Assembly (NCBI GenBank): GCA_000697665.1
Contig: KL197716.1
Span: 1,185,878 to 1,249,877 of the forward strand
Direction of reading: 5' to 3'
Length of the DNA stretch: 64,000 nucleotides
From: Jaapia argillacea MUCL 33604
Taxonomy: Eukaryota > Basidiomycota > Agaricomycetes > Jaapiales > Jaapiaceae
The notes below the pieces were generated by a model. It saw nothing but the letters and a program-made list of their open reading frames with translations. It had not been told where the DNA came from and did no database searches. Shown here in pieces: positions 1-64,000 of this stretch. Both the position numbers and the translations under genes were made by a program. Numbering within the stretch: the stretch's first letter is position 1; every line of letters starts with the position of its first letter.

Positions 1-2250
1 GAGAGAACATACCGCGAATCTACCATGGCAGTCAAGACGGGCATAATACATTCTTTCCGGACTTTGAAAAAGTCCCCATAACGTGCAACAGTCTCAAAGA
101 ATTGCATGGCTACTGTCCGATGTGGATATCCAGAGATTCCCGAGCTCACGAGAGTATACAACATCTCGCCGTGGTGAGTGAGAGGATACTCCGAGTAATC
201 GGTCTCTTTCCTCTTTTCGCGTGGAACCACAGGAGCTTGACAAAAAGCTGCTCTGCCCTTGCCTCCCGCTGTCACGGCCGAGGGGTCAACAGTGGGAAAG
301 GAATAGCGAAGTGAAAAGCGTACATTTATTGATCTCTCCAAACATATAGACGAGAAACACGGCAAGTTCTGCATCATGCCACTTGATCGACACCCCGTTT
401 TGGTACGCAGTGAACGTATTTAATACTAATGTTCGAACAGCATCGGTAACGAGGTCCTGATCAATAACCAGGACTGCGTCCATAAACGTTCGTAGATCCT
501 GCAAATGATCATCTGGGTTCAGATTTAAGAAATGGTGGCTCGTCAAGAATGCACAACATACTTTTCGGAGGCCTTCAAAGGCAGCTTTATCGTCCTCATC
601 CATATCATCGGGATCAGAATCCAGATCCCATTTCATCTTTTCCAGGATGACGCGAAGTAGAGATGCGAGGAATGAACGCTTCGAGTCTTCAATGGGCTCC
701 GAAGATATTTTCCTGCTCTTCTTGTACTACGAGGATGGCGACGTTAAAAAGTGGTGAAAATACAAATAATAAATAACCTCACATTTGAAAGGAGCGTTTG
801 TAGCATCGGGAACACAGTGGAAGATGTGTCGTCGTATTCATCCGACATGAAACGGAGCATCACCGGAAGGACCTCTTCCAGTAAACGAGAACCTTCGGAG
901 CGAATCTCCTCGTTCGAACACTCCTGTTGTTCGACTGGATATTAGTGTGGCATTATCGATTAGGTTTGGACTTACCTCGACGACTTTCATCAGCTCCAAG
1001 CCGAGGACGTTGAGCAACTTCCCGAGCGCTTCCCGATAGGATTCCTCCCCCTCGTCAATATCATCCCCTCGGTTCTCCTGCTCTTGCCTCGTTTTCGACT
1101 CGAGAGCGCCCAATACCTGGCCCAAAGACAAGACTTTGATGAGTTGTAGTTTGTCGGATGGCTCTTTGAGGCCTTTCGCTACAATACGAAGCAAGGCAAC
1201 ACATGTTGCAAGACGGATGGGAAGAGAGGGATCCGACAGTAGGCTGAATAGCAGGGGAATTGTTGTTGGAGTGACAGTCAAATTGATGTCGATCCAGCCT
1301 GCAGAAATCAGAGTAGGCTTCAAAAATCGCTGGGCAACAAAAGAAAACGGCCCATACCAACATAGGATCCAAAAGTCCGGATTCCCCAGTCTACCACCTC
1401 TTCTGCACTGACTAGATCACGGTCTGCAGCAGCGGTATCCCCTCCTTTTCTCAATTTCGTCATCCGTTCCGCGCTATTCGCTACAATCGTGAGCACAGCT
1501 TCGTTAATACGAGCGGCATCTCGCTCTCTAACGGCATCTCGCACTCGAGTATCACGAGATTGACGAGTAGCGTCGTATTGTCGGGCGGATTTTAACATCT
1601 GGTCAGCCACTTCTCCCGATATTTCGAGGATAAGGTGGAAGAAGAGTAACGAAACGTGAGGGTTGAAGGTAGGTTGGGATGATGACTCCGCTGGTCGGAT
1701 GAGGGAAAAGAGATCTGTGAGGAATGTCGGCCACTGGTCCATATAGGTGCAGAGAAAGAATAAGGTGAGGGTATGCGAGAATTTGTTTCGCAAGACTGTG
1801 AATGAAGTCAAACGTGGCTGTAGAGAGTTCAGGATCCAAGACGTACAGGGAGCACTAGTTTCTGCTGGGCCGTATAGGTACTCTGATTGGATGTACGAAA
1901 CGAAAGATTGCTGTAGCGTTTGGAAACATTCATCGTCGAGGGGCTCAAAGCTGGACGCAATCAAGAGAGAGATGAATTTTTATGTGAGGACTGAGAGGGT
2001 GAACCCGTACTCACCGATTGTCCAGGAAGTCATCTAACACTCGCAACGCAAAGAATCTAACTTGCGGAGGGTACTTTCGTGTCCCATCGGGCGTGCCATC
2101 GACGAACAAGGCCAGAGCTTGTCTCCAGGTATTACTGGCATTCTGCTGAACCGTCGACAGATATTCAAGGGCTTGCTGGTGCAGTGAAGCTTGCGTATGA
2201 TCCGATGCAATTAAGATGGCTTGGACGATCTGATTCAATTCGTGGTCCAT
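1..2250 (-). CDS. los1: Exportin-T (tRNA nuclear export receptor), C-terminal part beyond the window
   Basis: Importin-beta-family karyopherin that exports mature tRNA from the nucleus with Ran-GTP. The start is the ATG at 2250 (MDHELNQIVQAILIAS); the upstream in-frame stretch looks non-coding. Visible exons, read on the minus strand, are about 2250-2015, 1950-1847, 1795-1358, 1298-976, 923-783, 726-324 and 268-13, all joined by GT-AG introns that keep frame. Family-typical stretches are ALRVLDDFLDNR near the start, RNKFSHTLTLFFLCTY, YVGWIDINLTV across one splice, and NEEIRSEGSRLLEEV followed by FMSDEYDDTSSTVFPML. The last exon reads through YPHRTVAMQFFETVARYGDF to a donor at 12, so the C-terminal third lies off the window. 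Exon joins are inferred by eye; the family assignment is secure. Confidence 0.93.
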
Positions 2251-2636
2251 AATGTTCGGAATCGTGCCCACTACTCTTCGTATCGGGTACCAAATCTTGA
2301 ATGTGTCCTTGACGTGTTCAGTCACGAAAATATATCCAGAATGATTTGAGGAAGTAGCCTTTGATTCAGTGGGAGATGACTCGGAGGACTGCAAGAGAGC
2401 TCAGAAATTTCTGTGTCGCGTGAGATCAGATCGGTCACTGGCCCAGCTTCGCTGAAGATATCATTGTCATTATGTATGGAATGGTTCTTTCAAAAGGCAT
2501 TTAGTAATTGTTACCTGAGCACGAGCGGTGTATGTAAGTTAGCGGCACAAGATGAAAGAAAGATTCAAAGATGACACCCAGAATTCACTGGGGAGTTCTG
2601 GGGAGAGAGGTACTGATACATAAAACTGGAACAAAA

Positions 2637-5600
2637 TTACAACGTGTCCAGAAAAGATTTCAGAGCAGTGACGTCCAACACGACCAACTGGGTATTGTCA
2701 TAGAGCAGGGCGATTCTATCGCCATGGGAAGCCATCAATCGTCGATACTCAGGTTGAATCCAACAAAGTCTTTTCTTGTTGCCAGGCGTCAGGGTGTATA
2801 GCCAGCCATCCTCCAAGGAAAAGAATGGCCAAGAAAGTTTTGCTAGATCCACGCGTACGACGTTCACCGGAACACCATGCAAGGTGTATCCAGTTGCCGA
2901 ACCTCGGCGAGGGGTGTCCCAGAGTTCCACAGTCTCGTCGGCTGAGCTCGCTATGATGCCAGTACCCGTCTGGGAGAATCTGAGAGTGTCACTCAATTGG
3001 TCGCTGTCTCCGGATTCGTAGATGCATTCTGCGGTTGTGACGTTCCATACTTGGACGTTGTTGAACTCGGAAATTGCAACGAGATGTCTGGTGAAGGTGG
3101 CGGAAATAATCTGGATTCGTGGTATTCCCGACCTCGCTTCCATTTTGAACTGATGAGCTGGAGTTTGGGAAACCCCAGACGACTTGCTTGCGCCACAACG
3201 CCATAACGGAACCGTCAGGGCATCGTCTCCTGACACAATATACTCTTCATCCAGGGAGAAAGCAAGACATGTGATGACAGATTGGTTGTAGTATACGTGA
3301 ATTTGTTCTCCTGTGGAAGCATTCCACAACCGGATTGTCCCGTCGCTCGACCCAGATGCCAACTGTGCCGCATCTTGGGAAAAGATCGCTACCTGCACAA
3401 GCCCAGTGTGCCCGGCGAACGTCCCGAGACATTTGCCATTAGTGGACCACATCCGAAGGGTAGTGTCAGCTGACCCAGACAGGATGCGAGTGTTGTCCCA
3501 AGAGAACTGGATGCAAGGGATCCAATCAAGGTGACCCTTCATCCTCCCAATACACACCAATGTAGCCATATTCCAGAGGGATACCGTGCCTGACCGAGAT
3601 CCAGATGCAAACTGAGTGCCATCTGGTGAAAACGCCACTGCATCCACACGATCGGGGGTGGCTTTATCGTTGGGAGGGTGGGATATATCCCATAGCCTCA
3701 GGGATGCGGAGGCTATGGAAGCGACACGACGGTCGTCGGGAGAGAAGACTACGCCATGAACAGGATAAAGTGCGGGGAATGTTTGGAGTGGTGTTTTGGT
3801 GGCTGATTGCCAAATACAAACAGCACCATCAGCGTCTCCAGATACAAGATGATTGCCATCCACAGAGAATGCAACAGACTGGAAGCTTGCCCCAACCGGG
3901 TCGGATCGAAATACGCGGAGAAGACGCCCGTTTGTAACAGCCCATACATTCAAGGTGCCATCTCCTGACCCGGATACGAACTGGGTACCATCAGGAGAAA
4001 AGGCGACGCAAGAGGCGAACCGTTGGAATACTCGCACTTCATTGCCAGTCAAGGTGTCCCAAAGTCGAATGGTATCATCGCCAGCGGTTAGAATCCGAGA
4101 ACCATCTGGAGAAAACACAATAGCACGGACAGTACCAGTGTGTCCGACCAAAGGCTGGATATGTGCTCCGCTGATGGCATCCCAGAGATGAACAACATAC
4201 CCTCGCTCGCTGCTCGAGACGGCGTAAGTGCGAAGGGGTGCGAAAACCAAGGCCGCGATTCCATCACATTGAGGAGGACATTGGCTTATCAGTACCTCTG
4301 CGCCAGAGCGAGCATCCCATAGTCGAGCGGTGCCATCGTTACCGCCTGAAAGGATGTACAGATCATCCGGAGAGAAAATGGCTTTCGTAACGGCCCCTCG
4401 GTGCCCCCGGCACGCCAGGAGGACAGTACCAGTGACAGCATCCCATATTCGAACCTCGCCATTTCGTGCTCCCGAAACGATGTAAGAGCCGTCTGAGGAG
4501 AAGGAGACAGACAGCACGCTATCTGGGAAAGTTAAGGTCTGCAAACGCGGAGATCATCCTGTCTCTGCGTCTTTCCACACTGTGATCGATTGCAAGGAAT
4601 TCTCGGGGTATAATTGTCGAAGGCGGGCCGTCGTGGGGGTGAATGGGAGTGCTGAGGAGTACGTTTGCAGGCAAGAGACACCGATGACGGGGAAGAATTC
4701 AAGGAGAAATCTTTCACAGTCGTAAAGCGTCTCGACTATGTCACGCGCATAATCGATCCGCGACTGGGGGATGAACATAAGAGATCATCGAGAGTGGAAA
4801 TGATGAAAGCGTACTTCGAGAAAACCTCGGGCGTCATGGAGGGCTCGTATTGCACCTGAAAGTGCACCAAGTACGCTGCAAACTTCGATCCAGAAGAGCA
4901 AACGCTTCGTACAGAATTCCCGTAATGAATCCAAAATTGCGACAGAAACGGAGCCTCGCTTGAGATGAGAGGCCCAATGACAGCACGCATACTGCACGTA
5001 GGGAGGAATACGAGTTTGGATGCGCTCCGGAAGGTCGGAGATATCCACATTGTTCTTTCGTGGATCCCTGATGTCGCACATATCTCGCCGAAGCTGAACC
5101 ATGGCAAGCATACATTGCCGAAAGAGGAGAGTATGCTGCATTTGGGGAGCGAGTGTGAATGTATTGTTGGTGCAACGTGAAGGGTCCGTGATGAACTCTG
5201 CGAACGTGGGGTGAATGATCTGGATGGGTCGGTCGTCCGTGTCGGGAACCATGGCGACCGAGTGCAGATGCTTCAGTGTAGCACGAACACTGTGTAAAGG
5301 AACACCCAGCAAGTGCTTGAGGTCGAGTGGAGACAAGGGATCTTGTAAGAGGACAACGGAGCCAAGGACCGCCTTGAGGCGACCTGCCAGCTCCTTGGAA
5401 ATCTGCGGGAAAGCATTGTCCAATACTTGTAGATACAAGCTATCAAGGTGCTGATGAGGAGATGACCCCGATATTCTTGCCGTGTGGAGGAGGCGGTGTA
5501 ACTGATCAACTGGGTCGCTATAATTCTTATCTTCGATAAAGACGACGGTGGTGGCAGCGAAGATGAAGAGGCCCCCAGACATTTGCGTCAGGGCGTTGAT

Positions 5601-7290
5601 ATCGTTCTCGGATGGCCAGGGGTTTTCAATGTCGTATGACCCTCGGATCTCGCCGAGCCGTTGGCAGAAGTAGCGCCTGATATCTGTTTCAACAACGTCC
5701 AGCCCGACGTCGTGTAGACGTAGCTGGTTAGTTACGGGTTGCAATCTGTCGGATGCGAACCCCGTCGTGATATTGTGCTCCGGACGACTAGTGATCAAGA
5801 ATTTCAGGGGAGAGAGTGTTTCGAGGTGCAAGGAGAGAGAGGACAACACGAGTGAGGTCGATTGGTCGTCCTTGCATTCATCCAACGCATCCACCACAAC
5901 TATGCATGGAGGGAAGTCTACCATACGCATAGGCTCCACAATGAGTTCTTCGATCTGCCGAGAGACACTCCCATAGACGACCAACGGATCAACTTTCAGC
6001 GCCTCGGAGACGGCGGCTCTGAATGGAGGATGGTAGATTCCCAGTTGATACGCGATGGTGTTGAACACAAACATTGGGTCGCTGCATTGGGCGTTGTCAC
6101 GGGAGCAGAAGAAGCTTGCCCCAAGATTCCCAGCACCGTGGCACTCCTGAGCCACTGTATAGGCGATGGTTGTCTTCCCGGTTCCCGCCAATCCATTAAT
6201 CCAAAATATAGTAGGTTCAGACTTCACACCTTCGTGGCCACCAGGAGTGTCTCCCATCCATTCGCGAACTTGGGTAAGAACGCCAACCCTTGTACCTTCC
6301 AGGCAAGGTCTTCGCTGCTCTCGATAGTCATAACGGGCAGCGACAGCGCAAAGAGGAATGGAAGCGCCTTTGTCAATATCAGACGGCGTCGATCTGAATT
6401 GAAAGAGAATGGGCTTGGCGCTCACCATCTGATTCGGCGGCCAAACGCAATTGCTGAATGGGGTGAGATGGCGGACCTCGTATACACCAATATGAGGGAA
6501 ACATAGTTGGATATCTCCCCGGATACCGTCTAATTTGTGCTCCACTCGAACCGCGCTCTCCTTTTGAAAACGAGCTTGTTTCTGAGACAGGGTAAGCAAA
6601 GTATCCCGAGGACAACAATTTAAGATCCCACATCAAGCGCAAATTCGATGGCCAGCGATCCCTCAACCTAATGTGCAGATATTAGGAGACGATGAGAGGA
6701 GTGGACGTGAACGTTGACACCAACCAGAAAGCTGTGAATTGCCCATGTTATTGACTGGACGATTCCAGTGATTGCGCCGGCATCGTCATCGCTGCTAATG
6801 AAGCGCATCAAACGCGAATGAGACTTGAGCTTCTGCGACTCCTCGGCGGCTAGGCTCCAAGCTCTAGATGTTGCAATCAATAGGTAGTAGGAAGCTCGTT
6901 GGACGAAGTAGGTGCAGACCGTAAAAGACTTTCGATTCTACTTTTCATGGCATCCGACACAGAACCTCCATGCAAAGCTTGGTTGTTTTGGATCATGGTG
7001 GTCAACCGAGGGAGGTATTCCGAAAGTGTCCTCAGATCATCCACATTCTGAGAGGTTTTCTACCACGTCAACAGGTTAGAGAGAGGCAGGTGCGTGATTG
7101 ACATATGGCATACCTGAAGTTTATTCACCACCAGCGACAATGCGGACAGGCCAGGCTTGAGGCCAGGGACGTTCACAGCATCGGCGACTGATCCAAGGAC
7201 GTCCAGTGATGTCTGTACCAGCTTGACAGTAACCTTTCCCCGACTTCTTTTCTCCTCGCCGCTTTTCCGCGTGCCCTTCAAGCTATCCAT
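2637..7290 (-). CDS. STAND/NLR-like protein: HeLo-like N-terminus, NACHT NTPase, WD40 repeats
   Basis: Signal-transducing NTPase of the fungal NACHT-WD40 class, usually tied to self/non-self recognition or regulated cell death. Exons inferred: 7290-7114, 7059-6920, 6862-6725, 6667-6632, 6581-4815, 4763-4581 and 4538-2637. The first ~130 residues (DAVNVPGLKPGLSALSLVV, then NVDDLRTLSEYLPRL) are helical and resemble the MLKL-NTD/HeLo-like adaptor domain seen in mushroom STAND proteins. The NACHT part has Walker A GLAGTGKTTIA, Walker B CIVVVDALDEC and LKFLITSRPE. A linker ending SALPFTPTTARL precedes about 13-14 WD40 repeats (for example FSPDGSRILTAGDDTIRLWD), enough for two propellers. An in-frame TGA at 4556-4554 falls between linker and propeller; it is removed only if a 42 bp intron (4580-4539) is spliced, otherwise the gene is broken. 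Gene ends with stop at 2637. Confidence 0.85.
4539..4580 (-). other. Putative 42 bp intron (or disabling stop) inside the STAND gene
   Basis: On the minus strand this stretch begins GTGTGG and ends TTTGCAG, is 42 bp and keeps frame, and contains the in-frame TGA at 4556-4554. Without splicing the NACHT and WD40 parts are separate reading frames. The length is at the lower edge of what fungal introns reach, and the donor is weak. Confidence 0.45.
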
Positions 7291-7532
7291 AATATACAGA
7301 TTCGCGAGGGCGGCACTTCGGGCTGGTCACCAAGTCGATGGGATAACATCAAACGAGAGTTTGACATGTTGGCAGAAGAACACTCCTGCGAAAGAACCAC
7401 AGCGGGCGTCAATCACGAAGGTTCGAATGAGGATATCTGGATTGATGCCAAGTTATATACTACTTACTTGGATGCCAAAGTAAGTATGCCAACGTAACTG
7501 AAGAGGCAACACACACAGAAGCAAGTGTCTAA

Positions 7533-9204
7533 TCAAAAATCAAGAACATAGAATTCACCTGTGAATAAACCAAGACACAACCTCCCAGTCACCTCATCGA
7601 AAGCGAGGGAACGACAAGCGCTTGGTCGAAAAGGAAGAACAGGATATTCGGGGAGCAATACTCCTACTTTGTATGTACTGGATATACCGTTCGTCGAGAG
7701 AGCAGACAGCTTCATAACCTTCACTTCCTCTGTCTCCAAATTCCTGTCAAGCCACACGGCTCGACGCCCCTCAACACCGATCTGCACACGTTCTGCCGTT
7801 TGGGCAGATGGGACCATCGCAATACTGGGAGAAACCGCGAATCGGGTTCCGTGGTTGTGACCTTTCGTGCAATTTGTCGACTTGGTACAACGGAGGGGCA
7901 CACGTGCGGCGTAGAGGCGAGATGGCACGCCTTCGAGAAATCGGAATGTGAGGAAGGTCAGAGTTGGAGGCGTGGTGGACGACGGTGAGCCTAGCAGCTC
8001 GCTGGCTTTGGACGTGAAGAAAGTCATTGCTTGGGGGAGTTTCGCTACGACACAATCCAAAATGGGATCTCCTAAGTCGTCTTGCTGAAAGGTTTGACCG
8101 ACGGGCGTATATGAAGACATTCGTCCATGGCCCTTCATCAACATGCAAATAGGGAGATTGTACGTTCGAACGACGAGGGCATCATCCATTGATCCAACAA
8201 ACACAATCTGATCGGAAAAGAGCCTCATTTCCCACCGAGACAGACACTGACAACATTCCAAGTCAGGCTCCAGACTGGGCGTTGATGACTATGCTCACCT
8301 CTTTGGGCTGGATGTTAATCCAACATTGAGCGTCGGTAAGGGTATTGATGAGGCAGACGCGGTGTGTCGTGTTAGGTCCCACTGAGACCTCCACCAAGCT
8401 GGCGGCTACAAGATTGTCGCAAATCGAAACATGATAAAATATCCCCGCAGCCCCATGCGGTTTGCCGATACGGTTTCGCAGACGTGGTTGGTCGAGAATG
8501 GAATAGTCGCTTGCAAGCCGTTCTCCCAAGGGGACCTCATAAATTTGCAGCAACCTGGAAAGGTGTTGGTAATGATCGACCAACGGCGGTAAATTCACTC
8601 ACTCCTCGCTGTTCATCATTACCGTGAGGGCAACGAGGGCAATGGCCTCGTCCCTGCTGATGCGTGCAGCATATTGGTAAAAATATCCAGGTGCTTCAAA
8701 ACACGCCGCGCGATAGACATCTGTGATGTCTTTCAACGACCATATGGTGATGGTAGTTGATATTCTTCCCCGCAGTCGATTCCGTTGCGCAGTGACAAGC
8801 CACCTGCCACCACAAGACAGTTGCATCTCGTCGATGGACATGTCAGCAATCCCATAGCGTACGGGAGTCAGTCGTTTGATTCGTGACGTGGCCTTTTGCC
8901 AGTTTCTTTCGAGACGCAGAGCCTCGACGGCTGTTTGTTGAATTTCGGCTCCTTTGAGAGAAGAAAGGGTACGATCGGGAGGGACATCCAATGCAAGTCC
9001 GAGGTTGGACGCCAATTGATGCCAAAGGTAGTCCAAAGACCCCACTACGTGTAAAACACGACATGTCTGCGTGGTATGAGACCTAGTCACAGAAGCGCCA
9101 CAGAAGGTTGGTGAACTTGCCTGCTTCAGCGAAAGAGCGTCGATGATAGATAGGCGCAAGAATATTTCGAGGAGAATATCCTCTGGAAGGGCAGAGAAAG
9201 CCAT
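7533..9204 (-). CDS. F-box protein with a beta-propeller-like C-terminal region
   Basis: Likely substrate adaptor of an SCF ubiquitin ligase. The ATG at 9204 gives MAFSALPEDILLEIFLRL, a clear F-box start, continuing after the first splice as SLKQTCRVLHVVGSLDYLW. Exons: 9204-9121, 9066-8603, 8554-8299 and 8246-7533. The first intron (9120-9067, 54 bp) begins GCAAGT, a GC-AG intron; it is a multiple of three but its translation does not fit the F-box. The rest (~500 residues) has repeated strand-like segments such as TTITIWSLKDITDVYRA and LCLGLFTGEFYVLDF, as in the large F-box families of Agaricomycetes whose C-terminal part is thought to be propeller-like. Substrate unknown. It shares a 193 bp divergent promoter region with the next gene. 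Confidence 0.85.
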
Positions 9205-9397
9205 ATCCAGGCCAACTGTAGGCAAAAACAGTTCCGAATGAACATTGAGATAGGTTGAGGAGACGCTTACGGACCGGACACGATAAGGTCTGATAGGCGC
9301 GCATAGGGGCAATTGCCGGCAAAGGCCTGTGGCTCGGACTGGACTACTTAAAGCGATTCCTTCCCTTCGTTAGCCCTTGCCCATCACCTCTTGTCTC

Positions 9398-11796
9398 ATG
9401 CCTCCACAGCCAGAACTCGCAAATTATTCAGTTCTCTCAGAATATGAAGAGTCTTCGGACTCGGATTGGCTCGATATAGCCAGTAACCGGGACACAGACA
9501 CTGAGTCAGTCATCTCCCGGGACGATCAGGAGGGTACCGACGACGGACGTCCATCAAGTCGCTCTTCTTTCAGCCAGGAGAGCGCAAGAGAAGGGGGCGT
9601 TGAGAGATGGGAGGGTGTCATCGAGGACAGCGGTGATGAAAGCGAATACGGAGAAGCACCGCTTACGTCGACGTCGACCACTGCGGAGGCTCAGGACACC
9701 GCCCATGCCAGTCGCACTTCTCTGGTTGACGAAGACCCAGCCGAGGAGCAACGATTGAAGGCCGCTCTCGATCAGAGTATGATGAGCACGCTGAGTGCCT
9801 CTCGTTCAAGCTCTCACGTCCATTCGTCTGTCCACTCTGCTGGGGACCTCAGATTGTCATTCCCTGACCCTCTTACAAGCTCCCGAGACGATTTAAATAG
9901 GTCCTACGACGATGTCTCTCAGTCAGAGGTCGAGTTTACGACCGATGCTGAGCCCCTCACCACCGACGCTGAAGCGATTACCACCGATGTCACGATCACA
10001 ACCGCGGCTGCTGTGGATGTCGGTTCCTTCACCGTGCCTGAGGTCCCGCAGGTTGAACCTCTCGCGGAGACTCCTGTGATCAAAGCTGACCTAGCTATGG
10101 TGCTTTACGGGTATTCTTCGGCAGCGAGTTGGTCATTTGTGGACAAGCTTCTCGACAAGGCTGTGATTGGTGCTGGATTCACCATGTCCCCAGCCGTTTC
10201 GAGGGTACCTCGCGTGCACACCCGTCGGATTTCCGAGAACATTTCTCCAGAAGGGCCGTCCGTGCGTCATACTTTGACCGTTGTCGACAAGACTGTGACC
10301 AGAGATGCCGCCGAACAGGTAAGTACTTGGTCTTTGTCGCTATGTATCCTGACCACAACAGAATTTTCAGCCGAGTGTGGAGATTTCTCCAGACCGGCCC
10401 TCGTTGGCGATCATCTTCCTCCCTTCGTCCTTGACTAGCGTACCAGACCATACATTCTACCTTCCGGTCTTGGTGCCACCTTCCTCCATGCTCAACTCTT
10501 TTTCGAAAGAGATTGAGAAGAATGCGGCCCAGCACAGATGGGCGTCCTTGGGCATCCCATCTGCCAAGGTGCTCTCCCTCGGCGAAGGCAACTCTTCCAT
10601 CATGGATGCGTCGGAGTTGGACAACTTGGAGCCGGAGATCGTCTATCGACAAATGACGCCGTTCTTCCGCCCCAAGAAGCTTGTCAAAGTCGGCAAGGAC
10701 CAGATCCCAGCTGCTCACATCATGACTGTGTAGGCATTGTCATTTTTCGTCCATTCTCCTCAGTGCTCAACCTTTGTTCTCCTTGTTTAGGCTCATCTTT
10801 CTCTTGTCGATACTGCTGGGATACTCTTTCAACGATCCTCATCGAGCTGAAGGACGTATCCCGACTCCCACTGTCGCGGAAGCTCCATCCAGCGCGATCT
10901 CCCATGTGGTCCATTTGACGCCAAACCAGTCAACATCCGCCTCGCCCATGACGCTCACTGGCACCTCTGGAGGGAATCCCTTCCCTCTCGTCCCATCCTC
11001 GCTGAAGGATTTCGCTCTGGCCGTCATCAACCCAGCTCCAGCTCCCGTCTCGACTGAATTCACCAAACGCCAGATTATCCGTCGCTCGCCCTCGGAGAGC
11101 AACGTCGGTGCATCTACCTCCTCTGCCGGTTACGATTGCCCTCACGCCGTCTCCCTTGTCGAGGCCAACAAGGCTTCTACGGATGTGGTCGTTCGCCCAA
11201 CCCCTTCATCTCCGTCTGTTACTCCCGACATCTACGCCAAATCCTTATCACTCTTCACAACTTCCGTGTCGTCCTCTGCGTCCAACGGGAAAGGGAAGGC
11301 TCCAATGACTGCCGACGAGTCGTACGCTTATGCCCTCAGCACTCGGATCGTTGGTTCATTATCCGAAATCTTTGACATCAAAGCTCTCGTCCAAGTGGTC
11401 CACAAGGATGTGAAGGAGCTCGTCGACGCTCTCGACGAGTTAATGCAAGCTATTGGGAGACAGGCTGTGATCATCATCGATCAGAGCAAGAGCACCGCCA
11501 AGACCCTGCGACAGCGATTGGAGGAGAGGAATAATCGCGCTCATGAGCGCGCCAGGCAGTTGAGGGATATTGGGACCAAGTTCGTGCTTGGGGCTGGGGA
11601 ACAATGGAAGAGTCGAGCCCTGAAGGCGAAGGAGCAAGCGAAGGTGTTGAGGACCCGGAGCGAAGGATACTTCACCATGAACCAGAAGCGGGAGAGGAGG
11701 GAGAGAAGGAAGCAACGAGCGGAAAGAAGGGCCAATAATAAGAGGAGCGCCAGCTGTGGTGATATGCCTCTCGAGTTGGTGGACTACGTTTTCTGA
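9398..11796 (+). CDS. Unrecognised protein with one hydrophobic segment and a basic coiled-coil tail
   Basis: I do not recognise this family. Exons 9398-10318, 10371-10729 and 10791-11796 join in frame through GTAAGT...TTTTCAG and GTAGGC...GTTTAG introns. The start is MPPQPELANYSVLSEYEESS. The first ~300 residues are acidic, Ser/Thr-rich and probably disordered. A more conserved-looking stretch includes PDRPSLAIIFLPSSL and QHRWASLGIPSAKVLSLGEG. A single hydrophobic segment spans the second splice (TVLIFLLSILLGYSF). The C-terminal region has long helices (TLRQRLEERNNRAHERARQL) ending in a strongly basic RERRERRKQRAERR run and a final ELVDYVF. The arrangement suggests a single-pass membrane protein with a charged helical tail. 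Expressed divergently from the F-box gene. Confidence 0.75.
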
Positions 11797-12782
11797 TGTT
11801 CGCGATTGTCTTGAATATGTGGACTATGGGTATGTTTTATTCCTATCACTCCTTCCAAGCCTCACTCTGTAATTTTCGATCTGTTGTATCGTGGATATGT
11901 CCCAAGCCATCTTTTCGGAGTGGTAGAAGGCAGTGTCATTATATGTGTTATGTAGCTGCGGTGTACCATTGAATATCATGTTGGTTTCACAAGTATCTCC
12001 TTGATCGTGAAATCGTTCTCGCGCAGTGTAAAACAATGCAAATATTCGTCAAGGGACGGAAAGTTGTCGCCAATGTTTCCCAGGCTGGAGTGAAACTGAA
12101 TGTGTGTAGGGGGTTTGGTGAGTTAAGCTAATCAAGGCTCGAGCGCTGTGCAGCAGAACTGGACGGGGGACTCCGAGCCAGGAGGAAGATGGGCGTGACG
12201 GTGTAACTGACACGTGACTGTGTTACTTGTCACCCTATGGGTCCAATGGGCTCGGGCCGTTGGACTTGGCGACCCCTCAATCACTCCTTCTTACTGTCTC
12301 TCACTTGCTGGTGATAAATCTATGAGAACTTCCACCTTGAGCAGGCTACGGAGCCTTTTCTTAGACCCATCATCACCCTGAAATCAATGCAATCGATTTG
12401 CTTCCTGCTCCAAGGTTATTCTTATGCTTGCATATCAGATACAATCGCATTCAGCTCGGCGAAAGACTACACGTGTTAGGCGGGACTTTGCCTGACCATC
12501 TCCATTTCCCACTGCATCGCTCTTTTAGCTCGAGGCAAAATCTCCTTCATCTCGACGGTATCTCCCTATCCGACTTCTTCCTCTCCCTCGTTGAGTGGTG
12601 CGCTACATATAACCGACGACTGTACGTTTCCTCGCCTTCATCGCGTGCACCCTGGTCATTGGTGTCCAAAAAAACGTCAGAGTGAACAGCTTATCTCTAC
12701 CCAACCTACTCGTGAATTTCACATTGCTTGCACGTTATTCTCTTGCTCTGCTCACCCTCCCTCACTCTCTGGTTGCGTCAGG
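11797..12782. other. Intergenic, 1 kb
   Basis: Holds the 3' region of the preceding gene and the promoter of the glucanase. A pyrimidine-rich stretch (about 12490-12780) directly precedes the glucanase ATG, as is usual for highly expressed fungal genes. I see no further gene. Confidence 0.5.
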
Positions 12783-14673
<1,891 letters not shown>

Positions 14674-15132
14674 TTTTTCGTCGGATGAATTGTACAATCA
14701 CCCTCGTTTTTGATACTTTTTCGTGAAGGACGTTTGTTGTATCCCTAGACGAACATTGGATGTAGCTACTTGGAATTGGGTGTCCTTGAGTCGCGTATTG
14801 AAGCAATGCTTTGCAAAGCCGCGGTTATTCGGCCCAGCCTCATGGCGTAAGTCGACTTGCTTGTGATTACTTTCCATGTGATCGCGACGCGTTCGGGCAT
14901 GAGGGCCATATTTTGTGGATCACCGAGGGTACGTGATCATTCTCTCTCGGGCTTGAGTTTCGACCGACTGCAAATCGAAGACAGATGAGTAAGTATCCAC
15001 CTCAACTCTTCCCTATATCACAGTGCAAAGTGCGCATCCTGCAACCCCACCGGGATTTCTACCCCCCGAGTCTTCCTTTATAACCTTAACCGCTCATGAT
15101 GAGGCTTCTCTCACCATCTTTACTCCCCCACC
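14674..15132. other. Intergenic, glucanase 3' end and reductase promoter
   Basis: Contains no convincing coding frame. An ACGCGT element lies near 14888; pyrimidine-rich DNA precedes the next start codon. Confidence 0.4.
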
Positions 15133-16625
15133 ATGTCCGCCCCTACAGAATTTACTCGTGTCTTTCTGCACGAACGTCCTGAAACGGACTTTACCCCGAC
15201 CACTTTCAAGAGTGAGCGGTTGTCGCTGGAGACGCTCAAACCTGGCAATGGAGAGATCCTTGTCAAGATAAACTGGCTTTCTCTGGACCCGGCTATGAGA
15301 GGGTATGTTAAAGATCAGCGGAGTTACTTGCCTCCGGTGAAGATTGGTGAGACGATGAGGGGGATGTGTTTGGGCACTGTCGTGGAAGCAGGTAGTGAGA
15401 GTGTGTTCAAGAAGGGTGATTTCGTGACTGGGGTTTTTGGTGAGTGTGATATTTAGGCGTATGCATTAGTCGCTTATACCCGATCAGGTTGGACAGAATA
15501 TGCCGTAGCGAAGGACAAGGAGGCGACAAAGATCCAGTACGTCCACTTTGCGTCTAGTTGCCATCCGATTACCAACGTTTCCTAGAATCCCCAAAGGAGC
15601 TCAACTCATAGACTTCCTCGGGCCTCTCGGAACTTCAGGTGTGCTTAATCCGTCATTACTCGAAACCTTGTTGTGCTAATCCACTCATCAGGTCTCACCG
15701 CATACTTTGTCAGTCCCATTCCTCCCTTTCACTTATGGCCTTTCTCATTCCCCGTCTCTCAGGGCTTGAAAGACATCGGCCACCTTAAAGCCGGCGAAAC
15801 TCTTGTAGTTTCGGGAGCAGCAGGTTCGGTCGGTTCCATCGCCTGCCAACTGGGCAAGAAAGCCGGTGCCCGCGTCATCGCTATCGCTGGTTCTGCAGAC
15901 AAGTGTGCTTTCCTCGAGAAAGAACTCGGGGTCGATGTGGCGTTGAATTACAAGGACTCTGACTTTTACCAGAAAGTGAAGAAAGAAGTTGGATACCTGG
16001 ATGTGTATTTTGATAATGTTGGAGGTGATATGTTGGATTTCATGTTGACGAGGTTGAATAAGAATGCCAGGATCGTGCTGTGTGGTATGGTATTCTTTCA
16101 TCATGATGTTTGGCCGCGCTGACATCGATGTTCAGGTGCTATCTCTGATTATAGTACGACCTTAGTCGTAAATTCATTTCTTGGCGCCCACTTATCATCC
16201 CCATTCAGATGCTGCAAAACCCAAAGGCTTATCATCCTACCTTACTCTCATTTCTCAACGTGCCAAAATCGAAGGATTCATTGTGTGAGCACAAACTGAC
16301 TCCTTGTCTGGGTGTTGTCTCGAAACTCATCACGCTCTTCTTATCAGCCTTGACTACAAAGAGCAATGGGCATCCGCCATAGTCGAAATGTCGAAATGGC
16401 TTGAAGATGGATCTCTGAAACGAAAATTCCATATCGTCGAAGGGTTGGAGAGTGCGCCCAGTGCACTGCCCATGTTATTCACCGGCGGGAATACTGGGAA
16501 GTTGTGCGTCCTCCGTTCTCCATTGTTTCCTCTGACCTTCGGAACTTCTGTTCGTCACTGATATGAACTCTTTGCATTCCATTAGGGTGGTCAAGGTTGC
16601 GGAGGTACCGACGGCAAAGTTGTAA
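15133..16625 (+). CDS. Zinc-independent medium-chain reductase (NADP-dependent alkenal/leukotriene reductase type)
   Basis: NADPH-dependent oxidoreductase of the MDR superfamily, likely reducing alpha,beta-unsaturated carbonyls. The ATG at 15133 gives MSAPTEFTRVFLHERP. N-terminal GroES-like part: INWLSLDPAMRGYVKD and KIGETMRGMCLGTVVEAG. The Rossmann part has ETLVVSGAAGSVGSIACQLG, the AxxGxxG-type nucleotide loop, followed by ARVIAIAGSADKC and the family signature YFDNVGGDMLDFML. The zinc ligands of alcohol dehydrogenases are absent. It ends with GNTGKLVVKVAEVPTAKL and stop at 16625. At least six short introns are needed. Length (~340 residues) fits the family. Confidence 0.92.
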
Positions 16626-17078
16626 TTTGTATATCGGACTCAGCGAACTCAGAAGATGTACGACTATCGTGAAAATCTGATGAATCGCATGTGGCGATTT
16701 GGGCGATGAACTTGACAGACACGATAAGCCTCAAATCACCGACTCCTCTGCTCGAGACATGCATGTTGCCACCTGGGCAGCGTCTAAAGATGACTGAGGT
16801 AGAGTTCGACTTCTTTTCGATGCAATTATTGTGGGGTTGGTTGTCTCCAATTTTTCATCATTCGTCTTTCTTTGAAACTAGCTGCAGGCTCTCAGCTTAG
16901 CATCGTCCCTCAGTCTCTACAGTGGCAAGTGCGCTCGTCCATCCTAGGTTCAGTCATGATCCATTCCAACAACTAATTGTTCGTATTCCTTAGTATATCA
17001 GTACATTCATCCGAAGCTTAAACGCAACCGAAACGCATTAATGAAATGGACCCATTGGATATAACCCCAAGTCATCGC
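16626..17078. other. Convergent 3' region
   Basis: Lies between the stop codons of the reductase and the aquaporin, so it should hold both 3' UTRs. No gene seen. Confidence 0.5.
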
Positions 17079-18562
17079 TCAATGGTGATGCTCAATCGTA
17101 CCCTTTTCATCTCCAACAGAAGCAGTGGACAAATGACGACCCGCTAAGTCTTCACGCAGAGTCGCATGCCCAGAGTGTTCGGCATGTGCCTTGTGGGCGG
17201 CGAGAAACTCTTGTTGAGCATGAGGGAGGACTATCAATCACCGAAGCATCAGGGACATTCAACGGGAGTCATGTGGAGCTGGAGAAATGCGTACCTCGAC
17301 TGGAATCGGTAAAGAAGAACTCGTAGCAAGTCGCAGCGAGAATCATGGCCGGGATGTTGGTCAGTGCGGCGATAGCAGCATAGGTTCCTCCAGACGCCTT
17401 AGTACCCCAGATGGTCAAGGCCATTAAGCGGCCACCCAAGTCACGGGCAGTATTTGCGGCCACTAAGATATGGATCAGGAGGGGATCAGGGTATGATGAG
17501 GAGAGGAGGACTGACATCCAACAGGTGCGTAACCCCAGATCACGACAGCACTGTTTTCAAGAAGTCAATGTCAGGGTCAGGTCATGGATAGTAAGAGGAT
17601 GGGAACGTACTAAGCGAAACCGATTACGAAGGGCACAGCAGCCGGGGGGGTGAAGAAGTTGGTGGGGTCGAGGCAAGACCAGATGGCCATACCAAGGACG
17701 AAATCCTACAAACACACAATGAGCTCAAATTGAAGGTTCCAGCCATTAATCGGACGGGACTCACAGACACGAATTCGTTCAAGAAGACGTATCCCAAGTT
17801 GGCACCTGTTGGGGCGTATAAACCGAAGATACCGGCGAGGCCTTGTGGTGTGAAGTTCACTGCCTCCAAAACTCCCTTGGCGGCCAAGACCTCTTCCAGC
17901 GCCTAAATTAAACAGAAACAAGGTGAGTGAGGGGTATAGTGAGGAGGATGTGTGCTTACTTTGATTTCACCCTTATATTGCACATAGATCAACAAACAAG
18001 CGATGTACGCCCCAAAGATCTGGGAAATGATATATCTGCGGTCCGTCGGATTCAGCACTGCGAGGAAGATCGAACGTCGTTTGACTTACCTCGGGACCTT
18101 GCGAATGGGGAAGCCGCGGAAAATTGTCAAGGTGATGGTGACGCAGGGATTGAAATGACCACCAGAAGTCGAGGCACAGATGACGAGAGCGAGGACTATA
18201 CCCATCGCATACGCAATACCGACCTGGAGCAGAGCTGAACCGATACCCATCGTTAGTGCCCTTCCATCACAAACCAAGATCAGGACGTACATCCAACGGC
18301 TGGCTGGGATGTGAGGCCCCCGATAACGAAAGCCGCTGTTGAGCCGACTCCGCCATACACATAGAGGAACACCCCAAACTGCGAATTAATTCCCCTCAGC
18401 ATCTATCATACAGATCATCAAGATATAACTCACGAATTCTGCAACACACTCCACAAACCAATGAGCACCTCTGTGTCTCTGCTTCTCCCACACCTGGAAG
18501 AAACCTGGTCGCTGGGTAACATCAGCGAGATGCACCACTCCGGACGTGTGATGATTATTCAT
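17079..18562 (-). CDS. Aquaporin / aquaglyceroporin (MIP family)
   Basis: Membrane channel for water and possibly small neutral solutes. The best start is the ATG at 18562 (MNNHHTSGVVHLADVTQRPG). Six membrane segments can be traced across about seven exons: FVECVAEF...FGVFLYVYGGVGS, IAYAMGIVLALVICAS, the first half-helix GGHFNPCVTITLTI, YIISQIFGAYIACLLIY, FVLGMAIWSCLD, FVIGFAYAVVIWGYAPVGL, and the second half-helix AANTARDLGGRL. The canonical NPA boxes are NPC and NTA, as in a basidiomycete-specific group of aquaporins. The C-terminus is cytosolic and ends GDEKGTIEHH, stop at 17079. Selectivity cannot be read from the sequence. Confidence 0.9.
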
Positions 18563-21037
18563 GTCGAGGCCTTGCAATCGTCGAGTGGTAGAGGGGATGA
18601 GAGAAGAGCACGAAGAGCCGATGGCGGCCCTGTCCACCAGATACGTTCCAATTTATAGGTATGGTTTCCTCCACCCTCTTCATCATCACCGGATTCGCTT
18701 CTGCTCCCGGTTACGACAAGACCAACGCGGGGGTGCTATAACGTGACCGGCTATGGAGGATGCGGGGTTGTGGGGAAACCTGTTCCTGATCTGTAAATTG
18801 ATCGAGGCACAACAAATCATCCCTTTCGACTTGTTCGTTTTGAGATTTCTGCACCCCTCATTCTCTTGCCCTCCCTGACTCTCTTGAGTAGTAAAAAGAG
18901 CTCATCTGTTGGGATTCAGCTGTGTTATCTACGGTCATTACTCGGAACCTTGTATATGAAACTTCATCTATGCATTTTCATGACTTATTCTCATCAATCA
19001 ATGCCACCATGGCACAAATTTGGCTGCAATCTTTGTCTGGACGGATCGAGTCAATCGGCATTTGCGATCTGGTAAACCGATAAAGTCGCTTCGGGATCTA
19101 TAGCAACAACGCAAACATGCATTCTCCAGGACCATCGTGATCTCCCACTGGAGTGCTCGCGACGCCAACCACTACCATCGTGAAAATGATAACCGTACCG
19201 GATTCCTCTGGTCACCGAGCGGCCCACTCTTATCGAGGAAAGTTAGGACTCTTTCATTTTCGCGCTGCTAGGATGATAGATCTTCTTGCCTCTTGTTCCT
19301 TGGCCGGCCTGCGTAAAAGTGATTTTCCCTCGGGTTCCGGTTTGCCGTATCAGCAGTGGGGCGACTCATACTGGCTTGCTTGGGGGTGAAACTCTAAAAC
19401 ATTCGTACGTTTGTCGTCCAATGGGCCGCCTCGCTGGACTTGTGACCTTTGTTGCATACGACGTCTACGGATATCGGTATACCCCGTTGTGTTGAGTTCC
19501 TCCCGTTGGCGATGGGGTCGGGACATCGACTTGAGAATTTCGCGTCCAAATCAAGTTCTACTATCTCCCCTCGTCGCTCGAACTCTCTGGTCCTCTCTCC
19601 GCAATCTCTGGACCCTCTTTGTCATCTACTTCGCAAGGATCGTCGACCTACCCAAACCTTTTCGTGGTGCATCCAGATCATAACTAGCACTCGGAGATTC
19701 GAAAGCCCGTCGGTGTCTATCAAGCTCTCATCTGCACCCTAACTCTCTTGCGCTATTGAGTCGACATCGGATTGCTCGTTCCCCGTTTCCTCAAAAGACC
19801 TCACTTGCCTTTGTCCTCCGTTCGTGGACTTCGCCTCAATGAAGGTTTTGGCTCTCAGATCTCAGAGCTCCAATACCTGAGCTCGGAGAGCCGCAGGAGC
19901 GTAATGGCGAGTTGCATGTCCATGACCGAGTTGTCAATACTGACAGGCCCACTCCACGAACAACTTTTTCAACATGTCACCTCAACTCCATACTTCTCCA
20001 AGGTCAGCTGTTTCTTCTGCCTCCTCGCTTCGGGCGTCTCCACGCCCGTCTGTTTGTGTTGGGGTTAACCTGCAATCCTGACTGACATCGTCCACGTGTA
20101 ATTCGGCCGTATGTCTGTCATGACAATTCGAATTCCCGTCGTCTCAGTGCAATATTCTCGCTCTGTTACAAGCTGCCACCAGTGTCACAGCGATGCAAAC
20201 ACAAAGTCCCAGGAGGGGAACGCTAGAGCTCAAAATTCTTCCACACTGCAAACCTCGTCCTTCTTTACCATTCGCGCAATGATCTCATTTGCGTCTCCTG
20301 TAACTCGTGGTCGCTGGGCAACTCCTGCCTGCCGGAAATTGAGTTTGAAGAGTCTTGCAAGCCTCATGTCCTTTGGAATCCGGGGTGCCGTGAGTCTATG
20401 CACGTTCCCAGTCTCCACTTACTGTTCTCTTGCATTCGTCTTTGTCTTCTAGTCCTGCTTATCTGTCTCCCGGTTGTTCTCGCCCATCTCCAGCGTGTTG
20501 TGGTTTATTTGTGTCATACACGCGCAAAGACCCCGGCACAGCCAGTCGTCCGAGGCCGAATATTCGACCTGTAAAGTCTTTTGTTGTAGCTATAGAAACC
20601 TAACAAAAACATGGGCATCAGTGTATTGTGTCCAAGGGTTTTCCGTGGTCTGAAGATGAGCAAAGTTAGAGGGGAAATAAGAGGTAACGGAACCAAAACA
20701 GCAGTGGGTGAACAGGGGTCCGTGCATAGGCGTAAGGTTCCCGCCGCTGAATTGTGCCAACCCTTTGCTATCCCCCGTTGCGCTCGTCGCTAGTTGTATA
20801 CTCTGTTTTCTTTCCGACCAGCCTGTCTGGCAGCCTCGACAGGGTTTCCAAGGTGTTTCAGCTGTTGAATTCGGTAACGAGCAAGCTCGTCGTCGCTGGT
20901 CTCGAATATCCAACTTGCCTTTTCGGCACTGCTATCAGTTTAACTCGTCTCTTCACCTTCGCACTCGCCCGTGCTTTCGTTATTTTGTCTGCTTAGCTTT
21001 CCCTGTTTTCAATCTCTATTCCCTCTTCTGTTTCTAC
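18563..21037. other. Long intergenic region with a possible decayed Cys-rich gene
   Basis: 2.5 kb without a gene I can assemble. On the plus strand 20150-20580 has short Cys-containing frames (TSCHQCH at about 20170, CVSCNSWSLGNSC, then SPACCGLFVSYTRKDPG) that recall, loosely, the CxxC zinc finger of CDCA7/monoamine-oxidase-A-repressor-like proteins, but no single set of exons joins them. The last ~100 bases are the pyrimidine-rich leader of the ataxin-2 gene. Confidence 0.3.
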
Positions 21038-24000
21038 ATGGCGACGACCACACGACAACCAAAGCCGACACGAAAGGGCGAAACTCCAACGCCACGGTCT
21101 GTCCATCAGTTGTCACCACTTTAGCCCTTGTTTTCATCAGAATTTATTGTCACAGCCGTCCCGCCTGGGGCACTGGCGGTCGAGCTTCTCCTGCATTCTC
21201 TCCAGGCGTCAACAGTGTTCGCCTCCCCTCTAATACTAATCAGGGGCCCTTTGCTTCCCTCGCTCAAACGAACGGTACTCGTACGCCTGACCCTCACGAC
21301 CGAGTTTTGCAAGCCTTGTCGGGCTTGACTGTGCGTTCTCCTTTACTCAAATCATGATCGCAGTGGTTGAAACTCCCTGGCGTGCTGGCGCACAGGGAAC
21401 GACAATCACTCTTTTGACCAAGACTGGACAGCGCTACGAGGGTGTTGTTGCTTCGACATCTGGAGAGGGGGATACCAAGGGCGTATCGCTGAAGGACGTG
21501 AAGGAGGTGTCCATCCCCGGAGCAACTGCAAAGGAGCGACTCTTCATCGCTTGCACCAATATCGATACATGGACTTCAGGACCAGCCGACGCCAAACCGA
21601 CTAACGGTGATAGTATGTTCTCCCCGTATCAGTCTCGCAGCCGGTCGATTGCTAATATGCGTACACCGTTTCCTCCTCAGCTTTTAAAACCGATACCGAC
21701 ATCAGCCAGACCACTGCCCCTCGAAAGGAGCGTGAACTGAGGGCTTGGGCAGATGATATACCACCAGATATGCCCCCAGCGTCTGGCAACTTTGGCGCTC
21801 CACACACAGATGATATCACATTTGGTCCAGGTGCATCGAATAACTCCTGGGATCAATTCGCTGCCAACGAGAAGCTATTTGGTGTCAAGACCCAATTCGA
21901 TGAGGATGTATATACGACGAAATTGGACCGATCGCACCCTGATTTCAAGGAGCGAGAGCGAAAGGCCCAGCAGATTGCAAATGAGATTATGGGGGTGAGT
22001 CCGTCAGTTTGGCAGCGCACCTCCTCCGATCTGAATTTCGAGCTAGGGTACCACCAACAATGTTCACATTGCGGAAGAACGGAAGATGGATCACCTGGAT
22101 GATAGCGGTACGAATGAGGAGGAGAAGTCAGTGGTTCAACACACCTGTGATTTTTGTCTGACGTTTTGTCAGATACGGCGCCGTAGTTCGCGGAGCGAAT
22201 GCATATGTTCCGCCGGGTGCGCGCAAACTAACGCCATCGACAGGCGGCACACCCAAACCTGAGGTTCCCAAGGTTTCAATTAATGCTCCTGATGGTTCCC
22301 CTGTTGTCCAACCCCCACCATCAGCTACGCAGCCGGAAACCCCTCCTGCCACAACTAAGGCCACGCCGCCTGCCACCAATGGTGCCGCCGCGCCGGCTAA
22401 CAAGGTACGACACCCAGCCCTTATCAAGATGCCTACCTCCGCTGAATCTGAGGCGTTGCGGCAGCCCCCTGCTGACCCGCTCCCTGCCTTCCGGCAGTTT
22501 GTAACGACTGAGAAACAGAGGTTAACGCAAAAGCGACAGGCACTTGTCAAGAGCGAGATGGACAAGAGAATGGCGGAATTGCTCAAGTTCAGTCAGACCT
22601 TCAAGGTGAGCCTTGAAACAAGATTATCCTCTCTGGTTCTAACGAGTGTTGCCTTCCTTCAGCTCAATAAACCTATCCCTGAAGACCTGGTTCCCATCTT
22701 GGCTAAAGATGAGGAGAAGCAAAAGCAAATCCGCGAGAAATCCGAAAAGGACGCAGCTTCTACGCAGGCTCGTACAATTGGAGTCGCTTCCTCTGTGGTT
22801 AATGCTTCTCCACCAGCACGGTTACCCCAGCAACCTTCGACTCCCCTTGTGAAGGCTCCTTCAACCAAGGCTACATCACCCTCTGGGGCCGCGAAGCCTT
22901 CGATCATAGCATCAACGTCAAACCCAACTGTTCTCTCGAACGCAAAGCCCGCTGCTGCTGCTACCGCGAAGGTGGATGCCTCTAAATCGGCTCGCGTATC
23001 CATGGTCATCCAAGCCATCCCACCATTCAAAGGGAAGAAGCTCACACCTGTTGCAACCCCAACCGCTCCCAATGGTTCTACACCTTCTGTTAGTACTACC
23101 AGCTCGACTGGTGCTACCGCCAGTGGCGCAGCTGTTCCTCCTCCCTCTCCCCGAACTGCTCGATTGAATGTGACTGCTCCTTCGTTTAAGCCGAATCCTA
23201 AAGCCGTCGCCTTCACTCCAGTAAATTCTCGATAACTGAGAAGATCGTTCCCAGCTGATGCATTATTCCTCGTGTCTTAGGGCACCGCTTCGCCCAACCC
23301 CAGTGCTAGTCCTGTGTCGCCCAAGGCAAGGCTTCCTTCGGAAACGGTACGGCACTTCTCACGGGGTTTGTGCAGACGTCTAACTCTACGATAGCCCTCG
23401 GTATCTTCCACTCCGAATCCCTTCTTTGGTCGTCCCATCAAAAAGGGAGGTCCCGTCTCTATCAGGGATGATTTCAATCCCTTCAAGTACAATAAGGTTG
23501 CTGAGGCGTCAGCAGTTAGTGAGTGGAAATTGTTCTTGTCTGTTTTAATATTGTAAACCGACATGGATCAGGTGCCATCTGGCCGTATAATGGCAAAAGA
23601 TATCTACAAATGTTCCCACCAATTCAACCTCCCCCCCAGCAGCAATCTCCTCACATGCCTCCTCCTGGCCCGCCTCCCCTCCCACCCCCCACCTACGAAG
23701 AGGATCCCGCCGCACAGGCAGCACGTGGTTATGTCTATGCTTATCCTCCCTATGGCTACCCCGGACAGGTAAGTGGCAACGCCCGCCATTGGATACAAAC
23801 GTTGAAGTCAGTGGAACTCCAGCCCATGATGCAAGGCATGCCGCCGCCACCTGGCGCATATATGCCCAGTCCATTTATGCAGCCAATGCAGTACCAACCT
23901 GGAATGCCTCCACCAAATGGTCCGTCTCGTCTGACTTCCGTCACTTTCACATCTAATCGTTTTCTATAGCTATGTATGCGTCCCCATCGATGGGACAAAT

Positions 24001-24353
24001 GCCACGTGAGTTTTATTCTATATTTTCCAGGCATGCCTCTGGTGATGCCAACAGTTTTATACGCAGCGCAAGCCTACATGCAACCTCCGCCGCCCGGACC
24101 ATACCCGCCTCCACCAAACAGCGCTGGCCCTCGACCGTCGATGCCGGCGACGCCCATTCCCTCCCATGCTCACCCATACTATCACCAGAGCCCCCAACGT
24201 ATGTTCCAATTGAGTCCACTCTTATGAGATATTGAGTTCACCGTTTTTATAGTGCAACACGCTATCCCTTATCCTATGATGATGCAACAGGGAGTTCCTC
24301 ACCCTTACGAAGGCGCGCCACCTGCGCCTGTGCCGATGGGAGGGCATGCGTGA
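21038..24353 (+). CDS. PBP1: Ataxin-2 / Pbp1 homologue
   Basis: RNA-associated protein of stress granules and poly(A)-binding-protein complexes. The start is MATTTRQPKPTRKGETPT at 21038, and the next exon joins in frame (RRPAWGTGGRASPAF). The Sm-like ataxin-2 domain follows (DRVLQALSGLT, then GTTITLLTKTGQRYEGVV and RLFIACTNIDTWT). The LsmAD region reads SWDQFAANEKLFGVKTQFDE, then KLDRSHPDFKERERKAQQI. A long disordered Pro/Ala/Ser-rich region ends in SFKPNPKAVAFTP, which fits the PAM2 motif that binds the MLLE domain of poly(A)-binding protein. The C-terminus is Pro/Met/Tyr-rich (PPPGPPPLPPPTYEED), ending PVPMGGHA with TGA at 24351-24353. About ten introns. The terminal GCGTGAGTGG could also be a donor, so one more small exon is possible. 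Confidence 0.93.
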
Positions 24354-24526
24354 GTGGTTGGGGATTGCGTCGTCTAGGTCATCGGCTCGAGAGTTCTTCA
24401 TTCCCTCTTGTACCGGTCTGTTGTTGGAATGTCATGGCGAGTTTCAACGAGATTGATATCCAGGAACCAACACAAGAGACAGCATGCCAACAAAGGAAAA
24501 GAGGATTATTTACATCGTCCAGCACT

Positions 24527-27500
24527 CTACGCAGACTCCACGAATTTCTCGATTTTCTTCAGCATCTGCCGTAGAGCGTTGCCGCTCCGATTGCAATTCC
24601 GCTGCAACCATGCCTCCATTTCACCCCGTAAAGCATTGATCTCTGAACATAGTGGTAACGAACTATCCTCCCGTGCTTGGGACGAATTCAACAACAAATC
24701 AAACAATCTCGTCCAGATATCCCCCTGCCAATACCTCTTGAATGGGGTCGACAGTTTATACCGCTGAGTCTTATGCGCTGACGGCGTCGTGGAGAGGATT
24801 ACGGAGCTCTTCTCGATGTACTTGCCGAACAAGAGGCAGTATATGATGCCAGCCAGGCCGAAGTAATCGGTTTGGTAAGTCCAGGGTCGACCTTCCCGCA
24901 TCTCAAGGCAATCTCGAGCATCTGTGGGCCAGTCGCCTGTAAATTGCTGGCCAGCGGGGAAGAGGCGAGTGTCGATGGTTCGCCCGAAATCGATCAGCTT
25001 GACACCTTTGTAGCTCCAACCCTGCTCCCCAGAGGGCTGATATAAATTGGACCATGCAGATGCTCCGCCAGGTACATCCTCCAGCCGAACGAGACAGTTG
25101 TCGATCTTCATGTCTCCATGGATGAAACCAGCACTATGCATTCCATCGACGAGGCGGAGGAGTTCGATGCTGAAGAACATCACGAGGAGCTCGTCAAGAC
25201 ATGCCCCTTGTTGAGATATTTTCATATCACTGGCACGGTTGACAATGTCAAGGAGGGAGCCTTGGGGACACAGGTCGAGAATGAGGAAACTTTCGTCACG
25301 GAAAGCAAAGAGGTCATGTGGCTGAATCACCGAGTGTCGGAGGTGAGGGGGTAGCGTGTAGTGTATCCGTCTTAAGACGTGGAACTCCCAAAGATTCCTA
25401 GGTTTCACCACCTTGATCGCCAGTTTCTCCGGTTCGTCTTCTTCGTCTTCCTCATCTGAGGGAGCCTTTTGGGCTGAGAATACGGCCCCGAAACCACCTT
25501 CTCCCAACTTGTCCTCGACAACAAATTGTCGGTCGCCGAGGGACAGAAGGAACCCTTCGTCGACGTCCGCAAGTCGAGCGGCGCTCTGGCTAGTATTCCC
25601 ACTGGTCCTTCTGGCTCGTTTCCGCGCAAACTTTTGCAGTTCGGCCAATCGATTCGAGTCTTGATTGCTGAGCTCACAACCAGGATCCGGAGGAACCAGA
25701 GAGATGAGAGTCGCCATGATGGACGGGTCAAAGGGATTGCAAGGATTCGGAGGGGCAAAAGAGGATGCTCTCGACAAGACGTCCGAGAGACTCAAACTCC
25801 CAATTTTCTCAGCCAACCCATCAGACCCCGCACATTCTTCGTTTGCCTGACTCTGCGCCATAGGAATGGTATGACCATCCGATACTCGGAAAGGAGGCAA
25901 TCCCAAGTTCTCAAACGAACCAGAAGGACCGTTCTCCTCCTCGCTGACTTGAATACTAGGCGGAAGACTAGGTTCACGGATCTTGAATACCGCGTGAGGT
26001 TGAGATTTCCGCTGAGTGAGTGCCTCCTCTTCGGCTTCCTCTTCGATCCTCAACTCTTCCGCGAGCATCTCCGCAGCTTCATTTGCATCCCGCTGTCCGA
26101 AACCTTTATCCCCTGTAGGAGTAGCAAATACCGATAAGCCTCTCGTGCTCATGGTGAACTCGAACGTCCGCTCGGTGATTGGGGTCATAACATCGTACTG
26201 GCCGAGACGGCCCATGACAGGGACACGATGAGGGTACTGATTTTGGTTCCCGTCCTCTGGTTCTGGCTCCGGATCGTATCCCATTTCTTCATCGTATTCA
26301 GCTGGGTTTTGCTCCTCCTGCCCTGACGGATCTTGGCCATCATCCCAACTCTCATCACCGCCTTGCGAGGGTGGTTCCTTTTCCTGAACGGGTGGTGGAG
26401 CGAAAGCCAACCTCTGCTCCCCAAGGGCAAGCCGCAACGGAGGCTGATTCTGGCTTTGGCTCTGATTCTGATTTGAGTTTTGGCCATTCAATCCACCTCG
26501 TCTCGGCACAAATCCTCCCCCTCCATTCTCGTTCGCAGGCGGACGGCTGAAAACTCTAAAAGGCGTTCCGGCATCCATAAACGGGGCGAACTTCTTCGCA
26601 GGCGCTGCTTGTTTCTCCCTCTCCACACTAGCATTTTCAGCCCGTTCGTCGGAGAAAACGTCTCGCTCCTTGGTCGTAGACTGATTTTGCTGAGCCCCAA
26701 AGACGGTGAAAGCAGGCTGTTGTTCGCCTTTGTGGGTGGAAGCCGCTGGAGTGAAGACTTTAGAAAATACGTTTCCGTCTTGAGGTGCTGGTTTGAACAC
26801 TGTTCCGGACTTTGAAGCATTCTCGTTTGACGAAAAGGGAACGGGAGTCTCAGAGGTATCCTTGATAGAGAGTGCGCGGCGACGTAGGTCTGGAGTAAAG
26901 AGTGGTAGAGGCGTCTTGGAAGGGTTCTCATTATCGACGAACGGGGTGAACTGTCCAAGGGACAAAGGATGAGTTCAGCTAATGAACGGATCTTTGCTTG
27001 GGTTGTTCGCACCTTTGGAGGTCCAGGAGTAATGGCTTCAGCGCCGTCATCCACAAAAGGTTGAAATCCTGATGCCACATGAAAACTCAGTGGATGGCTT
27101 GTGACATAGGGAGTGCGATACGTACGAGGTGTCTTGGCTTGACCCGCATTTTCATTACTGCTAACTCGGCTGTGCCCGTTGTTGCTACTAGGGTCAACAA
27201 ACGGTCGGAAAGCTGAAACGCAAACCAGTCAGATTGATCTTGCCAGAGTGAAGATTGAAAAGGACTACCACTTACTAGGCGTCTTCAAAGGAATATCCGC
27301 ATGATCATCCATGAATGGCTTGAATCCTGCCACAACGACCAATCCCGTTAACGAACCCCAACTACATTCTCAATGAAACAAAAAACATACCAGGAGTTTT
27401 ACTCCCGACCTCTGCATTCTCATTACTCCCCGCCCTCTCATGCATTCTAGGTACAACCATGGGAACAGGCGTAACAGGATCGATCCTTCGGACAGGGGCA

Positions 27501-28753
27501 TGTTTGCTACCTGTCAAGGGAGCGCCAACCCTAACGCTTCTCTCCGGGGAATTATACATCCCAAACACGTCTGCCAAAGCTTCCTTGGTATTGATAGTAA
27601 CTGTAGGCTCAGCACCTCCGCCCAAACCCAGACTCTTTCGACCGGTGAAGTTGCGAGAGGTCTTTAGGCCATCGTCGTTGAAGTCTACTTTCATTAGACG
27701 AGAGTTGGTGGCGGTGTTGTTGTTGATGTGAGGGGGAGGTAGGAGGTGTGAGGATGAGGGGATGGGAGGGGGAGGCATTTCGACTGCCCATTTCTTGCCC
27801 AAGAGTCCTTTGGACCTGGCTCGGGCTTCTTGGATGCTGTATTCGGTACCGTCGTTCCATAGAAGAGAAAGGTCAAAACGAAGTTTCTCGGGACGTTTTC
27901 CTGGGATGGGTGGGGCTAGCATGACTGCGTAACGGGATTGTGCGGAGCCGGACGGTGAGGAGGAAGTACTAGGTGCTACTGTGGAAGACGATGAGGAGGA
28001 GACACGTGAAGAAGATGAGGAGGGTTCTTGTGGGGTCTGGGTGGAAGATGAAGCAGGGTGTTCGGATGCGGGATAGTTCTTGAGAAAATCTTGGCGAATA
28101 GTTTTGTCATAGTTCCTGAAAGGATTCTGTCGAAGGGTTTGGTCATTCGGAGGCCAGCGGAGCCGCGAAGTTGAGGGAAGTGGTGGCGGTTTGAGAGATG
28201 CTTGAGATCGTTCTTTGAAATCATCGTAGCTCTTCCGTAGTTTGTCTTGTGGCCTCACTCGTCGCTTCATTCCAAGTCGATAGATCTCCTGCGCTTTCGA
28301 ACGACTGGACAAGCAAGGATGTTAAAGGGCTTCCTGCCACCCAGATCCACCAGAATAGAAGGCTACCCACAGTGTTTCTCGTTCCAAAGCTAAAGCATAC
28401 TCGATATACAGCTGAGCAAACACGATGCCAATGTCGTTGTCCAAGAGATACCTATAGACCGAGGCTGGCTTCTCCACCAAATTGGCATATTTGTGCCATA
28501 GATTAAAGTAACGTAAGTCTCCCTTGTAACTTGGATCATCACGGAACGTCCTAGTGGCCTCTTCGAGAAGAGATACTATTCCAGAGTGAACCAGGAGGTC
28601 GCCAGTGTAATGTTGTTCGGTCCATTGAACAAAACGAACATAGGTGGCAAGAGGGTCAGCCTCTTCCTGGAGGGCTGTGGCGACTTGAGCTCGGTATTGT
28701 TGACGTTCGCGAGAAAGAGCGTCGAGATCGTGTCGGGCGGTGGGCGGGGCCAT
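24527..28753 (-). CDS. BUB1: Spindle-assembly-checkpoint kinase Bub1
   Basis: Kinetochore Ser/Thr kinase of the mitotic checkpoint. The start is MAPPTARHDLDALSRERQQ at 28753. The N-terminal Mad3/Bub1 TPR domain includes DPLATYVRFVQWTEQHY, YFNLWHKYANLVEKPASVY and SKAQEIYRLGMKRRVRP. A disordered middle follows, in which four short exons and the start of the long exon carry FxPFxD motifs (FKPFMDD, FRPFVDP, FQPFVDD, FTPFVDN, and FAPFMDA further on). The kinase domain is complete: LGEGGFGAVF, LAIKVVK, HGDMKIDN catalytic loop, LIDFGRTID metal-binding loop, and TYQTDYFGLAGIIYCLLFG. It ends QMLKKIEKFVESA with stop at 24527. Unlike Mad3/BubR1 paralogues with a dead or absent kinase, this one looks catalytically competent. 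An ACGCGT box lies 62 bp upstream of the ATG. Confidence 0.95.
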
Positions 28754-29341
28754 GAGGGTCGGGTGTCGTTGAGGCAAAAGTCAAAAAGGGGCGTGTCGAT
28801 TCCGATGGTTCAAGACGCGTCGCGATCACATGCAAAATTGTCACAAGCCACAATCGCGATGAGCGAGATTCGAAAAGTTTGGTCTCTCGTGTTCTTGGAC
28901 TCTACCATGTAAAAATATCAACGAACCTCCAGCTTGGACCAGTTTTCTCATTCAAGTCTTTTCGGCTCTTCCCAAGTCAGCAGAAATCGGAGTATGCCTC
29001 ACTGTTTTTTATGCTGTGAAGACAGGATGCCCTCAGCCCTTCAAGTTCCAAACAGCCCACGGAATCCTTGTACGGCATAATATCTGTAAAATACCTGATT
29101 GCAGTACCACCGATATCCCCTGGGTCCTTGGGGCTGTTAAGTCAGCCAGACTCAGCGTGCTTCTCCGAGTCCATCACAGGCGGACACCATCCAAGTACAT
29201 TGTAAGTCATAATTTCACGAGCATCACATACTGTCATCTAATTTTATACTACAGAGGTACAACTTGAGCAGAGAAAATAAGATCACATAGTCCAAAATGC
29301 CTGGTCATATTCACTACACAGTGCCAGCACCGCGTCTACTC
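28754..29341. other. Intergenic, BUB1 promoter and 3' end of the proline-rich gene
   Basis: Holds the BUB1 upstream region (with the ACGCGT box) and the 3' flank of the next minus-strand gene. No coding signal. Confidence 0.5.
28815..28820. promoter_or_regulatory. MluI cell-cycle box upstream of BUB1
   Basis: ACGCGT inside GACGCGTCGCGA, 62 bp upstream of the BUB1 start codon. ACGCGT is the known binding site of MBF-type (Swi6/Mbp1) factors that drive G1/S transcription in fungi. The site is seen; its use is inferred. Confidence 0.5.
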
Positions 29342-30917
29342 TCACAAACCCCTCCGCAAGATGGAAACATAACTCGCCCTCGATTGCTGCTGAGGCCTCG
29401 CATACTTCTCCATATAATACTTCTTCAATCGTGGGCCTTCCACACTGTCTCCAGCCGAAGACGCAGACGATTTGACAGAGTTATCGCGGGTAAACGGGGT
29501 GACATCATATTCCTCCTCCGTGGATACGACACTCTCACTCGTCGTCTCTCCCAAGCTCATATCCTCTTCTTCGGCTTCATACTCCCTGTCATCCTCCTCG
29601 AGTACGCCCAAACGAGAACCCACGTCTGGTTGACTCCAAACAACGGGCTTCGATCGCGATAAATCCAGTGGAGGAGGCACTTTCTTCGTCGTCTTCGCCG
29701 ATTTTCTGGATCCAGCACTGCTCTGGAACCTGAGCCTGATAGGCAGGTGATAGTTGTAATCGACAGCCCGTGGTGTCAACTGCGGGGTGAGAGGTAGTTC
29801 CGACTCGTCAGCGGAAGAGTCCGCCAACGCCAACTGTTGGTCCTTCACCCTCACCAAACCCGTATTGGGGCTGAGACAAGACCACATATTCGGTTCCAAA
29901 ACCCTCGGCTCATCGGCTCTCCCTCTCCTCCCCAGCTTCAACTTCGGCGGCCAAGGCAATGGCTCTCCATCCTCGTCATCCGCCTCCTCTTCGAACATAT
30001 TCTCCTCCCAAACATACCCCTCGGCCTTGATCTCGGCATCGAACTTCACCACCGAATTTCCAACGATAATGTTCGGCGCGCTGAGGAATGCCTTCTCCCC
30101 GGTTCCATCTTTCAGCCCTTGACCAGTCCCAACATCTGGAACAGGCCATCTGCTCTGGTGAAGATGGGAAGGTAGAGGTGTCTTGTACAAGGGGTATGTG
30201 GGATGCGGAGAAGCCCAAATAGGGTCGAATACTGCAGTTGGGCAAATTCTCGAAGTCTACACTTAAACCAATCAGTTCCGCACTCGGTTTTTGGGGCTGT
30301 GGACGTACCTTCTGAAAGTACTGTTTCACAGTAGTATCTGAGGGTAAGCCGAGCTTCTTTAGACGTTCCTGCCAGTTGTCGTTGATGATGGCACTCTTGT
30401 AGGGTGCCACGAAAGTGGGATTGCGGTTAGGACGTGATGGAAGGGGTGGAGGTGCGGGTTTGTCCTTCGGTACTGGTGCGGGAATCATTACTGGTGCCGG
30501 GGCTGGTGTTGGCGAGGGTCGTGGTACGGGAACGGGTGCGGGTCTCCGGGTTGGTACAAATTGCTTCCCCCCTCTCCCCGATCCACGTTTCGGTGTCGGT
30601 GCAGGTTTCCGCGCAGCGGGAGGTTGCGACATCCGAATTGGTGCAGATCTCGGTGCCTGTATCAAGGGAGGTGCTGGGGGTGCCGGAGCTGGTTGAGGAA
30701 TGGGCTGAGGAACTGGCATGTGGTATGTGTATTGGTAGGGAGCAGAGGAGGGGTATTGGTAGGGTACGGAAGGGTAATAAGGTTGAGGTGCGACAGGCGG
30801 ATAGGCGTAGAGCACTGGGTGTGCAGTGTATGGTGGGTGGGGGTGATGCTGAGGCGCACCATAGTAAGTCTGCGGTTGTGGTTGGACAGGATAGTGATGA
30901 TGATACTGATACTGCAT
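29342..30917 (-). CDS. Proline/tyrosine-rich protein of unknown function
   Basis: I do not recognise the family. The start is MQYQYHHHYPVQPQPQ at 30917. The first ~170 residues are a low-complexity Tyr/Pro/Gln then Pro/Ala region with an RG/K-rich patch (KRGSGRGGKQFVPTRR). A more ordered core follows, NPTFVAPYKSAIINDNWQER then LKKLGLPSDTTVKQYFQK. A GTACGT...GTGTAG intron joins it in frame to TSRICPTAVFDPIWASPHP. The C-terminal exon has WPPKLKLGRRGR and an acidic Ser-rich segment, ending MEKYARPQQQSRASYVSILR. It is probably disordered outside the core. It lies head-to-tail with BUB1 and carries a double ACGCGT element upstream, so cell-cycle-linked expression is plausible. Confidence 0.8.
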
Positions 30918-31756
30918 CCTAGCTTGACAAGTGGCTCGTTCTAGCGACTTGTCTCAGTGAAGGACACGAAGATAAGATCGATGGAGAGTTCCAGCAGAGT
31001 CGCAAAATTCTCGTGAAGGTTGAGTTTGATGATGAAGATGAAGGGGGAAGTAAAACGATGAAGGGGACTTTCAGACGCGTGCCTGCGGTGATATAAGACG
31101 CGTCTGAAGTGTGAGCCACTTGGCGCACGACCCCTCCTCGTGTCAGGTTCCCTTTGTGCTTTGCTCTTGCTTTGCAGACTCGGGGAAGGGAGTTGGCAAA
31201 GCGGAGTACCTGGGTTTCAAAGAGGGCTCGCATCGTGCTGGCCATATGACATAGCCTTTCCAATTCGTTTTGATGTTGCTTTGGATATGGTTTTTATGGT
31301 TTTGGCGGGGTAGATTGACCGGACCGCGGTATCGATGTGACAATGTGGTCGCGTCTGTCATGTGACTTTTCGGAATAGATTGGCAATGGCAAGAATTGGG
31401 CAGAAAACCCTGCGGAACGAGGTTGGTTTGGATAATGCGAAACATGGTCGGGTTCTACATCCATGGCGCCAGAACTCCGCTCTACCTAAGAATACAACTG
31501 CAGAGGATAGCGAACACGACGAAGGGTGACAAACTGAAAGAATAAAGTATACACTATGGACTACAAACTTGCGTAAATCACCGGATGCTGGCAATGTGAT
31601 TCGTAATTTTTACACTGTATCCTGAAGTCCGAATCAATGTCGCTACGCGATCCCCGAGGAGGAGAAAAACTCACCTTGATCAAGAAGAGTGTCCGTCAGT
31701 CATGGAAAGCACGGTCCGTATCTCAGAGTCTGTTGCGTTGTCAGAAGACTGGTTGG
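30918..31756. other. Intergenic, promoter of the proline-rich gene
   Basis: 839 bp upstream of the proline-rich gene and downstream of the DUF6534-like gene. Besides the inverted ACGCGT pair I see no gene. Confidence 0.4.
31071..31107. promoter_or_regulatory. Inverted pair of ACGCGT boxes
   Basis: TCAGACGCGT at 31071-31080 and its exact reverse complement ACGCGTCTGA at 31098-31107, separated by 17 bp containing ATATAAG. The centre lies about 170 bp upstream of the proline-rich gene's ATG. Each arm contains a MluI cell-cycle box. Confidence 0.55.
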
Positions 31757-33686
31757 TCATTGGATAATGCTATGGGACCCACGCGTGCCTTCATTCCCCA
31801 GTTCCAGATCTACATGGTTGGCATTATAGCTGTTCACCATGATAGAGACGTCTTTCTGTGTCGTCGTCACACCTTCACTCTGGGGTATCCGGAATTCGAG
31901 AGCACGGGTGACGTCAACGGTTATTGTAGCGTCTGCAAGACGATCGCGGAGACGTAAACGAGCATTTAACCTGAATATCAGGTAAGGCATTGCGGTAAAT
32001 CCAGTCGTTCGAGGTCTACTCACATGGCCAAGCAGGAGTTGGCATATACTATGGGGTTCAAGTTCTGGTAAGATATATGTGGACCTTTTCGGCCTGACAC
32101 TCACATCGTGGAAGACAGAGTCCGATGGCGATATATAACAGTGAATTTTGATCAGCAATAAACTAAAAAATCAGTTAGTCAACCAACATTAACATTTATT
32201 ATCGTAGACCCAACATACCACGACCAGGCAGACGACGGAGACAAGACTAAGGAGGGAGTCAGTGCAACCTCAGACCAATGACGAAGGAAATACGGACCTT
32301 GTCAGCAATCCAGTCGCCACGGAGTAGAGGATGACAGCCCCAACAAGTCCCCCTACTCTGAGGCAGCCATGTGAGCAACCCTCTACAATGTATGAGATGT
32401 TACGAGGCTATTCACCTCTTGCCACCATGTAAGGCCGGGCGAAGCAGGAACACCATGCCCCCAGACGTTGAAATAGCAATAGGACACCATAGAGCGAGTC
32501 CAACTGGAACGTTCCACTGAAAAAACGATACAGAGATGAATAAAGACATAGAGGCGGAGGTAACTTTGCCTACGTCATGGCGAAGGAACGTATCGAAGAA
32601 AATTCTGAACGAAGGGTGTAAGGGTTGAATAAGAACAACATCAGTCACCACTCACATGTTTCGAAAGCCGACTAAGTGGGTTCAAGTCAACAAATTTTTA
32701 CCGGAGGTGTTTGTATCCACTTACAGGCAGTGTTCGCTGGTCTGGTTAGTAAGTGACCGAAAGAGATAATATGTTTACTCACCTAATATCAAGACACAGA
32801 TCGTCACCCAAGCTCCCGACTAACCATAGATCAGTGATCATCAACGAAACTCCTTAGACTGAATAATACATACAATTATTTTCGGTGCGGTGGCTCCAGA
32901 TTTCGGGAGTAACAACGACACTACCAAGCACTAAGACTGTGAGGACCGAACGATGAAAGGATCGACGCACACTTCCGAATACGCCACAAATATAAGCTAC
33001 GGTTGTGCGAGTAAGTATCACCATAGGAAAGGGACATGGGGAAGACGACTTTACAGTTCCACTAGGGGCACGAGGCTTTCCTACACAGAAATGGGTCAAC
33101 AAATAAACGGAAGCGGTCAAGGCATCACCCCACATGTGCAACTGAGAGAGCCTGGGTAAGACTTTCAATAGACGCAACCTGAGGAGTAATCAACAACAAA
33201 TACCTTCATACTCCTAGGCACAGCATCAGCGGCGAACATAACTGAAGGCGAAGTTGGCTTACCACACGACATGGTTGAGAGCTTCGAAGACCCCAAAGTT
33301 GGTGATCACATAATGGTATACCAAATGGGTTGTAAACACTAAATTGAGTCCGTCGAGGACACTTTCTGGGAGTTAGGCCAAGAGTTTGATGGGGAGTTGG
33401 AAAGTGCCCACCATATCACCACCACCTGGAATATAGATGGGTGAATACTTGGTCGATACTGATAGCTCTGAGGATAAATCTGGCTCGTACAAGGAACTTC
33501 AATATTCTGCCATCGTCGTGGTATCGGCTGAAATAGACATATGCCTGCGTTAGAGTGACACCGTACAGACTACCAGGGAAGGATGATCAGCCAGACACCG
33601 AACCAGACGCGGAGAACGTACACCGCTCCAACAGCAAGGCTAAGAAACAGGTTGCCAAGGGTATTCGAGATGTCGGGAGAAGACAT
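31757..33686 (-). CDS. Multi-pass membrane protein, DUF6534-like, many small exons
   Basis: Resembles the seven-helix DUF6534 family common in Agaricomycetes; function unknown. The ATG at 33686 gives MSSPDISNTLGNLFLSLAV, spliced to LYGVTLTQAYVYFSRYHDDG, then KFLVVVICVLDGLNLVFTTH and YHYVITNFGVFEALNHVVW. Next come LHMWGDALTASV, then a helix near VLTVLVLGSVVVT. The C-terminal part reads GLVGAVILYSVATGLLT, SLVSVVCLVV, then IADQNSLLYIAIGLCLP and LNARLRLRDRLADATITVDV, with a hydrophilic tail ending RGSHSIIQ, stop at 31757. Several exons are only 20-60 nt, and the middle of the gene (about 33150-32550) could not be resolved exon by exon, so one or two joins or a disabling change there remain open. 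Confidence 0.7.
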
Positions 33687-34786
33687 TAGGTTCATCCAAA
33701 ATCCCTCTCAGGATTTACCTTTTTGAAGGTGGGCGGCCACCAGAAGGCTTTCGGATGGGACGGATGGATGACCTCGGAACTGGGGATTGGCGTGACCCCG
33801 TGTGTGAGAGAGTTTCGGGGATGGGCCAGTGGGAGGCGTACGCTTTTGATCCCCCAAGCCAGATAGATACAGCGTGGCTGCGTCCCATCAAGCGCTTACA
33901 TTTTTAATCACCCAGTAAAGTCGAAGACTCGAAGAACGCATCGCTTAAACTTCTGCACAATAAGCATGGCGTTCCTGATTCATGATCGACGCAGGGCAGT
34001 GCAGCCACGCGGCGACACCTTCGTCCCGATTCTTCAAATACCAAGGGTTTCTTCTGCTAAGCGCTTGCCAACTTGGCAAATCAGGCAGGGTAAAAAGCTG
34101 AGTCGGAGATGAAACGGAAGGACACCGGAAGGCGACAGGGCAGATATGGCAGAGGTACGATGGATGTCTGCGTAGTCTGATAATCAACGAAGAGGATCAG
34201 TCGATACGAATTTCTTCTGGGGCTGTGATGTACTTGATTGGCGGAATGCGCAGTACGTACATATCTGTGTCCATTCCACAAGGCGCTGGCAAGGTGCCTC
34301 CCGGTTTGGTTCCCTGCAGTGGTGTCTGGAGTAGGATGGGACTCCAGAACCGGGTGCTATTCCACAGCACCCATTTCCCCTACTTGCGCCATCCACTCTT
34401 GGGTCATTGGCGATGGAAATTTTCATCCTCGAGGCAGTTCGAAGCAACAAGGTGTGCCACTGCAACATGAGGCATGGTTGCACCAATTACCAGGTAGATT
34501 TAGACAGATGAAATAGTGTCGAGCAGAACAGCTAGAGTCATTTTAAGTATGTCATATCAGAACGATTAGGCCCTTGTGTAGGAAAGAAACTCGATGGGAT
34601 TGTTCAAGAGTGTTCAGAAGTGAGGCCAATCTGAGGCCAAGCAACAACCTGGAGGCTGCGATGCGCCAAAAGTGGCTTCATCACGGAATTCGCCACGCTG
34701 CAACGATTGGAAACGCGCTGCGCCGTAGCTTCACCTTTGCCCAAAGTATTGATCGTTGACCTCCATCGTTGGAACCGTTATCCAAG
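33687..34786. other. Divergent intergenic region, 1.1 kb
   Basis: Lies between the DUF6534-like gene and ARP3. Frames up to 100 codons are present on both strands but have no recognisable content or clear start context. I see nothing else. Confidence 0.4.
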
Positions 34787-36534
34787 ATGTCGCTACTGGC
34801 CCCCATTATATGTGACAATGGCACAGGTTACTCCAAAATTGGGTGGGTCACTCTCGTTGTCGCCCAAGTCTGAAATCTCATCCTTTCCGACCGACTAGAT
34901 TCGCCGGAAACTCAGATCCTTCATTGTGAGCTCTTCCCCTAGAATCAAGGAGACTGTAAAGCTAGACAGACGATATCCTTTAAGTGTATTCCCCACGGCG
35001 ATAGCAACTCGCGGTTCTGCATCTCAGACCAGTCGAGGACCTTCGGTTCCCTCAAAACCCGGCCATCTCGCATCTAAACGAGGCGTCGAGGATTTGGACT
35101 TCTTCATCGGAGACGAAGCTCTCGCAAACGCGAAGACACCTGGATATGGCGTGCACTACCCTATTCGACACGGCATGATTGACAACTGGGATTATATGGA
35201 GAGGTACTGGGAGCAGACGATCTTCAAATATCTAAGAGCGGAACCCGAGGATCATTACTTCCTCTTGGTATGTGGTATCAACTTTCTCGCGTGGGGTTCG
35301 TCGTACTGATTGGTTTTGCGTGATCACCCCCTCCTCTGATTAGACCGAGCCCCCTCTGAACCCTCCCGAGAATCGCGAGCAAACTGCGGAGATCTTCTTC
35401 GAGTCTTTCAACATCAAAGGTCTCTATATCGCCGTACAAGCAGTTCTCGCACTCGCCGCATCCTGGTCTTCGAACAGAGTCACTGATCGTACACTTACTG
35501 GGACTGTCATCGATTCTGGTGACGGTGTCACGCACGTCATTCCGTGCGCTGAAGGATATGTTATCGGAAGTGCCATCAAACATATCCCCATCGCTGGACG
35601 TGATATCTCTCAATTCGTGTTGAATTTGATGAGAGAGAGGGGGGAGATGGCTACCGTGCCTCCCGAAGATCAGCTCAAGGTTGCTGGGAAAGTCAAGGAG
35701 AATTATAGTTATGTTTGCCAGGATATCGTCAAGGAGTTCAGGAAGTATGATGCGGAACCATACAAGTACTTCGAGAGGTTTGAGGGAGAACATAGTGTCA
35801 CTGGACGGGTGAGGCTATTCCAGTTCTCCTCAAACTCACTTTATTTATCTCTTCTCACAGAAATACGGAGTGGATGTGGGATATGAGCGCTTCCTTGCCC
35901 CTGAAATCTTCTTCAATCCCGAGATCTATTCCTCTGATTTCCTCACTCCCCTCCCGGAAATCGTCGATACCGTTATTCAACAATCCCCTATAGATGTCAG
36001 ACGTGGTCTGTACAAGGCAAGTTATCTTCGTCACAATCCTCGGGCGTCACTGATCTAGTATATCAGAACATCGTTCTCTCCGGAGGCTCCACCATGTTCC
36101 AGCATTTCGGGCAACGGCTCAAGCGTGACTTGAAACAGATGGTCGATCGCAGGTTGGAGGCCAGTGCCATGTCTAGCGGCAGTGCTTTGAGGGTAAGCAA
36201 AATTGGGTCTCTCTGCTCCAATGCTGACATTGCACCTAGTCTTCTGGTGTCGAGGTTGATGTCATTTCTCACAAGCGTCAAAGGTACTTATATCATTGCT
36301 CATCGGGGCTTTCGTGTGTGGTAAACTTATTCTCCTTCCAGATATGCCGTGTGGTTCGGAGGATCTCTCTTGGCAGACTTGGTAAATGCCTCTCCTCGTA
36401 CAAACATGCCGCATATCTGATCGCTTTCTTCTGTGCAGCCCGACTTTTACTCTGCATGCCACACCAAAGCGCAGTACGACGAGGTTGGTCCGAGCATTTG
36501 CAGACGCTACCAAATCTTTGGCAGTGCTACCTAG
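34787..36534 (+). CDS. ARP3: Actin-related protein 3 (Arp2/3 complex)
   Basis: Actin-fold subunit of the Arp2/3 complex that nucleates branched actin filaments. [19 protein letters not shown] at 34787 contains the first phosphate-binding loop. Splicing then gives FAGNSDPSF, followed by FPTAIATRG. Family blocks are [163 protein letters not shown] and [11 protein letters not shown]. It ends [11 protein letters not shown], stop at 36534. About nine short introns. Every diagnostic Arp3 block is present. Confidence 0.96.
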
Positions 36535-36776
36535 ATCAATGAACCTGCACTTGCTGTACCTGTTACACACCTTTTTTGTATGTCAAGCTGAGAAGTAATC
36601 CAATCGGAGGAACCTGGACTTGTACTCGTCTGCCACCTTCGGAATTGGAGAATTCCTAAGGGCGATACTTAAGCGTCAAAACTTGCGCTGAGAGACCAGG
36701 GTACAGAATACTACGAGTACAAAGTTCAGCTTCTAGGCTACATCAGCGTCCATTGTTACAAGTACATCATAAACAT

Positions 36777-39492
<2,716 letters not shown>

Positions 39493-40001
39493 ACAATCGA
39501 GCTTGCTTCACACAATCGAGTGAATTTTTGAACAGAGTGGATGTATCTGAACTACATACCTCTCCGAGAGTACCTCTTTCGTTGCACACAGCAAACTTCA
39601 GTGAATACTTCCAACTGATCAACCAAGAGTCTTGGGTATTTACCAGATGTTTACTGGAAGACTATTGGCAGTGAAAGCAGAGGAAGAGTTTGCAGCTTGT
39701 GGCGCCAGGATTCAGATTACAAGTCAGTCGCGTCATGCTTTCTCAGCACTCCACGAAGTTTGACGGATTTATCGGAGGGTCTGATTCCAACGCCACAGCG
39801 GTTGTTTGGTTCGGCGTGCAAAGGCTTCCGTTTTTAACAACTACAAATACTGAAACAGCTACGGTGGCACCCTGATCGTTCAGTGAGACAAGTCCAACTG
39901 AAGCCTACAGAAACAGCCCTTGTCGACGTTCTATAGTTCATTGGTCTTGAGTAGCTTGGTCTCTTCATCTCCGGCTTCAATTCCGGCTTCAATTCTAGCG
40001 T

Positions 40002-40821
40002 CTACAGAATCCGCGGACGTGTGGCTCTAACCTTCATTGAACAGTCAGCATTCCCAAAGCTCCGCGCAGCCTGAGACTCATAAGCTTACCTCTGGCAATT
40101 GTCTGTCTTGCTCTGGCGTGGGCTGAGCATCCTGCTTCTTCCAAGGAACTCCGAATTCACACTCATGCACCACTTCTTTTTCTCGCTTCTCTCGAGCCTC
40201 TGATACAGCTTCTTGGGGTCCTTCGTTGGTAGGCGGTGATGTTAGTAATCCCCCTTCCTTGCTGCTGTCGGGCGAGGTAGTGCCTAATTGAACTTTAGAT
40301 CGTTCAGTACGAAGTTACGCCACTCACTGCTGAGCCGGCGAGCCCGTTCCTCCCTACAGAGGCGCAGATATTGGAGGTGCCTCCGCTTGGCTTCACGCCT
40401 TTCTGCGTCGAGAGCCTTAGCACTAGGCTTTCCAGTGCCAATTTCCACGACCTTCACAGCCGTGGTTATCAACCTAAAGCTCCGCAGAGAGTTACAAGCC
40501 CACCTCTGGCGATTGTCTGTCTTGCCCTACAGTGGGCTGAACATCCTTCTTCTTCAATGGAACTGTCGCTACTTCATTTTCGGAATCCCCACTCTCATCC
40601 ATCACTGCTTTTCCTCGCAAAGAGTCGAGGAGGTTGTCAATGACTATTGAGTCTACGTCCAGAGGTAGAGCCTTAGCTCGACTAGCAGTATGAGGCTTGT
40701 CAGTATGGATAACTACGCCCTTCACAGGCATCCTGATTTTGGCAACATCAACTGGTATTCTGGACGCCAACTCGATCTTGGTGCCGTCGGGACTGGGTGA
40801 CCTCGAGCTCGAGCGCGACAT
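40002..40821 (-). CDS. Tandem family member A, function unknown
   Basis: Unrecognised. The start is MSRSSSRSPSPDGTKIELAS at 40821, followed by the family core IPVDVAKIRMPVKGVVI. Exon 1 ends QPTVGQDRQSPE at a GTGGGC donor. Exon 2 (VVEIGTGKPSAKALDAERRE to ERARRLS) is rich in Arg/Glu and helical. Exon 3 (TTSPDSSKEGGLLTSPP) ends QPTPEQDRQLPE, so the QPT..QDRQ-PE block is present twice, unlike in copies B and C. A last short exon gives VRATRPRIL and stop at 40002. No signal peptide or membrane segment. Mostly charged and Ser-rich, likely disordered with short helices. A TATAGATAAG element lies about 90 bp upstream. Confidence 0.6.
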
Positions 40822-41467
40822 AGTGTTGGCCTTAATTGGTGGAAGCGGTGAATTATGAAGTCGATCTGCAAGGAATCATCTACGACACCGTGCACAACGC
40901 CAATTGTCCTTATCTATAATTGTGCTGGGGCTGTGCGTTCAATCGACTACGAGCCATGCCGAGTTGTCCGATGCACTGCACTGCTGTTGAACTACTGGAC
41001 ATGAGATTCGGAAGCAGTAGCAATCATCGCTGGATTGAACTTACTTCTTCAGGGGTATTGGGGAGGCATCTGTATCCCTCTTCGATGAGCCGATTTCGGG
41101 GACCACGGTGAGTCTCGGTGTGATCTGATATGAATCGCTCTCAGGAAACCACCCAGCACTACAGACCACTCGGCACAAAAGCGTAGATCTCAGGAATATT
41201 CCGTCGATTGACGCTCGTTCTGAATCACCTTACCGGATTCCTGAGAGACAGTGAGAACGCACTGCCAGTACAGTATATCTAACGCCACAGTTCCTGTTTG
41301 GTTTAGCGTGCAAAGGCTTCTGTTTTTAACAACTCCAAACAACAAAAGGTGGCGATGGTGCCTCATCCGAGCCTCAGTCCAAATCCTCAACATGGACTGG
41401 GCTCGTCGTTATACTACTTACATCGAAAGTATTTCGTAGGTCGTTGTCCGCATTGTCCTTCGTTTAT

Positions 41468-42190
41468 CTAGCTTGAGTCCCGCTCTCCAGTCATCTCCGG
41501 CTCGGTCTTGGGCCTTGACTCTACAATCTTATGGTCCTAACAGCAGCCAGCAATAGTCAGCAACTCAAGCTCCTCACAAAGAATGATAAGCCGACCTCCG
41601 AGCCCGGCGACTGCTTTTCTTGTTCTACTGTAGGCTGATCATCCTTCTGTTCGACCGGGACTGTCCATGGTTCGCTTTCGGATGACCCACGCTCGTCCAC
41701 CACTTTTCCTTCCTCTTCTTGAGCCTCTGGCACGGCATCACGGAGTCCTTGGTCATCCGGTGCCGATGACGCTCCCTCTCCCTTGCTGTGGCTGGACGAG
41801 ACAGCGCCTAAACACTAGCATTAGGTCGTTCAGTTAAGAACCACCCTACTTACTGCCGCGCTCCCGTTCAGCGAGCAAAGATTGGAAGAAGTTCCGAAGG
41901 ATTTCGTGCTGCGACCTGTTGTCGAGAGGCTTAGCACTAGGCGCCGAGTCGGTATTAGCAACTGCGTACTTGCGAGTCTCTACCCAGGGAGGCAAAGGTT
42001 GGAAGAACTTCTGGAGAACTTCGCGCCGCCGTGGCATTTGCACATTGAGGGGCTTCGCATTCGGTTTCCCAGAGCTGATGACTACGCCCTTGACAGGCAT
42101 CCTGACCTTGGCAACATCAGCTGGTATTCTGGATGCCAACTCGATCTTGGTGCCGTCGGGACTTGGTAACCTCGAACTCGAACGCGACAT
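41468..42190 (-). CDS. Tandem family member B, function unknown
   Basis: Unrecognised. The start is MSRSSSRLPSPDGTKIELAS, then IPADVAKVRMPVKGVVI. Exon 1 carries two related helical blocks, AKPLNVQMPRRREVLQKFFQ and AKPLDNRSQHEILRNFFQSL, each of the form xKPLxx...(H)EILxxFFxxL. A GTAAGT...TTTAG intron leads in frame to SAVSSSHSKGEG and QKDDQPTVEQEKQSPGSE; a third exon (DHKIVESRPKTEPEMTGE) ends RDSS with stop at 41468. About 205 residues, hydrophilic, no targeting signal seen. It is 85-90% identical by eye to copy C over long stretches. Confidence 0.65.
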
Positions 42191-42810
42191 AGTGTTGGCC
42201 TCAATTGGTGGAAGCGGTGAATGATGAAGTCGATCTGCAAGGAATCACCTTCGACACCGTACACAACGCCAATTCTTATCTATAATTGTGCTGGGGCTGT
42301 GCATTTAATTGACTGAGCTGTGCTCCCTCGTACCCGAATTGTGCGATGCACTGCGCTGCTGTTGAACTTCTGGACATTTGTCACATTAGATTAGGAAGCG
42401 GTAGCAATCTTCACTGGATCAAAAGGGGTATCGGGGATGCATCACTATCCCTCTTCAATGTGCGATTTCAGGCTCGCACATTGCTGATGGGGATCAAGGT
42501 GAGGCTGGGTGTCATCTGTCATGAATCGCTCCCAGCGAACCACCTATTACTATAGACCATTCGGCACGTGATTTACGCTCCCACCTGGCCGGTTTGCAGA
42601 AAGACAATTTGTCGTGGCTGTTTGACGGATTTGTCGGAGGGACTGAACCCGACGACTCAGTGGCTATTTGGTTCAGCGTGCAAAGACTTCCGTTTCTAAC
42701 AACTCCAAACAACAAAAGTGGTGGTAGTGTCGCATCTGAGTCCAGATCCCTTGTCGCTATACTACATCGAAAGTATTTCGTTGGCCATTGTCTGCGTTGT
42801 CCTTCGTTGT

Positions 42811-43548
42811 CTAGCTTGAGTCCTGCTCTTTACTCATCTCCGGCTCGGTCTTGGAGTCCTCTGGTGACTCTACTGCGAGGTGGTTCTGCCAGCAGCCAAC
42901 AACAGTCAGCAACTCAAGCTACTCACAAAGAATTATAAGCCAACCTCCGAGCCTGGCGATTGCTTGTCTTGTCCTACTGTGGGCTGATCATCCTTCTGTT
43001 CAAATGGGACTGTCGATGGTTCGCTTTCGGATGCCGTACGCTCATCCACCACTTTTCCTTCCTCTCCTTGAGCCTCTGGCACTGGCACAGCATCACGGAG
43101 TCCTTGGTTATCGGGTGCCGATGATGTTCCCTCTTCTTTGCTGTCGCTGGGTGAGACAGCACCTAACCACTGACATTAGATCGTTCAGTTAATAATCACC
43201 CTACTCACTACCGCGCTCCCGTTCAGCGAGCAAAGATTCGAAGAATTTCTGAAGGATTTCGTGCTGCGACTTGTTGTCGAGGCGCTTAGCACTAGGCGCC
43301 GGCTCAGTGTTGGCGACTGCGACCCTGGGGAGTTGTGCACGGGGGAATTGTGCCCTGGGGAGCAAAGGTTGGAAGAAGCTCTGGAGAACTTCGTGCTGTC
43401 GCTCCGGTCTTTGTACATCGAGGGGCTTCGCCTTAGGTTTTCCGGAATTGATGACTACTCCCTTGACAGGCATCCTGACCTTGGCAACATCGACAGGTAT
43501 TCTCGACGCTAACTCCAGCTTGGGACTTGGTGATCTCGAGCGCGACAT
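42811..43548 (-). CDS. Tandem family member C, function unknown
   Basis: Unrecognised. The start is MSRSRSPSPKLELASR, then IPVDVAKVRMPVKGVVI. As in copy B, exon 1 holds two KPLD...HE(V/I)LQ.FF..LL blocks, separated here by a short PRAQFPRAQLPR repeat, and ends AERERG. Exon 2 is SAVSPSDSKEEGTSSAPDNQ onward with VDERTASESEPSTVPFEQKD, ending QPTVGQDKQSPGSE. Exon 3 gives NHLAVESPEDSKTEPEMSKE and ends QDSS, stop at 42811. A GTAGATAAGG element stands about 85 bp upstream of the ATG at the place of the TATAGATAAG of A and B. Confidence 0.65.
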
Positions 43549-44396
43549 GATGTTATCTGCCTTCAGCTGGCGGGAGTGGTGTAGGACGAAGTCGATCTGC
43601 AGGGAATCGCCCATGCATCGTGCATTGTCCTTATCTACAGTTGTGGAGTGGCTGTGCGTCCAATTGACGGCATTTCATCGACTTCGAGCTGTACAGTACT
43701 CTCGTACTAAGCGGAATTGTCCGCTGCACTGCTGTTCAGTGTTATGTTCGACTTTGGGTCAACTCGCCCACTTCTAGAAAAGGGGAGCGTTACAAATCAT
43801 TCTAAGCTGGTGTTCGGATCCTTTTGGGGATGAAAGAGTACGAATCGGTATCCATCATTATTTCGGTGGAATTTCAGGCCGCCATTTTCTGTCGAATTCT
43901 TGATCAGGTAAGTTCAGGTGTTGTCTGGTTTGAATGCCACTTAGGAACCATCCAGCACATCGGGTTGGCACGACGCAAAAAATCGTCTTCCACAGGGCCT
44001 CAGATATGTTCCGACATTTAGCCCTCGTTCATTCATTGGGGTTTTCCTTAGAGCCTATCGATTCCGGTTTGCTCGCTCCTCCCTCAGCTTTCGTAACTTT
44101 TCCCTCTTACACTCAATTTCTGCGATCTGTACGGAGCACATGACCAACGATCAGCCCTTGGAGTGATAGAGAAGAGGAAACACGGACCCTCCTAGCCCTA
44201 CGGTGAGATGCATCGTCATTTAGCGAATTTCCCTCTCGCAGTTCTGGGAACTGAACACGCTCCCCTTGTTCCAGCGAGCGTGAGGTCGCCGAAGATTTGC
44301 TTGCCGATCGCATCAATGCCTGCTCTGTTCCCTCTACGTCCTGGTCCTGATATTCGTTGGTCGTGGCTAATCGCAGATTCAATCAACGAGTCTAAA

Positions 44397-44824
44397 TCAA
44401 GAACGGTGCCAAAACGAGGACGAACAATCAGCTGCGGACGCAACCTGCTGAGGCAGACTTGGCGGGATATAATTGGTCTCCGGACTGTCACTGGTAGGAG
44501 GATCTGCATCTTGCCTGCTTTCATGTTGATCATTGTCGGCTGCCACTGTCTCTAGTAGAAGCAGTGCCTGGTTATCGTGCACAAACTTTGTGACGGTGAA
44601 CAGCGCCACTCACCTCCAGAAGCAGACTCGCCAGTGCGTGAACATAAATGGTATTCGCGATCCATCCTCCATCTCCGACCCCGTTCGAACTCTGGTTGAG
44701 CGTTCGGCTTAGTTTTGATGACTGTGCCCTTGACTGGTTGCCTGACTTTGGCAACGTCGACAGGTATCTTGGACGTCGACTCCAACCTTGTATAGTCGGG
44801 GCTCGATGATCGCGAGCGGGACAT
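44397..44824 (-). CDS. Divergent, possibly broken family member D
   Basis: The start MSRSRSSSPDYTRLEST continues SKIPVDVAKVRQPVKGTVI, so it belongs to the same family, but the KPLD/FF blocks are replaced by NAQPEFERGRRWRMDREYH. Exon 1 ends ESASG at a GTGAGT donor. The next acceptor gives TASTRDSGSRQ and a stop in the expected phase, whereas another frame of the same stretch stays open longer (ALLLLETVAADNDQHESRQD to 44397). Either a different splice is used or the copy is truncated by a frameshift. End coordinate is therefore uncertain. Confidence 0.35.
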
Positions 44825-45024
44825 CCCTTGTCTTGGAATTGTCTTAGTGGTGGTCGACGAGAGAGATGTGGTCGATTCGCGGTGGAGAATCGATGATCTC
44901 GTCAGAGCTGTACATACACCGCCAACCCACGCCCCAGCACTGCTCTTGGCGTCTACAGGATATATATGGACTTGATACGTAGCTGTGAGTGTCGTTTTTC
45001 TGTGGCCGGTCTATTGGTGGTTGA

Positions 45025-45396
45025 TGTCTCATAGCTTAGGAACGCAAATCATCGGTGATTCTCCTTGGTCTCTGGGGAGATCATTCTATGCATGATCCCC
45101 GGCGGCACAGAAGCTCGATGATGTCGAGGAAGCACTTGAGAAGGACTCGTGCGGGATGACGAGAATTCTCGGTTTAGGCGTGTGCCTCTTCATATGTATT
45201 CGATTCAACTACTTTCAAGTTCGGAGTTGTTCTCACCGATCTTCGAGTGCTTCCCAATGATTCAATCCCAGGAGAACATCAATGACGCTTCCAGATCGCC
45301 GCGAGAGCGAGATCATGAGAGGAGAAGATGAAGCCTTGGGAACCGATTTTCTTGTTCCTGGGACCTCGACAAAATGACAGCTCTTCCCCTCGTTAG
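45025..45396. repeat. Direct repeat, left copy
   Basis: About 370 bp matching 45545-45922 at an offset of roughly 523 bp. Shared stretches include CCCGGCGGCAC, CGAGTGCTTCCC, ATTCAATCCCAGGAGAACAT and TTCTTGTTCCTGGGACCTCG. Ends were judged by eye. Confidence 0.8.
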
Positions 45397-46075
45397 CATT
45401 TCAATCTTATTGCTTTTCTCGAGGGTGAGAGTTGGATACCTTCGGAACCGACATTCTACAGGACCTCGCCAAGATAATAGCTCTTCCCTCTTTCGCATTT
45501 CAACTGTGAGTGCCCTTCATTTTTCTGCCTCCATAGGTCGTTAATGTCTCACAGCTTCGCAACCGCGCATATTCGGTCATTCTCCTTGGCTCTGGGGAAA
45601 TCACTATTTGTGTGATTCCCGGCGGCACGGAAGTGCCAGGATATCGAGGAAGCGCTTGGGAAGGACTCGAGCGGGATGACGAGACTTCGTCTAGGTTCCG
45701 CGTGTGTCTCTTCATATCCATTCGATCCAACTACTTTCTTCGGAATTGTTCTCACCGACCTTCGAGTGCTTCCCGATGATTCAATCCCAGGAGAACATCA
45801 ATGATGCTTCCGTAGTCGAGAGAGTGAGATCATGAGAGGGTAAGATGAAGCCTTCGGAACCGACTTTCTTGTTCCTGGGACCTCGCCAAAATGACAGCTC
45901 TTCCCTCGTGAGCATTTCAACGTTCTTGGCGCTTGCTCGAGAGTGAGAGTTGGATGCCTTCGGAACCAACTTTTTACAAGATTCTTGTTCCTGGGACTTC
46001 GCCAAAATGACAGCGTCTCCCTCGTTCGCATTTCGACCTTCTTGGTGTTTTTCTCGAGAGGGGGAGTAGGATCGT
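45338..46075. repeat. Short interspersed copies of a ~100 bp module
   Basis: The module CTTGTTCCTGGGACCTCGCC with CAAAATGACAGC, TCTTCCCTCGT and GCATTTCAAC, followed by CTCGAGAGTGAGAGTTGGAT and GCCTTCGGAACCGAC, occurs in whole or part at about 45348, 45460, 45866 and 45983. This is the tail of the larger direct repeat. No coding gene is supported in 44825-46342. Confidence 0.65.
45545..45922. repeat. Direct repeat, right copy
   Basis: Partner of 45025-45396. It runs on into further partial copies of its own end (GTTCCTGGGAC..CGCCAAAATGACAGC at 45870 and again at 45987). Confidence 0.8.
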
Positions 46076-46342
46076 ACAGAGGCACGCTTTCATCCGATGA
46101 ATTCGATCTAGCCGTTTGTCTCTTTTTTGTAGAACGGACGTCCATTCGAAAGATAAATAGAATCCAAAGGATCCTTTGGATTATACAGGCCATGAGATGA
46201 AATGTACAAATTTACATAGCTAGGCTCAACCAATATCCTGTACCATAGGTACTCTAAAGTCGTCAAGACACTTCCTCCCAAGATCATTCCTCTCCCGTAC
46301 CAAGTATATACATCCGCTCGATCCCCTTGTAGCCGCCACAGC

Positions 46343-47452
46343 CTAGGAGTTCTTAGCCCACAACTGATAGCCGTTGTTCCACTCCGCCCTTCCCCCAACC
46401 GGCGTGTCCTTCACAACAGTCGGGTTGGCCACGATGTGCCTAAAAGTCTCCAAGATCCCGTTCGACATCGTATTTTTCGTCCTATACTCCTTGTTCTCCT
46501 TCATCAACTCGTTATGAGCGGTCCTCAACCTGTGGAACGGAATTTGACTGTTCAAGTGATGGGCCGAGTGCAACCCATCATTGAGAGGGTGGATCCACCA
46601 CCTCTGCCAGAACCCATCGTTCGTCCTCGAGTTCCCAAAGTTACCAGTCATGTTCTGACCGAGATGTTCGCCCAACTCTGCCCACCACCGTGTAATGGGG
46701 AGGATACCGAGCCAGGGGACAACGAAGTAGAGGGCGAAGCCCGACCATGTGCCGGTGAGGTGGACGGTGGAGAGTACTGTGGCCCAGTAGATGGCTTTGG
46801 TAGGGTAGGAAAGGGGAGATGACCAAAATTCGACGAAGAGGGTCATGATGTACTCGTAATGGAACCAACCGGTGAATGGTAATCCATACACCAACCACCA
46901 GAAGCGACCCTCACTCATGGGTTCCTTGGCGTTAATGAACCCATACTCTATAAGTCGAACGACGTCTGCGTCCCGGACTGGGTCTCCGAGGTACTTGTGA
47001 TGTTCGAGATGTAAAGTACGGAAAACCCTCATCAAACGGAAGACGGGGAATGCGTATGTGAATTCGAACCAATCGTGAGCGCGGGGGTTGGTGAAGAGGT
47101 TGTTATGTGATGCTTCGTGAACGAAATGTTCGAATGCTCGGAAGCGAGATGCGATGAGGAGTACGGCTGGGATGTATGTCGCCCACCATAATTTGCCGTT
47201 GGAAGGGAAGTGGGATTGGACGTATTCGCAAAGGGCGATGGAAGCACCCCAGACGACGTAGTTGTTAAGGATGGCGAGGATTGCCAAGAAGTTGTTTCGT
47301 TTTTTGTGCCGGTTGGTGATGGCGAGAGCCTCGCGGTAAGCGGTCAAGGACTCGCCATTGTCGGTCGTCGGCTGCTGCTGCTTTGTGGGTGGGGAAGATT
47401 TTGTTGGGATGTCGTCGATGGGTGCACACAACTCGGATGCTTGAGGCGCCAT
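46343..47452 (-). CDS. Membrane fatty-acid desaturase-type protein, intronless
   Basis: Di-iron membrane desaturase or hydroxylase family protein of 369 residues in one uninterrupted frame from the ATG at 47452 (MAPQASELCAPIDDIPTKSS). The three histidine boxes are present: HEASHNN (box 1), HLEHHKY (box 2) and HSAHHL (box 3). Membrane helices surround them, for example LAILAILNNYVVWGASIAL and AIYWATVLSTVHLTGTWSGF. It ends NNGYQLWAKNS at 46343. Substrate cannot be stated; the box spacing is closer to the general FA_desaturase domain than to the Delta-9 or Delta-12 enzymes of fungi. Every other sizeable gene here has introns, which makes this one stand out. Confidence 0.88.
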   Translation of the reverse strand: MAPQASELCAPIDDIPTKSSPPTKQQQPTTDNGESLTAYREALAITNRHKKRNNFLAILAILNNYVVWGASIALCEYVQSHFPSNGKLWWATYIPAVLLIASRFRAFEHFVHEASHNNLFTNPRAHDWFEFTYAFPVFRLMRVFRTLHLEHHKYLGDPVRDADVVRLIEYGFINAKEPMSEGRFWWLVYGLPFTGWFHYEYIMTLFVEFWSSPLSYPTKAIYWATVLSTVHLTGTWSGFALYFVVPWLGILPITRWWAELGEHLGQNMTGNFGNSRTNDGFWQRWWIHPLNDGLHSAHHLNSQIPFHRLRTAHNELMKENKEYRTKNTMSNGILETFRHIVANPTVVKDTPVGGRAEWNNGYQLWAKNS

Positions 47453-49291
47453 TTTGTTGGATGTGAGATGGGATGTTGGGATGAGACTTGGAGGTCAATT
47501 TGCTGGGGATTAAATACCTCGAAAAATGTCTCGTACTTCGAGCCATAGCGGTTATAATTTTAGACGGTTGCGATTGATGGACGGCACAGAACCCTGCGAA
47601 GGAAACACCGTGAAAAAAGAAGAGGGGGGAGCAAGGGGAAGATCAGGAGAGTGAAATTCCCGGAAATCGCAGTCAACGGGAACCAATCGATCCGACCTCA
47701 TAGGATCATCGAATCGCTGTGCTCAATTCACTCGGGGTCACGAGATGACATTGAGGGTCACCCCGGAGAAGAGGGTGTTGTTCTGAACCAAGTCCGACAA
47801 GGAAAAAGAGTGGAAAGTGAGAATATGCCACGGGACGCGAAAGGTACCAACGAACGCAGTAAAGTCAATTAAAGGAAATTTCCCACTCAGACTCACCTGG
47901 ACACTCGGTGGGAGGAAATTAGCGAGAAGTCAAAGTCTCATGCGTTGCAATCGATCTACAGAGATTCGTTAGCGTTGTACAATGTAGTTCGGCGAACAAG
48001 CATCACACGGTACGATCAAAAAATCAGAGTCGTCTCCGCTCACACACGACGATGCCTGGAAAGAAGGCAGCGAAGACGAGAATAAGCGCTTATAATAGCA
48101 AAGAAATGTCGGAAAAGCACACCATTGACGTCCATGGCTCGACGACTTCTGAAAGGGGCACGAGAAGGAATGTTATGGGCGCTCAGAATAGCAAAAAATC
48201 AGTGGAAAAAGTTCGCTACAAAGTTCCACGTCGGTCCGAGGGCGATACAGCGTCGTTAACGCCGAGACCGAAACAACAACTGTGTCTGCAGACCAAGCAT
48301 CGTGATCGTGGATACTCGTCGCCGAGGCGCACGAGACGAATGTACGGCGATGAACGGAGATGGTGTGGAGGCTGATGGGCGTTCTAGACGACGCCTGCCC
48401 GAGGGTCATGACACCATTCACCACAATGGCGATGAAGGCTCCAATCCGTCGCAGAGAAAAGGTATGATGATTTCCACGGACGTGTGAAAGGGGAAACCTG
48501 GTTGTCAGATCGATCTGTAAAGGCAGGAATTACCGTGCATCGCGGAAAGTGGTGGATTGGGGTGTGGGACACTTAGTTTGAAGCTGTGACCCGACTCCAC
48601 GAGGAGCTTGGGTCACCAATGGAAAAGGCTGTAATGACCAGCCTCCAGAGATCCATCGTTTTCTGGCGGAGTAAAGACCACAACGTTTACGAAAATGCAA
48701 GGTGTAGAGGACTGCTGCTGGCGGGGCGCTGGTGCGTGGCCCACATACTCGGCCGACGAAAAAGTTCACCGGGCCGCCAACCACTCCACCATCTGAGGTT
48801 AGGGCTGTCCCAATTAGGGGTAGCGCTTAGGTAAGTTCGAAGCAATGGCGATCCAGCTTCCAAATTGGGACGCACATGTTCAACTCAAACTTGCATCTGC
48901 GTTGCCACTTCAGCTTGCGAATTGCGATGTATCCGGAGGACATCAGGAAGTGAACTGAGAAGGCAACAAAGGCACCCTGGAAGATTTGAACCTGACTTCG
49001 CCATTCACTCGAAAGTCTCTGCCTGTGCTTCACTTCGGATCCTAGATCATCGGCGAGTGTTCACACCCGTGCCACCGGCAAAGAATCATTCCTTTCGTAA
49101 GTGTGTCCATGCTTGCGAGTGTCCAAGGAAGCCGATACTCCCGACTGATATCCTTTGATGTCTCACCCGATGAAAGGATTAGATATTTTCAAGTAGTCAT
49201 CACGTACACTTTTATCCTTAGCTCGCCGCCCATTTTTTGGTAAATTCCCTCGCCTGTCATCTCCCCCTGCTCACTCCCTCTCCCTCCAACA
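47453..49291. other. Divergent intergenic region, 1.8 kb
   Basis: Promoter region shared by the desaturase (-) and the transporter (+). It contains one small frame on the plus strand, listed separately. Otherwise nothing recognisable; the sequence around 48970-49030 looks a little like a tRNA T-arm but does not fold as a tRNA. Confidence 0.4.
48052..48375 (+). CDS. Possible small basic protein
   Basis: 107 codons from ATG (MPGKKAAKTRISAYNSKEMS) to stop at 48375. Lys/Arg-rich, with a weak internal repeat (AYNSKEMSEK and AQNSKKSVEK). No recognised domain, no conserved context. It may be a chance frame. Confidence 0.25.
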   Translation: MPGKKAAKTRISAYNSKEMSEKHTIDVHGSTTSERGTRRNVMGAQNSKKSVEKVRYKVPRRSEGDTASLTPRPKQQLCLQTKHRDRGYSSPRRTRRMYGDERRWCGG

Positions 49292-52200
49292 ATGGAGTTG
49301 TTCAAGTCTCGTTCAGCTCGCTTGATCTCGAACGCTCCAGGACGACTGTATCGTGCTCTTCCAGCAGTCGTACTCGGAACTCTATTCAATGTTCTTGACA
49401 CAGGTAAGTCGACACATCTCACCATCCTACCTTCCAGATTCTAACATCTCCTCTAGTCTCAACAGGTCTGCTCATCTTCCCTTCCGATGAAGGGACCGGT
49501 CCCACCCAGTTCAAGGCACTCCAAATGCAAGGCTTGTCGATGTACATCCTGAGGTGATCTACTCTCGATCAAATACCTACCCTTCTTTCACTCAAATCCC
49601 GTTGTTCAAAGTACCGTAATGTCGCAAGTGGCGATGACATGTGGCGGATCACGCTTCCCCGGTGCCTTGGGTGCTATGCTGATTGAGATTCTACCTTTCC
49701 TTCGAGGGGTGGGAAGTGACATTCGCAATGCTCTGGGAAGCGATAATCCAGCGTTGGTACCAACAGTCATGGCCGCTTACGCCCTCACAAGTTTCCTCAC
49801 CGGTTTCGTCTTCATCGTCCTCGGACTCCTCAAACTAGGGAACCTCGTACGTCACCCCCACCCCCCTTTCACCCCTTACTCATCTCTTCACAACTTGAAC
49901 CCAAACAGGTAGCATACTTTCCTCAAACGGTATTAACTGGTGCGATAGGCGCCATCGGTCTCTCCCTCTTCATCCTCGGTCTAGGCTTAACATTCCCAAT
50001 CTCCTCACCACAACTCACCCTAGCCTCAGCCGGTTCACTCCTCTTCAGCCGCTCACATATCCCTTTATTGGCAGCATCGTTCTTACCAGCCTTTTTCCTC
50101 TCCGTCTGCAAACGTTCTGCAGCTCTGGACAGATGGTCACGTGGATTCGTCCATAACGCCTATTTCGTCCCGCTCTACTTGTTTTCTATCCCAGCAGCTT
50201 TTTGGATCATAGTCAGCGCCGCGCATTTATCAAAAGATACTCTCATCACGCACGGTTGGTTATTCAAAGTCGAAGCTCCCCCTACCACGGGATATTCAGC
50301 ACAAGGTGGTTCATCATCGTTCGTGACATCCATCAATTATTGGAGTTTGTTCGATTTCCCAAAAGTGGAATGGTGGGCGTTGAAGAATGCGATCACCAAT
50401 ATCGTGTTGTTGGTTGTGATTGGGGTATTGAATTTGCCGATTTACGTTCCTGCTTTGGCGTTTACTTTGGATGTTTCTTATGACATGAATCACGAGTTTT
50501 TGGGACAAGGTGCTGCGAATTTGCTTGCGGGCATGGCTGGTACTGTACCCAACATCCTGGTTAGTACCTCCCTTCCCTCCCCCCCATTCCCTTCACTAAT
50601 TCACCTCACACACACGGCAGCAATATTCCTATTCAGTATTCGTAACCCGCGCTGGCGGAGGCCGATTCGAATGCGCCCTAGTAACACTCCTCACCTTCAT
50701 CCTCTTCCTAACATCAAGTCTTCTCCTCCCCTACGTCCCAACAGTCTTGGCATCTGCACTCGTCTTGTTCCTCGGTATCGAGTTGTTGTCGGAAGCGGTT
50801 TGGGAGGCTGCGAAGACGCTTGTGTTGTTGGAGTGGAGTGTGGTTATGGCTACGCTTTTGGCTTGTACGTTTTTAGGGTTTGCGGAAGGGTTTGGAGTGG
50901 GGATTGCGACTGCTACTGTTGTTTATCTTGCTTATGGGGTGGTTGATTCCGTGCGTTGTCTCCCTCCTCCTTTTCTCTTCCCTCGCATGTCTTTCTGATG
51001 CCTTCTTGGTTTTGGTTTGTAGAAGGCGAGAGTGACACAATGGGAAGAATGGAACGAGATGCATAAACAAAATTTGCACGATAACACCCCTCCTCCTCTC
51101 ATGATCTCCCCACTTAACCATACACCATCCACCGCTGCCCTACCCACATTTTCTATCCACGCTGGGAGCACACATACGGCTAGTTCGAAGAGTCTAGTCC
51201 AGAACCCCGTTGATGACGTCCTTTCCAAAATTAATGCGAGAGTCGTTGTGTTGAATGGTTATGTCTGTCAGTCCCCTCTTCCTTCCTTCCTTTATATAAC
51301 GAAATTAACTTGATTTGTGTGATGTACAGTCTTTGCAACGATCCCATCGCTCGAAACCAACCTCCTATCCCCAAACTACCAAACCTCATACATAATAATA
51401 GATATGACGACAGTCCACCGACTTGAAACCTCCGCCGCTCAATGTTTTGAGAGATCGGCTAGGGATTTAGCACCGCGGTCTATTACGCTTGTGTTATGTG
51501 GGGTACAAAAAGGGAGTGGCGTACATGCTGATTTTGAGAGAGCGGGAGTTAGTGTTGTGTTTGGTGGTGAGGGTGGAGGGGAGGGGGATGAGAAGGGGAT
51601 ATTGGCGTTTGGGACGAGGGAAGAGAGTGTTGGGTGGTGTAAGAGGAAGAACGAAGAGGCTAGTGCCCTTGCTGAAAAGGGTATGTGCCGTTTGTTTTTT
51701 TGGGTTTCTAGGGTGAGCGCTGATGGTTAGTAGGGAGTGTTGATGGGATCAAGTGTCTTGACCATGGTGATGTCTATGCGGAGTTTTGCCGATTATTTGG
51801 GTTTGATGAGAGAGTTGTGTTTGGGGGCGATGGGGGAGATGAGAATGTCGAGGTTGGTTCGAAAGAGTCCCTGGCGATGTCGTCGTTCGATAGGTTTGTG
51901 GGTGGGGGAGGTCGAGTGGTTCGTTACGCTCCAGGACAAACGATTGCGCGTAGCAGTAAGTCTTTCCCTATGATAACCCGTGGAGCGAACTCTGATGTGA
52001 CGAGTACAGACCGAAACCGGATCGTTTTCATCACCGAAGGACAAGCAGAGGTAGTCCCTCCATCAGGAACGCCAAACCGGCAATCGATTCGTCAAGTGTT
52101 GTTAATGTTACCAAAGCAAGGTATGTTGTTTATGAAGGAACGATTCTTGTCGCGGTGGCGGAGACGTGTTTCTGTGATGGGGTCTGGTGATGTGTTGGAT

Positions 52201-52335
52201 TGTAGGAGGGTGGGGGAGAAGGGGGATTGTGTAGTTGCGAGGACGGAGTGTGTGGTTGTGGAGATTGAGGGGGAGGGTACGGAGGGGTTGATGAGGTGGG
52301 CACGTGGTAAGGCAGGGGAAGAGATCGATAGTTAG
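49292..52335 (+). CDS. SulP-family transporter with STAS and cyclic-nucleotide-binding-like region (Vsb1-like)
   Basis: SLC26/SulP membrane transporter; the closest known type is the yeast vacuolar Vsb1 (YGR125w), linked to basic amino acid storage, which would place it in the vacuole. The start is MELFKSRSARLISNAPGRLY. Membrane core: ALPAVVLGTLFNVLDTVSTG across the first splice, YILSTVMSQVAMTCGGSRFP, AYFPQTVLTGAIGAIGLSLF, LPIYVPALAFTLDVSYDMNH, GQGAANLLAGMAGTVPNILQ and TRAGGGRFECALVTLLTF. A STAS domain follows (NARVVVLNGYVFF, YIIIDMTTVHRLETSAAQCF). The tail is cNMP-binding-like (RVVRYAPGQTIARSS; NRIVFITEGQAEVV), ending KAGEEIDS, stop at 52335. About nine introns. The 3' end is duplicated in broken form near 59.55 kb. 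Confidence 0.9.
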
Positions 52336-52933
52336 GGATTGATGGATGGCTTCGAGAGGCTTGGATCAGTGTATTTTTGGAACGAGGATGTGTCCGGTTA
52401 TTATTGCAAACCATGTCGGAGCGAATGGAACCTTGATTAGCAGACGCAGCCAATTCCGACGCGGAGAGCACAGATATGGCTGAGAAAGGAAGTACTTAGG
52501 ACCCCTCGAGAGCCACACAAGACCAACCTACAGCCCTACATTGACACGTTCCCAGCTGGGCCCTGGAGGCCTTAAGCCACTGAAATTGTTCTTTCACATA
52601 CTTATGTGGTTGTAGGCTGATCTGCTGATACATACCCCACTGTTCGATAGACTCTACCACACTGTCGTTCCTCGTAGACAGGTTGGTCCTAGCCTACCCT
52701 TAGCTTCTATGGTTTGGAATGAAGCTCTAATATGCTAAGCGCCCCGCATACCCTATAACGCTGGAATGCAACCCCGGCCTGCTAGCAGCGATTATCGTCA
52801 AACTATCCACGGCCTCGCCATATTCTTGCTGGTGAGAGTTGCGTTGAAAACCCTTGCACTCCCGTTCCCGAAACGCTTTCCATCGAATCTGAAACAGATC
52901 TGACCAGACCATGTTTACTACAGATCTCCCTCA
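52336..52933. other. Intergenic, with a segment repeated inverted at 62.6 kb
   Basis: About 52730-52933 matches, in reverse orientation, 62628-62840. It is the upstream region of the next gene, so the inverted copy includes its promoter. Confidence 0.6.
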
Positions 52934-54824
52934 ATGAAGAGGTTCACCCACCATCTCACTTCTCCAAATAATCGGGTTTTCCGGCAGATCTACCAAAATC
53001 CCTACGACGAGGACATTTCCCTAGGGTCCCTCCCACCCGCACCGAGTCAAGAGCAACTTCTACTCCACTCTCGTACATCTTTCCAAGACGGACCTAGTAG
53101 TAGGGGTGTTGGCTCCTGCGAACGCCCCAACGAGAGCAGGTTCAAAGCATGGACCCTTGCACTCGCACCTCTCCTAATCCATTTCCTCCTCTACTCCACA
53201 ATCACAATCTTCATGCTCTCCTTCGCCCGAAACGGCAAATTCAACCTGACATCCCGCCAAGCCTCATCCATCCAAACCGACGATGGCTCATCCGTCTCCG
53301 TCCCAAAAAGAACGTCCCATTTTCGATTATTACAATCGGACGTGACCACGATCCTATCTGCATCCCTCGTCGTCCTCCGCATATTTACAGTGGCGTGGTG
53401 CAGCGCTACGTCCTGGCGTTGTTGTTTCATCCTCATGGAGAAGGGAGGAATGAGGCTCTCTGAACTTGGAAGAATCCTTTCTTTCGGGATTCCAGTCATG
53501 TTCTGCTCGAGGGGGAGGAGGGACGGAGTTCGCCATATAGGCACCGTCCTCGTAATCGCCCTTATCCTTCTTATGTCCCTCCCATGCCAGCTTACTGCAC
53601 CCGTTTTGACGGGTTCGATCACTTGGTCATCGACATACGACCTTGTGCTAAGTCCTTCGCCTGTGCGTGGGATCGGAAACGGCGGGTCGCAGTCAAATGG
53701 GTTTGATTGGTTCAACATTTATCTAGGAAACAGGGAGGGCGTAATTATCCACGCAGCTGCCCTAGTAAACCTCGCTTGGTCCGATCGAACCTCCAACCCC
53801 ACATCATTCAAACGAGTCCTCCCCACCGCCCATAACATCCCAGTCAATTCCGCCTTATCAAACGTCACGATTCCTTACTTTTACGTGTACAGTATCGAAT
53901 GGATCTCAGACCCACAGGACACGCTCACCCCAGCCAAACTCCATTCCGTAGATCCAGGAGCCGCGTTGCTGAATATCAGTTCTGACGTTAACCCACTACA
54001 AGTCATACCTACAAACGTAGCTCTCATCCCGGACGAACCTTGGCAGGTGTATCAAGGGTTCCCTTCACCACTGGCGGTTTCCGAGACTCGAGTCGCAACA
54101 GTTTTCGCCTCTCATGGACCGAGCAACGTCTCATGCTCCGCCGCCCCATCATCATTCGATCCTCTCCCCTCTCCCGTCGGGTTCTACAGCATCGCGTATA
54201 ACAACAACTATACCAATTGTTACATCTACGGCCGAGTCCGATACACCGCGGGTGTCACACCATGTCGAGACTGTCTGTTCTCTTCCTCCACTGTCGTCCA
54301 AGTGGACGGAGGAGAAATTGACGGCTCAAGCGGATCCTCTAACTGGAGCTGCTCTGGCGATGATGCCAGAAGTGATCTCAGACGTTGTACAAATGAACAC
54401 CTCTCTCCCACCACTACCAGGCAACCTAGACGGATACGTGACCAACCTCCTATCAAGATCATACGGGGCGGGATGGACATCACTAGCAGATTACATCGGA
54501 TCTCAAGCGCCCACTTTGCATTCCGATGTGCGTTTAGCGGTCCCTTCATCATTGGCTCATGTAACAGTATGGCGGGTATATCTGTGGTTGGGGCTGAACG
54601 TCCTATTGTCTGTATCGGGAGGGTTGTTCATCTTGGTGCAAAGGAGGTGTGAGAAGCCTATGGTGCAGGATACAATGGTAGCTGCTTTGTTGTTGGATAC
54701 GGCAAGTGTGTTGCATGGGAGTGGACAAGGGCTTTGTAATTTGGGGATGGTTATGAAGGGTGATGATTCGAAGTTGCTCGCGCTTCGGTACAACGATGGG
54801 CATTTGTCTGTTGTTGAATGTTGA
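52934..54824 (+). CDS. Large multi-pass membrane protein, unknown function, apparent frameshift
   Basis: Unrecognised Agaricomycete-type membrane protein. Start MKRFTHHLTSPNNRVFRQIY. Hydrophobic segments: LALAPLLIHFLLYSTITIFM, TTILSASLVVLRIFTVAW, VLVIALILLMSLPC, then a large extracytosolic region with N-glycosylation-type sites (SNVTIPYF, NNNYTNCYIYG), and a last helix YLWLGLNVLLSVSGGLFILV. The reading frame is open to CLFSSSTVVQ, then meaning continues only in the +1 frame (EEKLTAQADPLTGAALAMMP to RYNDGHLSVVEC, stop 54824). Introns of 49 bp (54254-54302) or 79 bp (54252-54330) would restore frame but have poor sites, so a one-base insertion near 54300 is just as likely. Parts of the gene are copied at 59.15 kb and, inverted, at 62.2-62.6 kb. 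Confidence 0.65.
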
Positions 54825-56296
54825 CTGTGTTGTTTGGACTGTATTTCATGGACCCCTAACCCCGCCACTCAAAGCTGGAGCTTGGGCGACTCCGACTGAA
54901 GTTGGCAGAGTTACTATTAGTCTTCTTTATCGCACGTACGAGTGAGCCTACCTTCGTCTCAATCCACTCAGGCACCGCCGCATGCAATATGCCGATTGGT
55001 GCCGCAAAGTACCGCTGTATACTGGGACACACCATCCCCGGCAGTTCGAGCGGTAGAAGCACGAAGGTTTAATTGCGCTTCATCGGTGCCAGCCGCCCAC
55101 ATGTTCGCTTGTAGAGGCCGTATGGGAGGGGAAACTTCAAGGCCTTGAAATCGGTCACGGAGAATACCTGTCGGGTCGCGTTTCGTGAGAGATCTCCAAA
55201 AGTGAGCCATCAAATCTCATCGCGTCCTGGTAGTAGGTGAGTGTCAGAGTTCCAGATGAATGGTCAGGAGGTCAGCCTACAGTTGGTTGTTGACACTCAA
55301 AAGCTGAGAAGTTGAGATGGAAGGTGCCTTTACACGCGGAGAGCATAACGCTCCGCTGCATGCCTGAAATAAGTGAGCATGATTCAAGCGCAGGGAGGAG
55401 GCGAACGCTTTGGTAGACCGCCAGCCTGTGACACTAGCTTGTTCATTCGTCGCCCATATTCAGTCTTTCAGAGCGACATCGTTTAGCTGTGTTAGCGAGA
55501 TCGCGCCCGAGTCACCATATAATACATGAGGTGTTGGTGCTGCGAAGTATCGAAGGATAGATGTGCACAGAGCGATGTGATTTATTTCGTGAATTAGGAT
55601 AATCTGCCAGTTCAAATATGGTGCGAGAGCTTCATCGAGCTTGAAGCTGGCCAGCGGTAGACCCGGACTGCTCAGCCAATAATAGAGCTATCCACCTGTT
55701 GACGTTCATCTTCGTTATCCACCTTGTAAGCTAGGTCACTTGGACAGGAAACACGAGGAACGATATTAGGATGGAATGGCGAGCGATAGCAGGAAGCCAA
55801 CCCTGAGCGACACCATGAAAACTTGGGCGCAATAGCGTGAGAATTCCGAGGTCGGGCCTGGGCGGTTGCCGGCTGCCAAAGCAACGCCTTGCTCCCTCCG
55901 CTTCGAGCACGATCACTCAGGACGGTCGTCGTTTTGTCGTCGTTCCGTCATTTTTCGGATTTGACAACTGGGCGGTCAAGGAAGACATGCACGATACTAG
56001 CACACTACTCCCTTGCACGACTCAGACTCCCTGACATTCAAGATTTACTAGTATGCCGCCGCACAGTCTCGGAACTCAGGCCAATGCTCGTAAATATCGT
56101 CGTTCGTCTTCGAGCTTTTCAACAAACCAGAAGTGTCTTTATTCACTATGATGTTGGCCTACCAAGGGCTATATGAAGACTCAACATTCACCCATGGACT
56201 TGGATGCCACGGCCTTCCATCTGCCTTGAATTTCACCAGCTTCTATCCCCGTGTTTTACCCTCTAGTGACTACTCGCTATGATGATACTTGCGAAA

Positions 56297-56620
56297 CCTT
56301 GAGCGCAGATCACGCTATTACTGATAATTTCACCATACATTTCTTTCCTTCCTGTACTGCGCGCCCGCGGGCTTCAGATCTCACTACTCTTCGATCTCGC
56401 TCGTTGATTACTACCGATTCAATAGAAGAGTAAAGGCACCTCAAGATTCAATTCTCAGCCCTTGAGCGCAGATCATGCTATTACCGATAAGTTCGCCATA
56501 CATTTCTTTCCTTCCTGTGCTGCGTGCCCGCGGGCTTCAGATCTCACTACTCTTCGATCTCGCTCGTTGATTACTACCGATTCAGTAAAGAGTAAAGGCG
56601 CCTAACGATTCAATTCTCAG
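56297..56620. repeat. Two tandem copies of a ~163 bp unit
   Basis: Copies begin CTTGAGCGCAGATCACGCTA near 56298 and CTTGAGCGCAGATCATGCTA at 56461, and share TACATTTCTTTCCTTCCTGT, GCGGGCTTCAGATCTCACTA and TCGCTCGTTGATTACTACCG. They differ at a few positions only, pointing to a recent duplication. Confidence 0.85.
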
Positions 56621-57366
56621 CCCTCCGCGTACAGCATTGAACGGTCTCAGACTTCAGCCTGGCATCCATTCTCTCGACGTTCTCCAGCACTAGACGCTCT
56701 ACAGCACCACTTCTTTTTCAGCTGCGGAAGAGTTCTTCACTTTTGTAGAGCATGCACGCAGCCTCGCGATATCCGCTGTTATTCATGCCCCACTAAATTA
56801 ACCTCCAGATCGGTGGTCTATCATGGATCATAACGCAACAGCGCGTGTGACTGGAGCCTGGTACGTGTCTTGAACTCTCTCAGAGTTACTCGGTGAAGAC
56901 CTGTTCAGGTGCTTACCTGCGTCTCTCCGATACGAGTTCTTGGGCGCGATGACTTCAAATGGGCGATCGTCGCAGATATTCTTAGGACTTTGTGCTCAAA
57001 TGGGCTTAGTATGGGCGCGCTCTTTGAGTTCGTGGAGTGAGCATCTGATAGAACGTGTCGGAAACGCATATGACCGACCTCCGTTGGAGAGAGATCGTAT
57101 CAAAATCTGCATCGAAGGGGCTAGGAACATTCAACAACATGCGTAATTGGCAAGGCTCTGTCATGAGGTCCAGACTGACAATCTTTGCTCGTGTAGCTAT
57201 CGGCACACCGACAGCTACGACTCGAAAGGCCTTAAATACCCGTCCGCTTTGCGTACCGCTCAGACTCAACCCTCATTCACACTCGGACTCAACTTTCATT
57301 CACAGCCATGCCCGCCGTTCGTACTACTTGTTGTTTTCATGGACTCTTCCTTGTTCATTCACTCCA

Positions 57367-57859
57367 ATGTTAGACGCTCATACCAACTTCACCAAACTCG
57401 CCCATGTACCAAGATGGTGAGTCTCTCGCTCGTCACTTCATAACGTGCATGTCTGATGAACCCTCGATGACCTCGTCAGCTGTCTCCAGATTTTGGTCCT
57501 CCTGGTCCAACCCGACCATGACCAAACCGACAGTCGTGAATGCGTTCTACGTTAACCACCAGGGGCATCAAGTCTGGAAAAACTACGATAAATACTTGTA
57601 TTTCCTTCTCGTAACACTCGAAGTATATGTCCATTTACGCTTTGAACGAACAGGAACGAAGTCGGCAACGAGCAATATATGTGGCATGGAACAACTCGTG
57701 CATGCACCATCGGCGACGATAACTCTCAGGTCACGGCCTGCCAACTCCACAACTGCAGCGTTTGCCACATTCTACGTGCTACCCTTGATCCGTCGAAAAG
57801 CTGTTCGTACTGTTTTGTTCAACGTCTGGCACTTACTGATATTGATTGACTCTATATAG
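57367..57859 (+). CDS. Weak gene candidate or remnant
   Basis: A TATA-like TTAAATACC at about 57233 and a pyrimidine/CT-rich leader precede ATG 57367 (MLDAHTNFTKLAHVPRW), which runs to a GTGAGT donor. The following stretch has an open frame, AVSRFWSSWSNPTMTKPTVV then NAFYVNHQGHQVWKNYDKYL, up to a stop at 57859. The phase across the splice does not join the two. No domain recognised; it could be a decayed gene. Confidence 0.2.
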
Positions 57860-59150
57860 CGAAGAAATCGATGTTTGGTATTGGCGCCTATGTGGCCCCT
57901 AGTTCTTCCAGTTGGTCCCTTCGTTGATGTGTTTTATGCCCAACATGCGTATGACTTGCGCTCTCATAGAGTCCTATGATCCCAAATACTTGAAGAACGC
58001 GGATCCTCAGAATTCCCCGAATCTTGTTATGCTGCGCTGTGCTGTAGCTGTTGGGCGTACCAAGCACGCGAAGGGACCGATGAAAGGCATCAGAGAACCG
58101 CCATCTGGCTATGACTCTGTACGTCCTAACTTGCTTCGTTGGCTCCCTACGTTCAATGTTGAGGCCCCTGCAGGTCAGCGGAGACAAAAACAAAACTTTG
58201 ACAGGGCGTCGTCCGGGCGAAACAATTAAAAACGACGAGACAGTCGTCTTCACTAAATCGGCCATTCTTCCCGTCGAAGTCATTGTCTTGCGTGATTCCC
58301 TCAATAGTGAGACACCCTTACTTTTCAGCATGAATTCCAAATCACTCACTGGACTATGTGAGCAGCTACATATGTCAGCCCGTACTCTGCATTCACAACA
58401 AGGCTCCAAAATGTCACGGACGCAGGTCAGTGCCATCGCATCTCTTTGAAAAATGAGCTGTATAGACCGAACCATCTATGTTTCTTCCTCCTCACGGATG
58501 TCCAGACTGGAACAAATATCCTGAGGCCATACGCGACACTTATAAAGGTGAAATCCTTTGGACGGATGGAAACGATTCCTACCAGTTTGGTGAGAGTTAC
58601 TTCGTTATTTAGTGAAATCATCGGATCTCAAGCTTGATTCTATCATCACTAGCCTCGGCACAGAGAATCCGAGCGTATAAAGTGGTAAGGAAAGATCGCT
58701 CTGGGAACGTGATCGCAGAGGGATGTGAGTGGCTCTCTCTCTTCACAATTTTTTTGCAAAAATTTTCGTGAATGTGTTCTTGATGCTGATCACCTTTGAC
58801 GGACCTCCTAGATGCTGCTTCAAGTACGTCAAGTCCGATCTCATAGCTGAGAATGATGCTCACAGCCATATTTTTAGACCCATTCTACTTCAAACTAGTT
58901 TGAGTGACTTACGTCTTGTGGAAACCTGAAATCATGGCGGCCTGCGTTTTCTGGCTATTGGACTCTACCACCCATGCTTGGCCATCTCTTATGGCGATCA
59001 AATTGCCCCTCCATCTTTGTTCTTGTTAGTGCCTGCATGCCTGTTTCTGTAGGTTATTTGCGCTTCTGGTTCGCAGATTCAAGTCGAGTCTTCACATATT
59101 TCCGCCTCGTACAACTAGTCATTGCCTTCAAGCACAGATACTTATATGGA

Positions 59151-59220
59151 TGCGCGCTTTGGTACAACGATGGACATTTGTCTGTTGTTGAATGTTGAGT
59201 GTGTTGTTTGGACTGTATTA
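59151..59220 (+). pseudogene. Fragment of the membrane-protein gene 3' end
   Basis: Matches 54778-54842: GGTACAACGATGGACATTTG then TCTGTTGTTGAATGTTGA, the codons for the last residues (YNDGHLSVVEC) and stop of the gene at 52934-54824. No other part of that gene is adjacent. Confidence 0.75.
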
Positions 59221-59544
59221 AATACTCTACCACGGTAATCAGGGTTTCCGACATTGGACAATGACGATCCTCGCCCTCTCAGAATCCCCAACTCCATTCT
59301 TCGTCTCCTTCCCCACTCTCTCACCTTCCGAAGCTTATCACGCCGTGTCTTCCTCTTCATCCTCCTCATGTTTTCGAGCCTCGCCTCCCTTTCCGTTCAT
59401 CCCCACGCCTCACATCAAAACCGACCTATCCACCCTCCGCTCTCGCCTCCACCAACCGCCACCTATTCATATCCAACCCCCTCAAAGCAGTCTATGAATG
59501 AATGACCGTGCTAGGTAAACAAGGTAACCCGCCACACTTTGGTG

Positions 59545-59970
59545 GAAGAGTGGGGGAAGGGGGATTGTGTGGTTGCGAGGACAGGGTGTGGTTGTGGAGA
59601 TTGATGGGGGTTGCTGAGGTGGGCACGTGGTAAGGCTGGGGAAGATATTTGATTGATGGACTTGGATAGGCTTGGATCAGTGTGTATTTTTGGAACGAGG
59701 ATGTGTCCGGTTATTTAGTGCAAACCATGAGCTTGATACGTCGGAGCGAGTGTGAAGCGAATAATGCAAGCTGAAGGAGGTACCGGAGTGGTTGAAACAC
59801 CGGAGCGAACGGAACTTTGATTGGCAGACAAGCCAATTCGGACGCAGAGAGGACAGGTTCGACCGAGAAAGGAGATAGGGCTACCATATGTAGTGAAACG
59901 CGTGACGTCATGGACCCCTAACCTCGCCACCCAAACTCCGGAGTTCGGGCGACTCCGAACTTGCTCGCCA
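59545..59970 (+). pseudogene. Broken copy of the transporter gene tail and downstream flank
   Basis: 59545-59860 matches 52203-52474, the last coding bases and 3' flank of the SulP gene (GGGGGATTGTGTGGTTGCGA; AGGCTTGGATCAGTGT; GAACGAGGATGTGTCCGGTT). Deletions shift the frame. 59910-59970 matches 54848-54905 (ATGGACCCCTAACCTCGCCA), a segment that lies 2.4 kb further down in the parent locus. Confidence 0.75.
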
Positions 59971-60044
59971 GCTGCGATGACAGAGGACACCCGAGGAGTC
60001 AGTCTGATTACATTTCGCTAGTCTGATCCCCGCTATTCTGTTCC

Positions 60045-62071
60045 ATGTATCATCGCATCTCTCCGTTTAATATCCCCCGTCTCCCTGCTCGTTTCTCTTC
60101 ATCCTCTACTTTCCCCCCTACTCCCCGCCAACGCATACTCAGCATGGGCAGAAAGTTCGTGCCGTTGCTCGTACTGTCCACTTTCCTCGTCTGGATTCTG
60201 GGCAGTGGCGTCCACGAACAACTAGGTTTCACTACTTTCAGCAATAATCGTATGTCTTTTTTCTCTTTTTATATAGGGGCTGACACTCAGACACGACCTT
60301 GCATAGACGACTTTCCCGATTTCGCGCAGTATATCCATAAACGAACCATCAGCGCACGAGACCTCGCTCTAGGCAAACCCCCTCCTTCTCTTCTTCTTTC
60401 CATAACTCTGATAGCCTCTTATCTGATAGACGAACCAGATAGAAGACTTATTATTGTCGGTGACATACATGGCATGAACCATTCTCTCCAGTACGTCCTA
60501 CCCCATCCCCCCTTCCTTCTCTCACTAACCACGTCATTCGTAGTGACCTACTCCACAAACTATCCTACAAACCATCAACAGACACTCTAATCCACCTCGG
60601 AGACATAATAACCAAATCCCCCCTCTCCAACTCCCTCTCCGTCCTCGATTTCTTCACCCACCCAACTCACCCACACCAACCCCTCTTCGGCGTCAGAGGT
60701 AATCACGACCAAACAGTTATAGAATGGAGAGGGTGGATAGATTGGGTGGAGGGTATGGTCGGTGGTAAAGCATGGCTAAAACAACTAGAAAGGAATTTTG
60801 AATCCAAGTTTGGTGGACCTCACGACGACGACGATGATTTGAAGAATAAAAGAGAGGGAGAAATGGATATGGAGAAAGTGGGGGAATGGGTTGAGGAAGA
60901 GTTGAGGAAACATAGAGGGGGTGGGAAGGGGAGGTGGTGGGCGAAGATTCCGAAAGGGTGGGAGATGTTTGGTGAGCATTATCGTGTTGCTAGGTGCGCG
61001 CCCTTTCCTTCCACCTCTCTTCGAGCCTCAAGCTAATTTGGTGCAATGTGTCTATACAGAGCCTTAACACCATCTCAAAAAGCCTACCTCCTCTCCCTGC
61101 CTTTGATCCTCCACCTCCCATCCGAACACGTATACCTAGTCCACGCCGGTTTACTCCCATACGACCCCGAACGACCCATCAGCGATAAGAAACAACCTTT
61201 GGCTAGGTTACCTGTCATACCCAAGCTTTCTACCGACTCGCAGTTATCTGGTGGGGGGGTGGACGGACTGTATGGCGAGGGAGAGGCGGAACAGGGTTAC
61301 GATGAAGAAGCTGTGAAGAGGAGAGAGATGAGAAAGGCGCAGGAGGAGGCTTTGATTTCGGATGTGAAACAGAATGGGGATCCGTGGGTTGTGTTGAACC
61401 TTCGAGGTGTGATTGACGACACGGGAAAAATCACTAGGTCCCCCTCCCTCCCCCCTCCCCCACCCTCCTCACTCACCCACCCCCACCTATTTTAATATGT
61501 AGGAAAGCGAAAGCCGGGACACCATGGACGAAGATATGGAACAAGACGATGTCTCGCTGTTCCGGTTATACTTCCCATCTCGCTCCAGGTCAAGATGATG
61601 GCGAGGAGGGTGGGGGAGGGGTGATGGGAGGGGGGTTACCTTGTTTACCTAGTACGGTCGTTTATGGGCATACGGCTTCGAGGGGGTTGGATGTTAATAG
61701 GTGGAGTGTGGGGTTGGATAGTGGTTGTGTACGTCCCCTTTGTTTGCCTTGTGTTGGTGTTGGTGTGTGTACTGATGTGGGGTGGTTTGTAGGCGAAGGG
61801 AGGAAGGTTGACTGCAATTGTTGTTGAGAGTTCGTCGGCGAGGGTGGGGGAGGGGGAGAGGAGGCGGTTGGTGGAGGGGAGAAGTGAGGGTGGACAGGTT
61901 GTCCTTGGTGGGAGTGGAGGAACTCGTCGGAATGAGGAAGACGAAGAGGAAGATGCTGATTGGTTAGCTCTGGAAGGTGAGAGAGTTAGGAAGGAGAGGA
62001 AGGATGGGGTAATCCCTTTTGGGGATTCGGGGAGGGCGAGGGTTGTTAGTGTTCAATGTCGGAAACCTTGA
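60045..62071 (+). CDS. Membrane-anchored calcineurin-like phosphoesterase (Ppn2-like)
   Basis: Metal-dependent phosphoesterase of the ApaH/Ppn2 type, possibly a vacuolar polyphosphatase. The start is at MYHRISPFNIPRLPARFSS (60045); an internal ATG at 60144 (MGRKFVPLLVLSTFLVWILG) sits just before the single membrane anchor. Metal-site blocks: LIIVGDIHGMNHSLHDLLHK, LIHLGDIITKSP, FGVRGNHDQ, HVYLVHAGLLP and STVVYGHTASRGLDVNRWSV followed by GLDSGC. Two charged insertions are unusual (FGGPHDDDDDLKNKREGEMD and the GGGVDGLYGEGEAEQGYDEE region), as is the long acidic tail (EDEEEDADWLALEGE). Ends VQCRKP at 62071. One intron, starting GCAAAC at about 60373 and ending at 60429, is of GC-AG type. All metal-binding motifs are intact. 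Confidence 0.87.
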
Positions 62072-62229
62072 TGATTGAGGGGTGGTGGTGGTGGTGGGAG
62101 TGTTTTGTGTCGGGAATTTATCCGTGATGGACGGTATGCTTAATGTATGTAAAGTGCTTTATAGTTTTGTACCGAGACGTGTACATATGTTCCTTGTGTT
62201 ATTGTACTGTTCGTAATACAGAGACGATG

Positions 62230-62840
62230 GGTGGAGATCAGTGAAGGGGGGGCTCGCACTAATAACGCACTCCACATTCAACAACAGACACATCCCCAAC
62301 CTCGCACTAAGGCACGAGCAACTTCGAAGCGTCTCATCACCCTCCGTAACCATCCCCAAATTATAAAGCCCCTGTCGACTCCTATGCAACACACCTCCCG
62401 TATCCAACAACAAAGCAGCCACCATCGTATCCTTCACCAACGGCTTCTCACACTTCCTTTGTACCAAAACGAACAATATTCCTGATGGCGATAAAAGGAC
62501 GTTCAACCCCAACCACAGATAGACCCGGCATAGTGATACGTGAGATGTCCTTGTCTTAGGGATCTTGGTAGATCTGCCGGAAACTCCGATTGTTTGGGGA
62601 AGTGAGATGGTGGGTGAACCTCTTCATTGGGGGAGACCTGTAGTAAACATTGTCAGATCTGGGTCAGATTCGGTGTTGACTGGGAAAGCGTTTCGGGAAT
62701 GGGAGAGCAAGGCTTTTCAACGCAACTCTTACCGAAATGCAGGCTGGAGCAAGACTGGCGAGTGGATAGACAAATATTGCTGCTAACAGGCCCGGCGATG
62801 CATTCCAGTGTTGTAAGTTGTGTGGGACGCTTGGCATAGT
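62230..62840 (-). pseudogene. Inverted, internally deleted copy of the 52.9 kb membrane-protein gene
   Basis: Read on the minus strand, 62840-62628 matches the promoter region 52730-52933. The ATG at 62627 starts MKRFTHHL as in the parent, and the match runs to about 62550. It then jumps to the parent's last helix (LWLGLNVLLS at about 62520; LVQRKCEKPLVKDTMVAALL) and ends near 62262 with a degenerate tail. About 1.5 kb of the coding region is missing. Confidence 0.85.
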
Positions 62841-64000
62841 GGAGCTTCACTCCAAACAATCGAAGTTAAGGGGATATGTACGACGGCGCACCTGAAAGCA
62901 TAATTTAAGGAGAAACTTCAAACTTGAGCATGAGGGCCCAGTACCCAAGTGTCGGCAACGGGTCAATGCTGTGTAGATGGCCCAAGGTACGAAATGAAGG
63001 CTTGTTGCTTGCGCAGGAGTGGAGCAGCGCTATCAGTTTATCATTAGTATATGGTGCCTGCAATGCCGAATGGCGACAACTTTGAACGTTGAACATTGAA
63101 CTGAGGTAGGGGAGGGGCTTACTATGCTGAATATCTGAAAGGTCGAAGACCTCATGTGGAAATACGTCGGGTTCCAAACATGATTCAACAAATATTCACC
63201 GGGAAATACACAGGTGCTGGGACGGTCATACCATGGCCCGATGGTATGAGCGTCACAGCACCTGTGCCATGGCAGGGGTATGGTCATTTTTGAACTCGGC
63301 ACAGTTTGGCCAGACTGTCCCTGGTGCTATAAAATCCCTGTTAAAGGATAGAAGCCTGAAGGAGAGGGGTGACGGCATTTTTACCATCATTAGCGAGAAT
63401 GAGAGGATGTGGTGTCTTCTCTGTCGGTGGACCTCACCGGACCTGATGATGTCACGTGAAAACAACCACCAATGTCAACAATAACGAAGACGTGAGGGCG
63501 CAGGGCCCATCTGGACGGAATGAGGTCCAAAATTATGGCCCAGACGTAGCCCGTTGTTCCGAGTGGGTATCTGAGGCAAGATCTGAGGCGGCAAGTAGCA
63601 TTAAGGCATTCACGATGAGGGAAATCGAGAAAAGATAAGCTAGCTCCAAGAGGACCCCTGAAAATAGACGGATAGGTTGGGTCCAAATCTTTGGAATTTT
63701 CGTACTTCAGACCGGACCAAGAAATCCATGAATATCTTGTGTTCTGACCGGAACTCGGTACCCAACCGTCACCGATGACGGGGGAGACCGGAACTTTCAA
63801 TCCAACCTCTAAAAAAAATCGCAAAAATTACTCCAAAAATTAGCAAAAAATTACCTACAGACCTGGAGAGCTGCTAATAAGTGCAATACAGTGGCTAGAC
63901 ACCCGCAGAAGGAGTTTTACGACCCGTGGTAAGTTCTTTACAGCTGTAGCTAGACCGGTCTGCTCAGAGAACAATGGAATGAAAACGCCGTTGTAAATTT
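62841..64000. other. Terminal gene-poor stretch
   Basis: No gene supported. A 144-codon minus-strand frame (63824-63390) contains the odd run GWVPSSGQNTRYSWISWSGL and no recognised domain; it may be repeat-derived. A-rich DNA (runs of AAAAAA with AAAATTA) lies at 63810-63855. Confidence 0.35.

What the first reader, a model, noticed from the sequence alone, without database searches (positions are those of the whole stretch)
39740..44824. Tandem array of a small, unrecognised gene family
Four minus-strand genes at ~1.3 kb spacing share a start MSRS(S/R)S..SP and a near-invariant core I-P-(V/A)-D-V-A-K-(V/I)-R-x-P-V-K-G-(V/T)-V-I, then diverge. In A-C the flanks are as similar as the coding part, so duplication was of whole units and is recent; copy D is older. 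The core is more constrained than its surroundings and survives in the most divergent copy, which argues for selection on a binding motif rather than passive duplication. Proteins are hydrophilic with no signal peptide. I know no family with this core. A multi-copy, fast-changing intracellular gene set next to repeats fits recognition or conflict roles, but this is inference.
Basis: partly seen in the sequence, partly recalled or inferred. Interest (0 to 1): 0.8.

Follow-up and report, generated by a model that had tools for sequence, protein, structure and literature searches.

The report
Tandem fungal genes borrowing dynein's hook
A wood-decay fungus carries a row of four small genes that turned up in no other species searched, and two of their floppy proteins contain a short helix closely resembling the piece that the cargo motor dynein uses to grip its adaptors, so they may act as decoys or regulators of that motor.

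Summary
The array is real: four minus-strand genes of Jaapia argillacea MUCL 33604 (annotated "hypothetical"), found nowhere else in this 43.7 Mb genome or in a 5.8-billion-protein database at the sensitivity used. They are coding: dN/dS of the N-terminus with core is 0.08-0.21 between copies, and all six B-C exon indels are multiples of three. "Recent whole-unit duplication" is wrong in detail. A and C are old duplicates; B is a hybrid (A-like 5' half, C-like 3' half, switch inside the core), as unequal crossing-over produces; A holds the remnant of a further unit.

The main new result lies outside the core. B and C carry two copies of a module whose significant non-array match in the genome is the C-terminal helix of the fungus's own dynein light intermediate chain (LIC; E 6e-4 with B; the reciprocal search returns only that gene, B and C). 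That helix grips Hook and other adaptors. Four contact residues are kept in 4 of 4 modules; AlphaFold makes module 2 the one confident helix of otherwise disordered proteins. A and D show no such match, and the module alone found no LIC entry in Pfam or PDB.

Best explanation: disordered proteins, two of which display a dynein-adaptor-binding helix and compete for adaptors. Binding, expression and the core's partner are untested.

The parts
40002..40821 (-). Gene A (JAAARDRAFT_68781): exons 40821-40504, 40451-40328, 40283-40090, 40031-40002; core plus tail, then remnant of a second unit
   Evidence: Public protein P0001; first two introns proposed before seeing it, last exon taken from it
41468..42190 (-). 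Gene B (JAAARDRAFT_68782): exons 42190-41854, 41807-41596, 41536-41468; hybrid of A-type 5' half and C-type 3' half; two LIC-like modules
   Evidence: exon 3 taken from the public model
42811..43548 (-). Gene C (JAAARDRAFT_34018): exons 43548-43209, 43162-42945, 42885-42811; two LIC-like modules
   Evidence: the public model starts at an internal Met, an in-frame MSRS start lies upstream; exon 3 taken from the public model
44397..44824 (-). Gene D (JAAARDRAFT_34021): oldest copy, N-terminus and core only; exon structure unsure
   Evidence: my splice model and the public one differ
40708..40758 (-). Core of A, IPVDVAKIRMPVKGVVI
42077..42127 (-). Core of B, IPADVAKVRMPVKGVVI; holds the switch from A-like to C-like sequence (between 42119 and 42107)
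43450..43500 (-). Core of C, IPVDVAKVRMPVKGVVI
44717..44767 (-). Core of D, IPVDVAKVRQPVKGTVI
41864..41911 (-). B module 2, LIC Helix-1-like QHEILRNFFQSLLAER
   Evidence: Only non-array genome match at E<=10 is DLIC, E 6.2e-4; 11 of 13 residues shared; AlphaFold helix at P0002 residues 73-94
43219..43266 (-). C module 2, LIC Helix-1-like QHEILQKFFESLLAER
   Evidence: DLIC match E 0.0042; 10 of 13 residues; AlphaFold helix at P0003 residues 67-87
43360..43398 (-). C module 1, QHEVLQSFFQPLL (Pro inside)
   Evidence: 11 of 13 residues shared with Jaapia DLIC; short predicted helix at P0003 residues 24-33
41993..42025 (-). B module 1, REVLQKFFQPL (Pro inside)
   Evidence: 8 of 13 residues shared with Jaapia DLIC over the 13-codon frame; not predicted helical
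40352..40459 (-). Relic of a further unit inside A: degenerate core end plus module start (VVEIGTGKPSAKALD...)
   Evidence: Protein match to the C core/module junction, 0 of 1000 shuffles; DNA score 39 against a maximum of 38 in 300 shuffles for C, 48 against 36 for B

Best explanation
A lineage-restricted tandem family of small, mostly disordered intracellular proteins. Shown: a conserved N-terminal motif under purifying selection in all four and, in B and C, one good and one weaker copy of a helix sequence matching the adaptor-binding Helix-1 of dynein light intermediate chain (LIC). Inferred: B and C bind dynein activating adaptors, such as the Hook protein encoded in the same genome, and so compete with or modulate dynein's grip on cargo, while the N-terminal core binds a separate partner or sets location. 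The array grew and shuffled by unequal crossing-over, with the switch point of B inside the core.
For: Genome search with C: besides the array, the DLIC gene (E 0.0042) and one place at E 2.1. With B: DLIC alone (6.2e-4). Reciprocal search with the DLIC tail: itself, B (0.0023), C (0.019), nothing else at E<=10. Reversed B: best E 0.32. 0 of 5000 shuffles of B or C reach their score against the DLIC tail; against the human helix 0 of 5000 (B) and 5 of 5000 (C). The gene is DLIC: PF05783 over cut-off at two of three exon matches, its helix best matched by human LIC1 peptides 6b9h_B and 6psd_F. Equivalents of L444, F447, F448, L451 kept in 4 of 4 modules. Module 2 is the one confident AlphaFold helix in both proteins. 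Hook N-terminal domain in the genome, 57.5 bits against cut-off 23.5. Free LIC1 helix blocks dynein-dynactin-Hook3 motility in vitro (PMC5841405, abstract and passages).
Against: The match is short and, because B's 3' half came from C, B and C are one observation. A and D find no DLIC match at E<=10. C module 2 alone finds no LIC chain in the PDB at E<=10, only a designed protein at 2.5, and neither that peptide nor P0002 matches Pfam DLIC. The control search shows PF05783 rings weakly in 8 of 14 control genomes, none over cut-off. Codons give no sign of descent from DLIC. Module 1 has a Pro mid-helix and in B loses the L452 equivalent. Helix 1 alone did not suffice in pull-downs for 5 of 6 adaptors (PMC6336354, passages). 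dN/dS over B-C residues 39-112 is 0.41, looser than the core. No expression or binding data.
Confidence: 0.45

Rival explanations
1. Ordinary lineage-specific orphan family acting through the N-terminal core; the helix in B and C is a chance amphipathic segment or one that binds something other than dynein adaptors.
For: The core is the only feature in all four copies and the tightest; A and D lack the helix; the match is 13-16 residues long.
Against: Unbiased genome-wide and reciprocal matches to DLIC, quiet reversed control, contact residues kept in 4 of 4 modules.
Confidence: 0.37
2. Conflict or selfish gene set: the array acts in competition between nuclei or strains, for instance by steering dynein-driven nuclear movement at mating.
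For: Species-restricted in the searches made, reshuffled by recombination; dynein is required for nuclear migration in the agaricomycete Schizophyllum commune (PMC4540427, abstract).
Against: No positive selection seen; dN/dS below 1 in the comparisons that align well; no population data; the mating biology of Jaapia was not looked up.
Confidence: 0.12
3. Not genes: a repeated non-coding stretch with chance open frames.
For: No transcript data; exon borders of D and of B exon 1 differ between models.
Against: dN/dS 0.08-0.37 in the pairs that align well; 6 of 6 B-C coding indels are multiples of three against 2 of 8 non-coding, Fisher p 0.009; public gene models at all four.
Confidence: 0.03

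Closest known systems
Dynein light intermediate chain C-terminal Helix-1 (LIC1 440-456; Pfam DLIC PF05783)
   Same: Disordered context; helix sequence with L444, F447, F448, L451 equivalents; the Jaapia DLIC helix shares 11 of 13 residues with C module 1 and with B module 2
   Different: B and C have no matched GTPase-like domain and no Pfam DLIC match; two helix modules; N-terminal core absent from the only DLIC match
Dynein activating adaptors (Hook family)
   Same: The proposed binding partners; a Hook N-terminal domain is encoded in the genome
   Different: B and C would sit on the LIC side of the contact; I saw no coiled coil or Hook match in them
Lineage-specific tandem orphan gene families of fungi
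   Same: Found in one species only in the data searched, tandem, unannotated, predicted disordered
   Different: Carries a recognisable motif and a clear unequal-crossover hybrid gene

Membership tests
Dynein light intermediate chain (DLIC) | GTPase-like domain / Pfam DLIC match | tested here: not met
   No DLIC match for exon-1 ORFs of A-D at E<=1 or for P0002 and C module 2 at E<=10
Proteins with a LIC Helix-1-type motif | Amphipathic helix with L444, F447, F448, L451 equivalents | tested here: met
   4 of 4 modules in B and C keep them; L452 in 3 of 4; helix predicted at module 2 of both. Not met in A and D
Proteins with a LIC Helix-1-type motif | Binds Hook, BICD or other adaptors through FF and LL | not testable with these tools
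   Needs a binding assay; no complex prediction was offered
Transposon-encoded protein | Dispersed copies or transposase-like domain | tested here: not met
   Unit DNA and A protein match only this array in the genome; no Pfam transposase
Secreted effector | Signal peptide | tested here: not met
   Charged, Ser-rich N-terminus; highest 19-residue hydropathy 0.78 in any of the four; no dedicated predictor was available

The most novel reading that the evidence does not exclude
A genome-encoded, species-restricted family of free-standing dynein-LIC mimics: small disordered proteins that display the adaptor-binding helix without the motor and so titrate Hook-type adaptors away from dynein, perhaps controlling nuclear migration or endosome traffic, with the conserved core targeting them to a chosen place.
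Probability: 0.3. Interest if true: 0.8.

Novelty: new variant of a known kind. Interest (0 to 1): 0.55.

Why it matters
Cytoplasmic dynein is steered by the adaptors that its LIC helix grips. A natural protein carrying this helix without the motor would be a built-in competitor, something I did not meet in the listings searched. In the agaricomycete Schizophyllum commune dynein is required to move nuclei at mating (PMC4540427, abstract), so such genes could link a private gene family to nuclear traffic. In any case it gives an anonymous orphan array a directly testable molecular prediction.

Tried and rejected
Relatives in other organisms: profile of four models (4 hits at E<=1, all Jaapia, among 6672 candidates), A residues 1-60 (only A and B, among 6 candidates), long-protein search with a concatenated query (none at E<=10 among 7979 scored). 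The search needs shared 5-residue words and similar length, so distant relatives could be missed. PDB with the four-row profile: one weak Hsp70 hit, E 0.71. PDB and Pfam with C module 2 alone: no LIC. Recent capture of the helix from the DLIC gene: rejected, because codons at identical residues match DLIC at about chance level (observed 3, 5, 5, 5; expected 3.3, 4.5, 4.6, 4.0); ancient descent and convergence cannot be told apart. A LIC-like helix in A: 485 of 5000 shuffles match the human helix as well, dropped; the 'A1?' row is out of register and is not used. A stretch near 44120-44055 downstream of D resembles A's second unit weakly (29 of 1000 shuffles), not used. dN/dS of A against B or C beyond the core (0.37 and 0.59) rests on unsure alignment near saturation and is not relied on. 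Repeats 44983-46037 as a mobile element: one place in the genome. My first exon-3 guesses were replaced by the public models. Papers on the species (39 papers, 20 listed) and on orphan genes (6 listed): listings only, nothing on this array seen.
Full report
WHAT IS THERE. The window lies in a 43.7 Mb, 95-contig assembly. Database hits name the four array proteins as Jaapia argillacea MUCL 33604 hypothetical proteins JAAARDRAFT_68781 (A), 68782 (B), 34018 (C) and 34021 (D); the species belongs to the order Jaapiales, Agaricomycetes. The genes run on the minus strand from ATGs at 40821, 42190, 43548 and 44824. I had proposed the first two introns of A and the first intron of B and C before seeing the public models and the public proteins agree; the last exons of A, B and C were taken from the public models. 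The public B model also removes a stretch of exon 1 that is open in the sequence, and the public C model starts at an internal Met although an in-frame MSRS start lies upstream. The neighbours are a SelO gene (PF02696) and a fatty-acid desaturase gene (PF00487).

CODING AND SELECTION. Nei-Gojobori dN/dS for N-terminus plus core is 0.08 (A-C), 0.12 (A-B), 0.14 (B-C), 0.17 (D-C) and 0.21 (D-A, D-B); bootstrap upper bounds run from 0.27 to 0.60. The core alone (20 codons) in D comparisons is 0.23-0.25 with upper bounds of 0.91-0.94. B-C over the whole protein is 0.37 (0.24-0.57), with 0.41 for residues 39-112 and 0.47 for the tail. B-C indels in coding sequence are multiples of three in 6 of 6 cases against 2 of 8 outside, Fisher p 0.009. 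So these are genes kept as proteins, with the N-terminal part tightest.

HOW THE ARRAY GREW. Along the A/B/C alignment, sites uniting A with B dominate before the core and sites uniting B with C after it: 107 AB and 22 BC before the best break, 55 and 255 after; the break lies between B positions 42119 and 42107, inside the core; 0 of 5000 permutations reach this (the permutation ignores dependence between neighbouring sites). A-B distance upstream (0.16) is like B-C distance in the rest of exon 1 (0.20), intron 1 (0.17), exon 2 (0.13) and intron 2 (0.14); exon 3 plus 3' flank is 0.28. A-C in the same regions is 0.38-0.85 and upstream 0.50. Order along the minus strand is D, C, B, A. An unequal crossover between C and A gives exactly a hybrid with A's 5' half and C's 3' half between them; this is inference from the pattern. 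Gene A holds a further relic: after a first copy of the tail a degenerate core end (VVEIGTGKPSAKALD) appears, matching the C core/module junction (0 of 1000 shuffles), and a tail stretch occurs twice in A (40473-40564 and 40053-40150, 78% identical). So the array probably had at least one more unit, now fused into A.

THE HELIX. Exon 1 of B and C carries a repeated module, PxAKxLD..(Q)HE(I/V)L(Q/R)xFFx(S/P)L (module 1 against 2: 0 of 1000 shuffles in C and in B). Searching the whole genome with the C protein gave 10 matches at E<=10: eight in the array, C1:1459087-1459251 at E 0.0042, and one at E 2.1. With B: nine in the array and the same C1 gene at 6.2e-4. With the two modules of C alone: C, B and that gene at 0.020. 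That gene is the dynein light intermediate chain: of three PF05783 exon matches two pass the family cut-off (the family also rings weakly, below cut-off, in 8 of 14 control genomes), its C-terminal ORF matches PF05783 positions 355-429 below the cut-off (16.8 against 19.7 bits), and its helix best matches human LIC1 peptides 6b9h_B (E 0.021) and 6psd_F (0.025) in the PDB, ahead of two designed proteins at 0.07. The reciprocal search with the DLIC tail finds itself, B (0.0023) and C (0.019) and nothing else at E<=10. Reversed B finds nothing below 0.32. A and D find only the array at E<=10. Against the Jaapia DLIC tail 0 of 5000 shuffles of B and of C reach the real score, but 382 of 5000 for A and 4218 for D; against the human helix the counts are 0 (B), 5 (C), 485 (A) and 3458 (D). 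Against the reading: C module 2 alone found no LIC chain in the PDB, and neither it nor P0002 matched Pfam DLIC. C module 1 and B module 2 each share 11 of 13 residues with the Jaapia DLIC helix, C module 2 ten and B module 1 eight.

FUNCTIONAL RESIDUES. In Lee et al. 2018 (PMC5841405; [quoted passage not shown] Celestino et al. 2019 (PMC6336354; passages seen) report that F447A/F448A or L451A/L452A abolished binding to all six adaptors tested in LIC1, and that helix 1 alone did not suffice for 5 of 6. In the array 4 of 4 modules keep the equivalents of L444, F447, F448 and L451; L452 is Pro in B1; position 450 is Pro in both first modules. AlphaFold2 with four-row alignments gives low-confidence models overall (mean pLDDT 55.7 in both, pTM 0.17 and 0.18) with one well-scored helix at module 2 (best ten-residue block 84 in B, 86 in C); module 1 is a short helix in C ending before the Pro, and none in B. 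All four proteins fall on the disordered side of the charge-hydropathy boundary (formula recalled). A Hook N-terminal domain is encoded in the genome; in Aspergillus and Ustilago, Hook proteins HookA and Hok1 link early endosomes to dynein-dynactin (PMC7649786, passages seen).

INTERPRETATION. Shown: gene family, selection, hybrid pattern of B, LIC-Helix-1-like sequence in B and C. Inferred: adaptor binding, competition with dynein, role of the core. Because B's 3' half came from C, the helix is one evolutionary observation, and because A and D lack it, it is an added feature of the B/C type, not the definition of the family. Synonymous codons show no excess sharing with DLIC, so the helix is either old or convergent. 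The strongest objection is the shortness of the match; the strongest reply is that it came from an unbiased genome search, is reciprocal, and falls on the known adaptor-binding motif with the contact residues intact.

NOVELTY. The listings showed no natural free-standing LIC-helix protein; there I saw listings and starts of abstracts (capped lists), plus the passages named above, no whole paper. Only an open-licence library was searched.

Noticed in passing
41915-41968: The public model of gene B (P0002) removes the in-frame stretch YAVANTDSAPSAKPLDNR as an intron that gene C's model keeps as exon; the LIC-like helix is retained either way.
   Followed up: partly
44983-46037: Upstream of D lies a two-copy tandem repeat of about 530 bp (80% identical) with inner repeats of about 110 bp; single place in the genome. 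Origin unexplained.
   Followed up: partly
56297-56624: Two copies of a 163-bp unit, 93% matches, in tandem.
   Followed up: no
2637-6632: Long minus-strand ORFs that read like WD40 repeats and a NACHT-type NTPase (my reading, no family search), a kind of gene often tied to fungal recognition, about 33 kb from the array.
   Followed up: no
44055-44120: Short open stretch EIECKREKLRKLREERANRNR downstream of D, weakly like the second unit of A (29 of 1000 shuffles); may be a further exon of D or a relic.
   Followed up: partly
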